Shown piece after piece: positions 1 to 64,000 of a stretch of DNA of 64,000 bases. Within the stretch, counting starts at the first letter, position 1; each line of letters begins with the position of its first letter. The translations under genes and the position numbers were made by a program. The notes beneath the pieces were generated by a model, which searched no databases, was not told where the DNA came from, and saw nothing but the letters and a program-made list of their open reading frames with translations. The DNA is from Pseudomonas sp. MM223 (GTDB taxonomy: Bacteria; Pseudomonadota; Gammaproteobacteria; Pseudomonadales; Pseudomonadaceae), in the NCBI GenBank assembly GCA_947090765.1, contig OX352322.1, positions 639,501 to 703,500 of the forward strand, in the 5' to 3' direction.

Positions 1-123
1 GCGGCGCGTTCGGGTGATATTCGCCATTCGCGGGCGGACAACCAGCGTTTGCTGGCGCGGTTCGAGTTTGCGCAGGCGACGCCGATGGTCGAAGGGCTGG
101 CCAAGCTTCTCGGTAAAGGCTGA
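1..123 (+). CDS. NAD-dependent epimerase/dehydratase, C-terminal fragment
   Basis: Only the last 40 codons are in the window; the gene starts upstream of base 1. The reading frame is open from base 1 to a TGA at 121-123. The fragment contains GDIRHSRAD, which matches the GD(I/V)RHS motif near the C-terminus of extended short-chain dehydrogenases such as UDP-glucose 4-epimerase and related sugar-nucleotide epimerases. These enzymes use NAD to invert or modify a nucleotide-activated sugar in the cytoplasm. The substrate cannot be told from this fragment. A REP-rich intergenic stretch follows directly. Confidence 0.6.
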   Translation, partial: AARSGDIRHSRADNQRLLARFEFAQATPMVEGLAKLLGKG

Positions 124-124
124 C

Positions 125-249
125 CCCCTGGGGGCGCGTTGCGCCCCTTTCGCGACGCAAGGCCGCTCCCACAGGGATAGCGTAAAGCCAATGGACTTGC
201 GGTCCCTGTGGGAGCGGCCTTGTGTCGCGATGGGCTGCGCAGCAGCCCC
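125..249. repeat. REP element pair
   Basis: Two inverted copies of the Pseudomonas putida-type REP core occur here, gcaaggccgctcccacaggg near 158-176 and its complement near 203-222. They are flanked by GC-rich palindromes (gggctgcgcagcagcccc at the right end). The pair lies between convergent genes, the usual location of REP pairs. Confidence 0.8.
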
Positions 250-253
250 AAAA

Positions 254-697
254 TCATCTATGCCGCACAACTCTGCGCAGGCAATCCTCAGCTGCCAAAA
301 CCCGGCCATCCTCAGTCCGCACCTGCATAACCTCGATCGTCTGCCCCGTAGCACCCTCCACCAACTCCGAACGCGCCTCACCCGCTTCAAACAGATACCG
401 CTCCCCCCACTGCCTCAAGCCAACCACCACCGGAAACACCGACCGGCCTTTCTCGGTCAGCACATATTCCTTGTAGGCACTGCCATCCGACGCCGGCTGC
501 GTCGTCAGCAAGCCACTTTCCACCAGCAGCTTGAGCCGCGAGGCAAGAATGTTCTTCGCCAGCCCCAGGTTCTTCTGAAGTTCACTGAAGCGCCGCAGGC
601 CATCGAAGGCGTCGCGCAGGATCATCAGCGCCCAGCGGTCTCCCAATACCTCCAAGGCGCGGGCTACCGGGCATTGCGCATTGTTTTCGTCGAGCAT
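254..697 (-). CDS. HxlR-family transcriptional regulator
   Basis: A 147-residue winged-helix regulator. The N-terminus has a cysteine (C9) in the context AQCPVARAL, followed by LEVLGDRWALMILRDAF, RRFSELQ and LAKNILASRLKLL, the typical HxlR DNA-binding core. HxlR proteins bind as dimers to palindromes near their own promoter and often sense electrophiles, oxidants or aromatic compounds through the N-terminal cysteine. It is transcribed divergently from an MFS transporter. The 100-bp gap contains an 11-bp perfect inverted repeat that is a good candidate operator. Autoregulation and control of the transporter are inferred. Confidence 0.85.
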   Translation of the reverse strand: MLDENNAQCPVARALEVLGDRWALMILRDAFDGLRRFSELQKNLGLAKNILASRLKLLVESGLLTTQPASDGSAYKEYVLTEKGRSVFPVVVGLRQWGERYLFEAGEARSELVEGATGQTIEVMQVRTEDGRVLAAEDCLRRVVRHR

Positions 698-729
698 GTG
701 GCAGGCCTGTCCTGATTGTCTGGTTGCAG

Positions 730-780
730 ATTAAAACCACATTTGCTAAATAGCCATAGGTGGTTTTAATTCGAAACCAC
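730..780. promoter_or_regulatory. candidate HxlR operator (inverted repeat)
   Basis: A perfect 11-bp inverted repeat, attaaaaccac (730-740) and gtggttttaat (760-770), is separated by 19 bp. A third half-site, aaaccac, lies at 774-780, just upstream of the transporter's ribosome-binding site. It sits in the divergent promoter region between the regulator and the MFS gene. Confidence 0.55.
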
Positions 781-798
781 ATTGGTGAGGTCGACCCG

Positions 799-1992
799 AT
801 GACACGCTGGATAACCCTGCTGCTTGCCGTCACCAGCGCCATGGCGGTGGCAACGGTGTACTTCGCCCAACCATTGCTCGAATCCATCGCAGCCGACCTG
901 GGGGTGGCGCAGCAGCAGATTGGCTGGGTAGTAGGTGCGACCCAGGCCGGCTATGCCCTAGGGTTGCTGCTGATTGTGCCGCTGGGAGACCTGATCGACC
1001 GAAAGCGCCTGTTGCTGGGCCAACTGCTGTTCTCGGCCCTGGCGCTGGTCGGCGTCGGCATGGCGCCCAACTGGGCGATGTTACTGCTGGCCTTGGCCAT
1101 CACCGGGCTGATGGCCGTCATGGTGCAGGTCATGGTGGCGCATGCGGCCAGCCTCGCCTCACCCGGTGAGCAAGGGCAGGCCGTAGGCACCGTTACCAGT
1201 GGCATTGTGCTGGGGATTCTGTTGGCACGGCTGGTGGCTGGTGGGCTAGCTGACATGGCCGGTTGGCGCAGTGTGTACCTGGTTGCCGCAGGGCTGCTGA
1301 TGCTACTGGCCCTGGTGCTGTGGCGCAGCCTACCCGGCGGGCAGCCGCTCGTACACCGGGCTGGCTACCGGGCGCTGATCGTGTCCCAGTTCCGTTTGTA
1401 TCGGGAAGACAGGCTGCTGCGCCAGCGCGGCGTGTTTGGCGTATTGATCTTCGCCGCGTTCAGCGTGCTTTGGAGCGCCATGGTCATGCCCCTCAGCGCT
1501 GCCCCATTAGCGTTGAGCCATACCGAAATTGGCCTGTTCGGCCTGGCAGGTATTGCAGGTACCTTGGCTGCAACGCGCGCGGGCAGATTGGCCGACCAGG
1601 GGCTGGGAGAGCGCACCACCGGGCTGGCGCTGGCATTGCTGACGCTGTCGTGGTTGCCCACGGCTTTTGTCGGGCAGTCGTTGATGGCCTTTGTGCTAGG
1701 TGTGCTGATGCTGGACTTTGCCGTGCAGGCGGTGCATGTCACCAACCAGAGCCTGTTGCTGGCCGGGCGTGGCGCGATGGCCAGCCGGTTGGTCGGCGCC
1801 TACATGTGTTGCTATTCGCTTGGCAGCGGGTTGGGGGCGGTGCTGGCGGGGTGGGTGTTTGCCCATTGGGGTTGGGCTGCGGTGTGCGGGCTTGGCATGC
1901 TCATCAGCGCGGTCGCACTGGGCTACTGGCTTTGGCTGCAACGTGCGAGGGCGGCCGAAGCCGCCCTGCAGTGTTCAGGTCAGAACTTGTAG
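799..1992 (+). CDS. MFS transporter
   Basis: A 397-residue polytopic membrane protein of the major facilitator superfamily, predicted to export or import a small molecule by proton antiport or symport. About twelve hydrophobic segments are visible. The loop after TM2 contains GDLIDRKR, the MFS motif A (GxLaDrxGrr type). The ATG at 799 is chosen because ggtgagg lies just upstream at 784-790; an upstream GTG at 760 would fall inside the operator. It is divergent from an HxlR regulator that probably controls it. The substrate cannot be predicted. Confidence 0.85.
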   Translation: MTRWITLLLAVTSAMAVATVYFAQPLLESIAADLGVAQQQIGWVVGATQAGYALGLLLIVPLGDLIDRKRLLLGQLLFSALALVGVGMAPNWAMLLLALAITGLMAVMVQVMVAHAASLASPGEQGQAVGTVTSGIVLGILLARLVAGGLADMAGWRSVYLVAAGLLMLLALVLWRSLPGGQPLVHRAGYRALIVSQFRLYREDRLLRQRGVFGVLIFAAFSVLWSAMVMPLSAAPLALSHTEIGLFGLAGIAGTLAATRAGRLADQGLGERTTGLALALLTLSWLPTAFVGQSLMAFVLGVLMLDFAVQAVHVTNQSLLLAGRGAMASRLVGAYMCCYSLGSGLGAVLAGWVFAHWGWAAVCGLGMLISAVALGYWLWLQRARAAEAALQCSGQNL

Positions 1993-2663
1993 CCAAGGCC
2001 GACCATGTACACCCATGGGTCGACGTCGACGTCGACCTTGGTCTTGCTGTAGCCCAGCGCAGTCGGGCCGTTGACGCTGGCTTTGGTGTCGATGTCGACG
2101 TACCAGACCGAGGCGTTGACCAGCAGGTTGTCGGTCAGCATGTAGTCCATGCCCAGTTGGCCGGCAATACCTACCGAATCCTGCAACTTGAGGTTGCTGA
2201 AGCCTTGTTGCTTGCGTGCGCTGCTCAGGTCTTCGTCAAAGAACAGGGTGTAGTTGATACCAACACCGGCGTACGGCTGGAAGCGCGAATTCGGCTCCAT
2301 CGGGTAGTACTGCAGCGACAGGGTCGGTGGCAGTTGCTTGATATCTGCCAGCTTGCCGTCCAGCCCGCCGCCCAGGCCTTTTACGCCCACAGTGTGCTTG
2401 AACGGGGTGGCTGCCAGCAGCTCCAGGCCGATGTGGTCGGTGAGCATGTAGGCAAAGGTCAGGCCCAGCTGGGTGTCGCTGTCCAGGGTCGCTTTGGTGC
2501 CCGACACCTTGTTGCCGTCGAATTTCAGGTCGCCGCTGCTTTCGTTCGGGGCGGTGGTGATGGCGCCTGCGCGCAAAATCATGTCCCCCGCCTGATAGGC
2601 GTGGGCGGCAGGGGCGGCGAGCGCAAGGGCCACAAGCGAGGCGCCGAGCAAGGACTTGTTCAT
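1980..2663 (-). CDS. oprG: OmpW/OprG family outer membrane protein
   Basis: A 227-residue outer membrane beta-barrel. It has a clear Sec signal peptide (MNKSLLG...APAAHA, cleavage about residue 22), then the AGDM(I/L)xRxG start and the C-terminal aromatic residue (VGLGYKF) needed for BAM insertion. OmpW/OprG proteins form eight-stranded barrels with a hydrophobic channel and let small hydrophobic compounds diffuse laterally into the membrane. The ATG at 2663 is preceded by gggagc. The stop overlaps the end of the convergent MFS gene by a few bases. The P. aeruginosa homologue responds to anaerobiosis and iron; no such regulation is visible here. Confidence 0.88.
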   Translation of the reverse strand: MNKSLLGASLVALALAAPAAHAYQAGDMILRAGAITTAPNESSGDLKFDGNKVSGTKATLDSDTQLGLTFAYMLTDHIGLELLAATPFKHTVGVKGLGGGLDGKLADIKQLPPTLSLQYYPMEPNSRFQPYAGVGINYTLFFDEDLSSARKQQGFSNLKLQDSVGIAGQLGMDYMLTDNLLVNASVWYVDIDTKASVNGPTALGYSKTKVDVDVDPWVYMVGLGYKF

Positions 2664-2772
2664 GGAAGCTCCCAAAGGACGTTATTAATCAAGTAGTCCA
2701 ATGGTACGGGCTGGTTAAACAGAAAGTTTGACCCAGGCTCAAAGAAGCGTGTTCACGAATTCGAAACAGTTC

Positions 2773-3339
2773 TCATCTCAGCTCATAAACGTATATTTTC
2801 TCGGCTTCCATCTGGTAGCCGGCGTCGGCCAGTTCGCTGCTGGAGGCTCTAACCTGCATCTTTCCCTCGATCCAGTAGGGCTGGTAGAGGTCTTCGACGC
2901 GCACGCCCATCTCGCTGAAAATGTGCACGATCTGGTTCGACGGTGGGGGTGGCACGTGGATGCACGCTCCGTAGTAAGGGACCAGCAGAAACTCGGTGGT
3001 GCGGCCTTCTTCGCTCACCTCCAGTGGCACGATGTAGCCAGGCAGCTTGACCTGCTGGCCGTCGAGGCTTTTTACCACCGGGGCGTCGGGGGCTTGCTGG
3101 CGCGCGGGTGGGGCGGATTCGGCAGACAGGGCATTGCTGAGCTGCGACATGTCGTGCAGCGGCGACAGTTGCGGCGGGATAACCGGGGCGCCTTCGGGGA
3201 TCAGGGCGGGCCAGTCCAGCTCCTTGGGTTCGGCGGCCCGTAGCGGCATCGCTATCAGCAACAGCAGGGCCAGCAATATGTGCACTGCCGGCCTCTTCGC
3301 GGGCGTGCCCGCGAAGCAGGCGGTGAGGTGTTTGATCAT
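2773..3339 (-). CDS. DUF3299 periplasmic protein of the zinc ABC cluster
   Basis: A 188-residue protein with an N-terminal hydrophobic export segment (HILLALLLLIAMPLRAA) and a DUF3299 domain. Family motifs include GYIVPLE, FLLVPYYGACIHVPPPP and VEDLYQPYW. It is the last gene of a minus-strand cluster (DUF2796, ABC ATPase, FtsX-like permease, DUF3299) that resembles the zinc-uptake ZrgABCDE cluster of Vibrio cholerae. Its exact role is unknown; a periplasmic accessory function is inferred. The codons between the start and the hydrophobic segment contain a REP-like palindrome (3295-3316), so the n-region of the signal peptide is unusually long and may derive from a REP. The permease stop is 9 nt upstream. 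Confidence 0.75.
   Translation of the reverse strand: MIKHLTACFAGTPAKRPAVHILLALLLLIAMPLRAAEPKELDWPALIPEGAPVIPPQLSPLHDMSQLSNALSAESAPPARQQAPDAPVVKSLDGQQVKLPGYIVPLEVSEEGRTTEFLLVPYYGACIHVPPPPSNQIVHIFSEMGVRVEDLYQPYWIEGKMQVRASSSELADAGYQMEAEKIYVYELR
3295..3316. repeat. REP-like palindrome inside the DUF3299 coding start
   Basis: The sequence cttcgcgggcgtgcccgcgaag is a near-perfect hairpin with the core of the 'gcgggcaagcccgc' REP class. It lies within the first codons of the DUF3299 gene, before the hydrophobic signal segment. Confidence 0.6.
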
Positions 3340-3348
3340 TACGCCTAC

Positions 3349-4614
3349 TCAAAGATGAATGGACAAACCATCGGCCAGCGACTGCCGATAGGCCCGCCAC
3401 GCCGGCACGCTGCCCATCAGCAGCGCTGCCCCCAGGATGATAGCCAGCAAGGTCCATTCATGAACGCTCGGCACAGCCAGTGGCAGATACAAACCATAGT
3501 TGGCCTGCACGTACCCCTGCGCCAGGGCAATCCCCGCATACAGCAAGCCGAGCCCGGCCACGATTCCGACCGCCGCCAGTGACAGTGCCTCCAGCACCAG
3601 CAGCCCCGCGATATGCCAGGGCCTGGCCCCGACCGAACGCAAGATCGCCATCTCCCGTCGGCGCTCGTTGAGGCTGGTGAGAATCGCCGTGAGCATGCCG
3701 ATCAAGCCGGTCAGCACCACGAACAGCGACACCACGAACAACGCTTGTTCCGCCGTGCCCATCAGGCTCCACAGCTCCTGCAGGGCTACCCCAGGCAAAA
3801 TCGCCAGCAACGGCTCGCTGCGGTACTCGTTGATCTCCCGCTGCAGGCTGAACGTTGCGATCTTGTTGTTCAGGCCCAGCATGAACGCGGTGATGGCGGC
3901 AGGTTGCAGGTCCATCGTGCGTGCCTGTTCGGCGCTGATGCGCCCGGCGCCACGGGCTGGTACGCCGTTGTGCCAGTCAATGTGGATGGCCTCCATGCCG
4001 CCCAGGCTGATATGCAGCGTGCGGTCGACCGGTGTGCCGGTGCGCTTGAGCACACCGACCACGGTGAACGGCTTGTCGTCATGCTTGACCAGGCTGATGG
4101 CTGCCACGCCGTGGGCCAGCACCAGCTTGTCCCCCAGCTTGTAGTGCAACGCCTCGGCCACCTCGGCGCCGAGCACCACCTCGAACGGGTCGCTGGCGAA
4201 CTCACGGCCCTGGCTCAGTTCCAGATGCTGGCGGCGGCCATACTGGTAATGGTTGAAGTAGTCCGTCGTGGTACCCATCACCCGGTAGCCGCGGTGCGAG
4301 TCGCCCAGCGAGATAGGGATCGCCCACTTGACCCGTGGGTCCTGCGCATAGTGCTGGAAGCTGTCCCAACGGATGTTGTTGGTCGCGTTACCAATGCGGA
4401 ACACCGAATACAGCAGCAGGTTCACCGAACCGGAGCGGGCGCCGACGATCAGGTCGGTGCCGCTGATGGTGCTGGCGAAGCTGGCGCGCGCTTCGGTGCG
4501 AACGCGTTCCACGGCCAGCAGCAGGCACACTGACAGAGCGATGGCAAAGGCGGTGAGAAAGGCGGTAAAGCGGCGGTTGGCCAGGCTGGCCAGGGCAAGG
4601 CGGAGCAGGTACAT
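3349..4614 (-). CDS. ABC transporter permease, FtsX-like (MacB family)
   Basis: A 421-residue inner-membrane permease with an N-terminal transmembrane segment (residues about 18-36), a large periplasmic domain, and three C-terminal transmembrane segments typical of the FtsX/MacB fold. ERRREMAILRSVGA is the conserved coupling region after TM2. It pairs with the upstream ATPase through a TGATG stop/start overlap at 4612-4616, so translation is coupled. In related clusters this permease works with DUF2796 and DUF3299 proteins and is linked to zinc. Whether it transports zinc, or works mechanically like other MacB-fold proteins, is not settled by sequence. Confidence 0.85.
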   Translation of the reverse strand: MYLLRLALASLANRRFTAFLTAFAIALSVCLLLAVERVRTEARASFASTISGTDLIVGARSGSVNLLLYSVFRIGNATNNIRWDSFQHYAQDPRVKWAIPISLGDSHRGYRVMGTTTDYFNHYQYGRRQHLELSQGREFASDPFEVVLGAEVAEALHYKLGDKLVLAHGVAAISLVKHDDKPFTVVGVLKRTGTPVDRTLHISLGGMEAIHIDWHNGVPARGAGRISAEQARTMDLQPAAITAFMLGLNNKIATFSLQREINEYRSEPLLAILPGVALQELWSLMGTAEQALFVVSLFVVLTGLIGMLTAILTSLNERRREMAILRSVGARPWHIAGLLVLEALSLAAVGIVAGLGLLYAGIALAQGYVQANYGLYLPLAVPSVHEWTLLAIILGAALLMGSVPAWRAYRQSLADGLSIHL

Positions 4615-5325
4615 CAGGCCTCCCGGGGCTTGGCGGCGCGGTTGAGGTCAGCCAGGGAAAGGTGACGGTCGAACAGTGGCGCCAGGCTCTGGTCGTGGCT
4701 GACGAACAGCAGGCTGGCGCCAGCTGCGCGGCATTCATCGAACAGCAGGCGGATGAACGCTTCGCGAGTATCGGCATCCAGTGCCGAGGTCGGTTCGTCG
4801 GCAATTACCAGCTCTGGCTGGCCGATCAGCGCGCGGGCAGCGGCAACCCGCTGCTGCTGGCCGATCGACAGGCTGTCGGCGCGGCGGGCAAGCAGGGCGG
4901 GGTCGTCCAGGCCCAGGTGGGCCAGCAGGGTGCTGGCCGCCTGATCGACACTGCCATGGCGTTGCTCGGCGCGGGCCTTGCGGCTGCGCGAGAAGCGGCA
5001 GGGCGAGCTCGACGTTTTCACGTACCGAGAGGAACGGCAGCAGGTTGAATTGCTGGAAGATATAGCCGGTGTGATCGACCCGAAAGCGGTCGCGGGCGCC
5101 CTGGCCCAGGCTGCCAAGGCTTTGGCCGAGCAGCTGTATGCGGCCTTGGGCGGGCACGTTTACCCCGCCCAGCAAGCCCAGCAAAGTGGTCTTGCCACTG
5201 CCGCTGGGGCCTTTCAGGAACAGGGCTTCACCTGCGTCCAGGTGGAATGCCGGGATATCCAGCAGCGGCGGCTGACCTGGCCAGGCGAACACCAGGTCAT
5301 GCAGTTCGATCAACGGCTGGCTCAT
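4614..5325 (-). pseudogene. ABC transporter ATP-binding protein (frameshifted)
   Basis: This is the ATPase partner of the downstream permease. Frame 1 from the ATG at 5325 encodes the N-terminal half with the Walker A motif GPSGSGKTT and the Q-loop region [14 protein letters not shown] second frame, ending at 4614, encodes [15 protein letters not shown] (ABC signature), [12 protein letters not shown] (Walker B) and the H-loop SHDQS. The frames switch near 5001-5010. Conservation suggests an ENVELPCRFSR-like sequence, so one base appears inserted (plus strand cgagctc for expected cagctc). The total length is 3n+1; restoring the frame gives about 236 residues, normal for the family. It may be a sequencing error; if real, the transporter is inactive. 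Confidence 0.8.
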
Positions 5326-5902
5326 TCAGAAGGCGACCGCTGCCTTGGCCGGCGTGGTTTCCACGCCTTTCTGGCCATTAGGGCCAATAAGTTGCACGTT
5401 GATCTTCTGGGTGGCCGGGAAGGCCTTGAACAGCGGCGCGAGGTCTACCTGCGTCAGTTTCTCGGGGGTGGCGCACGTGAGCTGGTAATGGGCGCCGATG
5501 TCGCTGTGCTGGTGGCCGTGTTCATGTTCGTCGCCATCGTCGTCGGCTTTCGGGGCGTCACCGAACAGCGGGCTTTCAAGCTCCTGCTGGTCCTCTTTGC
5601 AGCCTGCGGCAGCAGAAAGGCCGAACAGTTTCAGCGGTTGTTCGAGCTGCTGGCGCACGGCGGCGACCTTGGCCTTGTCGGCATCGCTGCTGGCGGCGTG
5701 TTCGAAACCGACCAGGTTCATCGCCGGGCTTTCCAGCCCAGCCCAAGGTGTTGCCATCGAGCACGACGTTGAACTTGGCGACACCATGCTCATGGGCGCT
5801 GAGCGTGCCGTGGGCATGGTCATGATCATGGTCGTCATCGTGGGCATGGGCCACGGCCAGTGGCAGCAGGGCGAAGGGCAGGGCGAGCAGCAGACGACGC
5901 AT
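5326..5902 (-). pseudogene. DUF2796 (ZrgA-like) zinc-binding periplasmic protein (frameshifted)
   Basis: From the ATG at 5902, frame 1 encodes a signal peptide (MRRLLLALPFALLPLAVAHA) followed by a histidine/aspartate-rich stretch (HDDDHDHDHAHG) and HEHGVAKFNVVLDG. This is the conserved start of DUF2796 proteins, periplasmic zinc-binding components such as ZrgA. A second frame continues with ESPAMNLVGFEHAA, a middle His-rich segment (DEHEHGHQHSD), and ends at 5326. The break is near 5740-5755, and the overall length is 3n+1 (one base gained or two lost). Restored length is about 191 residues. A Zur-like palindrome lies 35 bp upstream, and the ABC ATPase gene starts directly after the stop. Confidence 0.78.
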
Positions 5903-5930
5903 GGACGGCTCCGGGGCGGGCTGGAAGATT

Positions 5931-5949
5931 GGGTTATGTTATAACAACT
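5931..5949. promoter_or_regulatory. candidate Zur box
   Basis: The palindrome tgttataaca (5937-5946) sits in the wider sequence gggttatgttataacaact, which resembles gammaproteobacterial Zur sites (ATGTTATAnnATAACAT type). It lies 35 bp upstream of the zinc-binding DUF2796 gene. Zinc-dependent repression of the cluster is inferred from site and context. Confidence 0.55.
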
Positions 5950-6032
5950 TTTCTGCGCGCCGCCAGCCTGCGTGGCTAAGGTTTCATGTTGCGGTAGCAT
6001 GGCTGCATTGACCTGGGCTCAAGGAATGCATC

Positions 6033-6377
6033 ATGAGAATTCGTGGACAGATCGGTGACTGGCCGGTTGACCTTACCATCGAGCTGGCGCCCGAAGAGTG
6101 GGCGCAGTTGGGTAAGCAAATCGAGGTGCCTGCGGTGGCGCAGGGTGCTGCGACGGCTACTGTTGCGACACCACGCCAGGATGACGGGCAATGGACCTCT
6201 GCGCGAGAGGTGCTGCGCCTGGCAGGGCAGATGAGCGGGCCGGAGTTGCTGGACCGGCTGGAAGGGCTGGCGGGGAGTACGGCGGCGGGCAAGCGGCTGC
6301 TGGTGCGCTTGCGGCACAGCAGTGAGGTGAAGGTGGAAAGTGGCGTAGATGCGCCGGTTTATCACTGGGTTGGGTAA
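6033..6377 (+). CDS. conserved hypothetical protein
   Basis: A 114-residue soluble protein of unknown function. No signal peptide or membrane segment is visible. The N-terminus (MRIRGQIGDWPVDLTIELAPEEWAQL) looks like a beta-strand-rich module; the middle is Ala/Thr-rich and the C-terminus is helical (ELLDRLEGLAGS). It is divergent from the zinc cluster and followed by a REP pair. The ATG at 6033 is preceded by caaggaa (6019-6025). It resembles short conserved Pseudomonas proteins found at this locus; no function can be assigned. Confidence 0.7.
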   Translation: MRIRGQIGDWPVDLTIELAPEEWAQLGKQIEVPAVAQGAATATVATPRQDDGQWTSAREVLRLAGQMSGPELLDRLEGLAGSTAAGKRLLVRLRHSSEVKVESGVDAPVYHWVG

Positions 6378-6392
6378 GAGGGCTCGGAGTTT

Positions 6393-6513
6393 GGGGCTGC
6401 TTTGCAGCCCATTCGCAGCACAAGGCTGCTCCTACAAGGATCAGGTGGCCGTCGGTTTCGAACGGTCCCTGTAGGAGCAGCCTTGTGCTGCGAATGGCCG
6501 CAAAGCGGCCCCC
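6393..6513. repeat. REP element pair
   Basis: An inverted pair of REP elements, ttcgcagcacaaggctgctcctaca and its complement, has outer gggctgctttgcagccc and ggccgcaaagcggcc palindromes. It lies between the convergent hypothetical gene and ybbN. Confidence 0.85.
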
Positions 6514-6520
6514 AGCATTC

Positions 6521-7393
6521 TCAGAACATCGCCGACGACAGCTTGCGGCGATAAACGCCAACCAGCGGGTGGTCACCACCCAGCAGCTCGAACACCTGCA
6601 GCATCGCCTTTTGCGGCAGCCCGTTCTCGTAGCCACGGTTACGCTGGAACAGCTTCAGCAGCCCATCCAGCGCCGCCTCATACTGCTGGCGTGCCAGTTG
6701 CTGGATGCTCAACTGGTAAGCCGCTTCATCGTCTTGCGGGTTCTGCGCCAACCGGCTTTTCAGGTCGGCGACTTCCGGCAGGCTTGCTGCCTGGCGCAGG
6801 AAGGTCAGCTGGGCCTTGGCACCGGCCAACGCGGCTTTGTGCTCATCAGTCTTGACCGCATCCAGTACCACCTGGGCCTCGCCCAGTTCACCGCGCTCGG
6901 CCAGGCAGCGTGCATACAGGATCAGCGCCTCGGCATTGCTGTTGTCTTCACCCAGCAGCGCCTGCAACAGTGCTTCGGCCTCGGCGAAGCGGCTTTCGGC
7001 AAACAGCGCCTTGGCCTGCTCCAGCGGTGAAGCGGCAGGCGCAGCAGGCATCTGCACGTGTGGCTCGAGCATGGCGCGAATCGCCGACTCCGGCTGAGCC
7101 CCGGCAAAGCCGTCCACCGGCTGGCCGTCCTTGAACAGCACCACGGTCGGCAGGCTGCGGATGCCAAACTGGGCAACCACCTGTTGCTCCACGTCGCAGT
7201 TGATCTTGGCCAGCAGCAGCTCGCCCTGGTAACCCTCGGCGATCTTGGCCAGCAATGGCATCAGTGCCTTGCACGGCGCGCACCACTCGGCCCAGAAGTC
7301 CACCAGCACCGGCTTGTGGAAGGAGTTCTCGATCACCAGTTGCTGGAAGGTGGCATCGGTGGCGTCGAAAATGTAAGGCGTGTCTTGGGTCAT
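6521..7393 (-). CDS. ybbN: YbbN/CnoX thioredoxin-like co-chaperone
   Basis: A 290-residue cytoplasmic protein with an N-terminal thioredoxin domain (residues about 5-110, active site WCAPC, cis-proline in SLPTV) followed by TPR-like helical repeats (about 120-285). YbbN/CnoX is a redox holdase that works with DnaK and GroEL and protects clients during oxidative stress. The E. coli protein lacks one active-site cysteine, whereas this copy has an intact CxxC motif and could also act as an oxidoreductase. The length fits the family. It is a stand-alone gene downstream of a methyltransferase on the same strand. Confidence 0.9.
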   Translation of the reverse strand: MTQDTPYIFDATDATFQQLVIENSFHKPVLVDFWAEWCAPCKALMPLLAKIAEGYQGELLLAKINCDVEQQVVAQFGIRSLPTVVLFKDGQPVDGFAGAQPESAIRAMLEPHVQMPAAPAASPLEQAKALFAESRFAEAEALLQALLGEDNSNAEALILYARCLAERGELGEAQVVLDAVKTDEHKAALAGAKAQLTFLRQAASLPEVADLKSRLAQNPQDDEAAYQLSIQQLARQQYEAALDGLLKLFQRNRGYENGLPQKAMLQVFELLGGDHPLVGVYRRKLSSAMF

Positions 7394-7424
7394 CGCGACT
7401 CTCGCAAACTCGTGAATGGCACCA

Positions 7425-8084
7425 CTATAAGGCGTCGCGGCTGGCGTGGTACAGGCTGACCCGGCGGAATTCGTGTGGCTCGGCCAGGTCCGGCAGGGTA
7501 AGCGCTTCGAGTACGCCCAGTTGCTGGTAAAGCGGGTGGTTGAAGTCGCGAACCCGCGAGTCGGCTACCAGCGCCTGGCGGCCGCGGCCAAGGAAGGCAT
7601 CCAGCAACGGCAGGTTGGCGCGGTCGTACAGCACGTCGGCGACCAGGATCAGGTCGAAGCGGTCGTCCTCGGCAAAGAAGTCGCTGCTGTAACTGAGCTC
7701 GACCCCGTTCAGCGCGGCATTGGCGCGGCAAGCATCGAGGGCCAGTGGGTCGAGGTCGCAGGCCACCACTTCCAAGGCCCCGGCACGCGCGGCGGCAATG
7801 CCGGCAATACCGGAACCGGCGCCAAAGTCCAGCACGCGCTTGCCGGCCACCCATTCCGGGCGCTCGGCCAGGTAGCGGGCCATGGCCAGGCCACTGGCCC
7901 AGCAAAAGCTCCAGTAAGGCGGCTCTTCAAGAATGCGCCGGGTTTCGTCGCTGCTGAAGGCGCGGTCCATGTTCTGGTCGTCGATCAACCACAGCTTCAG
8001 GTCACAGCCGGGCAGTTCGCTGACGATCAGGCGCGCTTCGCCGATCAGGCTGCTGAGGGCCTGTTGCAGGGCCAGCGGCGCCAC
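7425..8084 (-). CDS. class I SAM-dependent methyltransferase
   Basis: A 219-residue methyltransferase. Motif I is VLDFGAGSGIAGIAAA, followed by the acidic residue ending motif II (VACDLD) and the motif IV region FDLILVADVLYD, which resembles lysine methyltransferases of the ETFBKMT/METTL20-like and PrmA-like groups. A protein substrate is therefore possible but not proven. The likely start is the GTG at 8084, because the start region overlaps the end of the upstream lipoprotein gene by 40 bp. The overlap suggests translational coupling. Confidence 0.8.
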   Translation of the reverse strand: MAPLALQQALSSLIGEARLIVSELPGCDLKLWLIDDQNMDRAFSSDETRRILEEPPYWSFCWASGLAMARYLAERPEWVAGKRVLDFGAGSGIAGIAAARAGALEVVACDLDPLALDACRANAALNGVELSYSSDFFAEDDRFDLILVADVLYDRANLPLLDAFLGRGRQALVADSRVRDFNHPLYQQLGVLEALTLPDLAEPHEFRRVSLYHASRDAL

Positions 8085-8536
8085 CAGGGCGCCTTCTCGA
8101 AACGCAGCGGGCCGGTGGCCTGGGTCTGGGCCTGGCTGATACGTACCGGTGGCAGGTGCATGATCAGCTGGCCGGAGCTGCTGGCGCGGCCACGCAGTTC
8201 GACCCGGGCGCCGGCCGGGAAGGCTTCGGGGTTGAAACGCAGGTGGTAGGGCAGTGCCTGGCCGGTACCTGTCAGGTTGCTGCTGGCCAGCAGGCGTTGC
8301 GGGCGGTCGCGTTCGTCAATGACCAGCAAGGCCAGTTCCACGTCGGCACCGGCCGGGATTTCCAGCAAGGTGCCGCTCAGTTCGCGCTGGTAGGCCGGCA
8401 GCGGGCCCAGTACTTCGGCCGGTTTGGCCGAGCGGGTTGGCGTGGGCGCCGGGGGCGTATCGGTCTTCGGCCTGTCGCTGCCGCAAGCGGCGAGCAGGGC
8501 GGCGCAGCACAGCACGACGAGCGCTCGGTAGTGCAT
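8045..8536 (-). CDS. YbaY-type lipoprotein
   Basis: A 163-residue lipoprotein. The signal peptide ends in a lipobox (LLAAC, Cys18). The mature domain resembles the YbaY/META-like fold with alternating beta-strands (GTLLEIPAGADVELALLVIDE, YHLRFNPEAFPAGARVELRGR). The ATG at 8536 is preceded by aagga. The last residues after GPLRFEKAP overlap the start of the methyltransferase gene and look non-conserved, so the reading frame may be slightly longer than in relatives. The function of the family is unknown. Confidence 0.75.
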   Translation of the reverse strand: MHYRALVVLCCAALLAACGSDRPKTDTPPAPTPTRSAKPAEVLGPLPAYQRELSGTLLEIPAGADVELALLVIDERDRPQRLLASSNLTGTGQALPYHLRFNPEAFPAGARVELRGRASSSGQLIMHLPPVRISQAQTQATGPLRFEKAPWWRRWPCNRPSAA

Positions 8537-8642
8537 GGAGTAGTCCTTCGCGGGCAGATTTCCCATGGATGTTAACCCCTTTGGCTTGTCTTGCCAGTGC
8601 AATGCGCTACCATGGCCCTCCCTTTTTTTGTTGCCTGCCACC

Positions 8643-9107
8643 ATGCACTGTCCCTTTTGCGGTGCCAACGACACCAAGGTCATCGACTCTCGCCTCGTAG
8701 CCGAGGGCGAGCAGGTGCGCCGCCGCCGCGAATGCGTGGCTTGTGGCGAGCGCTTCACCACCTTCGAAACCGCCGAGCTGGTGCTGCCCCGGTTGATCAA
8801 GCAGGACGGCACGCGCCAGCCTTTCGACGAAGACAAGCTGCGCGCCGGCATGCAACGGGCCCTGGAAAAACGCCCGGTCAGCGTCGAGCGCCTGGAAGCG
8901 GCGCTGGCGCACATCAAGAGCCGCCTGCGTGCCACTGGCGAGCGCGAAGTCAAATCGCTGGTGGTGGGTGAAATGGTCATGGCCGAGTTGCGCAAGCTCG
9001 ACGAGGTGGCCTACATCCGCTTTGCCTCGGTGTACCGGCGCTTCCAGGACCTGGACGAGTTCCGCGAAGAAATCGACCGCCTGGCCCGTGAGCCGGCTAA
9101 AGAGTGA
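8643..9107 (+). CDS. nrdR: transcriptional repressor NrdR
   Basis: A 154-residue protein. An N-terminal zinc ribbon has cysteines at 3, 6, 31 and 34 (MHCPFC...CVAC), and an ATP-cone domain covers about 46-136. NrdR senses ATP/dATP and represses ribonucleotide reductase genes by binding NrdR boxes. The ATG at 8643 gives the canonical MHCPFC start. Its position directly upstream of ribD is conserved in many proteobacteria. The stop overlaps a possible GTG start for ribD. Confidence 0.97.
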
Positions 9108-9109
9108 AC

Positions 9110-10240
9110 ATGCCCAGCCAAGCCGCCATCCTTGACGCCCACTACATGGCCCACGCGCTGGAGCTGGCGCGCAAAGGCCTGTACACCACCCACCCGAACC
9201 CGCGCGTAGGCTGCGTGATCGTGCGCGATGGCGAAGTGGTTGGCGAAGGCTGGCACGTGCGCGCCGGCGAGCCGCATGCCGAAGTGCATGCCCTACGCCA
9301 GGCCGGTGAGCGTGCCCGTGGCGCTTGTGCCTATGTCACCCTGGAGCCATGCAGCCACCATGGCCGCACGCCGCCGTGTGCCGAGGCGCTGGTCAAGGCT
9401 GGCGTGGCGCGGGTGGTGGCAGCCATGCAGGACCCAAACCCGCAGGTGGCGGGGCAAGGCCTGCGGCGGCTGGCCGAAGTCGGCATCGAAGTGGCCAGCG
9501 GCGTACTTGAAGCCGAGGCGCGCGCACTTAACCCGGGCTTTCTCAAGCGCATGGAAACTGGCCTGCCGTTTGTGCGCGCCAAGTTGGCCATGAGCCTGGA
9601 CGGCCGCACCGCCATGGCCAGTGGCGAAAGCCAGTGGATCACTGGCCCGGCAGCCCGCTCGGCGGTGCAGCGCCTGCGCGCCCGCTCCAGCGCAGTGCTG
9701 ACCAGCGCTGCCAGCGTGCTGGCCGACAACGCCCGCATGACCGTGCGCGGCGCTGAGCTGGGCCTGGATGCCGAAACCACCACCCTGGCACTCAGCCGTA
9801 CGCCGCTGCGCGTGCTGGTCGATGGTCGCCTGCGCCTGCCACTGGATGCGCCGTTCTTCCAGGCCGGCTCGGCACTTGTGGTGACCGCTGTCGCAGATGA
9901 CCCGCGCTATGCCGCTGCCGGCCACGAATTGTTGAGCCTGCCGGGTGACAATGGCCAGGTCGACCTGCCGGCGCTGCTGCAAGCCCTGGCGGCCCGTGGT
10001 GTCAACGAAATCCTGCTGGAAGCCGGTGCCGGCCTGGTCGGCGCCTTTGCCCGGCAAGGCCTGGTCGACGAGTACCAGTTGTTCGTCGCCGGCACCTTCC
10101 TCGGCTCCCACGCCCGCCCGTTGCTGGACTGGCCGCTGGACAAGATGAGCGAAGCGCCGCGATTGAAAATTACCGAAATGCGCGCAGTGGGCGATGACTG
10201 GCGGGTCACAGCCATCCCCCTGCCGGCACCCGGCGTATAA
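9110..10240 (+). CDS. ribD: bifunctional deaminase/reductase RibD
   Basis: A 376-residue enzyme of riboflavin synthesis. The N-terminal deaminase domain (about 1-145) has the zinc site HAE (PHAEVHAL) and PCSHHGRTPPC. The C-terminal reductase domain (about 148-375) carries KLAMSLDGRTA and the NADPH-binding region (EILLEAGAGLVGAF). It converts the GTP cyclohydrolase II product to 5-amino-6-ribitylamino-uracil phosphate in two steps. The ATG at 9110 lies 2 nt after the nrdR stop; an overlapping GTG at 9104 is an alternative. It is the first gene of the rib operon. Confidence 0.97.
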   Translation: MPSQAAILDAHYMAHALELARKGLYTTHPNPRVGCVIVRDGEVVGEGWHVRAGEPHAEVHALRQAGERARGACAYVTLEPCSHHGRTPPCAEALVKAGVARVVAAMQDPNPQVAGQGLRRLAEVGIEVASGVLEAEARALNPGFLKRMETGLPFVRAKLAMSLDGRTAMASGESQWITGPAARSAVQRLRARSSAVLTSAASVLADNARMTVRGAELGLDAETTTLALSRTPLRVLVDGRLRLPLDAPFFQAGSALVVTAVADDPRYAAAGHELLSLPGDNGQVDLPALLQALAARGVNEILLEAGAGLVGAFARQGLVDEYQLFVAGTFLGSHARPLLDWPLDKMSEAPRLKITEMRAVGDDWRVTAIPLPAPGV

Positions 10241-10282
10241 TGCCGGGCTTGCCCCGCGCAAACCGTTTTTGAGGAAGACCCC

Positions 10283-10948
10283 ATGTTCACCGGCATCATC
10301 GAATCCATCGGCACCATCCGCAGCCTCACCCCCAAGGGTGGCGATGTGCGCGTCTACGTCGAAACCGGCAAGCTCGACCTGGGTGACGTCAAGCTCGGCG
10401 ACAGCATTGCCGTCAACGGTGTATGCCTGACCGCCGTCGAACTGCCGGGTGACGGCTTCTGGGCAGACGTCAGCGTCGAAACCCTCAAGCGGACCGCGTT
10501 CATCGACCTCAAGAGCGGCAGCAAGGTCAATCTGGAAAAGGCCCTGACCCCCACCACCCGCCTAGGCGGGCACCTGGTCAGCGGCCATGTCGACGGCGTC
10601 GGCGAAATCATCTCGCGCAGCGATAACGCCCGCGCCATCCAGTTCCGTGTGCGTGCACCCAAGGAACTGGCCAAGTACATCGCCCACAAGGGTTCGATCA
10701 CCGTCGACGGCACCAGCCTGACGGTCAATGAGGTCAATGGCGCCGAATTCGAGCTGACCATTGTCCCGCACACCCTGTCCGAAACCATCATGGCCGACTA
10801 CCGCGCAGGGCGTCGGGTAAACCTTGAGGTCGACCTGCTGGCCCGTTACCTGGAGCGTTTGCTGCTGGGTGACAAGGCTGCCGAACCGAGCAAGGGCAGT
10901 GGCATTACCGAAAGCTTCCTGGCCGCCAACGGCTTCTTGAAATCCTGA
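10283..10948 (+). CDS. ribE: riboflavin synthase, alpha chain
   Basis: A 221-residue enzyme that dismutates two 6,7-dimethyl-8-ribityllumazine molecules to riboflavin. It has two tandem lumazine-binding barrels, each beginning with MFTGI-like or H(L/V)VSGHVDG motifs (MFTGIIESIG; GGHLVSGHVDGVG), and the catalytic NGVCLT sequence. Typical homotrimeric family length. A good ribosome-binding site (gaggaagacccc) precedes the ATG. It is second in the operon. Confidence 0.97.
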   Translation: MFTGIIESIGTIRSLTPKGGDVRVYVETGKLDLGDVKLGDSIAVNGVCLTAVELPGDGFWADVSVETLKRTAFIDLKSGSKVNLEKALTPTTRLGGHLVSGHVDGVGEIISRSDNARAIQFRVRAPKELAKYIAHKGSITVDGTSLTVNEVNGAEFELTIVPHTLSETIMADYRAGRRVNLEVDLLARYLERLLLGDKAAEPSKGSGITESFLAANGFLKS

Positions 10949-10966
10949 TTGAGAAGGGGGTGCCGC

Positions 10967-12058
10967 GTGGCGCTCAACAGCATCGAAGAACTGGTTGAAG
11001 ACATCCGCCAGGGCAAAATGGTCATCCTCATGGATGACGAAGACCGCGAGAACGAAGGCGACATTATCATGGCAGCCGAGTGCTGCCTGCCCGAGCACAT
11101 CAACTTCATGGCCAAGCACGCCCGTGGCCTGATCTGCATGCCGATGACCCGCGAGCGTTGCGAAACGCTGAAGCTGCCGCTGATGGCGCCGCGCAACGGC
11201 TCGGGCTTCGGCACCAAGTTCACCGTGTCGATCGAAGCCGCCGAAGGCGTCACCACCGGCATCTCTGCCGCCGACCGCGCACGCACCGTGCAGGCCGCCG
11301 CTGCCAAGGATGCCAAGGCCGAAGACATCGTCAGCCCCGGCCACATCTTCCCGCTGATGGCCCAGCCCGGCGGTACCCTGGCCCGCGCCGGCCATACCGA
11401 AGCCGCCTGCGACCTGGCGCGCATGGCCGGTTTCGAGCCAAGCGGTGTGATCTGCGAAGTGATGAACGATGACGGCACCATGTCGCGCCGCGCCGAGCTG
11501 GAAGTGTTCGCCGCCGAGCACGGCCTGAAGATCGGCACCATCGCCGACCTCATCCACTACCGCATGATCCACGAGCGCACCGTGCAGCGGGTTTCCGAGC
11601 AGCCGGTGGAGAGCGAGCTGGGCGAGTTCAACCTGGTCACCTACCGCGATGCGGTGGAAGGCGACGTGCACCTTGCCCTGACCCTGGGCAAGATCTGCGC
11701 CGAAGAGCCGACCCTGGTACGTGTGCACAACATGGACCCGCTGCGCGACCTGCTGCTGGTCAAGCAGCCAGGCCGCTGGAGCCTGCGTGCTGCCATGGCC
11801 GCCGTGGCAGAGGCCGGCAGTGGCGTGGTACTGCTGCTGGGCCACCCGCTGGACGGTGACGTGCTGCTGGCGCATATCCGTGAAAGCGCGGGCGATGCGC
11901 CGGCCAAGGCACCGACCACCTACAGCACTGTGGGTGCCGGTTCGCAGATCCTGCGTGACCTTGGTGTGCGCAAGATGCGCCTGATGAGTTCGCCGATGAA
12001 GTTCAACGCGATATCCGGATTCGATCTGGAAGTTGTAGAATACGTGCCCTCCGAGTGA
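10967..12058 (+). CDS. ribBA: RibBA-type DHBP synthase with degenerate GTP cyclohydrolase II domain
   Basis: A 363-residue protein starting at the GTG at 10967 (aaggggg upstream). Residues about 1-200 are a complete 3,4-dihydroxy-2-butanone-4-phosphate synthase: DDEDRENEGD, GFGTKFTVSIEA and HIFPL...GHTEAA are present. Residues about 205-363 have the GTP cyclohydrolase II fold (FNLVTYRD, TVGAGSQILRDLGVRKMRLM). However, the zinc-binding C-x10-C-x-C cluster seen in the stand-alone RibA at 15592 (SECLTGD...CDCG) is absent. The second domain is probably inactive or regulatory, which explains the separate ribA. It is third in the rib operon. Confidence 0.93.
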   Translation: MALNSIEELVEDIRQGKMVILMDDEDRENEGDIIMAAECCLPEHINFMAKHARGLICMPMTRERCETLKLPLMAPRNGSGFGTKFTVSIEAAEGVTTGISAADRARTVQAAAAKDAKAEDIVSPGHIFPLMAQPGGTLARAGHTEAACDLARMAGFEPSGVICEVMNDDGTMSRRAELEVFAAEHGLKIGTIADLIHYRMIHERTVQRVSEQPVESELGEFNLVTYRDAVEGDVHLALTLGKICAEEPTLVRVHNMDPLRDLLLVKQPGRWSLRAAMAAVAEAGSGVVLLLGHPLDGDVLLAHIRESAGDAPAKAPTTYSTVGAGSQILRDLGVRKMRLMSSPMKFNAISGFDLEVVEYVPSE

Positions 12059-12103
12059 CTTGAGGCGGCATTGACGCCCTCTGCTCGAGTCCAGACCCCT
12101 GTC

Positions 12104-12125
12104 GAGGCCGCTTGTATGCGGCCTC
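12104..12125. other. intra-operon hairpin upstream of ribH
   Basis: A perfect 8-bp stem, gaggccgc/gcggcctc, with a 6-nt loop lies in the 91-nt gap between ribBA and ribH. No T-tract follows, so it is more likely an mRNA-stability or processing element than a terminator. Confidence 0.4.
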
Positions 12126-12149
12126 GCTCTTGAAGATGAGAATATCGGA

Positions 12150-12626
12150 ATGACCCTGAAGACCATCGAAGGTACCTTCATCGCCCCCAAAGGTCGCTAT
12201 GCTTTGGTGGTTGGCCGCTTCAACAGCTTCGTCGTTGAAAGCCTGGTAAGCGGTGCCGTTGATGCCCTGGTACGCCACGGTGTCAGCGAAAGCGACATCA
12301 CCATCATCCGTGCCCCGGGCGCATTTGAAATCCCGCTGGTAGCACAGAAGGTCGCCCAGCAAGGCGCCTACGACGCGATCATCGCCCTGGGCGCCGTGAT
12401 CCGTGGCGGTACCCCGCACTTCGAATACGTGGCGGGCGAATGCACCAAGGGCCTGGCCCAGGTGTCCATGGAGTTCGGTGTTCCGGTGGCCTTCGGCGTA
12501 CTGACCGTCGACTCCATCGAGCAAGCCATCGAACGTTCCGGCACCAAAGCCGGCAACAAAGGTGCTGAAGCTGCCCTGTCCGCACTGGAAATGGTCAGCC
12601 TGCTGGCGCAGTTGGAGGCCAAGTGA
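12150..12626 (+). CDS. ribH: 6,7-dimethyl-8-ribityllumazine synthase
   Basis: A 158-residue lumazine synthase, which condenses the RibD-derived pyrimidine with DHBP. Substrate motifs are visible: VVGRFNSFV near the N-terminus, the PGAFEIP loop, [15 protein letters not shown] (catalytic His) and FGVLTVD. Typical length for the icosahedral or pentameric family. The stop overlaps the nusB GTG (GTGA), indicating coupling. Confidence 0.97.
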
Positions 12627-13123
12627 TTAGCGACGAAAGCGATCGTTTCAACCCGCGCGATCCAAAACCTGCGGATGCCGGCAAGCCCTCGAAAAGCGCC
12701 AAGCGCCGTGAAGCCCGCAAGCTCGCGACCCAGGCGCTGTACCAGTGGCACATGGCGCAGCATTCGCTGAACGAGATCGAAGCGCAGTTCCGGGTGGATA
12801 ACGATTTCACCGATGTCGACGGTGCCTATTTCCGTGAAATCCTGCATGGGGTTCCGGCAATCAAGGGCGAAATCGACAAGGCGCTGGTGCCTTGCATGAC
12901 CATGGCGCTTGAAGAGCTGGACCCGGTCGAGCTGGCCGTGCTGCGCCTGTCCACCTGGGAGTTCATCAAGCGCGTCGACGTACCGTACCGCGTGGTGATC
13001 AACGAAGGTGTCGAGCTGGCCAAGGTCTTTGGTGCCACTGACGGCCACAAGTTCGTCAACGGCGTGCTGGACAAGCTGGCACCGTCGCTGCGTGAAGCCG
13101 AAGTCAAGGCGAACAAGCGCTGA
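12623..13123 (+). CDS. nusB: transcription antitermination protein NusB
   Basis: A 166-residue all-helical RNA-binding protein. With NusE it binds boxA RNA in rRNA operons and prevents premature termination. Family motifs include [38 protein letters not shown] and KFVNGVLD. It starts with a GTG overlapping the ribH stop. The ribH-nusB linkage is widely conserved. Confidence 0.96.
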
Positions 13124-13141
13124 TCCTGGCGCTGTAGAGCC

Positions 13142-14110
13142 ATGGGTGAGTTCGAGCTGATCAACCATTACTTCGCCGCCGCGCCTTGTGCGCAGGGCGG
13201 CGAGGGCGTGGCCCTGGGTATCGGCGACGACTGTGCCCTGCTGGCCCTTCCCCCCGGGGAGCAACTGGCGGTGTCGACCGACACCCTGGTCGCCGGGGTG
13301 CATTTTCCAGCTGTTTGCGACCCCCTTCTGCTGGGGCAGCGTTCGTTGGCTGTGGCCGCCAGTGACCTGGCAGCCATGGGCGCGACCGCCATCGGCTTCA
13401 CCCTCGCCCTGACCCTGCCTGACGTTGGCCCTGAGTGGCTGGCGGCCTATGCCGACGGCCTCAGCCGCATGGCCCACCGTTGCCGCATGAGCCTGATCGG
13501 GGGTGACACTACCCGAGGCCCGCTGAGCATCACCGTCACCGTGTTTGGCCGCGTGCCGGCAGGCCAGGCGTTGCGCCGGAGCGGTGCACGGCCAGGCGAC
13601 CTGCTGTGCGTCGGTGGCGTGCTGGGCAAGGCGGCCGGGGCGCTGCCGCTGGTGCTGGGTGAACGCTCGGCGCCTGCCGAGCAGGCCGAGCCGCTGCTGG
13701 CCCATTACTGGTCGCCAATGCCGCAGCTCACCCTCGGCACGCTGTTGCGTGGCCGGGCTACGGCGGCACTGGATATCTCCGACGGCCTGCTCGCTGATTG
13801 CGGGCACATCGCCAAGGCATCCGGCGTTGCGCTGGAGGTGAACCTGGCCCAGGTGCCAGTGTCTCCTGCTGTAGAGGCGTTCCTGGGGCGCGAAGCGGCA
13901 GTGCAGGCGGCCCTCGTCGGTGGCGACGATTACGTGCTGGCTTTCACGCTACCGCCTGAGGCGCTGGCGCCCCTGGCTGACCTCGGCTTTGTCGAGGTGC
14001 ATACCATTGGCCGTGTGCTCGAAGGGCAGGGTGTTACCTTGCGGGACGCGCAGGGCCGTGACATCACCCCCGTTCAGCGGGGCTATCAACACTTTAGGGA
14101 GACACCGTGA
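13142..14110 (+). CDS. thiL: thiamine-monophosphate kinase
   Basis: A 322-residue PurM/ThiL-superfamily kinase that phosphorylates thiamine monophosphate to the diphosphate cofactor. Motifs are GIGDDCALL (metal-binding Asp), STDTLVAGVHF, LAAMGATAIGF, LIGGDTTRG and DISDGLLAD. The stop overlaps the pgpA start by 4 bp (GTGA). The nusB-thiL-pgpA order is conserved in pseudomonads. Confidence 0.96.
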   Translation: MGEFELINHYFAAAPCAQGGEGVALGIGDDCALLALPPGEQLAVSTDTLVAGVHFPAVCDPLLLGQRSLAVAASDLAAMGATAIGFTLALTLPDVGPEWLAAYADGLSRMAHRCRMSLIGGDTTRGPLSITVTVFGRVPAGQALRRSGARPGDLLCVGGVLGKAAGALPLVLGERSAPAEQAEPLLAHYWSPMPQLTLGTLLRGRATAALDISDGLLADCGHIAKASGVALEVNLAQVPVSPAVEAFLGREAAVQAALVGGDDYVLAFTLPPEALAPLADLGFVEVHTIGRVLEGQGVTLRDAQGRDITPVQRGYQHFRETP

Positions 14111-14610
14111 CCGATCACCCCAATCAGGTGCCTGCGGAGTTTGTTCCGCCTTCGGTCTGGCGCAACCCGTGGCACTTCATTGCGTTTGGCTTCGGTTCCG
14201 GCACCTTGCCCAAGGCCCCGGGTACCTGGGGCTCGCTGGTGGCCATACCGTTCATTCCGTTGTGGCAGATGCTGCCAGACTGGGGCTATTGGTTGTTGCT
14301 GGGCGTAAGCATGCTGTTTGGCTTCTGGTTGTGCGGCAAAGTCGCCAATGACTTGCGCGTACACGACCATGAAGGCATTGTCTGGGATGAGATTGTGGGC
14401 ATGTGGATCACCCTCTGGCTGGTGCCGGAAGGCTGGCAGTGGCTGCTGGCAGGGTTCCTGATGTTCCGCTTCTTCGACATCCTCAAGCCATGGCCGATCC
14501 GCTGGATCGACCGCCATGTGCACGGGGGTGTCGGTATCATGCTCGACGATATCCTGGCCGGCGTGTTTGCCTGGCTGGGCATGCAGGTTCTGGTGTGGGC
14601 GGTTGCCTGA
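14107..14610 (+). CDS. pgpA: phosphatidylglycerophosphatase A
   Basis: A 167-residue inner-membrane phosphatase making phosphatidylglycerol from its phosphate. It shows the PgpA motifs GFGSGTLPKAPGTWGS, HDHEGIVWDEIVG and RFFDILKPWPI, with about four hydrophobic helices. It starts with a GTG overlapping the thiL stop, so it is translationally coupled. Confidence 0.96.
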   Translation: MTDHPNQVPAEFVPPSVWRNPWHFIAFGFGSGTLPKAPGTWGSLVAIPFIPLWQMLPDWGYWLLLGVSMLFGFWLCGKVANDLRVHDHEGIVWDEIVGMWITLWLVPEGWQWLLAGFLMFRFFDILKPWPIRWIDRHVHGGVGIMLDDILAGVFAWLGMQVLVWAVA

Positions 14611-14625
14611 ACAGGGAGCGCGTGA

Positions 14626-15369
14626 ATGGCCATAAGGATTGTGCTGCTGGCAATGCTGCTGAGCGTTGCCCCGTGGGTGGCGGCTGCTGAAGGCGTGCCG
14701 AAGCAGATCCACCTGGTCAGTGAAGAGTGGCTCGACTACACCAACGCTGACGGTACCGGGGTGGCCTGGGACGTGCTGCGCAAGGTGTTCGAGCCGGCAG
14801 GGGTAAAGGTGGTGACCCAGAGCGCGCCTTACAGCCGGGCAGTCGGGTTGGTGAAACGTGGCGAAGCCGATGCCTGGGTGGGCTCGTACAAGGAAGAGAA
14901 CGAAGACAACCTGTACCCGCGTTGGCACTTCGACATGGACCATATCTACGCCTTGGGGCTGGCCAGCAAACCTGCGCCTACTCAGCAGAATGTGGGCACG
15001 TATCGCCTGGCCTGGGTGCGTGGCTACGATTACGGCAGCTACCTGCCCAATGTGCATGATTTCCGGGAAGTCCAGCGCCGCGAAGGCATCTTGCCGATGC
15101 TTGAGCATGACCGGGTGGACTTCTATATCGATGCACAGACCGAAGTCGATTATGTCCTGAGCCAATCATCCCAGCCCGAGCGCTTCCGCCGTACCCATGT
15201 GGCAGAACTACCGCTGTACCTGGCCTTTGCCCGCAACGACCAGGCCAAGGCGCTGAGTGACTTGTTCGACAAACGCATGGGCGAGCTGGTGCGCAGCGGC
15301 GAGTTGAAGCCGATTTTTGAACGCTGGAAGCAGCCGTATCCTTTCACTGCTGATAGCAAACCGCACTGA
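14626..15369 (+). CDS. periplasmic substrate-binding protein, SBP_bac_3-like
   Basis: A 247-residue exported protein with a signal peptide ending at about residue 20 (PWVAAAEG). The mature part has the two-lobed solute-binding fold typical of amino-acid-type binding proteins (HLVSEEWLDYTNADGTG, GEADAWVGSYKE, ELPLYLAFARND). There is no ABC permease or ATPase nearby, so it may be an orphan binding protein or act with a distant transporter or sensor. The ligand is unknown. It follows pgpA by 15 nt on the same strand and is probably the end of the operon. Confidence 0.8.
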   Translation: MAIRIVLLAMLLSVAPWVAAAEGVPKQIHLVSEEWLDYTNADGTGVAWDVLRKVFEPAGVKVVTQSAPYSRAVGLVKRGEADAWVGSYKEENEDNLYPRWHFDMDHIYALGLASKPAPTQQNVGTYRLAWVRGYDYGSYLPNVHDFREVQRREGILPMLEHDRVDFYIDAQTEVDYVLSQSSQPERFRRTHVAELPLYLAFARNDQAKALSDLFDKRMGELVRSGELKPIFERWKQPYPFTADSKPH

Positions 15370-15376
15370 AGCTGCC

Positions 15377-15464
15377 CCATCGCCGGCAAGCCTGCTCCCA
15401 CAGGTATTGCACAAGCCTCGAGAACGGTGGTGATCCTGTGGGAGCTGGCTTGCCGGCGATAGGG
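15377..15464. repeat. REP element pair
   Basis: Inverted copies of the second REP class, tcgccggcaagcctgctcccacagg and cctgtgggagctggcttgccggcga, are separated by about 30 bp in the gap before ribA. Confidence 0.85.
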
Positions 15465-15591
15465 CCGGGCCTGGATAGCCTAAGCATCGAACTTTTCGAT
15501 CTTAACCCGCGGTATTCAGCCCGCCCACAGCCTGCAACCGGCTGATACAATCGGCCCACGAGAAATTTCCAACTTATTCCAGGAGCACAAC

Positions 15592-16209
15592 GTGCCCGTC
15601 GTCTTTGTTGCCGCCTCTAAACTCCCGACGCCATTCGCGACTTTCACCATGCATGGCTTCCTCGACGAAGCCACTGGCCGTGAGCACGTAGTGCTCAGCC
15701 TGGGTGATATCGCGGACGGCCAGCCGGTGCTGGGGCGCCTGCACTCCGAGTGCCTGACCGGCGATGCCTTGTTCAGCCAGCGCTGCGACTGCGGTTCGCA
15801 GCTGGAGGCCGCGCTGCAGGCCATTGCCCGTGAAGGCCGAGGGGTGCTGCTGTACCTGCGCCAGGAAGGCCGTGGTATTGGCCTGTTGAACAAGATCCGC
15901 GCCTACGAACTGCAGGACGGTGGCGCCGATACCGTCGAAGCCAATGAACGCCTGGGCTTTGCCGCCGACCAGCGCGACTACGCCATGTGCTTGCCGATGC
16001 TGGAGCATCTGGGTGTGAAAGCCCTGCGCCTGATGACCAACAACCCGCGCAAGGTCAAAGCCTTGACCGACATGAACATCGTGGTCGCCGAGCGGGTGCC
16101 GCTGCACACCGGGCATAACCCGCACAACCGCTACTACCTGGCGACCAAGGCCGGCAAGCTGGGCCACATGCTGGGTAACGAACACCAGGGCGAGGCGCCC
16201 CAAGCGTGA
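15592..16209 (+). CDS. ribA: GTP cyclohydrolase II
   Basis: A 205-residue enzyme for the first committed step of riboflavin synthesis from GTP. The zinc ligands are intact in HSECLTGD and SQRCDCG, and the catalytic region [20 protein letters not shown] and TNNPRKV are canonical. It starts at the GTG at 15592 behind ccaggagcac. It complements the degenerate cyclohydrolase domain of RibBA. Its stop overlaps the start of the next gene (ATGA-type arrangement). Confidence 0.97.
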
Positions 16210-17438
16210 CCCGCGCCGAGGTCAAGCGGCGCCTGGCGCTGGCCTGGTGGCAGTACCTGGCAGTCGGCCTGGTGCCGCTGCCGGTAATGGCTTGGGCCTT
16301 CGGCGGCGGTGACGCGCTGATCCCGGTGCTGGCGATGCCACTGTTCATCGCCGGCGCGGCGACCATGTTCCTTAGCCTGCCACGTTTCGGGGCCTACAAG
16401 CGGGCACTGATCGCCACCTCCAAGGTGCTGGGCAGCGGCGAAGAGCCCGCCGCCTGGATCGAACTGGCGCGGGTACGGCGCATGGCGATGCTGTATGCCT
16501 GCTTCCCGGCCTGGGTGGCCGCATTGTCGGTGCTGGTGGGCCTTGAGGCGGTGCCGCAGATCCTGCTGGCGCTGTCTACCGTGGTGGTGCTGTACCTGTA
16601 TCGCATTCCACGCCAGGCTCGGCTGATGCGCCTGCTGCCAGGCCTGTTGGCGCTGTTTGCCTGCACCGCGCTGGCCGCTGACCCCTTGCGGGTGGTCAGC
16701 CTGGCGCCCTCGATGACTGAAATCATGCTCGAACTGCAGGCCGACGACCTGTTGGTGGGTGTGCTCGACGGCGGCGAGCGGCCGGCAGCGCTGCGCGACC
16801 TGCCCTCGGTCGGGCACCAGGGGCAACTGAACACGGAGCGCCTGCTCAGCCTGCGCCCCGACCTGTTGCTGCTTTGGCCGGGCAGCGTGCCGCCCGCCCA
16901 GCGCGACCAGCTCAAGCGCCTGGGCATCGCCACCTTCAGTGCAGAACCCCATGACATCGACCAATTGATCGCGCAGATCGAAACCATTGCCGAGCGTATT
17001 GGCCGTGCCGAACAAGGCCATCAGTACACCCAGGCCCTGCGGGAGCGGTTGCGGCAACTACGCCAGCAGTACCGACGCGACGAGCCATTGCAGGTGTTCT
17101 ACCAGGTGTGGGACCAGCCGTTGTACACCCTGGGTGGCCGGCAGGTGGTGAGCGATGCCTTGGCGGTGTGCGGGGCGCACAATGTGTTCGCCGACCTCAG
17201 CCAGCCGGCGCCGCAGGTGAATGTGGAGTCTGTGCTGCTGCGCAACCCACAGGTCATCCTGGCTGGCGATCAGGCGCAACTGGCAAGCTGGAAGGCCTGG
17301 CCGCAATTGCGTGCGGTTGCCGATGGCCGCTTGCTGGTGGTGCCCGACAAAGGTCTTGAGCGGCCCAGCGGGCAGATGATCGAAGCCACCGCCCGCTTGT
17401 GCGCGTTGCTCGCGGCTAAAGCGCCGGCGTCCAGGTAA
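16206..17438 (+). CDS. btuF: membrane protein fused to BtuF-like cobalamin-binding protein (probable frameshift fusion)
   Basis: The 410-residue reading frame joins two modules. Residues about 1-138 are a small integral membrane protein with around four hydrophobic helices. From the internal ATG at 16626 there is a classical signal peptide ([17 protein letters not shown]) and a periplasmic cobalamin-binding domain of the BtuF/FecB type ([38 protein letters not shown]). A TGA at 16624-16626 overlaps this ATG exactly as in a coupled gene pair, but lies in the +1 frame. One extra base in the preceding caggctc (16614-16620) would explain the fusion. Two separate genes are more likely. It is next to the BtuB-type receptor, which supports vitamin B12 uptake. 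Confidence 0.75.
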
Positions 17439-19287
17439 CGCTGAACAACAGCGTGCGGCCTTCTTCGCGGTAGGGCTGGTAGGCGCTCTCGTAGCTGTAG
17501 AGGGCGCGGCTGTAAGTGCGGTCCAGCAGGTTATCCAGCTTCGCTTCCAGTTTCAGTTCGCCAGTGGCTGCCCAGCTACCGCGCAAACCGAGCAGGCCAT
17601 AGCCGCCGATGCGGTTGCGGTTGGCTTCATCGTCATAGCTGCCGCTGGCAGCTTGCCAGCTTGCCCCCACGGTAAAATGCCCGAGTTCACGGTCCAGGTC
17701 CAGGCTCAGCGTGCGGCGTGCACGGCGGGCCAGGGTGTGGCCGCTGTCACGGTCACGCGGGTCGATCAGTGCCAGGCCCAGCTGGCTGTGCCAGGCGCCC
17801 CATTGTTGCGCCAAGGCCATTTCGAAACCGTTGATACGTGCCGAGGCGACGTTGCGGGGTATCGAGTCCTGGCCGAACACGATCGCATCGCGCAGGTCGG
17901 TGCGGTACAGCGAAGTTTCCAGGCGGCTGTCCGCCGTCAGCTGGCTGCGCCATTGCAGCTCGTAGCTTCTGGAGTGTTCTGGGTCCAGGGCCTGGTTGCT
18001 GAACTGGGGGTAATACAGGTCATTGAAGGTTGGCGCCCGAAAGCCTTCGCTGTAGGACAGCAGCACATCATTCTGCGCGTTCAACGGTACGGTCAGGCTG
18101 CCGCTCCAGGTGGTCTGGCCGCCAAACTGCTGGTTACGGTCATGGCGTACGCCCACTTCGGTGGAAAACTGCTCGCCCTGGTAGCGGTGCTGGAGGAAGA
18201 CGGCGCGGTTCCAGCGGCTGTCCTCGGTGAAGTCGGTGCTGGCGTGCACGCGGTCTTCGTACCAGTCGCCACCGAGTAGCAGGCTGTGTCGCTCGCCCAA
18301 GGTCAGGTCGTTCTGCCAGGTGACCTGATCACGGTAGGTATTGAACACGAAGCGTTCGGCGCTGAGCTTGTCGCGCTTGTCGTCGCGGTTCTCGCTGTGG
18401 GCCAGTTCCAGCCGTGAATGCCAGGTGTCGGTGAGCTGGGCATCGAAGTAGCTGCCCAGGCTGCTGACGCTGAAATCGGTGTAGGGCTTTTGCCCGAAGC
18501 TTTCGAAGGTGATCGGGTCGAAGCCGCCGAACGGGTTGTCGTACTCGCTGCGGCCACGGCTGTCGAGCAGGTTGAGGCCAGCTTCGAAACGCTCGCCAAA
18601 GGTGTGGCTCAGGCTCAGGTTGAGCGACTTGTTGCGGTAGGCGTCGTGGTCGCCGTCGCTGGCGAATGATGGCCCGGTCGAGTCGATGCCGGCAGTTTCA
18701 TCCAGGCTGGCGCCGAGGTTGAACCGGGTTTCGCTATTGCCCCCAGAAAGCCCCAGGCTGCGTTGGAACGTTTGGTTGCTGCCGGCGGCCATGCGCAGGC
18801 GCGGTTGCAGGCCGGGGCCATTGCTACGGCGGGTGAAGATCTGGATCACCCCGCCAATGGCATCGCTGCCGTACACCGCCGAGCGAGAACCGCGCAGGAC
18901 TTCGACACGCTCGATCTGGTCGATGTCGAGAAATTGCAGGCCGCTGTCGCCAGAGGTGGCGTTGGCAATGCGCACGCCATCCACCAGTACCAGGCTTTGT
19001 GCGGCTTTGGTGCCGCGGATGAAGATGCCAGGCAGGCTGCCACGGCCACCGGTAGGCGCCACTTGCACGCCGGGCACGCGGCTGAGCAGGTCGGTGACGC
19101 TGGTGGGTTGCAGGCGGTCGATGTCGGTACGGGTAAAGACGGTGTTGGCGGCGCTGGTCGCGGTACGGGACTCGACTTGGCGGCTGGCGCTGATCAGTAC
19201 GTCGGGGAGTTTGAGGGCGTCGTCGCGCTCAGTGGCCAGCAGCTGGAGAGGGAGGCAGAGCAGGGTGGCAAAGGTTGGGGCTTTCAT
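17416..19287 (-). CDS. btuB: TonB-dependent vitamin B12 receptor, BtuB type
   Basis: A 623-residue outer-membrane receptor. It has a short signal peptide, a TonB-box-like start (LKLPDVLISASR), a plug domain with LLSRVPGVQV and RVEVLRGSRSAVYGSDAIGGVIQI, and a 22-stranded barrel ending [11 protein letters not shown]. Length and plug match BtuB-type receptors, and the convergent neighbour encodes a BtuF-like binding protein; the two genes overlap by about 20 bp. No cobalamin riboswitch is visible upstream: the 121-bp gap to dxs is filled by a REP pair that begins about 15 bp from the start codon. Confidence 0.88.
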   Translation of the reverse strand: MKAPTFATLLCLPLQLLATERDDALKLPDVLISASRQVESRTATSAANTVFTRTDIDRLQPTSVTDLLSRVPGVQVAPTGGRGSLPGIFIRGTKAAQSLVLVDGVRIANATSGDSGLQFLDIDQIERVEVLRGSRSAVYGSDAIGGVIQIFTRRSNGPGLQPRLRMAAGSNQTFQRSLGLSGGNSETRFNLGASLDETAGIDSTGPSFASDGDHDAYRNKSLNLSLSHTFGERFEAGLNLLDSRGRSEYDNPFGGFDPITFESFGQKPYTDFSVSSLGSYFDAQLTDTWHSRLELAHSENRDDKRDKLSAERFVFNTYRDQVTWQNDLTLGERHSLLLGGDWYEDRVHASTDFTEDSRWNRAVFLQHRYQGEQFSTEVGVRHDRNQQFGGQTTWSGSLTVPLNAQNDVLLSYSEGFRAPTFNDLYYPQFSNQALDPEHSRSYELQWRSQLTADSRLETSLYRTDLRDAIVFGQDSIPRNVASARINGFEMALAQQWGAWHSQLGLALIDPRDRDSGHTLARRARRTLSLDLDRELGHFTVGASWQAASGSYDDEANRNRIGGYGLLGLRGSWAATGELKLEAKLDNLLDRTYSRALYSYESAYQPYREEGRTLLFSVTWTPAL

Positions 19288-19302
19288 TAGGGCTTCCAAA
19301 GC

Positions 19303-19403
19303 AATCGCCGGCAAGCCAGCTCTCACAGGAACCCCACAGGCTTCTGGCCAGAGGAGCTCCTGTAGGAGGCTGGCTTGCCGGCGATGGGCCGCAAGGCGGC
19401 CCC
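19303..19403. repeat. REP element pair directly upstream of btuB
   Basis: Inverted REP copies, atcgccggcaagccagctc and ggctggcttgccggcgat, with a terminal gggccgcaaggcggccc palindrome fill almost the whole gap between dxs and btuB. Confidence 0.85.
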
Positions 19404-19408
19404 AAGAT

Positions 19409-21304
19409 TCAAAGGCCGAGCTGGGCCATGCGGGCCTTGACCGAAGCCTCGATCCCGGCCGCATCCAGCCCGCACTCAGCCAGCATCTGTGCAGGCTTGG
19501 CATGCTCGACATAAATGTCGGGCAAGCCCAGGTGCAGCAGCGGCTTGAGCACTGCCTGGCTGGCCAGGAACTCACCCACCGCAGCACCCGCGCCACCCAT
19601 GATGGCGTTCTCTTCGATGGTCACCAGCAGCTCATGGCTGCCCGCCAGCTCCAGCACCAGGGCCTCGTCCAGTGGTTTGACGAAACGCATGTCCACCACT
19701 GTGGCGTTGATCTGCTCGGCCACTTGCATGGCCTCGGCCAGTTGCACGCCAAACACCAGCAGGGCGACTTTCTCGCCTTGGCGGCGAACCACGCCCTTGC
19801 CGATTTCCAGAGGCTCCAGGTCGCCGCTGATCGGCGCATTCGGGCCGGTGCCACGCGGGTAGCGCACGGCGGCCGGGCCGTTGTACAGGTGGCCGGTGCT
19901 GAGCATCTTGCGCAGCTCGTTCTCGTCGCTCGGGGTCATCACCAGCATGCCCGGGATGCAGCGCAGGTACGACAGGTCGTAGCTGCCCGCATGGGTCGGG
20001 CCGTCTTCGCCGACCAGGCCGGCGCGGTCGATGGCGAACAGTACATCGAGGTTCTGCACGGCCACGTCGTGGATCAGCTGGTCGTAGGCACGCTGCAGGA
20101 AGGTGGAGTAAATCGCCACCACCGGCTTACTGCCCTCGCAAGCCATGCCGGCCGCCAGGGTGACAGCGTGCTGCTCGGCAATCGCCACGTCGAAGTAGCG
20201 TTCCGGGTAGCGCTCGCTGAAGTCGACCAGGTCGGAGCCTTCCTTCATCGCCGGGGTAATGCCCACCAGGCGGTTGTCGGCGGCGGCCATGTCGCACAGC
20301 CACTGGCCGAACACGGCGGAATATTTCGGGCCGCTGACTTTCTTCGGCGCGGCGGGTTTGTCCGCCGGTTCCAGCTTGGTGATGGCGTGGTAGCCAATCG
20401 GGTCGACCTCGGCCGGGGCGAAGCCCTTGCCCTTCTTGGTCACCACGTGCAGGAACTGCGGGCCCTTCAGGTCGCGCATGTTGCGCAGGGTGGCGATCAT
20501 GGTCGGCAGGTCGTGGCCGTCGATCGGGCCGATGTAGTTCCAGCCCAGCTCTTCGAACAGCGTGCCCGGCACCAGCATGCCCTTGGCGTATTCCTCGGTG
20601 CGGCGCGCGATTTCCCAGGCGCCCGGCAGGCGCGATAGCACCTTCTTGCTGCCCTCGCGCATGCTCGCGTAGGTGCGGCTGGAAAGGATCTTGGCCAGGT
20701 AGTTGGACAAGCCGCCGACATTGCGCGAAATCGACATGTCGTTGTCGTTGAGGATCACCAGCATGTCGGCGTTGACTTCCTGGGCGTGGTTCAACGCCTC
20801 GAAGGCCATGCCGGCAGTCAGCGCGCCGTCCCCGATCACCGCAATCGACTTGCGTGCGCTGTTCTGCAGACGGGCGGCAATGGCCATGCCCAGTGCGGCG
20901 CTGATCGAGGTGCTGGAGTGGCCGACGCCAAAGGTGTCGTACTCGCTTTCGCTGCGGCGCGGGAAGGCGGCGATGCCGTCCTTCTGGCGCAGGCTGAGCA
21001 TGCGGTTACGGCGCCCGGTAAGGATCTTGTGCGGGTAGGCCTGGTGGCCCACGTCCCACACCAGCCGGTCATCCGGGGTGTCGAACACGTAGTGCAGGGC
21101 GATGGTCAGCTCGATCACGCCCAGGCCGGCACCAAAATGCCCACCGGTCTGACCCACGGTGTAGAGCAGTTCCTGGCGCAGTTCGTCGGCCAGGGTCTCC
21201 AGGTCGGCTTCGGCCAGCCGGCGCAGGCCAGCAGGCGTGTCAGCGCGGTCGAGCAACGGCGTGACCGGGCGTTCGCGGGGGATCTCTTGAAACGTCGTGG
21301 GCAT
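19409..21304 (-). CDS. dxs: 1-deoxy-D-xylulose-5-phosphate synthase
   Basis: A 631-residue thiamine-diphosphate enzyme that condenses pyruvate and glyceraldehyde-3-phosphate in the first step of the MEP isoprenoid pathway. It shows [13 protein letters not shown], the ThDP motif [17 protein letters not shown]...[20 protein letters not shown] and [15 protein letters not shown]. The ATG at 21304 gives the normal N-terminus. It is downstream of ispA and xseB on the same strand, and ThiL in this window makes its cofactor. Confidence 0.97.
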
Positions 21305-21388
21305 CAGGCGAGTCGTTATAGGTGTGTGAAGACGCGGCAGTTTACCCCATTGTGGGAAAAGTGCCCATTCGACCACAGGTTACGCGGC

Positions 21389-21435
21389 CCCTGTGGGAGC
21401 GGGTTCATCGGAGCGCCGAACCCGCTCCCACAGGG
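21389..21435. repeat. single REP hairpin between ispA and dxs
   Basis: An 18-bp perfect inverted repeat, ccctgtgggagcgggttc/gaacccgctcccacaggg, with an 11-nt loop lies between the ispA stop and the dxs start. Confidence 0.85.
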
Positions 21436-21449
21436 ATAGGTGTAGCTAT

Positions 21450-22337
21450 TTAGTTGCGGCGTTCGACGATGTAGCGCGCCAAGGCCCGCAGCGGCTCGGC
21501 CGTTTCACCGAAGCCTTGCAGTGCGATCAGCGCCTGGTCGCGCAGTTCGATTGCATAGGCCTTGGCCGCTTCCAGGCCCAGCAGGGCCGGGTAGGTCGGT
21601 TTGTCACGCGCTATGTCGGCACCCTGGCGCTTGCCCAAGGTGGCAGTGTCGCTTTCCACGTCGAGGATGTCATCCTGCACCTGGAATGCCAGGCCGATGG
21701 CCTGTGCATAAGCCTGCAGGGCATCCAGCTGCGCCTGTTCGGCGCGGGCACTGGCCAGGGCGCCGAGGCGTACGCTGGCTTCGATCAGCGCGCCGGTCTT
21801 GTGCCGATGCATGAATTCCAGTGCCTGCTGGTCCAGCTTCAGGCCCACCGAACCGAGGTCGATGGCCTGGCCGCCGACCATGCCTGCCGGGCCGGCAGCC
21901 TTGGCCAGGGCCTGGACCATGGCCAGGCGAATGCTGTCGGCCTGTGGGCTCAGGCGTGGGTCGAGCAGGGCGCTGAACGCCAGGCTCTGCAAGCCGTCGC
22001 CAGCGAGAATGGCGCAGGCTTCGTCGAATGCTTTGTGGGTAGTGGGTTGGCCGCGACGCAGGTCGTCGTCGTCCATGGCCGGCAGGTCGTCATGCACCAG
22101 CGAGTAGGCGTGGATCAGTTCGACCGCGCAGGCCGCGCCGTTGGCCTGTTCGGCCGGTGCGCCCAAGGCTTCGCAGGCGGCGTAGGCCAGCAGCGGGCGT
22201 ACGCGCTTGCCGCCGTTCATCACGCTGTAGCGCATGGCGGCGTAAAGGCGTTCCAGCTCTTTGGACGGGGCGACGAACAGCGGTTCGAGGGCGGCGTCGA
22301 CCCGAGCCTGGCAACTGGCCTGGTAGGTGCCGATCAT
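21450..22337 (-). CDS. ispA: farnesyl diphosphate synthase
   Basis: A 295-residue polyprenyl synthase. The first Asp-rich motif is [14 protein letters not shown] and the second is DDILD, with GGKRVRPLL and the GQAIDL region. It makes farnesyl diphosphate from IPP and DMAPP. The start at 22337 overlaps the xseB stop by 4 bp. It groups with dxs on the same strand. Confidence 0.96.
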
Positions 22338-22576
22338 GCTTCTGGCTCCGCGTCGAAGGGCTGGGCTGCCAGTTCGCCATCGCGTTCCAGCAGTATTTGC
22401 ACCTTCTGTTCGGCCTGGGCCAGGGCACCCTGGCAATCACGGGTCAAGGCGATGCCTTGCTCGAAGGCGGCCAGCGACTCTTCCAGCGACAACTCGCCGT
22501 TCTCCAGGCGCTCGACCAGTGCTTGCAGGTCTGCGAGGGATTGCTCGAAATCGAGGGAGGCTTTTTTGCGGGCCAT
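22334..22576 (-). CDS. xseB: exodeoxyribonuclease VII small subunit
   Basis: An 80-residue helical protein with the family sequence [26 protein letters not shown] and FEQGIALTR. It associates with XseA to degrade single-stranded DNA. It is first in the xseB-ispA-dxs cluster and overlaps ispA by 4 bp. Confidence 0.96.
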
Positions 22577-22671
22577 GGCGACTGTCTCGGTGGCATTCAG
22601 AACGGCGCGACACTAGCAGAGCGGGGCGGGGGGAGCAAACTTCCGGCAGCCGGATCGGTTAGCGCGATCAA

Positions 22672-22790
22672 TTGTGGGAGCGGCCTTGCGTCGCGAAAGG
22701 GCTGCGAAGCAGCCCCAGGATTTCAGTACAGCTGCACAAATTGCCGGGGCTGCTTCGCAACCCTTTCGCGACGCAAGGCCGCTCCCACAA
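22672..22790. repeat. REP element pair
   Basis: A long inverted repeat, ttgtgggagcggccttgcgtcgcgaaagg...gggctgcgaagcagcccc and its complement, lies between ribB and xseB. Confidence 0.85.
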
Positions 22791-22818
22791 GGGCCGCTAA
22801 GCGGCCCCGTGCGGTTTA

Positions 22819-23469
22819 TCAGGCTGGCTCGGCTTCCAGCTCCAGCATTGCCTCGCGGTACTGCGCCAGTTCCTCGATGGTCAGCACCGGCAAGTTGTAC
22901 TGGCGCGCATACACCGCCACCTGCTCGCCACGGGCCATGCTGCCATCGGGGTTCATCAGTTCGCACAGCACCGCCGCCGGGCGCAGGCCGGCCAGGCGCG
23001 CCAGGTCCACTGAGCCTTCGGTGTGCCCACGGCGGGTCAGCACCCCGCCATTGCGGGCGCGCAGCGGGAACACATGGCCCGGGCTGACGATGTGGCGCTG
23101 TTCGGCGCTGGAGCGCAGTGCCGCGCCAATGGTGGTGATGCGGTCCTGGGCAGAAACCCCGGTGGTGATGCCTTCTGCCGCCTCGATGGTGACGGTGAAG
23201 CCGGTGCCGTGGCGGGCCTGGTTGTTTTGCACCATCGGCGCCAGTTGCAGTGCGTCGACGGTGGCTTCGTCCAGGCACAGGCAGACGATGCCGCTACAGT
23301 CGCGAATCATCATGGCCATGGTCTGCAACGAAATGTTTTCGGCGGCGGCAATGATGTCCGCTTCGTCCTCGCGGTCGTCATCGTCAAGCAGCAGTACAGG
23401 GCGCCCGGCCTGGAAGGCGGCGATGGCGGCGGAAACAGCAGGGAATTGCGGGTGGTGACGGGTGGACAT
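22819..23469 (-). CDS. ribB: 3,4-dihydroxy-2-butanone-4-phosphate synthase (stand-alone)
   Basis: A 216-residue DHBP synthase, the same size as E. coli RibB. It shows [16 protein letters not shown], the substrate region [18 protein letters not shown] and HVFPL...[14 protein letters not shown]. The start at 23469 is preceded by cgaggagcg. An FMN riboswitch lies in its 5' leader. It duplicates the first domain of RibBA, and its separate riboswitch control suggests flavin-responsive supply of the four-carbon unit. Confidence 0.96.
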
Positions 23470-23524
23470 GAAACGCTCCTCGTGAATGATCGATGAACGT
23501 CTCGGGGCGAACAAAATGCGCGCG

Positions 23525-23547
23525 CAGGGGCGCCCGGATGGCCCCTG
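23525..23547 (-). terminator. candidate expression-platform hairpin of the FMN riboswitch
   Basis: A 7-bp stem, caggggc/gcccctg, with a 9-nt loop lies just 3' of the aptamer on the minus strand and is followed by a short T-rich stretch (attttgttc). It could act as an intrinsic terminator or anti-sequester when FMN binds. Confidence 0.45.
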
Positions 23548-23552
23548 CCTGA

Positions 23553-23685
23553 CGCCTTCTTTCATCCGGACTATGACCGTCGGCTCTGGAGTTGCACCAG
23601 ATCTGCTGACCCCCGGCATGACCGGGGCGCTCGCGGGCTCATCTTTCGATTTACCGCCGGTGGGGACTTTCACCCCGCCCTGAAG
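23553..23685 (-). ncRNA. FMN riboswitch (RFN element)
   Basis: On the minus strand the conserved RFN core is present in order: gcggggtgaaagtccccaccggcggta, then agcccgcgagcg, ggtcagcagatctggtgcaactccag, agccgacggtcatagtccggatgaaagaagg. These are hallmark segments of the FMN aptamer. It lies in the 5' leader of ribB, about 85 nt before the start codon. FMN binding is expected to reduce ribB expression. Confidence 0.95.
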
Positions 23686-23850
23686 ACCGGCCAAGCATAC
23701 CGCACAGTGCCACCCCACTGGCAACCCACGCACCTACGACCTTTGGCGGGCTGGCCAGAGATGCCATAGCCATCTACCACACGGCACGCCATCGCAACTT
23801 CTAGAGTGCCGGGCAGCCCGCTTGGGGGCAGACACCTGAGGATTGCCGAT

Positions 23851-24837
23851 ATGGCCACGCTTTACCCGTTCACCGACAGCGACGTGGATGATGCCTTTGC
23901 CCAACTCGACAACGCGTTGTTCGACAAGGCGCGCGAAGCTGACGGGCCTGAAAGTGACCCAACCCCGAAAATGCTCATCGTTGCCGGTGCGCAAGGGTCG
24001 GGCAAGACTTACCTGCTGGAGAAGCAGTTGCTGCCCAGCGAGCGCTATCAGAACCATGTGCGGCTTTACCTGCCAGCGTTCCGCAAACTGCACCCGCATT
24101 ACGACGAGATGAGCGAGCACGGTGTGTTGCATGTGTACGAGCACACCGAAACGTTCATCAGGGCACTGAGCGGCAAGGTTTTCCAGTACGCCTTCGCCAA
24201 CCGCTACAACATCATCATGGAATCGGCACTGGACGACGAAGCATTCGCCGGCTTCCCGCCTGCGGCCGTCGCGGCGGGTTACCGCTTTGAGATCCACATG
24301 ATCGCCTGCAAGGTGGAGTTCAGCCATTGGGCAACCCTGGACCGTGGCGTCAAGAGCGTTGGCAAGGGCGAAATAGAGCGGTTCGTGGCGTTATCGCAGA
24401 TCCAGGCCTCGCAGGCGAACGCCAAAAAGATCCTGAACGCTTTCGAACACGCCTGCACACAGGCGCCCGGGTCGCAGATCACGCTTTATGAACGTGGCTT
24501 CGAGACGGACCAGCAAAGCAAGGTGCTATGCCACAGCAGGTGTAATGCCCAGGGCGTGTTGACTCCGCAGGCGGACTACGACGGCCAGCCCTTTTACCGG
24601 GCGCCTTACCACGACACGCTGCTTGAAATCCGGCGCAGCCCTGACGGCAGCGGCTCTGGCGCCTACCTTCAGTTTTTCCAGGTCGTGCATGCCGGCATGC
24701 TGGACGAGCCGGTGCGCCAGCAGATGGTCATGGCCTGTTGCAAGACCCTTGGCCGTAGCACGGAGCTGGTACCCCGGATTTCCAGGGATGCCTTCCGCGA
24801 ACTGAGCCAGTACCTGCTCAAGTACACCTATCCCTGA
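23851..24837 (+). CDS. zeta-toxin-like P-loop kinase
   Basis: A 328-residue protein with a Walker A motif GAQGSGKT (about residues 46-53) and a following FRKLHPHY segment. Both match zeta/PezT toxins, which phosphorylate UDP-N-acetylglucosamine. In zeta toxins an acidic residue precedes the FRxxHP segment; here the local sequence is YLPAFRKLHP, so that residue seems absent. IIMESALDD may correspond to the glutamate-containing substrate loop. No epsilon/PezA-type antitoxin is adjacent, though a divergent or distant partner is not excluded. The ATG at 23851 is preceded by ctgagg. It lies in a variable stretch between ribB and the siderophore module. It may instead be a house-keeping P-loop kinase. 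Confidence 0.65.
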   Translation: MATLYPFTDSDVDDAFAQLDNALFDKAREADGPESDPTPKMLIVAGAQGSGKTYLLEKQLLPSERYQNHVRLYLPAFRKLHPHYDEMSEHGVLHVYEHTETFIRALSGKVFQYAFANRYNIIMESALDDEAFAGFPPAAVAAGYRFEIHMIACKVEFSHWATLDRGVKSVGKGEIERFVALSQIQASQANAKKILNAFEHACTQAPGSQITLYERGFETDQQSKVLCHSRCNAQGVLTPQADYDGQPFYRAPYHDTLLEIRRSPDGSGSGAYLQFFQVVHAGMLDEPVRQQMVMACCKTLGRSTELVPRISRDAFRELSQYLLKYTYP

Positions 24838-24875
24838 TGATGCAAGCGTGCAGCAGGCCGGAGCCGGACAGGCCG

Positions 24876-27227
<2,352 letters not shown>

Positions 27228-27228
<1 letters not shown>

Positions 27229-27920
27229 CAGGGCTGTTCCGTGTCGACCAGGATGTAGCCCTGGCCGCGCACGGCCTGGATCTGCAAGTGCTGGGCACTG
27301 ATGTCGGCCAGTTTGCGGCGCAGGTTGCACACATGCACGTCCAGGCCCCGGTCCAGGCGGGTATAGGCCCGGTGCAGCACGGTCTGGTACAGGAAGGGTT
27401 TGCTCAAGGCTTCGCCGGGGTGCGCCCGCAGCGTCACCAGCAAGCGGAATTCGGAAGCGGTGAGCCCGGCGGCGTTGCCGTTGTGGACAATGTCCTGGCG
27501 GTCGTGGTCCAGCATCACTTCGCCGACGTCGGCACGCACGGCCGTGCCGCGATCAAATGCCACTCGCCGGAGCAAGGCATCGACCCGTGCGTCCAGCTCC
27601 GCCAGGCTGAAGGGCTTGGGCAGGTAGTCGTCGGCACCACGGGTAAAGCCGCTGATGCGGTCCTGCTCGGCCCCCAGCGCCGACATCAGCATGACCGGTA
27701 CCGCCTGTTGCCGGCGCAGCTCATCGAGCAGGCTGAGGCCGTCGATGCCCGGCAGCATGATGTCCAGCAACACCAGTTCGAACGGCGATTGCCGAATGGC
27801 GTCCAGTGCCTGGGTACCAGTGGCGCAGGCGTGCACCCGGAAACCGCGTTTGAGGAAATGGCGTTCCAGGTCCTGACGCAGGCTTGCGTCGTCTTCGGCA
27901 AGGAGAAGTGAGGTGGGCAC
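27228..27920 (-). CDS. OmpR/PhoB-family response regulator
   Basis: A 230-residue regulator. The receiver domain (about 1-118) has acidic residues AEDD, the phospho-acceptor in LVLLDIMLPGIDG and the conserved KPF. The winged-helix DNA-binding domain (about 130-228) has LTASEFRLL and VHVCNLRRKL...RGQGYIL. It is translated together with the downstream kinase and is divergent from a TonB receptor gene that it probably activates, as PfeR/PirR do. Confidence 0.93.
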
Positions 27921-27930
27921 GGTGAGCCTT

Positions 27931-27949
27931 GAATGAGAACTTCTATCAG
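27931..27949. promoter_or_regulatory. candidate Fur box in the regulator/receptor divergent region
   Basis: The sequence gaatgagaacttctatcag resembles Pseudomonas Fur sites (aatgagaatnattatc). It lies just upstream of the response regulator, in the promoter region shared with the receptor. A second, weaker match (gcgaattaatatcatttg) lies near 28070-28087. Confidence 0.4.
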
Positions 27950-28102
27950 TTACGAATCATCCCATTGCTGGCAGGGGGAGGGCAACGCCCGGGAGTGTTA
28001 AGAAGGTTAATGATGCTGCACCCACGTTTTTGCTCCGGTATCGTTCGCAAAAAGCAACTTGTTTCGTTTGCGAATTAATATCATTTGTGCGAAGGGTGTG
28101 TC

Positions 28103-30280
28103 ATGAACGGTTTCAAACGTGTGGGGAGCCCGCGACGGGCTCGGGGCTGGCTGGTGCTGGGGTTGCTGGCGCCGTTTTCGTTGTCGGCACTGGCTGAAAC
28201 CGTCGCGACCCAGGCGGCAGCCGAGGACAGCGCGCTCGACTTGCCGGCACTGACCATCGAAGGCAACCGCCTTTACGACATGCTGCCCTCGGAAGCCACC
28301 GGTGGCTACAGCGTCGATGCAGCGACCGTGGGCACCAAGACGCCAGCCGCCCTGAAGGACATCCCCCAGTCGATCACCGTGTACACCCAGGACTACGTCA
28401 AAGACCGCCAGTTCGTGCACCTGGATGACCTGGCCAAATACACCGCCGGCCTGCGCACCTTGACCAACGACAGCGGCCGGTCGTCGATCTACGCCCGGGG
28501 TTACGAGTACAGCGAATTCAACATTGACGGCCTGCCGGCGCCAATGGCCAGCATCTTCGGTACCGTACCGTCGCTGGCGGCGTTCGACCGTGTCGAAATC
28601 ATGCGCGGCCCGGCCGGGCTGTTCAGCAGCACCAGTGAACTGGGTGGCATCGTCAACATGGTGCGCAAGCGCCCGACCGCCGAGTTTCAGGGCCACGTCG
28701 AAGGCAGCTATGGCACCTGGGACACCAACCACGAAGAAATCGACCTGAGCGGGCCGCTGGATGACGCTGGCCGCGTGCGCGGGCGTTTCATCGCGTCCCG
28801 TGACGACACCAATGGCGAAGTCGATTACAACGCCAACACCAGCAACAGCTACTACGGTGCGCTGGATGTCGACCTGGACGACGCCACCACGCTGTCGTTC
28901 GGCCTGATGCACGAAGTGAAGAACATCACGCCGCACAATGGCTACCCGGCAACCCTGTCCGGCGACGTGCCCGATTTCAGCCATTCCCGTTTCCTGGGCG
29001 CCGACTGGAACTACTTCGATGGCAAGACCACCGACCTGGTTGCCGAGCTGACCCACCGCTTCGACAACGGCGGTTATGGCCGTATCGCGGCGCGCGGCTC
29101 GCACCGCGACACCAATTACCTGTACGCCTTCACCGCAACCAATGCCACCACCGGTGCCAACTCCGAGCGCGCCAGCGCCCGCGATTTCACCCAGGACACC
29201 TACTCGCTGGACGCCAGCTACAGCCAGCCGTTCGAAACCCTCGGGCAGGTCAGCGAATTTGTGGTCGGCACCGACTACAAGAACTACGACACCGAATACC
29301 TCAACGGCACCACTAACCTGGGCGCCATCAACGTCAACACCTATTCGCCCAAGCAGTTCGCCAAACCATCGCCCAACTACAGCACCGAGACCGGCATGCA
29401 GGAAGAGGAGTACGGCCTGTATTCCAAGGTCACCTTCCGCCCGATCGAGCGCCTGGCGCTGATTGCCGGTGGCCGCTTCAGCTGGTACCGCGGTGATTTC
29501 TACACCACCACCCTGAGCAGCGGTGCCAGCACCAACGACAGCAAGCGTGTCGATGGCCACTTCACCCCGTATGGTGGGCTGGTCTACGACCTGACCGAGA
29601 ACCATGCGCTGTACGCCAGCTATTCGCAGGTGTTCAAGCCGCAGTCCGACACCGACAGCAATGGCCGGGTGTTGAAACCGCGTGAAGGCGAGCAATACGA
29701 GTTTGGCCTGAAGAGCAGCTACTTTGGCGGCGACCTGAATACCCGCTTCTCGGTATTCCGCCTGACCGACAAGAACCGCGCCACTACCGAGTACGACGAG
29801 GACGGTGTAGACACCAACTTCTCGGTTGCCTCCGGCAAAACCCGCGTCAAAGGCGCTGAAGTGGAGGTGAGCGGCAAGCTGACGCCAAACTGGGAACTGC
29901 TGGCCGGCTACACCTGGATGGAAACCGAAACCCTCAAGGGTGATGCCGAAACCACATTCTTCATCATGCCGCGCAACCAGGCTTCGCTGTGGAGCAAGTA
30001 CACCATCAGCCAAGGCCCGCTGTCTGGCTTGGCCATTGGCGGCGGTGTGTCGGCGATGAGCAGCTTCTACGCCGAGAACGGTGGCGTGCGTATCGATGCA
30101 CCCGGCTATGCCACGGTAGACGCGATGCTGTCGTACCCGGTTACCTCGAAGCTGACGGCCACCTTCAACGTCAACAACCTGTTCGATCGGGACTACCTGT
30201 CGCGGGTGGGATCGACGTCGACGTTCAACTTCTACGGGCCGTCGCGCAGCATGATGGTTGGGGCGCGGTATGACTTCTGA
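28103..30280 (+). CDS. TonB-dependent siderophore receptor
   Basis: A 725-residue outer-membrane receptor of the FhuE/FpvA/FoxA family (TonB-siderophore type). The signal peptide runs to about residue 33. The plug has PQSITVYTQDYVKDR and RVEIMRGPAGLFSSTSELGGIVNMVRKRP, and the barrel ends with the terminal aromatic MMVGARYDF. There is no N-terminal FecA-type signalling domain; regulation is probably through the adjacent two-component system plus Fur. The ATG at 28103 follows aaggg. The ligand is unknown, and the adjacent esterase suggests a catecholate or other ester-containing siderophore. Confidence 0.92.
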   Translation: MNGFKRVGSPRRARGWLVLGLLAPFSLSALAETVATQAAAEDSALDLPALTIEGNRLYDMLPSEATGGYSVDAATVGTKTPAALKDIPQSITVYTQDYVKDRQFVHLDDLAKYTAGLRTLTNDSGRSSIYARGYEYSEFNIDGLPAPMASIFGTVPSLAAFDRVEIMRGPAGLFSSTSELGGIVNMVRKRPTAEFQGHVEGSYGTWDTNHEEIDLSGPLDDAGRVRGRFIASRDDTNGEVDYNANTSNSYYGALDVDLDDATTLSFGLMHEVKNITPHNGYPATLSGDVPDFSHSRFLGADWNYFDGKTTDLVAELTHRFDNGGYGRIAARGSHRDTNYLYAFTATNATTGANSERASARDFTQDTYSLDASYSQPFETLGQVSEFVVGTDYKNYDTEYLNGTTNLGAINVNTYSPKQFAKPSPNYSTETGMQEEEYGLYSKVTFRPIERLALIAGGRFSWYRGDFYTTTLSSGASTNDSKRVDGHFTPYGGLVYDLTENHALYASYSQVFKPQSDTDSNGRVLKPREGEQYEFGLKSSYFGGDLNTRFSVFRLTDKNRATTEYDEDGVDTNFSVASGKTRVKGAEVEVSGKLTPNWELLAGYTWMETETLKGDAETTFFIMPRNQASLWSKYTISQGPLSGLAIGGGVSAMSSFYAENGGVRIDAPGYATVDAMLSYPVTSKLTATFNVNNLFDRDYLSRVGSTSTFNFYGPSRSMMVGARYDF

Positions 30281-30571
30281 TGGGGCGATATGGCAGAGGT
30301 CGCTCTTATTGAAAAATAGATAACTTGATCGTTTGCCACGCCTGTTTTTGGCGCCGGCTTACCGGCGCCATGGACCAGGAATTTTTTTGTAGTACGGCGT
30401 GTGCAATAGGTGAAGGCGCACTAAAGTGTAGCCCGAGCGGAGCGCTTGGCTGCGTAGGCAGGAGGTCGGCAAGGACGCAACAACGTTGTTGAGATGGACG
30501 GCTGGTATTGAGGAGTAGGCCCCATGTAGACAATTCAACTGTTAGTGTCCTGGTATCCCTGTGAGGGGAAT
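30281..30571. other. intergenic region with a GC-rich hairpin
   Basis: This 291-bp gap holds no convincing gene. The hairpin ggcgccgg-ctta-ccggcgcc (30350-30369) is followed 12 nt later by a run of seven T (30382-30388). It could terminate receptor transcription, although the T-run is farther than usual. The rest is AT-richer and leads into the low-GC glycosyltransferase gene. Confidence 0.4.
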
Positions 30572-31783
30572 ATGATTGAAGACCCATACATGCTGTTCAC
30601 CCGAATTCCTGTGGTGGTAGACGAGCAAGGCAATGTGTTCACAGACCCCTTGTGGGTCAAAGATATAGAGCTTCATTTAACCTACATAAAAAACTTTGGC
30701 ATGTGCTGCCCTGTGGAGAGAGGCGGCAACGTCGACGGGCTGCAAAGCATCAGCCATCTGGATGTGAAATGGCTTTTTGGGTTGCGCAAAGACCATGGCC
30801 TTGCTTCGGTATTGAAGAATCTTATTCCGAATTTCATCACCGTCATCAATGCCTGCAAACAGGCCAGGATCGTTCATTCTGACGGGGCGGGTTGGGCATT
30901 TCCTTTGTCCTTTTACCTGTTGCCGCTCAAACCGTTATTCCGCTTTCAATGGGTGATTGTCATAGAGTCTTCATTCTGGATGTTGGCGCAAGGGCAGGCA
31001 CGCACCCTCAGAGCAATCTTCGAGCACCATATACACACCCAGTTATTGAAGTGCTGCCTGAAGTTGGCGAATGCCAGGATATTTACTCAGTCTTTCTACA
31101 AAGAGTACTTTCTTGGGCGTAACAACAGCCGCACGTTGATCAACCCCGCCAGCTGGCTCGATAAGAAATTCATGGCCTCTCCAGAGGCCGTCAGAGAAAG
31201 ATTCGAAGGCAGGCGCAACCAGACACTCAACTTGCTTTACCCATCACGGCTGGTTTTGGATAAAGGTGTTCTGGTCGTGCTTGAGGCCATTGAACAACTG
31301 GACGCCGAAGGCATTGATATCACCGTTACCCTCATGGGGGAGGGTGATTTGAAAGCGCACTGCCTACGCTTTGCTGCTGAAAACCGTCGCGGCGTCGAGG
31401 TGAGGTTTCAAAACGCAGTTGATTATGGCAAAGACTTTTTCAGCATCATTGCCCGGCATGACTGGTTGTTGGTGCCAACATTGAAGCAGGAACAACCCCG
31501 AATCATTTTTGACGCGTTCAGCCAAGGCGTTCCCGTTATCGGTTCTGACACATCCGGGGTGCTGGACATTACCAGCAAGCACAACGCGCTCACGTTTGAA
31601 ACCGGCAACCCGTCCAGCCTGGCTGACCGCATTCGTCATGCTGCCCGGCATCCCGAACTGGCGTTGGAGATGGGGTTGGCAGGGTTGGAGTATGCGACGG
31701 GGAAAACCCACTTGCAGATGCATCAGGTTCGCGAGGAATTCCTGAAGAGCAGTTTGACCCCCTCTGCCAGCCCGCGTAACTGA
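30572..31783 (+). CDS. GT4-type glycosyltransferase, orphan
   Basis: A 403-residue glycosyltransferase with a C-terminal GT-B/GT4 domain. LLYPSRLVLDKGVLVVLEAIEQL matches the start of the Glycos_transf_1 domain, LMGEGDLKAHC follows, and EQPRIIFDAFSQGVPVIGSDTSG is the donor-binding E-x7-E-like region, although the first Glu lies in EQPR and the second is replaced by Asp. No other polysaccharide genes are nearby. Base composition is visibly lower in GC than the neighbours, which suggests transfer. The ATG at 30572 is preceded by gagggga. Donor and acceptor are unknown. Confidence 0.75.
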   Translation: MIEDPYMLFTRIPVVVDEQGNVFTDPLWVKDIELHLTYIKNFGMCCPVERGGNVDGLQSISHLDVKWLFGLRKDHGLASVLKNLIPNFITVINACKQARIVHSDGAGWAFPLSFYLLPLKPLFRFQWVIVIESSFWMLAQGQARTLRAIFEHHIHTQLLKCCLKLANARIFTQSFYKEYFLGRNNSRTLINPASWLDKKFMASPEAVRERFEGRRNQTLNLLYPSRLVLDKGVLVVLEAIEQLDAEGIDITVTLMGEGDLKAHCLRFAAENRRGVEVRFQNAVDYGKDFFSIIARHDWLLVPTLKQEQPRIIFDAFSQGVPVIGSDTSGVLDITSKHNALTFETGNPSSLADRIRHAARHPELALEMGLAGLEYATGKTHLQMHQVREEFLKSSLTPSASPRN

Positions 31784-31830
31784 CATCACGCACGACGGCT
31801 ACGGCCTTGGCTATTCGTTCGGGCATTAAA

Positions 31831-31851
31831 AAGCCGGCTTGTGGCCGGCTT
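31831..31851 (-). terminator. intrinsic terminator (minus strand)
   Basis: Read on the minus strand, the stem aagccggc/gccggctt with a 5-nt loop is followed by a T-tract (tttaat). It faces transcription from the cI-like regulator gene about 200 bp away, and it may also fold at the end of the convergent glycosyltransferase transcript. Confidence 0.65.
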
Positions 31852-32054
31852 CTCGGGGACGCTTCCGACTAATTTATGGTAAGCCGCAATCGCCTTAACT
31901 GTGTGGCCATCAAAGGCCTGAAAGAGATGGCAGATGCCCGTGTGGGATATCGCCGAGCCCTCTGGACCGCGGCTCGCGCCGGTCGGGGCTTAATGTGCGG
32001 CGTAGCATACAAGGGCACGCGCAGGATGCCCAGCAAAAAATGGCACAGGTTGTT
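31852..32054. other. intergenic region without recognised gene
   Basis: This stretch lies between the terminator and the stop of the cI-like regulator. A short open frame on the plus strand shows no coding signature or family resemblance. Nothing else was recognised. Confidence 0.3.
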
Positions 32055-32762
32055 TCAGCCGGGCCGCTGCTGGCGGAAATGCGACCAGTGGAATACCCAG
32101 CCGATAATCTCCAGGCCCTGCGCCTGGCGCTGGGCGGGGGTGTAGCGTTCGGCGGCGTAATTACGCCGGTCATGGCTGTGCAAGTACAGCGTGCCCTGTG
32201 GGCCGAGGCTGAGGTTGTTTACCCTGAGCACGCCATTGTGCAGCAGTGCATAGGTTTCACCCTCTATTACCTGTGTCATGCCCAGGTCCACGGCCAAGGT
32301 GGCCTCCAGCGGCACAAGCGGCACCATGTTGCTGGCGGGCATGGCCAGGCAGATGGCGTTGTCGGCGTGGACACCCAGCCGTTTCAACGCTTTTGCGGGC
32401 AGGCGCAGGTGTTTGCTGGCCACCGGCGAAAGCAGGCCGTTTTGCAGTTCGTAAAAGGGCACCTTCAGCTCCCGGGCACGGTGTGCCGACAGTGGGCTGA
32501 GCGGGTTTGCTGGTGCCTGCCGAGGCCGTGGCGGGTAGTTGCGCTGGATTGCGTTGGGGTGTTTGGGCCCTTCGCCCGTGCGCAGCCAGCGCCGATGCAC
32601 ACAGAACAGGTCGGCCAGTTCGTCCAGGCGGGCCAGGGGCACGCCGCGTTTGAACCAGTTATTGACGTGCTGCGGTGTGACGCTGCGCTGAGCGGCGAAA
32701 TCGGAAGGGGACAGGCCACATTCGTGAAGAAGGGCTTTGAGGCGGTCGCCGGAAGTGTTCAT
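32055..32762 (-). CDS. cI/LexA-like XRE-family regulator with degenerate S24 domain
   Basis: A 235-residue protein. The N-terminal helix-turn-helix (about 5-65) includes LSPSDFAAQRSVTPQHVNNWFKRG. The C-terminal domain has the S24 peptidase-like fold of phage repressors (CLAMPASNMVPLVPLEATLAVDLG...YALLHNGVLRVNNLSL). The catalytic GDSM serine context reads ASNM and the expected lysine region reads RVNNL, so self-cleavage is doubtful. There are no phage genes next to it, so it may be a domesticated repressor. Targets are unknown. Confidence 0.75.
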   Translation of the reverse strand: MNTSGDRLKALLHECGLSPSDFAAQRSVTPQHVNNWFKRGVPLARLDELADLFCVHRRWLRTGEGPKHPNAIQRNYPPRPRQAPANPLSPLSAHRARELKVPFYELQNGLLSPVASKHLRLPAKALKRLGVHADNAICLAMPASNMVPLVPLEATLAVDLGMTQVIEGETYALLHNGVLRVNNLSLGPQGTLYLHSHDRRNYAAERYTPAQRQAQGLEIIGWVFHWSHFRQQRPG

Positions 32763-32910
32763 AGGGGCGAGTGTAGCGACGGGGTACCTGTAAGGAAATG
32801 AACCGGTTGTTGACGGGATTTGTACGAAAAGTGCCTGTTTGTAGGGCGTTGGTGTAGGACTGCGTAGGACTTTTTACCGGCGAAGGTTTTGCCGCCGAAT
32901 CGGACATAAA

Positions 32911-32932
32911 AAAACCCGCCGGAGCGGGTTTT
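32911..32932 (-). terminator. terminator downstream of ppa
   Basis: The symmetric hairpin aaaacccgc-cgga-gcgggtttt has A/T tracts on both sides, so it can act in both directions. It lies 15 nt beyond the ppa stop. Confidence 0.85.
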
Positions 32933-32946
32933 TTTTACAACCGGTA

Positions 32947-33474
32947 TCAGCCTTTGTAGGCAGCAACCGATTTGGTGATCGCGGCACGGGCGGCGTCAGC
33001 GCCATCCCAGCCTTCGATCTTGACCCACTTGCCCTTCTCGAGATCTTTGTAGTTGGCAAAGAAGTGCTCGATCTGCTGGATCAGCAGGGCTGGCAGGTCG
33101 GTGTATTCCTTCACGTCAATGTACAGCTGCGACAGCTTGTCGTGAGGAACAGCGATGACCTTGGCGTCGCCGCCGCCGTCGTCGGTCATGTTCAGTACGC
33201 CAACCGGACGCGCGCGGATAACCGAACCTGGCGCTACCGGGTAAGGGGTAACCACCAGCACGTCCAGCGGGTCACCGTCGTCAGCCAGGGTGTTCGGGAT
33301 GAAGCCATAGTTGGCTGGGTAGAACATCGGGGTGGCCATGAAACGGTCGACGAACAGGGTGTCGCTGTCCTTGTCGATCTCGTATTTGATCGGCGCGTGG
33401 TTGGCCGGGATTTCGATGGCGACGTAGATGTCGTTCGGCAGGTCTTTGCCCGCCGGAATCTTGCTGTAGCTCAT
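32947..33474 (-). CDS. ppa: inorganic pyrophosphatase
   Basis: A 175-residue soluble family I pyrophosphatase that drives biosynthetic reactions by hydrolysing PPi. Catalytic motifs are present: [38 protein letters not shown] (metal-binding Asp cluster), KVIAVP and [13 protein letters not shown]. Family-typical length. It ends at a strong terminator. Confidence 0.97.
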
Positions 33475-33567
33475 TGGGCAGTGCCCCCGTGTTTGACCAA
33501 AAAAGTGGCGGCGATTATAGGCACATTCTGCCGGGGCATGCCACGCCTGGCCTGATGTGCGGCCCCG

Positions 33568-34384
33568 TCAGGCGTGGCTTTCGCGGTAATCGGGATGTTC
33601 GGCCTGCAGCCGGTGCAGCCGCGCCAGCGGGTCTTGCCGGTAGAACTGCGACAACTGGCGGTAGACCAATGGATAAGCCTGATGCAGCAGGTCGGGGGCA
33701 CTAAAGAAGTATTCGCTGGTAACGGCAAAGAACTCCGCCGGGTTTTCCGCAGCATAGGGGTCGATGGCGGTTTCGGCGTCGGGGTTGTTGTCCAGCTGGC
33801 GGTTGAGGTCGTCGTAGGCCTGCTGCATGGCCGTTGCCCACTCATCCACCGGCATGCCGCTGTGTAGCGGCGGCAAGCCGTTGGCATCGCCATTGAGCAT
33901 GTCGAGCTTGTGCGCCAGCTCATGGATGACCAGGTTGTAGGCCTCCCAGCCACCACTGGCCAGCACGCCGTTCCAGGCCAGGATGATTGGCCCCTGTTGC
34001 CAGGCCTCGCCGCTGTGTTCGCCGTCCCATACGTGCTCCACGCCACTGGCATCGCGATGGCGCTGTGGGCTCTTGAAGTCGTCGGGGTACAGGATGATTT
34101 CGTGGAAGCCCTGGTACCAGTTCAGCTTCACCCAGGTGCAGCAGCGGCAACTGCGCCTGGGCGGCCAGCAACAGGCGTTGCTCGTCGTCGGGTTCGACAC
34201 CTGGCAGGCAAGTGAGGTGCTTGTCGAGCAGGAACAGGATGCAGGCTTCGCGCAGCCAGTGGTCTTCATCGTCACTGATGCCGTCCAGCATGGGCAGGCG
34301 CTCGCGCACGGCCTGCCACTGCTTTGGTTCGATGGGGTAGCGCGCCAGCGCGCGCTTGCGCCGCCAGGCGCTGAACGACCACAT
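33568..34384 (-). pseudogene. mtfA: MtfA-type zinc peptidase (frameshifted)
   Basis: From the ATG at 34384, frame 1 encodes MWSFSAWRRKRAL and LPMLDGISDDEDHWLREACILFL, the conserved MtfA N-terminus. A second frame carries NWYQGFHEIILYPDDF, the metallopeptidase site HELAHKLDMLNGDANG and SEYFF, ending at 33568. The switch lies near 34120-34135. The length is 3n+1, and removing one base (gaagctg to gaactg on the coding strand) would restore about 271 residues. MtfA (peptidase M90) regulates the glucose PTS through Mlc in E. coli; its pseudomonad role is unclear. A sequencing error is plausible. Confidence 0.82.
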
Positions 34385-34404
34385 GCCTGCTGTTCTCTAA
34401 GTGT

Positions 34405-35052
34405 TCAGTGAGCCTTGGCAGTACGGCCCAGGCGGCCGCGCAACAGGCCGAGGATCATCGGCACCAGCGACAGGATGATGATGCCCACCACCATCAGCGA
34501 CAGGTGCTGCTTGATGAATGGCACGTTGCCGAAGAAGTAGCCCAGGGTTACCAGGCCGCCGACCCACAGGATTGAGCCGGCAACACTGAAGCCAAGGAAG
34601 CGTGGGTAATGCATGTGGGCGATGCCGGCGACGAACGGTGCGAACGTGCGCAGGATGGGCAGGAAGCGCGCCAACGTCACGGTTTTACCGCCATGGCGCT
34701 CATAGAACTCGTGGGTGCGCTGCAGGTAGTCGCGGCGGAATATCTTCGAGTTGGGGTTGTTGAACAACCGCTCGCCGGCTGTTCGGCCGATCACGTAGTT
34801 GGTGCTGTCGCCCAGGATTGCGGCAGCCATCAACAGGCCAGCCAGCAGCACCGGGTCCATACCGCCACCCGCCGCTACGGCGCCGGCGATGAACAACAGC
34901 GAGTCGCCCGGCAGGAAGGGCATTACCACCAGCCCGGTTTCGCAGAAGATCACGGTGAAAAGGATGGCGTAGATCCAGGGACCGTAATTGGTGACCAGCA
35001 GATCGAGGTAGGCATCGAGATGCAGGATAAGGTCCAACGGGTTGAAATCCAT
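34405..35052 (-). CDS. DedA-family membrane protein
   Basis: A 215-residue inner-membrane protein of the DedA/SNARE-associated family. Characteristic sequences are ETGLVVMPFLPGDSLLFIAG, GDSTNYVIGRTAGERLF, FYERHGGKTVTLARFLPILRTFAPFVAG and NVPFIKQHL. DedA proteins contribute to membrane homeostasis, and some flip undecaprenyl phosphate or other lipids. The ATG at 35052 is preferred because it gives the usual short N-terminus. It is next to mtfA on the same strand. Confidence 0.9.
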   Translation of the reverse strand: MDFNPLDLILHLDAYLDLLVTNYGPWIYAILFTVIFCETGLVVMPFLPGDSLLFIAGAVAAGGGMDPVLLAGLLMAAAILGDSTNYVIGRTAGERLFNNPNSKIFRRDYLQRTHEFYERHGGKTVTLARFLPILRTFAPFVAGIAHMHYPRFLGFSVAGSILWVGGLVTLGYFFGNVPFIKQHLSLMVVGIIILSLVPMILGLLRGRLGRTAKAH

Positions 35053-35210
35053 GTACAGCACCTGTGTTCTTGGGCGTAGGCTGGGTTACCTGGGGATGGG
35101 TAAATTTTCACACATGACAGATGGGGCATTATACGGCTAAGTGAGGATCATGCCCGGGGAGTTTGTAGCGGGGGGTTACGATAGGGAGGGTTTGTGTCAA
35201 CACAGAGCAC

Positions 35211-35305
35211 CTGTAGGAGCAGCCTTGTGCTGCGAAGAGGCCAGTAATGCCACAGGCAATTTTTTGCCATACCGGCCCTTTCGCAGCGCAAGGCTGCTCC
35301 TACAA
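35211..35305. repeat. REP element pair
   Basis: Inverted REP copies, tgtaggagcagccttgtgctgcgaa and ttcgcagcgcaaggctgctccta, lie between the DedA promoter region and the end of the acetyltransferase gene. Confidence 0.85.
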
Positions 35306-35328
35306 ATGCGGTGCAGGGTTTTGAGAGG

Positions 35329-35787
35329 TCAATCCTGGCTGATGGGCAGGATGTAGCTCTTGAACTCGGTATCTTCACGAAACCCGATGGATTCGTAGGT
35401 TTTGTGCGCAACCTCGTTGTCCGCGCTGGTCGACACCCGCATGCGCACGGCGTTGGTCTCTTTGGCCATTTTCTTGGCTTCACGCATCAGGTGGTCGGCC
35501 ACCAGCATGCGCCGCGAGTCTTCGGCCACATAGATGTCGTTGAGAATCCACACCCGCTTGAGCGACAGCGACGAGAAACTCGGGTAAAGCTGGCAAAAGC
35601 CCATCAGCTTGCCGTCGTCATCATCGGGAAGTGCCAGGTAAATCACCGATTCATCCCGCTTCAGGCGCTTTTCCAGGAAGCTGCGCGAGCTGTCGGGGTA
35701 GGGTAGCTGCCCGTAGAACTCACGGTATTTGACGAACAATGGTGTGAGCAGGTCGAGGTGTTCCAGGGTTGCCTTGATGATGCGCAT
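35329..35787 (-). CDS. GNAT-family N-acetyltransferase
   Basis: A 152-residue acetyltransferase. The acetyl-CoA-binding region reads DDIYVAEDSRRMLVADHLMREAKKMA, corresponding to the V-x-x-x-x-R/Q-x-x-G/A loop, and VRMRVSTSADNEVAHKTYESIGF is the C-terminal N-x-x-A...Y-x-x-x-G-F motif. The substrate is unknown. It ends near a REP pair and lies downstream of eutC. Confidence 0.85.
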   Translation of the reverse strand: MRIIKATLEHLDLLTPLFVKYREFYGQLPYPDSSRSFLEKRLKRDESVIYLALPDDDDGKLMGFCQLYPSFSSLSLKRVWILNDIYVAEDSRRMLVADHLMREAKKMAKETNAVRMRVSTSADNEVAHKTYESIGFREDTEFKSYILPISQD

Positions 35788-35895
35788 GTGCGGCCCTCAG
35801 AGTCCATTTGGGGAAACAGCGAAATGCCAGCAGCGTTCAAGGGCATGCTGCCCAATGCGCGTCACAAGTGCAATCCGCCTTCCGTGACATGTTCT

Positions 35896-36720
35896 TTACC
35901 CTTTGCCGAGCAGGAAGTTGCCTTTCTGGTTGCCGGCAGGTTCACTTTCCAGGCTATGGACCTCGGCTTCGTCCTTTAGATTCACCCCGGAAAGCTGGCG
36001 CCGGCAAGCTTCGCGCATCAAGTACAGCAAGCGGTGCGCCGCCATGCCATAGCTCAACCCCTCCAGGCGGATGTTGGAAATGCAGTTGCGGTAGGCATCG
36101 GTCAGGCCAACCTTGGGCGCGTAGGTGAAATACAGGCCAAGGCTGTCGGGCGAGCTTAGCCCCGGGCGCTCGCCGATCAGCATCACTGTCATCCGTGCGC
36201 CCAGCAGTTCACCAACCTCGTCGGCCACCGCCACGCGGCCCTGCTGCACCAGCACAACCGGGGCGCTGGTCCAGCCATCGGCGGCAGCCTGCTCCTCGAA
36301 GCGGGTCAGGAACGGCAAGGTATGGCGGTGCACAGCCAGGGCTGAAAGGCCATCGGCGACCACAATGGCCAGGTCGACACCGCCGGGGTTGGCCTGGGCA
36401 TGCTGGCGCAGGGTGGCAATCGACTCTTCATTCAGGCGTCGGCCCAGGTCCGGGCGTTGCAGGTACTGGTGGCGGTCACTGGCGGCGCTGTGCAGCACCA
36501 GGCTTTCGCGCCCGCGGTCACCCAGTTGGGTAGCCAGGCCGGCGTGGTCGAAGGCCAGGTGCACGGCATCGCGGGCCTGGGCATGGGCGAACTGGAAGTC
36601 CAGCTGCGCCCCGGTCGGCAGGCTGGTGCCGGCACGGCCCAGGGCGATGCGTGCCGGGGTCAGGTTGCGCAGGGCCAGCCAAGGGTTGTCGGGGGTAGGC
36701 GTGCGATGGTCCATGGTCAT
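35896..36720 (-). CDS. eutC: ethanolamine ammonia-lyase small subunit
   Basis: A 274-residue small chain of adenosylcobalamin-dependent ethanolamine ammonia-lyase. Family motifs include [44 protein letters not shown] and [20 protein letters not shown]. With EutB it cleaves ethanolamine to acetaldehyde and ammonia. It starts 2 nt after the eutB stop and is the last gene of the eat-eutB-eutC operon. Confidence 0.96.
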
Positions 36721-36722
36721 CC

Positions 36723-38117
36723 CTATGCAAGCTGTGCCAAGGCCTGGCGGAAGGCCGGTGGCAGGTTGTCACCAAAGCGCACCCGGCCATCGGCCTGGGT
36801 GAAGATGCCGGTGCGGGCCAGCCATGCCTCGAACTCTGGCCCGGGCTTCAGCCCCAGGGTCTGGCGCGCGTACAGCGCGTCGTGGAACGAGGTGGTCTGG
36901 TAGTTGAGCATGATGTCGTCGGAGCCGGGGATGCCCATGATGAAGTTGATCCCGGCCACCCCAAGCAGGGTCAGCAGGGTGTCCATGTCGTCCTGGTCGG
37001 CTTCGGCGTGGTTGGTGTAGCAGATATCACAACCCATCGGCACACCCAGCAGCTTGCCGCAGAAGTGGTCTTCAAGGCCCGCGCGGATGATCTGCTTGCC
37101 GTTGTACAGGTACTCCGGGCCGATAAAACCGACCACGGTATTGACCAGAAACGGCTTGAAGTGACGGGCCACGGCATAGGCGCGGGTTTCGCAGGTTTGC
37201 TGGTCGACGCCATGGTGGGCGTTGGCCGACAGTGCGCTGCCCTGGCCGGTTTCGAAATACATCAGGTTTTGCCCGAGGGTGCCGCGTTTCAGCGACAGGC
37301 CCGCTTCGTAACCTTCCTGCAACACGTTCAGGTTGATGCCAAACCCGGCGTTGGCGGCCTCGGTGCCGGCAATGGACTGGAACACCAGGTCCAGCGGCAC
37401 GCCGCGGTTGATGGCCTCGATCGAGGTGGTGACATGGGTCAGCACACAGGCCTGGGTGGGGATGTCATAGCGCTGGATAATGGCGTCGAGCATTTCCAGC
37501 AGGGCACAGATCGAGGCGATGCTGTCGGTGGCCGGGTTGATGCCAATCATCGCGTCGCCGTTGCCGTACAGCAGGCCGTCGAGAATGCTGGCAGCGATGC
37601 CGGCCGGCTCGTCGGTCGGGTGGTTGGGCTGCAACCGGGTCGACAAGCGCCCGCGCAGGCCCATGGTGCCGCGGAACCGGGTGACCACGCGAATCTTCTG
37701 CGCCACCAGCACCAGGTCCTGCACGCGCATGATCTTCGACACGGCTGCGGCCATTTCCGGTGTCAGCCCGGGCGCCAGGGCGCGCAGGCTGTCCTCATGG
37801 GCCTCTTCGCTCAGCAGCCAGTCGCGTAGGCCGCCCACGGTCAGGTGGCTGACCGGTGCGAATGCCTGGGCGTCGTGGGTATCGATGATAAGGCGGGTGA
37901 CTTCATCGGCTTCGTAAGGGATCAGGGCTTCATTGAGAAAGTGCGTCAGCGGGATATTGGCCAGCGCCATCTGCGCAGCGACACGCTCGCCGTCATTGCT
38001 GGCCGCGACGCCCGCCAGGTAGTCCCCTGAGCGTGCGGGGCTGGCCTTGGCCATCACGTCCTTGAGGCTATCGAAGCGGTAGACCATGTGGCCGACCGTG
38101 TGTACGAAACTTGCCAT
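36723..38117 (-). CDS. eutB: ethanolamine ammonia-lyase large subunit
   Basis: A 464-residue catalytic TIM-barrel subunit. It shows [29 protein letters not shown] and [19 protein letters not shown]. The start at 38117 ([10 protein letters not shown]) matches relatives. It requires adenosylcobalamin, which fits the BtuF/BtuB genes in this window. It lies between the transporter and eutC in one operon. No microcompartment shell genes are present. Confidence 0.97.
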
Positions 38118-38163
38118 ACAGAATCTCCAGAGCCGCGGGTTGCCCCGCGGCGGGTGGCGGCGA

Positions 38164-39612
38164 TCAGTGCAAGGCCTCTTCGGCCTTCTGGATCGCGGCG
38201 AATTCCTCTTCCGGTGTACCCGCAACCAGGTGGTGACGGCTGTAGAAAGCAAAGTAGGCAATTAATACCGCATAGATCACTGCGGCGCCAATCACCACCC
38301 GAGGGTCGACCAGGAAACCGGCGACCACGGCGATGCACGCCAGCACCAGGGCAACGCCCGAGGTGAAGATGCCGCCGGGGGTGCGGTATGGGCGCTCCAT
38401 CTTGGGCCGGCGAATGCGCAGGGTGATGTGCGCGGCCATCATCAGCACGTAAGACAGGGTAGCGCCAAATACGGCAACCAGAATCAGCAGGTCACCCTGG
38501 CCGGTCAGCGACAGGGCAAAGCCGATGATGCCGGGGATGACCAGGGCCAATACCGGGGCCTTGCTCTTGTTGGTTTCCGACAGTTTGCGCGGCAGGTAGC
38601 CGGCACGGGACAAGGCGAAAATCTGCCGGGAATAGGCGTAGATGATCGAGAAGAAGCTGGCGATCAGCCCGGCCAGGCCGACCAGGTTGACGAAGCCGCC
38701 CATCCAGGTGCTGCCGCCGTAGGCCTTGGACAGCGCCTCAACCAGCGGGTTGCCGGAGGCTTTCAGCGCTTCGGAGCCGGCACCGCCAGGGCCGACCACA
38801 AGGATCAGCAGGGCGAAGGCCAGCAGTACCAGCATGGCGCCGATCAGGCCGCGTGGCAGGTCACGCTTGGGGTTCTTGGTTTCTTCGGCAGCCAGCGGCA
38901 CGCCTTCGACGGCAAGGAAGAACCAGATGGCGTAGGGAATGGCCGCCCACACGCCGACATAACCGAACGGCAGGAAGCTGCTGGCGCCTACCGCGTCCGT
39001 TTTGGCGATGTCGAACAGGTTGGCTGCATCAAAGTGGGGCGCCATGCTCACCAAAAACACGGCCAGGGCGATGGCGGCGACGGCGGTGATGATGAACATC
39101 AGTTTCAACGCTTCACCCACGCCGAAGATGTGGATGCCGATAAACACGATATAGAACGCCAGGTAGATCACCCAGCCGCCGATGCCGAACAGTGACTCGC
39201 AGTAGGCGCCGATGAACACGGCGATGGCCGCGGGCGCAATGGCGTATTCGATGAGGATTGCAGTGCCGGTCAAAAAGCCGCCCCATGGGCCGAAGGCACT
39301 GCGGGCAAAACCGTAGCCGCCGCCTGCGGTGGGGATCATCGATGACAGTTCGGCCAGCGAGAAGCACATGCACAGGTACATGGTGGCCATCAGCAAGGTG
39401 GCGAGGAACATGCCGCCCCAGCCACCCTGGGCCAGGCCGAAGTTCCAGCCGGCGTAGTCGCCGGAGATGACATAGGCCACGCCCAGGCCGACCAGCAGTA
39501 CCCAGCCGGCGGCGCCTTTTTTCAGTTCACGTTGCTGGAAATAGTCCGACCCGACCTTTTCGAAATCGACGGAAGAGCCTGCCGGCGCGCCGGCGGAATG
39601 ATCGCTTGGCAT
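38164..39612 (-). CDS. eat: ethanolamine permease
   Basis: A 482-residue APC-superfamily transporter with about twelve transmembrane segments. Characteristic sequences are GVAYVISGDYAGWNFGLAQGGWGG and IPTAGGGYGFARSAFGPWGG, matching the ethanolamine permease family. It brings ethanolamine in for EutBC. A sigma-54 promoter-like sequence precedes it. It is first gene of the eat-eutB-eutC operon. Confidence 0.95.
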   Translation of the reverse strand: MPSDHSAGAPAGSSVDFEKVGSDYFQQRELKKGAAGWVLLVGLGVAYVISGDYAGWNFGLAQGGWGGMFLATLLMATMYLCMCFSLAELSSMIPTAGGGYGFARSAFGPWGGFLTGTAILIEYAIAPAAIAVFIGAYCESLFGIGGWVIYLAFYIVFIGIHIFGVGEALKLMFIITAVAAIALAVFLVSMAPHFDAANLFDIAKTDAVGASSFLPFGYVGVWAAIPYAIWFFLAVEGVPLAAEETKNPKRDLPRGLIGAMLVLLAFALLILVVGPGGAGSEALKASGNPLVEALSKAYGGSTWMGGFVNLVGLAGLIASFFSIIYAYSRQIFALSRAGYLPRKLSETNKSKAPVLALVIPGIIGFALSLTGQGDLLILVAVFGATLSYVLMMAAHITLRIRRPKMERPYRTPGGIFTSGVALVLACIAVVAGFLVDPRVVIGAAVIYAVLIAYFAFYSRHHLVAGTPEEEFAAIQKAEEALH

Positions 39613-39672
39613 AGTTTCACCTGTTGTTTTTCTTGGTGGCCGGAAGGGTTCCGGACCGATGGTGATGGGTAC

Positions 39673-39688
39673 TGCAGGAAGCGAGCCA
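39673..39688 (-). promoter_or_regulatory. candidate sigma-54 promoter of eat-eutBC
   Basis: On the minus strand the sequence tggctcgcttcctgca matches the -24/-12 consensus TGGCAC-N5-TTGCA with one mismatch in each box and correct GG-N10-GC spacing. It lies about 60 bp upstream of the eat start codon. Confidence 0.55.
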
Positions 39689-39731
39689 GAGCGGCTGGTG
39701 CTCTGGGGGTTGTGTAGTGCTGGTCCGGCCT

Positions 39732-39832
39732 CATCGCCGGCAAGCCGGCTCCCACAGGTACTGCACAGGGCTTGAAACTTGCGCGATTCCTGTGGGAGCT
39801 GGCTTGCCGGCGATGGGCTGCAAAGCAGCCCC
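39732..39832. repeat. REP element pair
   Basis: Inverted REP copies, tcgccggcaagccggctcccacagg and cctgtgggagctggcttgccggcga, plus a gggctgcaaagcagccc hairpin, lie between the aldehyde dehydrogenase gene and the eat promoter. Confidence 0.85.
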
Positions 39833-39849
39833 CGAGGCCATTGCAGGTT

Positions 39850-41370
39850 TTAGAAGAAGCCCAGCGGATTGATGTCGTAGCTCACCAGCAGGTTCTTGGT
39901 CTGCTGATAGTGGTCGAGCATCATCTTGTGGGTCTCACGGCCAACACCGGACTTTTTGTACCCGCCAAACGCCGCATGCGCCGGGTACAGGTGGTAGCAG
40001 TTGGTCCATACGCGCCCGGCCTTGATGCCGCGGCCCATGCGGTAGGCACGGTTGATGTCGCGGGTCCACACGCCGGCACCCAGGCCGAACTCGGTGTCGT
40101 TGGCAATCGCCAGTGCTTCGGCTTCGTCCTTGAAGGTGGTGACGCTGACCACCGGGCCGAAGATTTCTTCCTGGAACACGCGCATCTTGTTGTTGCCCTT
40201 GAGCAGGGTCGGCTGGATGTAGTAACCGGTTGCCAGCGAACCTTCCAGCTTCTCGACCTTGCCACCGGTCAGCAGCTCGGCGCCTTCGTCCTGTGCAATT
40301 TGCAGGTACGAAAGAATTTTCTCGAACTGCTGCTGCGAAGCCTGGGCGCCGACCATGGTGTCGGTGTCCAGCGGGTCGCCACGCTTGATTTGCAGCACCT
40401 TCTTCATCACCACTTCCATGAACTGCGGGTAGATCGACTCCTGTACCAGGGCACGCGACGGGCAGGTGCACACCTCGCCTTGGTTGAAGAACGCCAGCAC
40501 CATGCCTTCGGCAGCCTTCTCGATGAAGCTTGGCTCGGCCTGCATGATGTCTTCGAAGTACACGTTCGGCGATTTACCGCCCAGCTCGACGGTGGACGGG
40601 ATGATGTTTTCGGCCGCGCATTTCATGATGTGCGAGCCAACCGGGGTAGAGCCGGTGAAGGCGATCTTGGCGATGCGCTTGCTGGTGGCCAGCGCTTCAC
40701 CGGCTTCGCGGCCATAGCCTTGCACCACGTTGAGTACGCCAGGTGGCAGCAGGTCGCCGATCACTTCCAGCAGCACGGTGATGCCCAGTGGCGTCTGCTC
40801 GGCAGGCTTGAGCACCACGCAGTTACCGGCGGCCAGCGCAGGCGCCAGCTTCCAGGCGGCCATCAGGATCGGGAAGTTCCACGGAATGATCTGCCCGACC
40901 ACGCCCAGCGGCTCGTGGATGTGATAGGCCACGGTGCCTTCGTTGATTTCGGCAGCGCCGCCTTCCTGGGCGCGGATGCAGCCGGCAAAGTAGCGGAAGT
41001 GGTCGACGGCCAGCGGAATATCGGCGTTGAGCGTTTCGCGGATAGGCTTGCCGTTGTCCCAGGTTTCGGTAATGGCCAGCAGTTCGAGGTTCTGTTCGAT
41101 GCGGTCGGCAATCTTCAGCAGCACATTGGAGCGGTCCTGCACCGAAGTGCGGCCCCAGGCGTCGGCAGCGGCGTGGGCGGCGTCGAGTGCTTTATCGATG
41201 TCTTCGGCAGTGGAACGGGGGAATTCGGCGATCAGTTTGCCATTCACCGGGGACGTGTTCTCGAAGTACTGCCCTTTGACCGGAGCTACGAACTCGCCAC
41301 CGATGTAGTTGCCGTAGCGGCTCTTGAAGGAAGCCTTCGCGCCCTCGGTACCGGGATGTGCGTAACGCAT
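39850..41370 (-). CDS. exaC: NAD-dependent acetaldehyde dehydrogenase (ExaC type)
   Basis: A 506-residue aldehyde dehydrogenase. It has the Rossmann motif [27 protein letters not shown] (catalytic Glu) and [17 protein letters not shown] (catalytic Cys). It matches the ExaC/AcoD group that oxidises acetaldehyde to acetate. Gene context (eat-eutBC downstream, EatR-type regulator divergent) indicates a role in ethanolamine catabolism; it can also serve ethanol or acetoin use. A good sigma-54 promoter lies about 50 bp upstream. Confidence 0.95.
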
Positions 41371-41417
41371 GGTGTGTCTCCTGGCTGTTATGTTTGTTGA
41401 GGAGTTGAGAAGCGTAG

Positions 41418-41433
41418 AGCAAAGGTTGGGCCA
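41418..41433 (-). promoter_or_regulatory. sigma-54 promoter of the aldehyde dehydrogenase gene
   Basis: On the minus strand tggcccaacctttgct matches TGGCAC-N5-TTGCT with one mismatch and correct spacing. It lies about 50 bp upstream of the start codon and opposite an enhancer-binding protein gene. Confidence 0.75.
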
Positions 41434-41520
41434 GCGTTTCGCACGCCAGTAAATTCAATGACTTGGGTCATCTGGATGGGTTCGGTAAGTGCTGTGTGTG
41501 CCAGCTTCGGTACGCACAGG

Positions 41521-41553
41521 GGTGACACTTTGTGCCAATTGCGACACGTCACC
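41521..41553. promoter_or_regulatory. candidate EatR upstream activating site
   Basis: A compound inverted repeat: ggtgac (41521-41526) with gtcacc (41548-41553), and inside it the near-palindrome tgtgccaattgcgaca (41531-41546). It lies about 100 bp upstream of the sigma-54 promoter, the usual place for enhancer-binding protein sites, and upstream of the regulator's own start. Confidence 0.5.
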
Positions 41554-41626
41554 GCAGGGTGCATTGCAAAGCCTTCCCGGGTGGAGGATGCTGGCAAGAC
41601 TCTCTATCTGCGGAGAACTACAACAA

Positions 41627-43598
41627 ATGCAGAGCAATCATTTCAGTCGCCATGCCCAGCAAGTGCATACCGTTGCCCATGGTGGGGCCGGGGAGGGCGG
41701 CAGTGATCCGTCCATCGCCCGCTCCTGGCTGCGCTGCCTGGAGGACTACCACCTCGACCCTTCGGTGATCGCCGCGCCCGTGGTGCTTGAGCATGGGCGT
41801 TTGCTGGAAAGCCGCGAGCGCCTGCGCCAGGTGCTGCAAATTGCCGACCATGAAATGAACAGCCTGCACCAGCAGCTATCCGGGGCGGGCCATGCGGTAC
41901 TGCTGACCGATGCCCGCGGGGTGATCCTCAATTGCGTCAGCGCGCCCACCGAGCGGCGCAGTTTCGAGCGTGCCGGGCTGTGGCTGGGCGCCGACTGGAG
42001 CGAAGCGCGCGAAGGCACCAACGGCATCGGTACTTGCCTGGTCGAGCGCCAGGCCCTGACCATCCACCAGAACGAGCACTTCCGTGGGCGCCATACCGGG
42101 CTGACCTGCTCGGCCAGCCCGGTGTTCGACCCCCATGGCGAGCTGCTGGCGGTGCTGGATGTGTCGTCGGCCCGGCCCGATGTTTCGCGCCAGAGCCAGT
42201 TCCACACCATGGCATTGGTCAACCTCTCGGCGAAGATGATTGAAAGCTGTTATTTCTTGCGCCATTTCGAGCAACAGTGGCTGCTGCGTTTCCACCTGCA
42301 GGCCGAGTCGGTCGGCCTGTTCAGCGAAGGGCTGCTGGTCTTCGACGGTGACGGGCGCATCTGTGCGGCCAACCAGAGTGCGCTGAACCTGCTGGGTAGC
42401 GTGCGCGGTGGCGTGCTGGGCAAACCCATGCAGCGCTTCTTCGCCTGTAGCCACGACGAGTTGTTCAACCGCGCCATGCCCGCTGGTAGTACGGTATGGC
42501 CGCTGCAAACCCTGGACGGCCGCCAGGTGTTCGCCAGCCTGCGTGGCCAGGCACGCACGCCGGTGTGGTCAGTGCCTACCGCCTACCGGCAGCCCGTGCG
42601 CGAAGTGGAGCCGGCTATTTGCCTGCTCGACCCGGCGTTGCAAAACGACTTTCGCCGCTGCGTGCGGGTGTTCGAGCGTGATGTGCCGTTGTTGCTGCGC
42701 GGCGAAACCGGCTGTGGCAAGGAGGCTTTCGCCCAGGCCGTGCACCAGGCCAGCGAGCGGCGCAACAAGCCGTTTGTCGCCATCAACTGCGCCTCGATCC
42801 CGGAGAGCCTGATTGAAAGCGAGCTGTTCGGTTACCGCGGTGGCAGCTTTACCGGCGCGCGCAAGGAAGGCATGCGCGGCAAGCTGTTGCAGGCTGACGG
42901 CGGGACCTTGCTGCTGGACGAGATCGGCGACATGCCGCTGGCGCTGCAAACCCGTCTGCTGCGGGTACTGGAAGAGCGCCAGGTGGTGCCGATTGGTGGT
43001 GAGCCACAGGCAGTTGACGTGCGCATTGTCAGCGCTACCCACCGCGACCTGCTGGAGCGGGTGGAGCAGGGCAGTTTCCGCGAGGACCTGTATTACCGCC
43101 TGAATGGCCTTGAGGTGGCGTTGCCGGCGGTGCGCGATCGCAGTGACAAGGCACAGTTGCTGGGCTTCCTGCTGCGTCAGGAGGCGCAGGGTCAGCAAGT
43201 CGATATTGAACCCCGGGCGCGGCAGGCACTGCTCGACTTTGCCTGGCCGGGGAACGTGCGGCAGATGCGCAATGTGCTACGTACCTTGGTGGCGCTTTGC
43301 GACGACGCCCGAATCGAATTTGCGGATCTCCCCGCCATTGTCTGCGAGGGCTTCGCCCTCGATCGCCGGCAAGCCAGCCCCACCCCGACCGCGCCGACCT
43401 CAGGCCATCTGCTATCCCTGTGGGGCTGGCTTGCCGGCGATAGGGCCAGCCGCGTTAAAAGATGCCGAGTGCAATGCGCTGCTGGCGACCCTGGAGGCAA
43501 AACACTGGCACCTGACCCGCGTTGCCGAGCACCTGGGCATCAGCCGCAATACCTTGTATCGAAAACTGCGCAAACACGGCATCACCAGGGCTGGCTGA
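41627..43598 (+). pseudogene. eatR: sigma-54 enhancer-binding regulator EatR (frame interrupted at an internal REP)
   Basis: An EatR/AcoR-type activator. The GAF-like sensor part covers about residues 70-200. The AAA+ domain has GETGCGKE (Walker A, about 359-366), ESELFGYRGGSFTGA (sigma-54 contact loop; GSFTGA instead of GAFTGA) and GGTLLLDEIGDMP. The C-terminal Fis-type helix-turn-helix (HLTRVAEHLGISRNTLYRKLRKHGI) is in another frame and ends at 43598. The frame break falls across a REP inverted repeat (43363-43440) in the linker. Read as given, frame 1 loses the DNA-binding domain and runs to 43825 into mpl. The cause is either REP insertion plus an indel, or a sequencing error. Confidence 0.82.
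43363..43440. repeat. REP inverted repeat inside eatR
   Basis: A 21-bp perfect inverted repeat, tcgccggcaagccagccccac (43363-43383) and its complement (43420-43440), has a 36-bp centre. It lies between the AAA+ and HTH-coding parts of the regulator gene, an unusual location because REPs are normally intergenic. Confidence 0.9.
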
Positions 43599-43664
43599 GC
43601 GAAACAGCGGGTGCGATTTGTCGCGCCCTGGGCTACCCTGCCTCGATGTTTTGCGAGGTCGACC

Positions 43665-45014
43665 ATGCATATTCACATTCTCGGTATTTGCGGTACTTTC
43701 ATGGGCTCGCTGGCGGTGCTGGCCAAGGAACTTGGCCACCGCGTCACCGGCTCGGACGCCAACGTCTATCCCCCGATGAGCACCCGGCTCGAAGCCCAGG
43801 GCATCGAGTTGACCCAAGGTTATGACCCGGCCCAGCTGGACCCGGCGCCAGACCTGGTGGTCATCGGCAATGCCATGTCCCGGGGCAACCCGGCCGTGGA
43901 GTACGTGCTGAACAAGGGCCTGCCCTATGTGTCCGGCCCGCAGTGGCTGGCTGACCACGTGTTGCAAGGCCGCTGGGTACTGGCCGTTGCCGGCACCCAT
44001 GGCAAGACCACCACCAGCAGCATGCTCGCCTGGGTGCTGGAACATGCCGGCATGAGCCCGGGCTTCCTGATTGGCGGTGTGCCGCAGAACTTCTCGGTGT
44101 CGGCACGCCTGGGCGATACGCCGTTCTTTGTGGTCGAAGCCGACGAATACGACAGCGCCTTCTTCGACAAGCGCTCGAAGTTTGTCCACTACCACCCACG
44201 TACCGCGATCCTCAACAACCTCGAGTTCGATCACGCAGACATCTTCCCGGACCTGGCCTCGATCGAGCGGCAGTTCCACCACCTAGTGCGCACCATTCCG
44301 GGTGAAGGCCTGGTCATTCACCCCACTACCGAGCAAGCGCTGGAGCGGGTGATCGGCATGGGCTGCTGGACCCCGGTGCAGACGACCGGCGAAGGTGGTC
44401 AGTGGCAGGCGCGCCTGCTCAGCCCCGACGGCTCGCGTTTCGAAGTGCTGTTCGAGGGCGAGGCCCAAGGCGTGGTGGACTGGGCGATGACTGGCCAGCA
44501 CAACGTTGCCAACGCCCTGGCTACCTTGGCAGCGGCCCGTCATGTTGGCGTGGTGCCGGCCATGGGTATCGAAGGCCTCAGCGCCTTCAAGAGCGTGAAG
44601 CGGCGCATGGAGAAGGTTGCCGAAGTGCAGGGCGTGACCATCTACGATGACTTCGCCCACCACCCGACCGCCATCGCCACCACCCTCGACGGCCTGCGCA
44701 AGCGCGTTGGCGAGGCGCCGGTGATTGCCGTGATCGAGCCACGCTCCAACTCGATGAAGCTTGGCGCCCACCGTGACGGTTTGCCGGAAAGCGTCAACGA
44801 CGCCGACCAGGTGATCTGGTACGCCCCGGCCAACCTTGGCTGGGACCTGGCTGCCACTGCGGCGAAGTGCAAGGTACCGAGTGTGGTGGCCGACAGCCTC
44901 GACGCGATCATCGAGCGAGTCAAAGGCCAGGCCCGCCCGGGTACCCACGTGGTGATCATGAGCAACGGCGGCTTCGGTGGCCTGCATGGCAAGCTGGCTG
45001 AGGCCCTGAAGTGA
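43665..45014 (+). CDS. mpl: UDP-N-acetylmuramate:tripeptide ligase Mpl
   Basis: A 449-residue Mur-family ligase that reattaches recycled L-Ala-gamma-D-Glu-meso-DAP to UDP-MurNAc. It shows the N-terminal [14 protein letters not shown] site [32 protein letters not shown] and [11 protein letters not shown]. The ATG at 43665 follows gcgaggtc. The stop overlaps the ubiX GTG by 4 bp. Confidence 0.96.
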
Positions 45015-45640
45015 GCGGGCCGGAACGCATCACCCTGGCCATGACGGGCGCCTCGGGCGCCCAGTATGGCCTGCGCCTGCTCGATTGCCTGGTGCGCGAG
45101 GACCGCGAGGTGCATTTCCTGATCTCCAAGGCCGCGCAACTGGTGATGGCCACCGAGACCGACGTGGTGCTGCCGGCCAAGCCCCAGGCGATGCAGGCGT
45201 TTCTTACCGAATACACTGGCGCCGCCGATGGGCAGATCCGTGTGTACGGCAAGGAAGACTGGATGTCGCCGGTAGCCTCCGGCTCCGGCGCCCCGGCGGC
45301 GATGGTGGTGGTGCCTTGTTCCACCGGCACCCTGTCGGCGATTGCCACGGGTGCCTGCAACAACCTGATCGAACGCGCTGCCGACGTTACCCTCAAGGAG
45401 CGCCGCCAGCTGATCCTGGTGCCGCGCGAAGCGCCGTTTTCCACCATCCACCTGGAGAACATGCTCAAGCTGTCGCAAATGGGCGCGGTAATCCTGCCAG
45501 CGGCGCCGGGCTTCTACCACCAGCCGCAGACCATCGACGACCTGGTCGACTTTGTCGTGGCGCGCATCCTGAACCTGCTTGCCATTCCCCAGGATATGTT
45601 GCCGCGTTGGGGTGAGCACCACTTCGGGGTGGATGATTGA
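45011..45640 (+). CDS. ubiX: flavin prenyltransferase UbiX
   Basis: A 209-residue enzyme making prenylated FMN for UbiD decarboxylases in ubiquinone synthesis. Motifs are [48 protein letters not shown] and [14 protein letters not shown]. It starts with a GTG overlapping the mpl stop. The mpl-ubiX pair is conserved in pseudomonads. It links to flavin supply from the rib genes. Confidence 0.96.
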
Positions 45641-45924
45641 AGCGAGCGCTGTTGGGTGTGGCGGCACTGGTGATGCTGGGTGGCTGCGCCACGGTGCGCA
45701 CGCTGGATGCTGCCAAACCGGGGGCGCCGGTGGTGTATGCCGGTACCCGGCTGGATTTGTACGTGATCAATGGCGGGTGCTGCCCGCGGGACCATTACGG
45801 CGCTGATGCACCGGCCTATCCAGGTTTGGACCTGCCCGGCAGCATGTTGCTCGATACCCTGTTGTTGCCGTTGTCATTGCTGACTGCGGCCGGAGTAGGC
45901 TTCCAGGCAACCGGTGGCCTCTAG
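45637..45924 (+). CDS. YceK/YidQ-family lipoprotein
   Basis: A 95-residue small lipoprotein with lipobox LGGC (Cys17) and the family pattern [16 protein letters not shown]...[22 protein letters not shown] (DUF1375). The likely start is a TTG overlapping the ubiX TGA (TTGA). Its function is unknown; it is probably co-transcribed with mpl-ubiX. Confidence 0.78.
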
Positions 45925-45940
45925 TCAGCGCCGCATGACC

Positions 45941-46034
45941 TTGTAGGAGCAGCCTTGTGCTGCGAAGGGGGCATCACTGCCACTGAAAATTTTTGGCTGT
46001 ACCGGCCCCTTCGCAGCACAAGGCTGCTCCTACA
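45941..46034. repeat. REP element pair
   Basis: Inverted REP copies, ttgtaggagcagccttgtgctgcgaa and ttcgcagcacaaggctgctcctaca, lie between convergent genes. Confidence 0.85.
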
Positions 46035-46057
46035 GGTAAAATGCGGGCCCAAAGGGT

Positions 46058-46702
46058 TTACTTCTTACCCAGCCTGCGCAACTCATCCGACTCTACAACC
46101 CGTATCCCGTCCTCTTCCTCCAGCGCCAGCCGCCACAACGCCCGGGCCAGGGTACAAGCCTCGATCCCCCGGTACTTGCCAGGTATCAACCTGGAAAACG
46201 GCGAAACCAGTTGTTCTGCCAGCCGTGGCTCGATTCGCTCGCCCAGTAGCAACGATGGCCGTACGATGGTCAGTTGCGGCCAGTCCTGGGCCTTGAGCGC
46301 CTCTTCCATCTCGCCCTTGACCCGGTTGTAGAAAATCGACGATTTCGGGTCGGCGCCCAGCGCGCTGACCACCAGCAGGTGCCGCGCACCCAGCTCCCGG
46401 GCACGCTTGCTGAACGCCACTACCATGTCCAGGTCCACTGCGCGGAAGGCCGATTCAGAGCCGGCCTGCTTCAGCGTGGTGCCTAGGCAGCAGTAGGCGA
46501 TATCGACCCGCCCTGCCAGCTGTGGAAGGAACACCGCCGGGTCGCCCACCGGGTTTTCCAGGTGCGGGTGCTCGGCCAGCGGCCGGCGGGTAGGCGCCAG
46601 AACGCGGGTAATGGTGGGTTCGTTGAGCAGGCGGTCCAGCAGGTGTTCACCGGTCAGCCCGGTAGCACCGGCAAGCAGGACATGCTGAGGCGTCAAATAC
46701 AT
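46058..46702 (-). CDS. NAD(P)-binding oxidoreductase, HTATIP2/YbjT-like
   Basis: A 214-residue atypical short-chain dehydrogenase. The Rossmann start is [19 protein letters not shown], followed by [37 protein letters not shown] (putative Tyr-like YN-x-x-K site) and [12 protein letters not shown]. This is the TIP30/HTATIP2-like group. The substrate is unknown. It lies 27 nt downstream of the MORN/caspase-like gene on the same strand and may be co-transcribed with it. Confidence 0.85.
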
Positions 46703-46729
46703 GATGTCTCTCCCTTGTTACACACAAGT

Positions 46730-48463
46730 TTAGTGGCTGCCAGGCGTTTTTGCCTGTACCCCCACGTTGGCCTGTGCGGCGTTACGCAATGCTTCTTCAG
46801 CCTGTTGCCGGCGCAGGTGCTGCCAGTGTTCAAGTACGGCTGGCGGCGCCCACAACTGAGGCTCCGAGGCCTCGAAGCCTTCCCTTTGTTCTCTTTCGGC
46901 AACGCTGGCGCGTGCCAGTTCAAACGCCTGTTTCAGGTCGTCGGTCTGGTTCAGTGCTTCTGCGAACAGCGCATCGCCAAAGTAGGTGAAGTCGGCTTCT
47001 TCCGAGCACCCGAAGGACACGCGGTCGGCCCGGGCGGCGGTCATGATCACCGTGCGCTCATCCTTGAGCGGGGCGATGTAGCCCCCTGAATAGCAAGCCG
47101 AGATGACGATTACCTTGTCGCGGTCCTTCAGCGGCGCCAGTGCGGTGGCCAGTTCGTCGGCAGCAAGGTCGGCCAGTTGCAGGCGCGGCTGGTCAAGCAC
47201 CAACTGGTGGTCCTGGCTGCCATGGCTGGTGAGGTAGATGAACACCAGGTCTTCGGGGCCGCTGCGCTCGGCCAGGGTACTGGCGGCGCGGGTGATGTTC
47301 TCGCGGGTGGCCATGGGGCGTGTGGCCATGTGATCGCGGTGGTTGACCAGGGTCACCTGGCCGCGGGCGCCAAAGCGCACCTTGAGCATGTTGCTGACGT
47401 AGTCGGCTTCGCGCAGGAACACACTCTGCTGGCCATCGCCGGCCACTACCAGGCTGTACAGCTGGATGGGTGGCGCCGAGCGCGGTACCCGGGCCAGCGA
47501 CTCTTCCAGCAGCCGGCCCTGGTTGAGCAGGGCCAGGTCCAGCGGGTCGGGCAGCAGCTTGCCCTTTTGGTCGCGGATGCGCACGCCGTTGGCCCAGGTG
47601 CCGCCTTCGACCTGGCCGCTGGCCAGGGTCAGCCGCCCATGGCCATGGTAGGCATCGTTCAGGAAGCCGCCAATGTACGTGCTGCCGTCGGCCAGTTGCA
47701 GGCTGCCCTGGCCCGACAGGCGCCAGTCGACGAACTCGCCCTTGTAGTGGCTGCCGTCGCTGCCCAGCAGTTCGCCTTCACCCATCAGCGAGCCGTCCTT
47801 GAATTCGCCGATCCATACATCGCCATCGGCGTTTTCGTAGCGGCCACGGCCTTCCAGGCGGTTGTCCTTGAATTCACCGATGTACTGCTCGCCGTCGACA
47901 CTGTCGTACGTGCCGCTGCCTTGCAGCTGGCCGTTGACGAAGCGCCCGCTGAACTGGTTGCCGCTGGCATCGCTGCGCACCCCGGCGCCGTTGGGCTTGC
48001 CTTTGGCGAACAGGCCCTGATAGCGGCTGCCGTCGGCCAGCTCCAGCTCGCCCGCGCCTTCATACAGGTCGTCCTTGAACTGGCCGCGGTAGGTCTGGTC
48101 GGCTTGCTTGAGCGTGCCTTCGCCGTCGCGCCGGCCGTGCTTGAAGGTGCCGCCATAGTGGCTGCCTGGGGTGGTCAGGTCGCCCAGCCCCTGAAACAGC
48201 CCCTCGGCGAACTGGCCACGGTACACTTCGCCGTTCTGGCCATGCCATTCGCCCTGGCCATGCCACTGGCCGTCCTTGAAGCCACCGGCGTACCAGCTGC
48301 CGTTGGGGTAATCGATACGGCCCTCGCCCTGGAGCAGGCCATCGACCACCTGGCCCCGGTAACGCCCCCCGTCAGGAAGGCGCGCGTCTGGCGGAAGCAG
48401 CGATTCGCCATCGCCACAGGCGGCGAGCAGCAGGACCAGGGTAATTGGGAGCAGTGGACGCAT
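46730..48463 (-). CDS. MORN-repeat / C13 caspase-like peptidase lipoprotein
   Basis: A 577-residue lipoprotein with lipobox LLLAAC (Cys16). Residues about 31-295 form eleven complete MORN repeats and one partial repeat, each of the type DGS.Y.G.F.DG...G.G (examples NGSWYAGGFKDGQWHGQG and DGDVWIGEFKDGSLMGEG). The C-terminal half is a peptidase C13 (legumain/caspase-like) domain with the His in TSHGSQDH (H414) and the Cys in VISACYSGGY (C457). The ATG at 48463 is favoured because it gives a proper signal peptide. The protein is probably anchored to a membrane facing the periplasm. Substrate and role are unknown; MORN repeats may bind lipid or protein and position the protease. Confidence 0.85.
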   Translation of the reverse strand: MRPLLPITLVLLLAACGDGESLLPPDARLPDGGRYRGQVVDGLLQGEGRIDYPNGSWYAGGFKDGQWHGQGEWHGQNGEVYRGQFAEGLFQGLGDLTTPGSHYGGTFKHGRRDGEGTLKQADQTYRGQFKDDLYEGAGELELADGSRYQGLFAKGKPNGAGVRSDASGNQFSGRFVNGQLQGSGTYDSVDGEQYIGEFKDNRLEGRGRYENADGDVWIGEFKDGSLMGEGELLGSDGSHYKGEFVDWRLSGQGSLQLADGSTYIGGFLNDAYHGHGRLTLASGQVEGGTWANGVRIRDQKGKLLPDPLDLALLNQGRLLEESLARVPRSAPPIQLYSLVVAGDGQQSVFLREADYVSNMLKVRFGARGQVTLVNHRDHMATRPMATRENITRAASTLAERSGPEDLVFIYLTSHGSQDHQLVLDQPRLQLADLAADELATALAPLKDRDKVIVISACYSGGYIAPLKDERTVIMTAARADRVSFGCSEEADFTYFGDALFAEALNQTDDLKQAFELARASVAEREQREGFEASEPQLWAPPAVLEHWQHLRRQQAEEALRNAAQANVGVQAKTPGSH

Positions 48464-48572
48464 GGCGAGGACCGGGCAATAGGTCTGCCGAGTATGACGC
48501 AGAATGGGATCCTGAGACAGGGAGGGCATGGGCTGCTCCCGCCGGATTTACCATGGCTCGGGGGCGTGCGCG

Positions 48573-48726
48573 GTCCCTGTGGAAGCGGCTTTAGCCGCGA
48601 ACACCGGCGAAGCCGGTGCCATACACTGCGTTGCATTCTTCGCGGGTAAACCCGCTCCCACAAGATGTGCGCTGCATTTGAGCCTTGTGCAGAATCTGTG
48701 GGAGGCTGGCTTGCCGGCGATGAGGC
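48573..48726. repeat. REP cluster (mixed classes)
   Basis: Several REP-related hairpins lie in tandem: ggcttta-gccgcgaa, caccggcgaagccggtg, ttcgcgggtaaacccgc and ggctggcttgccggcga. They lie upstream of the MORN gene and downstream of the DUF3077 gene. Confidence 0.75.
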
Positions 48727-48746
48727 CGGTCTGCTCAACCTGAATC

Positions 48747-49007
48747 TCAGGTGAAATCCCCGGTCTGGCGATGCAAAAGTAGCTCAGCCAATGCTTTGGT
48801 CATCTGAACGTGATGTACCGCATTGACCAGCATGTTGATGCCCGGCTCACCGGCATTCGCGCAGATGTATTCGTCCAAGGTGTCTTCGATGCCAGTCATC
48901 AACTGGAGCGCGTGGTTGACGGCGTCTACCGAGGGAATGTCCTGGTCGATGGTGTAGAAGGGGCGGGCAGTCAGTGTTTTGGGTGGATCGGGGACTATTT
49001 TTTTCAT
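48747..49007 (-). CDS. DUF3077 small protein
   Basis: An 86-residue protein with KTLTARPFYTIDQDIPSVDAVNHALQLM and the C-terminal helix MLVNAVHHVQMTKALAELLLH, typical of the Pseudomonas DUF3077 family. It is soluble and of unknown function. The ATG at 49007 has no strong ribosome-binding site of its own. The leader contains a 4-codon mini-ORF with a good ribosome-binding site and a large inverted repeat, suggesting post-transcriptional control. Confidence 0.75.
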   Translation of the reverse strand: MKKIVPDPPKTLTARPFYTIDQDIPSVDAVNHALQLMTGIEDTLDEYICANAGEPGINMLVNAVHHVQMTKALAELLLHRQTGDFT

Positions 49008-49013
49008 GATCAC

Positions 49014-49260
49014 AACTCACACGTCGGTTCAGAAAATAGTCACCACTTGTCCTTTCTCACGGGATAGGGTGGCGACCGTGCACGGGGTGAGAAACCCGAG
49101 GACGTGTGAGCTCGGCCAGACCGAAGCCTGCCCGTGCACGGCTGCCATGACGAATGCCGTAATCACACATCTTCGGGTTTCTCACGCCCGGTCACCAAAT
49201 ATGGCGACCCTGAGACGGTATCCCTGAGATGTTTCCCCGACAATGGAGCGACTTCCGACA
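49014..49260 (-). promoter_or_regulatory. structured leader of the DUF3077 gene with mini-ORF
   Basis: Two arms, 49084-49109 and 49163-49188, are inverted copies (23 of 26 positions identical; core gtgagaaacccga). Between the arms and the gene, on the minus strand, aaagga (49055-49050) precedes gtggtgactattttctga (49046-49029), a possible 4-5 codon leader peptide. A self-complementary cgtgcacg also occurs twice. This is a candidate cis-regulatory RNA; the family was not identified. Confidence 0.45.
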
Positions 49261-49380
49261 GGCTCGTAGGATAATTCGCTAGATGCTCCAGGCAGAAGCA
49301 TTTGGTTTCAGGTTCGGAAATGTCTTACAGATCGGGGGATGGTGGCGAGGTGTATGCCGGGGAATTGTGTGGGGGCTTAC

Positions 49381-49668
49381 AGGTGCACGCCTTGTGTTGT
49401 TTGGCGCCTGTGAGACCGAGCGCCGCCCGCGCGGCGCTTCGCAGCACAAGGCTGCTCCTACATCTGTTTCGGGCCAATAACGCCTGAGACACAGGCGCGC
49501 GCCCCCTTGGCGTTCACCTCGATATCGTGCCGGGAAAACAAGGCGGTCGCGTGCTTTGGTACAGGCGTGACTGGCCCGAAACAGATGTAGGAGCAGCCTT
49601 GTGCTGCGAAGCGCCGCGCGGGCGGCGCTCGATCTCACAGGCGATGAACTACTCAAGGCATGCACTTC
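49381..49668. repeat. large REP-containing inverted repeat
   Basis: Arms 49405-49476 and 49573-49643 are inverted copies over about 72 bp with one mismatch and one indel. The arms contain the REP core gcagcacaaggctgctccta and a gcgccgcccgcgcggcgc palindrome. Weaker similarity extends outward to about 49381 and 49668. The 96-bp centre has no convincing gene. It fills the gap between the DUF3077 leader and acoC. Confidence 0.9.
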
Positions 49669-49707
49669 CATGCTCATACGCCATCCCCAGACATGCACTT
49701 CACTACC

Positions 49708-50815
49708 TCAATGCCCCCGCAAGAATTCCACCATCCTCCGGTTCACCTCTTCAGCCGCCTCCATCTGCACCATATGCCCGGCCTCCGGCAGCACCAGCAC
49801 TTCAGCCTCCAGGCCTTCAGCATGGCTGGCCGGGATGATCGCGTCCTTGCCACCCCACACCACCAGCGCCGGATGCTGCCCCAGCACCCCGCGCAGGTCA
49901 TGGCGCTGACGGTCACCCTCGGCAATGACCGATGCCAGCTGACGCAAGGCCTCATCAACACCTTCCAGGCGCTTGAACTTGAGCATGTCTTCCAGCAGTT
50001 GTCGGGTCACCAGCGCCGGGTCGGCAAACAGTTGCACCATCTGTGGCTTGAGGGCGTTGCGGTTGGCGGCGGCGACAAAGCCTTGCAGGTATTGCCCATT
50101 GATCGCCTCCCCCAGGCCGGCACTGGCGATCAGGCTCAGGCTGGCCACCCGCTGGGGCGCCAGGCGCGCCACATTCAGGCTGACTGCGCCGCCCATGGAA
50201 TGCCCGGCCAAGTGCGCCTTGGCAATCTCCAGGTGGTCGAGCAGGGCCAGCACGGTTTCGCTCAGGCTCATCCAGGTCGCCCCGTTGTAGCGCTTTGGCC
50301 GACTCGCCGTGCCCCGGCAGGTCCAGGGCGATCACGCGGCGTTCGGCGGCCAGCGCCGGGTGGTTGAACAGCCAATTGTTGAGGTCGCCGCCAAAACCGT
50401 GCACCAGCACCAGCGGCGTGCCGCCTTCTCCCAGCTCGAACCAGCGCAGCAGGCGGCCACCCACTTCTGCCTTCTGTGGGGCCGGCCCCTGGGCCTGATC
50501 GGCGCGCCCTTCGGCGACGAACTCGGCCTGGAAGCGCTGTACCACTGCATCGATTTCGGCTTCTTCGGCTTCGCCTTCTACCACTACGGCCAGCAGCGCG
50601 CCGACCGGCAGGGTTTCATCCGGCCTGGCTACCAGGCGGCGCAGCACGCCACTGAACGGGGCCTCGACGCTGCTGCTGATCTTGTCGGTCTCGACGTCCA
50701 GCACCTCGTCGCCCTTGTTGATTTCGTCACCTTCCTGCTTGAGCCAGGTGTCCACCCGGCCCTCGGTCATCGACAGGCCCCACTTGGGCATGGTCAGGGT
50801 ATGGATCTGGCTCAT
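49708..50815 (-). pseudogene. acoC: acetoin dehydrogenase E2 component AcoC (frameshifted)
   Basis: From the ATG at 50815 the first frame encodes a lipoyl domain (ETDKISSSVEAPFSG, lipoyl Lys) and the start of an alpha/beta-hydrolase-type domain (LVHGFGGDLNNW, GHGES). A second frame continues SETVLALLDHLE, GHSMGGA, LEAEVLVLPEAGHMVQME and ends at 49708. The break is at 50261-50270: plus-strand caggctc where cagctc would keep DLDELSET in frame. Length is 3n+1; restored, it is 368 residues, normal for Pseudomonas AcoC. AcoC transfers the acetyl group from AcoAB to CoA. It overlaps acoB by 4 bp. Confidence 0.88.
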
Positions 50816-51834
50816 GCGGCACTCCTTGCGGCTTCGATCACCTTGCGTACGGCTGCTTCGATCTTCGCCGCGTCAGGGATGTACAGGTCTTCCAGGGCAT
50901 CGGAGAACGGCACCGGGGTGTGCGGTGCGGTGACCATTTCGATCGGGCCCTTGAGTGCGCCGAAGGCCTTTTGCGCCACCAGCGCGCTGATGTCGGTGGC
51001 CATGGAACAGCGCGGGTTGGCTTCGTCGATTACCACCAGGCGGCCGGTTTTTTCCACACTTTCAAGAATGCTGTCTTCGTCCAGCGGGCTGGTGGTGCGC
51101 AGGTCCAGCACTTCGCAATCGATGCCCTGACGGGCCAGGTTGTTGGCAGCTTCAAGCGCCACGTGGACCATGCGGCCATAGGTGACCAGGGTCACGTCGT
51201 CACCATCACGCAGGAAGTTGGCCTCGCCGAACGGCACGGTGTACACCTCTTCCGGCACCTCGCCCTGCATGCTGTACAGCAACTTGTGCTCACAGAAAAT
51301 CACCGGGTCGTTGTCGCGGATCGCCTGTATCAGCAGGCCCTTGGCATCGTAAGGCGAAGATGGGCACACCACCTTCAGGCCGGGGATGTGCGTCCACAGC
51401 GAGGTGAGCATCTGCGAGTGCTGGGCGGCCGCACGCAGGCCGGCGCCGTACATGGTGCGCATCACCAGCGGGGTGACCGCCTTGCCGCCGAACATGTAGC
51501 GGAACTTGGCGGCCTGGTTGAGGATCTGGTCCAGGCAGCAGCCGGCAAAGTCGACGAACATCAGTTCGCACACCGGGCGCAAGCCTTGGGTGGCGGCACC
51601 GACGGCAGCGCCGACGTAGCCGATTTCCGACAGCGGTGCGTCCAGCACGCGGCCGGGAAACTGGTGATACAGGCCCTTGGTCACGCCCAGCACGCCACCC
51701 CAGGCGTCATCCTCGCCGGGCGCACCGGCACCGCCGGCGACGTCTTCGCCAATGATGAACACCGTGTTGTCGCGGCGCATTTCCTGGGCCAGGGCTTCGT
51801 TGATGGCCTGCTGGTAGCTGATCTTTCTTGCCAT
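50812..51834 (-). CDS. acoB: acetoin dehydrogenase E1 beta subunit
   Basis: A 340-residue transketolase-like beta subunit. It shows FIIGEDVAGGAGAPGEDDAWGG, DAPLSEIGYVGAAVGAA, CELMFVDFAG and LKVVCPSSPYDAKGLL. With AcoA it forms the ThDP-dependent E1 that cleaves acetoin to acetaldehyde and an acetyl-lipoyl unit. It lies between acoA and acoC. Confidence 0.96.
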   Translation of the reverse strand: MARKISYQQAINEALAQEMRRDNTVFIIGEDVAGGAGAPGEDDAWGGVLGVTKGLYHQFPGRVLDAPLSEIGYVGAAVGAATQGLRPVCELMFVDFAGCCLDQILNQAAKFRYMFGGKAVTPLVMRTMYGAGLRAAAQHSQMLTSLWTHIPGLKVVCPSSPYDAKGLLIQAIRDNDPVIFCEHKLLYSMQGEVPEEVYTVPFGEANFLRDGDDVTLVTYGRMVHVALEAANNLARQGIDCEVLDLRTTSPLDEDSILESVEKTGRLVVIDEANPRCSMATDISALVAQKAFGALKGPIEMVTAPHTPVPFSDALEDLYIPDAAKIEAAVRKVIEAARSAA

Positions 51835-51867
51835 GGTGGTTCTCCTGTTGTTCTTGTAATCCGCGGC

Positions 51868-52845
51868 TCAGGGGTAGCTGACGTAGACGTCGGTGAGCAG
51901 GTCGGCGGGCTGTGGCTTGGGATCGGACTTGGCGCGGCGCACGGCGTCTTCGATCAGGTCCTCGATGCGCGCGTCGATGGCATCCAGTTGCTCGGCAGTA
52001 AGCAGGCCGGCGCGGGTGGTCTTGTTGCGGAACTGCATCAGGCAGTCGCGGGATTCGCGCAGGTTCTTCACTTCATCAGGGGCGCGGTAGGTTTGCGCAT
52101 CGCCTTCGAAGTGCCCGTAGTAGCGGCTGAGCTTGACCTCGACCAGCGACGGCCCTTGCCCGGCACGGGCGCGCTCGATGGCAGCGCCGGCCGCCTCGTA
52201 CACCGCAAAAAAGTCGAAACCGTCGATGGTGACGCCTGGCATGCCGAAGCCGGCAGCGCGGTCGGCAATGTGGTCGCAGGCGACGGACCAGTTGGAGGCA
52301 GTGGCCTCGGCGTAGCCGTTGTTCTCGGCCACGAAGATGCACGGCAGGTTCATGATCGACGCCATGTTCATGGCTTCGAACACGGCGCCTTCGTTGGAAG
52401 CGCCATCGCCGAAGAAGGCCACCGACACGTCATCGCGGCCCTTGAGCTTGGCTGCCAATGCCGCCCCGGCCACCAGCGGTGCACCGGCGCCGACGATGCC
52501 GTTGGCACCGAGCATGCCTTTTTCCAGGTCGGCAATGTGCATCGAACCGCCCTTGCCGCCGCACACGCCGGTTTTCTTGCCATAGATCTCGGCCATCATG
52601 CCGTACACATCCACGCCCTTGGCGATGCAGTGGCCATGGCCGCGGTGGGTGGAGGCAATGCAGTCGCTGTCGCGCAGGTGGGCCATGACCCCGGCGGCGG
52701 AGGCTTCTTCGCCGGCATACAGGTGGACGAAGCCGGGGATCTCGCCAGTGGCGAATTCCACGTGCAGGCGTTCTTCGAAGGCGCGGATGGTGCGCATCAC
52801 TTCATAGGCATGCAGCAGTTGTTCGGTACTGAGTTGATTGGACAT
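51868..52845 (-). CDS. acoA: acetoin dehydrogenase E1 alpha subunit
   Basis: A 325-residue ThDP-binding alpha subunit. The ThDP motif is GDGASNEGAVFEAMNMASIMNLPCIFVAENNGYA, and RTIRAFEERL, GEEASAAG and STHRGHGHCIAKG are also present. The start at 52845 (MSNQLSTEQLLHAYEVM) is typical. It is second in acoXABC. Confidence 0.96.
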   Translation of the reverse strand: MSNQLSTEQLLHAYEVMRTIRAFEERLHVEFATGEIPGFVHLYAGEEASAAGVMAHLRDSDCIASTHRGHGHCIAKGVDVYGMMAEIYGKKTGVCGGKGGSMHIADLEKGMLGANGIVGAGAPLVAGAALAAKLKGRDDVSVAFFGDGASNEGAVFEAMNMASIMNLPCIFVAENNGYAEATASNWSVACDHIADRAAGFGMPGVTIDGFDFFAVYEAAGAAIERARAGQGPSLVEVKLSRYYGHFEGDAQTYRAPDEVKNLRESRDCLMQFRNKTTRAGLLTAEQLDAIDARIEDLIEDAVRRAKSDPKPQPADLLTDVYVSYP

Positions 52846-52867
52846 CTTGTTGTTCTCCAGGGTTGTC

Positions 52868-53923
52868 TCAACGCGGGTTTGCAGGGTGCAGCCGATGGCC
52901 GCGCGGGACGGCCAGCAGGTGATGGCGGGCGGCATGCGCCAGTACGGCCTCAACGTCCACACTCAGCGGGCCTTGGTGGTCGAGGGTGATGGTGGGCGTG
53001 TCGTGTTCGGCGAATTCGATTTCGCGCTCGCCATCCAGGGCCAGGGTGCCGCTGGCCAAACTCAGGCGATGGGCTACGCCGGGCGTAAGTGGGCCGCTGG
53101 CGGTGATGCCGCAACCTTGCAGCAGGCCGGGCGCCAAGGGGGCGAGCAGCGCCTGTTCGGCACCGGGGTTCAGGCGTACCCAGGCGCCATTCGGGTCCTG
53201 GCGCGACACCGGGCACCACAGCCCGCACAGGGCTGACAGCCCGATGGCATGGGGCTCGGCGAAACAGGCAAAGACTTCGCACAGGTCCTCGCTGCGGCTG
53301 AGTGCACGGGCACCGATGAAGCGCTGGGGCGAGACCGCCACTTCGACCAAGGCCCACTCGGCCAGCCCTTGCTCGGGCACTTTTACCAGCAGGCGCTTGT
53401 TGCGGCGCAGGCCGATATTGGCCGGTACCCGGCCGCTGGCGAGCAGGCCTCCGGCCAGGCCAGCACTGGTGGCTTCACGCAGTTCGGGGAAGGCGTTGTT
53501 GGTGCCGGTGGACAATGTCAGCAGTGGTACGTCACCGGCCTCGGCAGCGACCGCCTTGTGGGTGCCGTCGCCACCGAGCACGGCGATCATCGCCACGCCA
53601 CGCTCGACCATGCGCCGGGTGGCCAGGCGGGTGTCGGCAACGGTCTGGGTCAGCGGCAGGTCGAGTATTTCGATGGTTGGCCAGTGCTGGTCACGGGCGA
53701 CCGGGCCCTGGCTGGCTTTGAGCACGGCGGCAGCGATGCCGGTCATGTCGCTGGGTAGCAGCACTTGACCAATGCCGGTGGCACCGAAGGCCGCCAGCAG
53801 GCGCTGGATCGCCGCGGCTTTGTCGGTGCTCGAATAGAGCCCGGCATTGGCGGTCAGGCGGCGCAGGTCGCGGCCAGAGGCAGGGTTGGCAATGATCCCG
53901 ACGGTCGGGGCGGGTAGCGGCAT
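52868..53923 (-). CDS. acoX: AcoX, NAD kinase-like protein of the acetoin operon
   Basis: A 351-residue protein with the ATP-NAD kinase-like GGDGTHK motif (VLGGDGTHKAVA), an N-terminal GIIANPASGRD and LSTGTNNAFP. AcoX is encoded in many aco operons but is not essential for acetoin growth in studied species, and its reaction is unclear. It is first in the operon behind a perfect sigma-54 promoter. Confidence 0.93.
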   Translation of the reverse strand: MPLPAPTVGIIANPASGRDLRRLTANAGLYSSTDKAAAIQRLLAAFGATGIGQVLLPSDMTGIAAAVLKASQGPVARDQHWPTIEILDLPLTQTVADTRLATRRMVERGVAMIAVLGGDGTHKAVAAEAGDVPLLTLSTGTNNAFPELREATSAGLAGGLLASGRVPANIGLRRNKRLLVKVPEQGLAEWALVEVAVSPQRFIGARALSRSEDLCEVFACFAEPHAIGLSALCGLWCPVSRQDPNGAWVRLNPGAEQALLAPLAPGLLQGCGITASGPLTPGVAHRLSLASGTLALDGEREIEFAEHDTPTITLDHQGPLSVDVEAVLAHAARHHLLAVPRGHRLHPANPR

Positions 53924-53956
53924 GGCGCACCTCGTATTTTTGTTTGCAAGGGCAGG

Positions 53957-53972
53957 AGCAAGCGCGGTGCCA
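53957..53972 (-). promoter_or_regulatory. acoXp: sigma-54 promoter of acoXABC
   Basis: On the minus strand tggcaccgcgcttgct matches the consensus TGGCAC-N5-TTGCT exactly. It lies 34 bp upstream of the acoX start, implying a leader of roughly 20 nt. Confidence 0.9.
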
Positions 53973-54044
53973 GCTTTTGGTGGCGTGGCTGAAGTGGCCG
54001 CGCCAGAGCGCTTTGCTTGCGCTCCGGGGCGCGCCCATGGCGGC

Positions 54045-54108
54045 GCTGGCGAGACGCCGGGTGCCAGCGCGGGGCCTGGGCTGGCGAGACGCTGAGACGC
54101 AGCGTCTC
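54045..54108. promoter_or_regulatory. candidate AcoR upstream activating sites
   Basis: A 9-bp inverted repeat, gagacgctg (54086-54094)/cagcgtctc (54100-54108), forms a strong palindrome. A related half-site, gcgagacgcc, lies near 54048-54057 within gctggc...gccagc. Both are 80-150 bp upstream of the acoX sigma-54 promoter, the proper distance for enhancer-binding protein sites. Confidence 0.6.
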
Positions 54109-54206
54109 AAGTCGGCCGGTAATCACGCAGTGCTTGTCGGGGCATGCATGGAAGCGCTTAATGGCCGGACAACGATAAAAACAGCAACGAGAACCGGAGG
54201 GCCTGA

Positions 54207-56066
54207 ATGCTTGCCGCGAACTCCCGAGCCCATGTCGACTGTGTCAGCCGGGTGCTGAAGAATGCCGACCGTCTGCCACAGGCACCGGTGCCACCGCTGA
54301 TCCTCGATTCATGGCGCCGTTCCATGGAGCTGTACCGCCTCGACCCCGGGTCCCAGCAGGGGCCGCGTATCCTGTCCCAAAGCCTGCTCAACGAATGCCG
54401 CGAACGCGCCGAGCTGTTCCTGCGCATTGCCAGCGATGCCGTGGCACGGTTGCACGAGCGAGTGCGCGGCGCTGACTACTGCGTGCTGCTGACCGACGCC
54501 CAGGGGCGTACCATCGATTACCGGGTTGAATCGGCCATCCGCAATGACTGCCGCAAGGCCGGGTTGTACCTGGGCACCTGTTGGTCGGAAGGCGAAGAGG
54601 GCACCTGTGGTGTGGCGGCGGTGCTGACCAGCAAGGCCCCGGTCACGGTGCACAAGCGCGATCACTTCCGCGCAGCCTTCATCGGGCTGACCTGTACGGC
54701 GGCGCCGGTGTTCGACCCGCAGGGCGAGTTGCTGGGCGTGGTAGATGTCTCGGCCTTGCAGTCACCGGACGACCGTCGCAGCCAGCACCTGATCCGCCAG
54801 TTGGTCGAGCAGACTGCCCGTGAAATCGAAAACGCCTTCTTCATGCACAGTGCCCAGGGCCACTGGGTGATGCGTGCCCATGGCACGCCAGGTTATGTGG
54901 AAAGCCAGCCCGACTACCTGCTGGCCTGGGATGCCGACGGCCGCTTGCAGGCTATCAACAGCCTGGCGCGGCAACGGCTGGTGCAGCACCTTGGGCGCTT
55001 GCCCGAGCACATTGGCGAACTGTTCGACATGGGCCAGCTACGGCGCGTCAACACGTCGTCCGCCCAGCGCCTGCCGGGGCTGGGCGGGTTGTATGGCCGG
55101 GTCAGCGCCCCGCAGCAGCGTCAACGCGTGCAACCCGTGCAGCAGGCGCAGGACGCCCGCATCGAGCAGCATTTGCGGCTGGCCACGCGGGTCAAGGACT
55201 GCAACCTGGCGGTTTTGGTCCAAGGCGAGACAGGGGCCGGCAAAGAGGTGTTTGCCCGCCAGTTGCACCAGCAAAGCCAGCGCCGCGACGGCCCATTTGT
55301 CACCTTGAACTGCGCCGCCATCCCCGAAAACCTGATCGAGAGCGAGCTGTTTGGCTATGTAGCCGGGGCCTTCACCGGGGCTTCCAGCAAAGGCATGCAA
55401 GGGCTGTTGCAGCAAGCGGGTGGCGGCACCCTGTTTCTCGACGAAATCGGTGACATGCCGCTGAACCTGCAAACCCGCCTGCTGCGCGTGCTGGCCGAAG
55501 GCGAGGTGGCGCCGCTGGGTGCGGCACGGCGCGAGCGGGTGGACATTCAGGTGATCTGCGCCACCCACCGTGACCTGGCGGCGATGGTGAAGGATGGGCG
55601 TTTCCGTGAGGATCTGTACTTCCGCCTGGCCAATGCCCGGTTCGAGTTGCCGCCGCTGCGCGAGCGTGAGGATCGGCTGGGGTTGATTCATCGGTTACTG
55701 GCCGAGGAGGCCCAGGCCTGTGGCGTTGAGGTGGTATTGGCAGACGATGCGCTGCAAGCGCTGTTGGTGTACCGCTGGCCGGGGAACCTGCGCCAGTTGC
55801 GGCAGGTGCTGCGCTATGCCTGCGCGGTGAGTGAAGGTGGGCAGGTGCAAGTGCAGGGCTTGCCGCAAGAGGTGCGCGGGGAGGCGGTTTCTTCGCCTGA
55901 AAGCGGGCTGTCCTGCCCGGCCCGGCAGCTGTTGCTGGATGCATTGATCCGCCATCGCTGGAAGCCGGCTGATGCGGCGCGGGCATTGGGAATTTCGCGG
56001 GCGACCTTGTATCGACGGGTGCACGAGCACCGCATCGAGATGCCGCGCATGAAAGGCCAGGCCTGA
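54207..56066 (+). CDS. acoR: sigma-54 activator of acetoin catabolism AcoR
   Basis: A 619-residue enhancer-binding protein. The GAF-like sensor region (about 65-215) is followed by an AAA+ domain with GETGAGKE (about 340-347), the canonical ESELFGYVAGAFTGA (GAFTGA about 387) and GGTLFLDEIGDMP, then a C-terminal Fis-type HTH (KPADAARALGISRATLYRRVHEH). The ATG at 54207 follows ggaggg. It is divergent from acoXABC and predicted to activate it in response to acetoin. It has an intact frame, unlike the related EatR. Confidence 0.95.
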   Translation: MLAANSRAHVDCVSRVLKNADRLPQAPVPPLILDSWRRSMELYRLDPGSQQGPRILSQSLLNECRERAELFLRIASDAVARLHERVRGADYCVLLTDAQGRTIDYRVESAIRNDCRKAGLYLGTCWSEGEEGTCGVAAVLTSKAPVTVHKRDHFRAAFIGLTCTAAPVFDPQGELLGVVDVSALQSPDDRRSQHLIRQLVEQTAREIENAFFMHSAQGHWVMRAHGTPGYVESQPDYLLAWDADGRLQAINSLARQRLVQHLGRLPEHIGELFDMGQLRRVNTSSAQRLPGLGGLYGRVSAPQQRQRVQPVQQAQDARIEQHLRLATRVKDCNLAVLVQGETGAGKEVFARQLHQQSQRRDGPFVTLNCAAIPENLIESELFGYVAGAFTGASSKGMQGLLQQAGGGTLFLDEIGDMPLNLQTRLLRVLAEGEVAPLGAARRERVDIQVICATHRDLAAMVKDGRFREDLYFRLANARFELPPLREREDRLGLIHRLLAEEAQACGVEVVLADDALQALLVYRWPGNLRQLRQVLRYACAVSEGGQVQVQGLPQEVRGEAVSSPESGLSCPARQLLLDALIRHRWKPADAARALGISRATLYRRVHEHRIEMPRMKGQA

Positions 56067-56073
56067 CGCGATC

Positions 56074-56191
56074 CCTGTAGGAGCGGCCTTGCGCCGCGAA
56101 AGGGCTGCACAGCAGCCCCAGCAATTTTGTGGGGCGGCATAAAACCTGGGGCTGCTGTGCAGCCCATTCGCGGCGCAAGGCCGCTCCTACA
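56074..56191. repeat. REP element pair
   Basis: Inverted REP copies, cctgtaggagcggccttgcgccgcgaa and ttcgcggcgcaaggccgctcctac, with inner gggctgctgtgcagccc palindromes, lie just after acoR. Confidence 0.85.
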
Positions 56192-56220
56192 AGGGTTTGT
56201 GACACGCTGGCAGGCAATAA

Positions 56221-56247
56221 AAAACCCCGGAACCAGTCCGGGGTTTT
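56221..56247. terminator. bidirectional terminator between acoR and accC
   Basis: The hairpin aaaaccccgga-accag-tccggggtttt has an 11-bp perfect stem with A/T tracts on both sides, so it can end both the plus-strand acoR and minus-strand accC transcripts. Confidence 0.88.
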
Positions 56248-56266
56248 GGTACATCGCACTACTCGA

Positions 56267-57622
56267 TCAGTCCTGGTTGGCCAGTTTGTGCTCGAGGTAG
56301 TGAATGTTGACGCCGCCTTTGCAGAAACCTTCATCACGCACCAGGTCGCGGTGCAGCGGGATGTTGGTCTTGATGCCGTCGACGACGATCTCGTCCAGGG
56401 CATTGCGCATGCGCGCCATGGCTTCGTCGCGGTCCTTGCCGTAGGTGATCAGCTTGCCGATCAGCGAGTCGTAGTTCGGCGGAACCGAATAACCGCTGTA
56501 CAGGTGCGAATCGACGCGTACGCCGTTGCCGCCTGGGGCGTGGAAGTGCTTCACCTTGCCTGGGCTCGGGATGAACTTCTTCGGGTCTTCGGCGTTGATA
56601 CGGCATTCCAGCGAGTGGCCACGGATAACCACGTCTTCCTGGCGGAACGACAGCTTGTTGCCAGCGGCGATGCTCAGCATCTCCTTGACGATGTCGATAC
56701 CGGTAACCATCTCCGACACCGGGTGCTCAACCTGCACACGGGTGTTCATCTCGATGAAGTAGAAGCTGCCGTTCTCGTACAGGAACTCGAACGTACCGGC
56801 ACCACGGTAGCCAATCTCGATGCACGCATCGACGCAACGCTTGAACACTTCCTGACGGGCTTTCTCGTCGATGCCCGGGGCTGGTGCTTCTTCCAATACC
56901 TTCTGGTGACGGCGCTGCAGCGAGCAGTCACGGTCGCCCAGGTGGATGGCGTTGCCCTGGCCGTCGGACAGTACCTGCACTTCCACGTGGCGTGGGTTGG
57001 TCAGGAACTTCTCCAGGTAGACCATCGGGTTGCCGAAGGCAGCACCGGCTTCGGTACGGGTGAGCTTGGCCGAGGAAATCAGGTCCTCTTCCTTGTGCAC
57101 CACGCGCATGCCGCGACCACCACCGCCACCGGCGGCCTTGATGATCACCGGGTAGCCGACGTCACGGGCAATCGCCAGGGCGACTTCTTCGTCTTCCGGC
57201 AGCGGGCCATCGGAGCCCGGTACGGTTGGCACGCCCGACTTGATCATCGCGTCCTTGGCCGAAACCTTGTCGCCCATCAGGCGAATGGTGTCGGCTTTAG
57301 GGCCGATGAAGGCGAAGCCGGATTTTTCTACCTGTTCGGCGAAGTCGGCGTTTTCTGCCAGGAAGCCGTAGCCCGGGTGAATCGCGGTGGCGCCGGTGAC
57401 TTCGGCGGCAGCGATGATTGCCGGGATATGCAGGTAGGAATCCTTGGACGATGCAGGGCCGATGCAGACCGACTCGTCTGCCAGGCCCAGGTGCATCAGT
57501 TCACGGTCGGCGGTGGAGTGCACAGCGACGGTTTTGATGCCCAGCTCTTTGCAGGCACGCAGGATCCGCAGGGCAATTTCCCCGCGGTTGGCGATCAGGA
57601 CTTTTTCGAGCTTCCCAGACAT
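56267..57622 (-). CDS. accC: acetyl-CoA carboxylase biotin carboxylase subunit
   Basis: A 451-residue ATP-grasp biotin carboxylase, the first half-reaction of malonyl-CoA formation. Motifs are [50 protein letters not shown] (ATP loop), [18 protein letters not shown] and [20 protein letters not shown]. The start at 57622 (MSGKLEKV) is preceded by ggagag. It is co-transcribed after accB. Confidence 0.97.
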
Positions 57623-57639
57623 CGTTGGCTCTCCGCGAT

Positions 57640-58101
57640 TCAAACGACGGTGAACAGCGGCTGGTCGAACTCAACCGGCTGGCCGTCTTCTACCAGGATG
57701 GCGTCGATGACACCGCCAACATCGGCTTCGATGTGGTTCATCATCTTCATGGCTTCGACGATGCACAGGGTGTCGCCTTTCTTCACGGACTGGCCAACTT
57801 CAGCGAAGTTTGGCGAGGTCGGCGAAGGCTTGCGGTAGAAGGTGCCTACCATTGGCGAGCGGATCACGGTGCCTTTCAGGGCCGGAGCAGCGGCAGCGGC
57901 TTCGGCGACTGGAGCAGCAGCGGCAACCGGGGCAGCAGCCGGGGCGGCAGCCATCGGTGCTGGTGCGTAGAACTGCTGGGCAGCTGGGGTCTTGCTGTGA
58001 CGGCTGATACGGACCGACTCTTCGCCTTCCTTGATCTCCAGTTCGTCGATGCCAGACTCTTCCAGCAGCTCGATCAGTTTCTTGACTTTACGGATATCCA
58101 T
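57640..58101 (-). CDS. accB: biotin carboxyl carrier protein
   Basis: A 153-residue BCCP. An N-terminal helical segment is followed by an Ala/Pro-rich linker (about residues 45-75) and a biotinyl domain with the biotin site EAMKMMN and GTFYRKPSP thumb-like region. It carries CO2 from AccC to the carboxyltransferase. It starts the accBC pair, 17 nt before accC. Confidence 0.97.
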
Positions 58102-58171
58102 TAATCATCAACTCCCAAAGGTTCGGTCAGGGGGCGAAATACAAAAAAACGTATCTGAAACGTTTCTCTCG

Positions 58172-58197
58172 AACCCCGGCCCACTTAGGCCAGGGTT
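58172..58197 (-). terminator. weak hairpin between aroQ and accB
   Basis: Read on the minus strand, a 10-bp stem with one mismatch (aaccctggcc/ggccggggtt) lies right after the aroQ stop. No T-tract follows, so termination would be partial. Confidence 0.35.
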
Positions 58198-58201
58198 TTC
58201 A

Positions 58202-58657
58202 TCATTTGGGCTGTGCGTTGGCAGCCAGTTGTTCCAGCGCGGACTCCAGGGCCAAGCGATAACCGCTGGCGCCCAGGCCGCAGATCACCCCTACGGCAAC
58301 ATCGGAAAAGTAGGAGTGGTGACGGAACGGTTCGCGTTTGTGCACGTTGGACAGGTGCACTTCGATGAATGGGATGCTCACCGCAAGCAATGCGTCACGT
58401 AATGCGACGCTTGTGTGGGTGAAAGCAGCCGGATTGATCAGGATGAAGTCCACACCCTCGTTGCGTGCGGCGTGAATGCGGTCGATCAGTTCGTATTCGG
58501 CATTGCTCTGCAGGTACTGCAGATGGTGGCCTGCGGCGCGGGCACGTTGCTCCAGGTCCTGGTTGATCTGGGCCAGGGTCACGGCGCCGTAATGGCCAGG
58601 CTCGCGAGTACCGAGCAGGTTGAGGTTGGGGCCGTGGAGCACCAGTAGCGTTGCCAT
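58202..58657 (-). CDS. aroQ: type II 3-dehydroquinate dehydratase
   Basis: A 151-residue dodecameric shikimate-pathway enzyme. It has [20 protein letters not shown] (catalytic Tyr region), [32 protein letters not shown] and [21 protein letters not shown]. The ATG at 58657 gives the typical [13 protein letters not shown] start. The aroQ-accB-accC order is conserved in gammaproteobacteria. Confidence 0.97.
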
Positions 58658-58836
58658 CTGCGGATTCCTTGGATTTGTAGGGCAATTCGACACAGCGCGG
58701 CGAGTGTGCCGTAAAGCGACGGCAAGTGTCCAGTTCCCGGCAATAGCCAGCACGATGTCCGAGATTCGCGCGAAGTATGTGACCAAATAATTAAATCTGG
58801 TCACCTATTTCAGGATTTTTCCCGGCACGCGGGAAG

Positions 58837-60609
58837 TTATAGACCGACTTTGCCGCGTACGCGTGTCAGAATTTGCGCAAATTCACCGGCGTTTATCTCG
58901 CCAATCACCCGATCAGCGGTAATTTCGCCGCCGTTCGCGGCAAAGAACAGCAGGGCAGGTGGGCCGAATAGCTGGTAGCGGTCGAGCAGTTTGCGTTGCT
59001 CGGCATTGCTCTCGGTGATGTCGAAACGCAGCAGCTTGAAGCCGGCCAGCTGCGGTTGCACCTGCGGCGCGTTGAGCACCTCATGCTCGATCACCTTGCA
59101 GCTGATACACCAGTCGGCGTACCAGTCCAGCAGCACCGGCTGGCCGGCCGCCTTGGCTTGGGCCAGTGCGGCGTCCAGTGCGGCAGGGGATGTGAGGGTC
59201 TGCCAGGCGTCCGCCTGTACCGCCTGGCCTGTGCCGGTGGCCGCCAGTGTTGCAACGGGCAGCGGGCGAAGCGGGTCGCCTTGGCCGCTCAGGGCGCCGT
59301 ACCAGCAGGCCAGGGCGTACACCAGCAAGGCCAGGCCGAGCAGTTGGGCCAGGCGCTGGCGTGTGGTCTTGACGACGAACTCCAGGGCGCCGAGGAACAG
59401 GGCCACGCCAGCGGCGAGGAAACCCACCAGCAGCAAGGTCACAGGGCCCGGCAGCACACGGCTGAGCAAGCCGATGGCCAGCCCCAGCAGCAGTACGCCG
59501 ATGGCGTTTTTCACCGTGTTCATCCAGGGGCCGCTTTTCGGCAGCCAGGCCGCGCCACCGGTAGCCACCAGCAGCAATGGCGCCCCCATCCCCAGGCCCA
59601 GGGCGAACAGCTTGAGTGCGCCGCCCAGGGCATCGCCACTGGCACTGATATACAGCAAGGCGCCAGCCAGAGGGGCTGACACACAAGGTGAAACCAGCAG
59701 GCTGGAGAGCACGCCGAGCACAGCCGCGCCCAGCAGCGAGCCACCCCGGGTATGGTTGGCGACGTTGTTCAGGCGGTTGCTCAGGGCCTGGGGCAGCTTC
59801 AGCTCGAACAGGCCGAACATGGCCAGGGCGAACAGCACAAAGAACAGGGCGAACGGCACCAGCACCCAGGCCGACTGCAGGCGCGCCTGCAGGTTCAGGC
59901 CAGCGCCGAACAGGCCCATCAGCGCGCCGAGGGCCGCGAAACTGGCCGCCATCGGCAGCACGTACGCCAGCGACAGGGCCAGCCCGCGCAGGCCGCCCAC
60001 CTGGCCACGTAACACTACGCCCGACAAGATCGGCAGCATCGGTAGTACGCACGGGGTAAAGGTCAGGCCGACCCCGGCGAGGAAGAACAACAGCAGTGAT
60101 TTCCAGTTCCAGCCGTGTTCGGCTGTTGCGGGGGCGTTGGCGCCGCCTTCGCCATCGATGCTCAGGCGTGCGGTTTCTGGTGGGTAGCACAGGCCTTTGT
60201 CGGCACAGCCCTGGTAACTCACCAGCAGGGTGAAGGCACGCGGGTCGGTGCGCGGCAACTCGATGTCGAGCACACCGTGGTACACCTCGACGTCGCCGAA
60301 GAACTCATCGTGCTTGGCCTCGCCCTTGGGGATATTCGGGGTGCCCAGAGCGATGTCCGCTGGCTCGGTGCGGAACTGGAAGCGGTGGCGGTAGAGGTAA
60401 TAGCCCTCGGTGGCAACGAAGCGCAGCTTGAGGGTTTGCGCGTCGGCCTGGACCAGGCTGAGCTTGAAGGCTTCGTGTACCGGCAGGAAGTCGGCATTGT
60501 TGGCCAGCGAAGCGGCGCCGAGGGTGGCGCTGGGGCGGTTGTCGAGCAGGCCCGTGGCGAAGGCAGGGCTGGCCAGCAGCAGGAACAGCAGGAAAAACAG
60601 GCGGCGCAT
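58837..60609 (-). CDS. dsbD: thiol:disulfide interchange protein DsbD
   Basis: A 590-residue inner-membrane reductase. It has a signal peptide (MRRLFFLLFLLLASPAFA), an N-terminal periplasmic DsbD-alpha domain with YQGCADKGLCYPP (Cys pair), a CcdA-like membrane core with TPCVLPM and VSPCVSAP cysteines, and a C-terminal thioredoxin domain with WYADWCISCK. Electrons pass from cytoplasmic thioredoxin to periplasmic DsbC/DsbG and CcmG. The start at 60609 removes a non-conserved extension. Confidence 0.96.
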   Translation of the reverse strand: MRRLFFLLFLLLASPAFATGLLDNRPSATLGAASLANNADFLPVHEAFKLSLVQADAQTLKLRFVATEGYYLYRHRFQFRTEPADIALGTPNIPKGEAKHDEFFGDVEVYHGVLDIELPRTDPRAFTLLVSYQGCADKGLCYPPETARLSIDGEGGANAPATAEHGWNWKSLLLFFLAGVGLTFTPCVLPMLPILSGVVLRGQVGGLRGLALSLAYVLPMAASFAALGALMGLFGAGLNLQARLQSAWVLVPFALFFVLFALAMFGLFELKLPQALSNRLNNVANHTRGGSLLGAAVLGVLSSLLVSPCVSAPLAGALLYISASGDALGGALKLFALGLGMGAPLLLVATGGAAWLPKSGPWMNTVKNAIGVLLLGLAIGLLSRVLPGPVTLLLVGFLAAGVALFLGALEFVVKTTRQRLAQLLGLALLVYALACWYGALSGQGDPLRPLPVATLAATGTGQAVQADAWQTLTSPAALDAALAQAKAAGQPVLLDWYADWCISCKVIEHEVLNAPQVQPQLAGFKLLRFDITESNAEQRKLLDRYQLFGPPALLFFAANGGEITADRVIGEINAGEFAQILTRVRGKVGL

Positions 60610-60724
60610 GGCGGACTCGCGAGGTGGAACGTGCCGGGCATGATAGCGGAGTTGGCGGGGGATGGGGCCATGCAGGTGGCGGGGGCGACACATGGCCTGC
60701 GATATCTTCAAGGCATCGACCTTA

Positions 60725-60844
60725 CCTGTGGGAGCGGCCTTGCGTCGCGAAAGGGGTGCGGAGCGCCCCCAGGTTTTATGCATCACAGCTGATATTGCTG
60801 GGGCCGCCTTGCGGCCCTTTCGCGACGCAAGGCCGCTCCCACAG
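60725..60844. repeat. REP element pair
   Basis: Inverted REP copies, cctgtgggagcggccttgcgtcgcgaaagg and cctttcgcgacgcaaggccgctcccaca, lie between dsbD and the chemoreceptor gene. Confidence 0.85.
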
Positions 60845-60860
60845 ATACCGCGTTGCCCGG

Positions 60861-62823
60861 TCAGACTCTGAACGCCCGCACCGCCCGGTTCAGCTCACCG
60901 CCCAGCCCCAGCAACTGCTCGCCTTGCTCGCGCCCTTCACCAATGCGCTGCAAATTGTCTTCGCCCAGGCTCATGAATCCGCTCGCTGTGATCACGAATT
61001 TCACTCACCGCGCCACTCTGCTGGGCGGTGACATCGGCAATGCGCACCGCAGTGTCGGCAATGGTGCGAATGGCACAGACAATCTCGTCCAGCGCGCCAT
61101 CTGCCGCCTGGGCTTGGCTGGCCGTGGCCTCGGCATGCTCAAGCTGCGCACGCATCCCCACCACCGAACTTTTCGCCGCTTGCTGCAAGCGGTCGATCAG
61201 TGCCTGAATTTCGCCAGTAGCCCCCGTGGTGCGCTGCGCCAACGAACGTACTTCATCGGCCACCACGGCAAAGCCACGGCCCATCTCGCCCGCACGGGCT
61301 GCTTCGATGGCGGCGTTCAGTGCCAGCAGGTTGGTCTGTTCGGCAATCGAGCGGATTACCGTCAGCACCCCGCCGATGGTCGCCGACTCTTCCGCCAGTT
61401 GCTCGATCATGCGGGCGTTGCCTTGCACTTCATCGACCAGCTCGCGCAAGCCCGACAGGCTTTGGCCAATAACTGCCTGGCCCTGTTCCACCGCACGCCC
61501 GGCATCGCGGCTGGCATCGGCGGCGGCGCTGGCATCACCCGCCACTTGCTGGATGGTGGCTTCCAGCTCGCCCAGGGCATCGCGGATCTGCCCGGTATCG
61601 CCTGCCTGGCGCTCGGCGCCGTCGTGCAGGGCGGCGCTCATGCCGGCCAGGGCGTGGCTGCTGCCAGCCACCTGCTCGGCGTTGTGGCGGATGGTGCCCA
61701 CCAGTTCCACCAGGTACTGGCGCAGGCGGTTGAGCGACTCCTGAATGTCATGCAGTTCACGGTTGGTCTTGCCCAGGGAAATGGCCTGGGCAAAGTCGCC
61801 CTCGGCCCAGCGTGACAAGGCTGGGGCCAGGCCGGTGAGGGTGCGTGTCAGGCGCCGCTGCAAGGTGTCGATCAGCAGCGCGATGAGCAAAATCAGGCCA
61901 ATCATCAGGCCCTGGATGATGCGCACTTCGGCGGCGATCTTCGCATGCTCGCCACGTACTTCGGGCTCCAGCGCAGCGATGGCTTGCTGCACTGCCTCCA
62001 GGCGCTGATGGGTGCTGGCGGCCAGGGCAGCGCGACGTTCGATCTGTTCGCGGGTGCGTTGCAATTCGGCCGGATAGCGGCTCAGCAGGCTTTGCAGCTC
62101 GCGCTTCAGGCCCACGGCAATGTCCTCCTGCTGGGCGCTGGCCTGGGTTTCCAGGCCCATCATGGCGGCGAAGTCGTCGGCACCGGACTCGGCGGCGCGG
62201 GTCACGCCCAGCAACGGCAAGCTGTCGATGGCCTGCGCCTGAGTGCGGATCAGTTGCAGTTCACGCTCCACTTCGTCGGCCAACTCCGGGCGGCCGCTGC
62301 TGACCAGTTTGTCCCTTGCCAGCGACAGGCGGCCGAGGTGCACGGTGGCGTCGAGTAATGGCAACAGGTAGCGGTTGGCATCGGCACTGCCGCTGTCGCG
62401 GGCGTAACCGGCCAGTTGTTCGAAGTTGGCCCCCAGTTCCCGTTCAGCTTGCAGCAGCAGGGCTTGCGGATCGCCGGCCAGCTTACCGGCGGCCAGCAGC
62501 TCGTTGGCGGTGAAAGCTTGCAGGCTGTCGAGGCTGGGGCGCAGTTTGCCGGCCAGTTCGGTGGGCCACTCGGTAAGGGCGGCCTGCAGCTGCTGGTTGG
62601 CCTCCATGGCGGCGGCATGGCGCAGGGCATCGCCATTGCCCAGGTAAGCCTGGATATTACGAGCTGCCTGGTTCTGGAACTGCTGAGACAGGCCCAGGTA
62701 GCGCTCCATCATCTGGTAGGGACGTTCCAGGGCACGTTGCGACCACCACAGGGTGGCGCCCAGGGCGATACACACCGTTACCAGCAACAGGGTGTTGAAA
62801 TTGGTCAGCCACTTCAGGCGCAT
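60861..62823 (-). CDS. methyl-accepting chemotaxis protein (C-terminal frameshift)
   Basis: A chemoreceptor of about 653 residues if the frame is restored. TM1 covers about 9-28, then a helical ligand-binding region of roughly 270 residues (size of an HBM domain), TM2 (about 305-325), HAMP and the signalling hairpin ([37 protein letters not shown]). As written, the frame from 62823 stops early at 60937 after [12 protein letters not shown]. In the next frame, [20 protein letters not shown]...NRAVRAFRV runs to a stop at 60861, the normal C-terminus. Plus-strand caggctc at 60966-60972 probably has one extra base. The ligand is unknown. Confidence 0.88.
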
Positions 62824-62954
62824 AGCCGCGAACTTCCTGCGCAGGGGGAGAGGTAGGCGCCTGAAGTTATTGCGATTTTGTGACGGGGTGATGACGACAG
62901 GGGCTTGGCGTCAGAAAAAAGTGGCACAGTGCCGCTATTGGTGTGAACTGCACT

Positions 62955-63030
62955 GGCCTCTTCGCAGCACAAGGCTGCTCCTACAGGGAACTCGTTGCCT
63001 GTGGGAGCAGCCTTGTGCTGCGAAGAGGCC
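62955..63030. repeat. REP element pair
   Basis: Inverted REP copies, ggcctcttcgcagcacaaggctgctcctaca and tgtgggagcagccttgtgctgcgaagaggcc, are separated by about 15 bp, between the chemoreceptor gene and the GGDEF gene. Confidence 0.9.
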
Positions 63031-63049
63031 GGTACAGCCTAGAAATAAC

Positions 63050-64000
63050 TCAAGGTTCCACACGAACGACGCAATTACGCCCCGCATGCTTGGCCCGGTA
63101 CAGCGCCTCGTCCGCCGCACTGGCCATGGTCAGTGCATCCAGCACCTCATCCAGTTGCACCACCCCGGCACTGAAGGTGCACTGCAAATCCCGCGGCTGT
63201 GCCGGGTAGAGAATTTCTGCAAAGCGCCGGCGAATCTCGTCCAGCACCTTGTGTGCCGCGTCCAGTGAGGTGTTGGGCATGACGATGGCGAACTCTTCAC
63301 CCCCATAACGGCCAATGAAATCGGTCTTGCGCAAGCGCTGCTTGAGGAACAGCGCAAGGCTCTTGATTACCCGGTCGCCCATGGGGTGGCCGTGGCGGTC
63401 GTTGATTTTCTTGAAATGGTCGATGTCGAGCATGGCAAAGCTCAACGGCTGCTGTTCGCGGCGGGCGCGGAAGCTACAGTCCTCCAGCAGTTGCAGGATG
63501 TGGGTGTGGTTGTACAGCCCGGTCAGGCTGTCGCGCACCATGCGCGCCTTCAGGTGCCGGGCGCGGGCTGCGCGGTTGCGCACGGTGGTGATCAGGTGGC
63601 GTGAGCGAAACGGCTTGGTCAAAAAGTCATCACCCCCTTCACTCATGGCATCCAGCTGCTTGTCCAGGTCGTCCTCGGCCGACAGGTAGATGATCGGCAC
63701 GCTCACATAGCGGTCACTGTGGCGGATTACCTTGGCCAACTCCGGGCCGGTGCAGGCTGGCATGTACAGGTCGAGGATGATCAGGTCGGGCTGGAAGTCG
63801 GCAAGCTCTGCCATGGTACGGATCGGGTCGGTCAGGCTGCGGGTAACCATGCCGGCACTGGCCAGTACGCGCTCGGTGTGCAGGGCCTGGGTGCGCGAGT
63901 CGTCGATGATCAGCACGCGCAGCGGGTCGTGCGGGGTGGCGTTGGTCAGCAGTTCGACCTTTTCCAGCAGGCTGGAAGCCTCCAGGCTACCGGTGAGAAA
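63050..64000 (-). CDS. response regulator with GGDEF domain, N-terminus beyond window
   Basis: The last 316 codons are visible; the frame stays open to base 64000, so the gene continues upstream. The visible part has a receiver domain (VLIIDDSRTQ, phospho-acceptor in LIILDLYMPACTG, and LTKPF) and a GGDEF diguanylate cyclase domain with RYGGEEFAIVMP (active GGEEF). It would synthesise cyclic-di-GMP when phosphorylated. Residues before the receiver (LTGSLEASSLLEKVELL) suggest another N-terminal module. It lies upstream of the chemoreceptor gene on the same strand. Confidence 0.92.
   Translation of the reverse strand, partial: FLTGSLEASSLLEKVELLTNATPHDPLRVLIIDDSRTQALHTERVLASAGMVTRSLTDPIRTMAELADFQPDLIILDLYMPACTGPELAKVIRHSDRYVSVPIIYLSAEDDLDKQLDAMSEGGDDFLTKPFRSRHLITTVRNRAARARHLKARMVRDSLTGLYNHTHILQLLEDCSFRARREQQPLSFAMLDIDHFKKINDRHGHPMGDRVIKSLALFLKQRLRKTDFIGRYGGEEFAIVMPNTSLDAAHKVLDEIRRRFAEILYPAQPRDLQCTFSAGVVQLDEVLDALTMASAADEALYRAKHAGRNCVVRVEP

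Follow-up and report, generated by a model that had tools for sequence, protein, structure and literature searches.

What does a lipoprotein that joins MORN repeats to a legumain-type protease domain do in the housekeeping region of a Pseudomonas genome? The question is raised by a gene of Pseudomonas sp. MM223, encoded on the minus strand at 46730..48463 of the window (the whole stretch of 64,000 nt that was analyzed; positions refer to it unless indicated otherwise). The gene was assigned on the basis of its ORF, Pfam matches and synteny. The product of 577 aa is named "C13 family peptidase" in the database. It corresponds to PP_0551 from P. putida and is of the same type as PA4016 from P. 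aeruginosa. The initial annotation, which was made from the sequence alone, had the correct coordinates, to which the strand is added here. The domain and motif assignments for this lipoprotein are far above chance.

Domain architecture and active site

In this genome, the ORF could also begin at 48529, which is 22 codons further upstream. We prefer the start at 48463 because this Met is the one conserved in the 20 relatives sampled. The protein then begins with a signal peptide (residues 1-15, 48419..48463; like all other parts of the protein on the minus strand). The lipobox LLLAAC ends in Cys16 (48416..48418), the predicted lipid anchor, which is followed by Gly-Asp-Gly. The protein thus has the signal peptide and the Cys-terminated lipobox of a bacterial lipoprotein; lipidation is predicted. 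Both domains lie behind this lipobox, as initially annotated. Of 110 Pseudomonas ORFs, 109 match the lipobox, and C-G-D/E is found from the Cys onwards in these 109. In the sole exception (L080), the called ORF extends far upstream, and a simpler lipobox pattern is satisfied by all 110 ORFs. As a rule, lipoproteins devoid of an inner-membrane retention signal go to the outer membrane. Because C-G-D/E follows the lipobox and such a retention signal is lacking, sorting to the outer membrane is suggested.

The MORN array covers residues 35-298 (47570..48361). It is supported by Pfam (PF02493, E 1.1e-36, with nine stretches individually above threshold), by the motif list, by the hairpins in the predicted model and by Foldseek matches to MORN1. 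The count of eleven full repeats and one partial repeat could be reproduced, as the reading of the motif list by eye and the predicted model agree. The full repeats start at residues 35, 58, 81, 103, 125, 148, 171, 194, 217, 240 and 263, and the partial twelfth repeat consists of residues 285-298; overlapping in-repeat motif matches at 40 and 176 were left out of this count. In the AlphaFold2 model, 11 complete MORN beta-hairpins are followed by a short twelfth one, so that the tandem repeats form the hairpin solenoid typical of MORN-repeat proteins. A linker with two predicted helices (residues 299-334, 47462..47569) connects the array to the protease domain. One homologue (from G014) has two matched pieces within a single open frame of 551 aa without stops, and thus a shorter array.

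Structure prediction of the array together with the protease had been proposed as a check, and it recovered both folds. The model of the whole protein has a mean pLDDT of 92.7 and a pTM of 0.58 (50 sequences), the latter leaving the arrangement of the domains unfixed. Foldseek matched the MORN half of this model to solved eukaryotic MORN1 structures (TMt up to 0.87) and its other half, the protease, to legumain. Eukaryotic MORN1 is also found in a sequence search of the PDB (best E 2.1e-31).

The C13 (legumain-type) peptidase domain consists of residues 335-540 (46844..47461). It matches PF01650 (Peptidase_C13) with an E of 2.2e-44 and 152.4 bits, the curated cut-off being 22.8. Modelled alone, the domain reaches a mean pLDDT of 95.2 and a pTM of 0.92 (41 sequences). 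Ranks 1-6 of the Foldseek results are legumain chains (best E 3.5e-10, TMt 0.62, rmsd 4.8), which are followed by plant asparaginyl endopeptidase and caspases among the best 50 matches. In the PDB sequence search, legumain is the only peptidase family with strong support, while metacaspase-1 appears only at E values of at least 0.66. The initial annotation was to be abandoned if a caspase-hemoglobinase fold were absent, or if the proposed His414/Cys457 dyad were replaced in most homologues. The predicted domain has this fold, with legumain ranked first. Both residues are at the indicated positions, and both are part of motifs that align to legumain: His414 (47222..47224) belongs to TSHG and Cys457 (47093..47095) to SACYSGG, and they are predicted to be catalytic. 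A search for replacements found none: all 25 of the divergent gammaproteobacterial domains keep the dyad, as do 50 of 50 MORN-C13 proteins (hand-picked from the protein itself and from two listings, 120 of 2400 and 120 of 2951). By motif, it is intact in 110 of 110 Pseudomonas ORFs and also in 57 rows scoring at least 197 bits. Further residues that are invariant in both alignments include F349, E352, D405, S455, G460, S483, G485, C486, F495, E525, S533 and P535. The protease is probably catalytically competent.

Specificity and regulation are another matter. The S1 pocket of legumain is reported to consist of Arg44, His45, Ser216 and Asp231 (PMC4357240). Only the Ser216 position is kept here: according to the alignment with legumain, it corresponds to Ser483 in the invariant part of an SFGC motif (residues 483-486, 47006..47017). 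The alignment equates Asp231 with D497, a position which varies (R 9, E 7, D 5, K 3, Q 1; n=25). L350 and R351, which were equated by eye with what we take to be Arg44 and His45 in legumain, vary as well. Glu352 (47408..47410), which is near these positions, is invariant (25/25 and 50/50). Since the S1 positions vary, the P1 specificity of legumain is not transferable. The legumain zymogen is controlled by a C-terminal prodomain of 110 residues (PMC4357240). Here, only residues 541-577 (46733..46843) extend beyond the domain. They form, for the most part, one helix with a tail, are poorly conserved and are located at the place of the legumain prodomain, which is considerably larger. Judged by the sequence, the mode of regulation must differ from that of legumain.

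Distribution and genomic context

A phylogenetic profile of the fusion, which had also been proposed, identifies it as a core gene of the genus; elsewhere, the C13 domain is also carried by membrane-domain or short N-termini. The MORN-C13 protein is present in 35 of 35 other genomes from the same genus. Matches were obtained in 41 of 57 genomes overall (own genome included). The five from outside the genus were classed by the part of the query that they cover: one is a MORN-C13 protein (G052), one has C13 only (G036) and three have MORN only (G051, G053 and G055). In its own genome, the gene is the sole C13 gene and the sole MORN gene found (E <= 0.001). C13 domains were detected in 39 of 369 genomes from the class (own genome included; 32 above the cut-off) and in 62 of 398 genomes from the phylum (59 above the cut-off).

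The 25 C13 proteins from the class set have three types of N-terminus: MORN repeats (10), a membrane domain (12) or a short N-terminus (3; L117, L124 and L136). The same three types cover the 57 rows with at least 197 bits among the 62 rows of the wider set. The other five (L137-L141, 29.6-44 bits), of which L141 yielded no Cys motif, were used for neither the alignment nor the tree. The tree was computed for 48 of the 57 C13 domains, nine Pseudomonas near-copies having been dropped. The module type requires at least 5 changes on this tree, where several forks are weakly supported, versus 20.6 in shuffles. As read from this tree, the type of N-terminal module is long inherited and occasionally exchanged. 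The 17 membrane-type relatives have five (12 proteins), four (4 proteins) or six (1 protein) predicted helices. In the 12 five-helix proteins, the loops on the side of the N-terminus contain 116 Lys and Arg residues and the opposite loops contain 14. By the positive-inside rule, their C13 domain is predicted to be periplasmic; the side is settled for these 12 of the 17 relatives only. The MORN-rod type and the membrane-domain type both appear to put the protease domain in the periplasm.

The gene is followed, after 27 bases, by a separate gene for an NAD(P)-binding oxidoreductase (46058..46702, minus strand). Linkage of the two is seen in all of the 80 Pseudomonas loci compared, with 30-60 nt separating the tblastn matches. 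These loci are the best 80 of 440 and over-represent the P. putida side of the genus. The oxidoreductase was initially listed among the possible cleavage substrates, which is not supported: it matches NAD_binding_10 and has no signal sequence (by eye), so that a cytoplasmic location is expected, in contrast to the exported protease. The genes mpl, ubiX and one for a YceK-type lipoprotein are convergent with the protease gene in 76 of these 80 loci. In the window, the latter (YceK/YidQ type, DUF1375, 45637-45924, plus strand) ends the mpl-ubiX operon. On the other side, the holin-like genes lrgAB are present in 58 of the 71 Pseudomonas loci of at least 12 kb; maoC is near the protease gene in 57 and acoABC in only 14 of the best 80 of 440 loci. 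Outside Pseudomonas, 20 loci were analyzed (from 19 of 24 class-set genomes and from G052). Any given neighbour recurs in at most 3 of these, so that a function derived from the neighbourhood was rejected. The C13 gene itself clusters in 17 of the 20.

The lrgAB block is absent from 48530-49700 and is found together with maoC at about 6.05 Mb of contig C1 (L199). If C1 represents about the whole 6.73 Mb, the block is about 0.68 Mb before the end, and the protease gene is 0.687 Mb from the start; perhaps an inversion about the origin had its breakpoint beside the protease gene. Inverted copies of a stretch like cttcgcagcacaaggctgctcctac were seen by eye in both intergenic regions (45940-46045 and 49430-49610) and are perhaps a repetitive extragenic element. 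An acoC-like ORF of 286 aa (49955-50815, minus strand) has a good start, but in the listed frame its later part is unlike a folded protein. Either the gene or the assembly may thus contain a frameshift. There is no apparent counterpart of bdhA, and minus-strand ORFs of at least 200 aa are absent from 48530-49955. In strain KT2440, bdhA is reported to lie between acoC and PP_0551 (PMC10943186).

A conserved box, TGCG[G/T]CATACTC(G), is located 25 nt before the ATG (TGCGTCATACTCG, 48489..48501, minus strand). Of 71 non-redundant upstream regions from Pseudomonas, 59 contain TGCG[G/T]CATACTC, and the shorter CATACTC is present in 69. The CATACT core is also present in L028-L031, there with about 40-50 extra bases from the ATG (by eye). 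The box probably belongs to the promoter of the gene itself; a sigma-70-like promoter was not found within 45500-49000. An exact search of the genome returned only this copy. Allowing up to one mismatch gives 7 sites, which do not exceed the 9 from a control with the reversed pattern. Therefore, no regulon is claimed for the box.

In P. aeruginosa, the gene order is aldehyde dehydrogenase, eatR, mpl, ubiX, YceK/YidQ lipoprotein, oxidoreductase and peptidase C13. With mpl reported as PA4020 (PMC10187892) and ubiX as PA4019 (PMC4316190), counting along this order results in PA4016 for the peptidase (in one other paper, "PA4016" is a strain name). A PA4016 insertion in a delta-exoU strain was reported to attenuate worm killing, which was unaffected by another allele in the wild-type background (PMC3406104). 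As the effect is confined to the sensitised strain, the phenotype of PA4016 loss may be slight. In the envelope proteome of strains that over-express two transporters, PA4016 was quantified at ratios of 0.19 and <0.05. Cytosolic enzymes are found alongside it in the table (PMC7835679), so that this is weak evidence for its location. PP_0551 has been named MORN domain-containing peptidase and was predicted to be in the aco operon, and is reported to be outside the AcoR iModulon (PMC10943186). The system was initially suggested to be undescribed. The family and the genes are in fact annotated already; it is the mechanism that is not described. A functional study of a MORN-C13 protein was not found in the literature searched, which was mostly outside subscription journals.

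Proposed function in the cell envelope

We favor a housekeeping envelope protease, periplasmic and lipid-anchored, with the MORN rod as a positioning or binding arm, and give this reading about an even chance. The protein would be exported, then lipidated at Cys16, and would probably end up at the outer membrane, on its inner face. As a rigid arm in the periplasm, the MORN solenoid would bind a partner or position it at a fixed distance. At the end of the rod, the C13 domain would act as an endopeptidase, cleaving one or a few envelope proteins by a mechanism that uses His414/Cys457. This activity would keep the permeability barrier of the envelope in order. The domains, the predicted fold, the dyad conservation, the lipobox, the core status and the predicted periplasmic side of the membrane-domain relatives were computed; the role in envelope integrity is carried over from a relative in Acinetobacter.

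According to reviews, abrp from A. baumannii encodes a C13 peptidase, and its deletion results in increased membrane permeability and slower growth. In agreement with these effects of the deletion, one review associates the presence of abrp with lower permeability and faster growth. The reviews conflict on drug susceptibility, which is lowered by the abrp deletion in one version and by the gene (or in the wild type) in the other. The C13 domain from A. baumannii has 36% identity over residues 315-536. Three chromosome-size A. baumannii records (H9, H12 and H13) have a single C13-like place each (E <= 1e-5), from which we infer that the gene at 3368-4819 of L162, coding for a membrane N-terminus and C13 motifs, is very probably abrp. 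Abrp is from the same C13 subfamily, and its C13 domain is predicted to be periplasmic. It differs in having a membrane N-terminus (4 predicted helices with the stricter cut-off and 5 otherwise) and in being devoid of a lipobox and of MORN repeats. A peptidase C13 gene has also been reported among the predictors of early polymyxin exposure (PMC4872528). Because the reviews report a permeability phenotype for Abrp, the envelope part of the initial annotation fits. That annotation envisaged a membrane-anchored MORN protease as an envelope-sensing or effector system. A predicted anchored envelope protease with fold and dyad stands, while an effector in immunity or death is not supported.

Several alternatives have to be weighed against a housekeeping protease. 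In its stronger form, the initial annotation amounts to an envelope sensor, the MORN rod keeping the protease inactive until a ligand (a peptidoglycan fragment, a lipid or a misfolded protein) binds and a stress response follows. Clan CD enzymes are reported to be often held inactive by another part of the chain (PMC4357240). As the C-terminal prodomain of legumain is absent, control could have been taken over by the N-terminal module; in other C13 members, this module is a membrane domain. Nevertheless, we regard a sensor as rather unlikely. At a whole-model pTM of 0.58, docking of the rod on the active site cannot be claimed; the three class-set proteins with a short N-terminus indicate that a large module is not essential to the domain, and a linked regulator gene was not seen in the 80 Pseudomonas loci or in the 20 loci from outside the genus. 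It is quite improbable that the enzyme is a transamidase or ligase, similar to GPI8 or the plant peptide ligases, which transfers the C-terminus of an envelope protein onto an envelope amine. VyPAL2 (rank 18) and GPI-T subunit K (rank 19) are indeed among the best 50 fold matches, but the closest ones (legumain, ranks 1-6) are hydrolases. A partner with a sorting signal or an acceptor is not known, and the activity is not readable from the family sequence.

A phage-defence or programmed-death effector, a role that bacterial caspase-like proteases often have according to the initial annotation, is very improbable and was rejected. The scores in its favor are 27.5 bits for the generic PADLOC "caspase" model and 30.9 bits for NCBIfam caspase_w_EACC1 (NF047832). 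The latter has a cut-off of 140, so that the protein is not assigned to the EACC1 caspases. Proximity to lrgAB, as is found in 58 of 71 loci, might also point in this direction, but in the genome under study lrgAB is elsewhere. A core gene (35/35) for an exported protein, in fixed synteny with mpl-ubiX in 76 of the best 80 of 440 loci, argues against such a role. PADLOC was run on the protease, and no defence genes were seen among its neighbours; the conserved ones are mpl, ubiX, the YceK-type lipoprotein gene and the oxidoreductase gene. There is hardly any probability left for a part in 2,3-butanediol/acetoin catabolism, a proposal based on the place beside the aco genes and on the operon with acoXABC-bdhA predicted for P. 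putida KT2440 (PMC10943186). The same report has PP_0551 outside the AcoR iModulon, and an E. coli construct with PP_0551-PP_0550 converted 1.75 g/l 2,3-butanediol versus 1.96 g/l without them (PMC10943186). Moreover, acoABC flanks the gene in only 14 of the best 80 of 440 loci, and a conserved box precedes the protease gene itself. This candidate was also rejected, being largely refuted.

A housekeeping envelope protease thus remains the reading that we prefer. It is tempting to speculate, although we consider this unlikely, that there is a dispersed proteobacterial family of periplasmic caspase-fold proteases in which the swapped module (MORN or five helices) acts as sensor and ruler of envelope defects. 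The Pseudomonas rod might then reach from the outer membrane to the cell wall, with the protease being released upon a change in distance or ligand, for barrier repair and not for death. Independent of this, the genus has a core envelope protease with an intact-looking caspase fold, for which the literature searched gives neither a substrate nor a role. Because both halves have relatives of solved fold, KT2440 is available as a laboratory host and an active-site mutant is clearly defined, the functions of bacterial MORN and C13 domains are directly testable. The bacterial MORN-C13 proteins and the unexplained permeability phenotype of Abrp are brought into one family.

Comparison with known systems

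Eukaryotic MORN1 proteins are cytoskeletal. Those from Toxoplasma, Trypanosoma and Plasmodium (PDB 6t6q, 6t4r and 6t4d) have the same beta-hairpin solenoid as the MORN-C13 protein, but are devoid of a protease. In the MORN-metacaspase fusions reported from aquatic bacteria, MORN repeats also precede a clan CD protease domain (PMC4933709). The table in that report has six proteins, which differ by having a metacaspase (C14) domain and only 1-4 MORN repeats (PMC4933709). Subunit K of GPI transamidase (GPI8 family, PDB 8imx) is similar in fold (Foldseek rank 19, E 3.9e-8). It is, however, part of a eukaryotic membrane complex, lacks MORN repeats and ranks below legumain. With peptidase family C13 (legumain, PF01650), the protein shares the His/Cys dyad, the TSHG and SAC-SG motifs and the caspase-hemoglobinase fold. 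In contrast to legumain, the S1-aligned positions L350, R351 and D497 vary, a large prodomain is lacking, and the protease is part of a lipoprotein with a MORN arm. Legumain is nevertheless the best peptidase match to the MORN-C13 protein, both by sequence and by fold.
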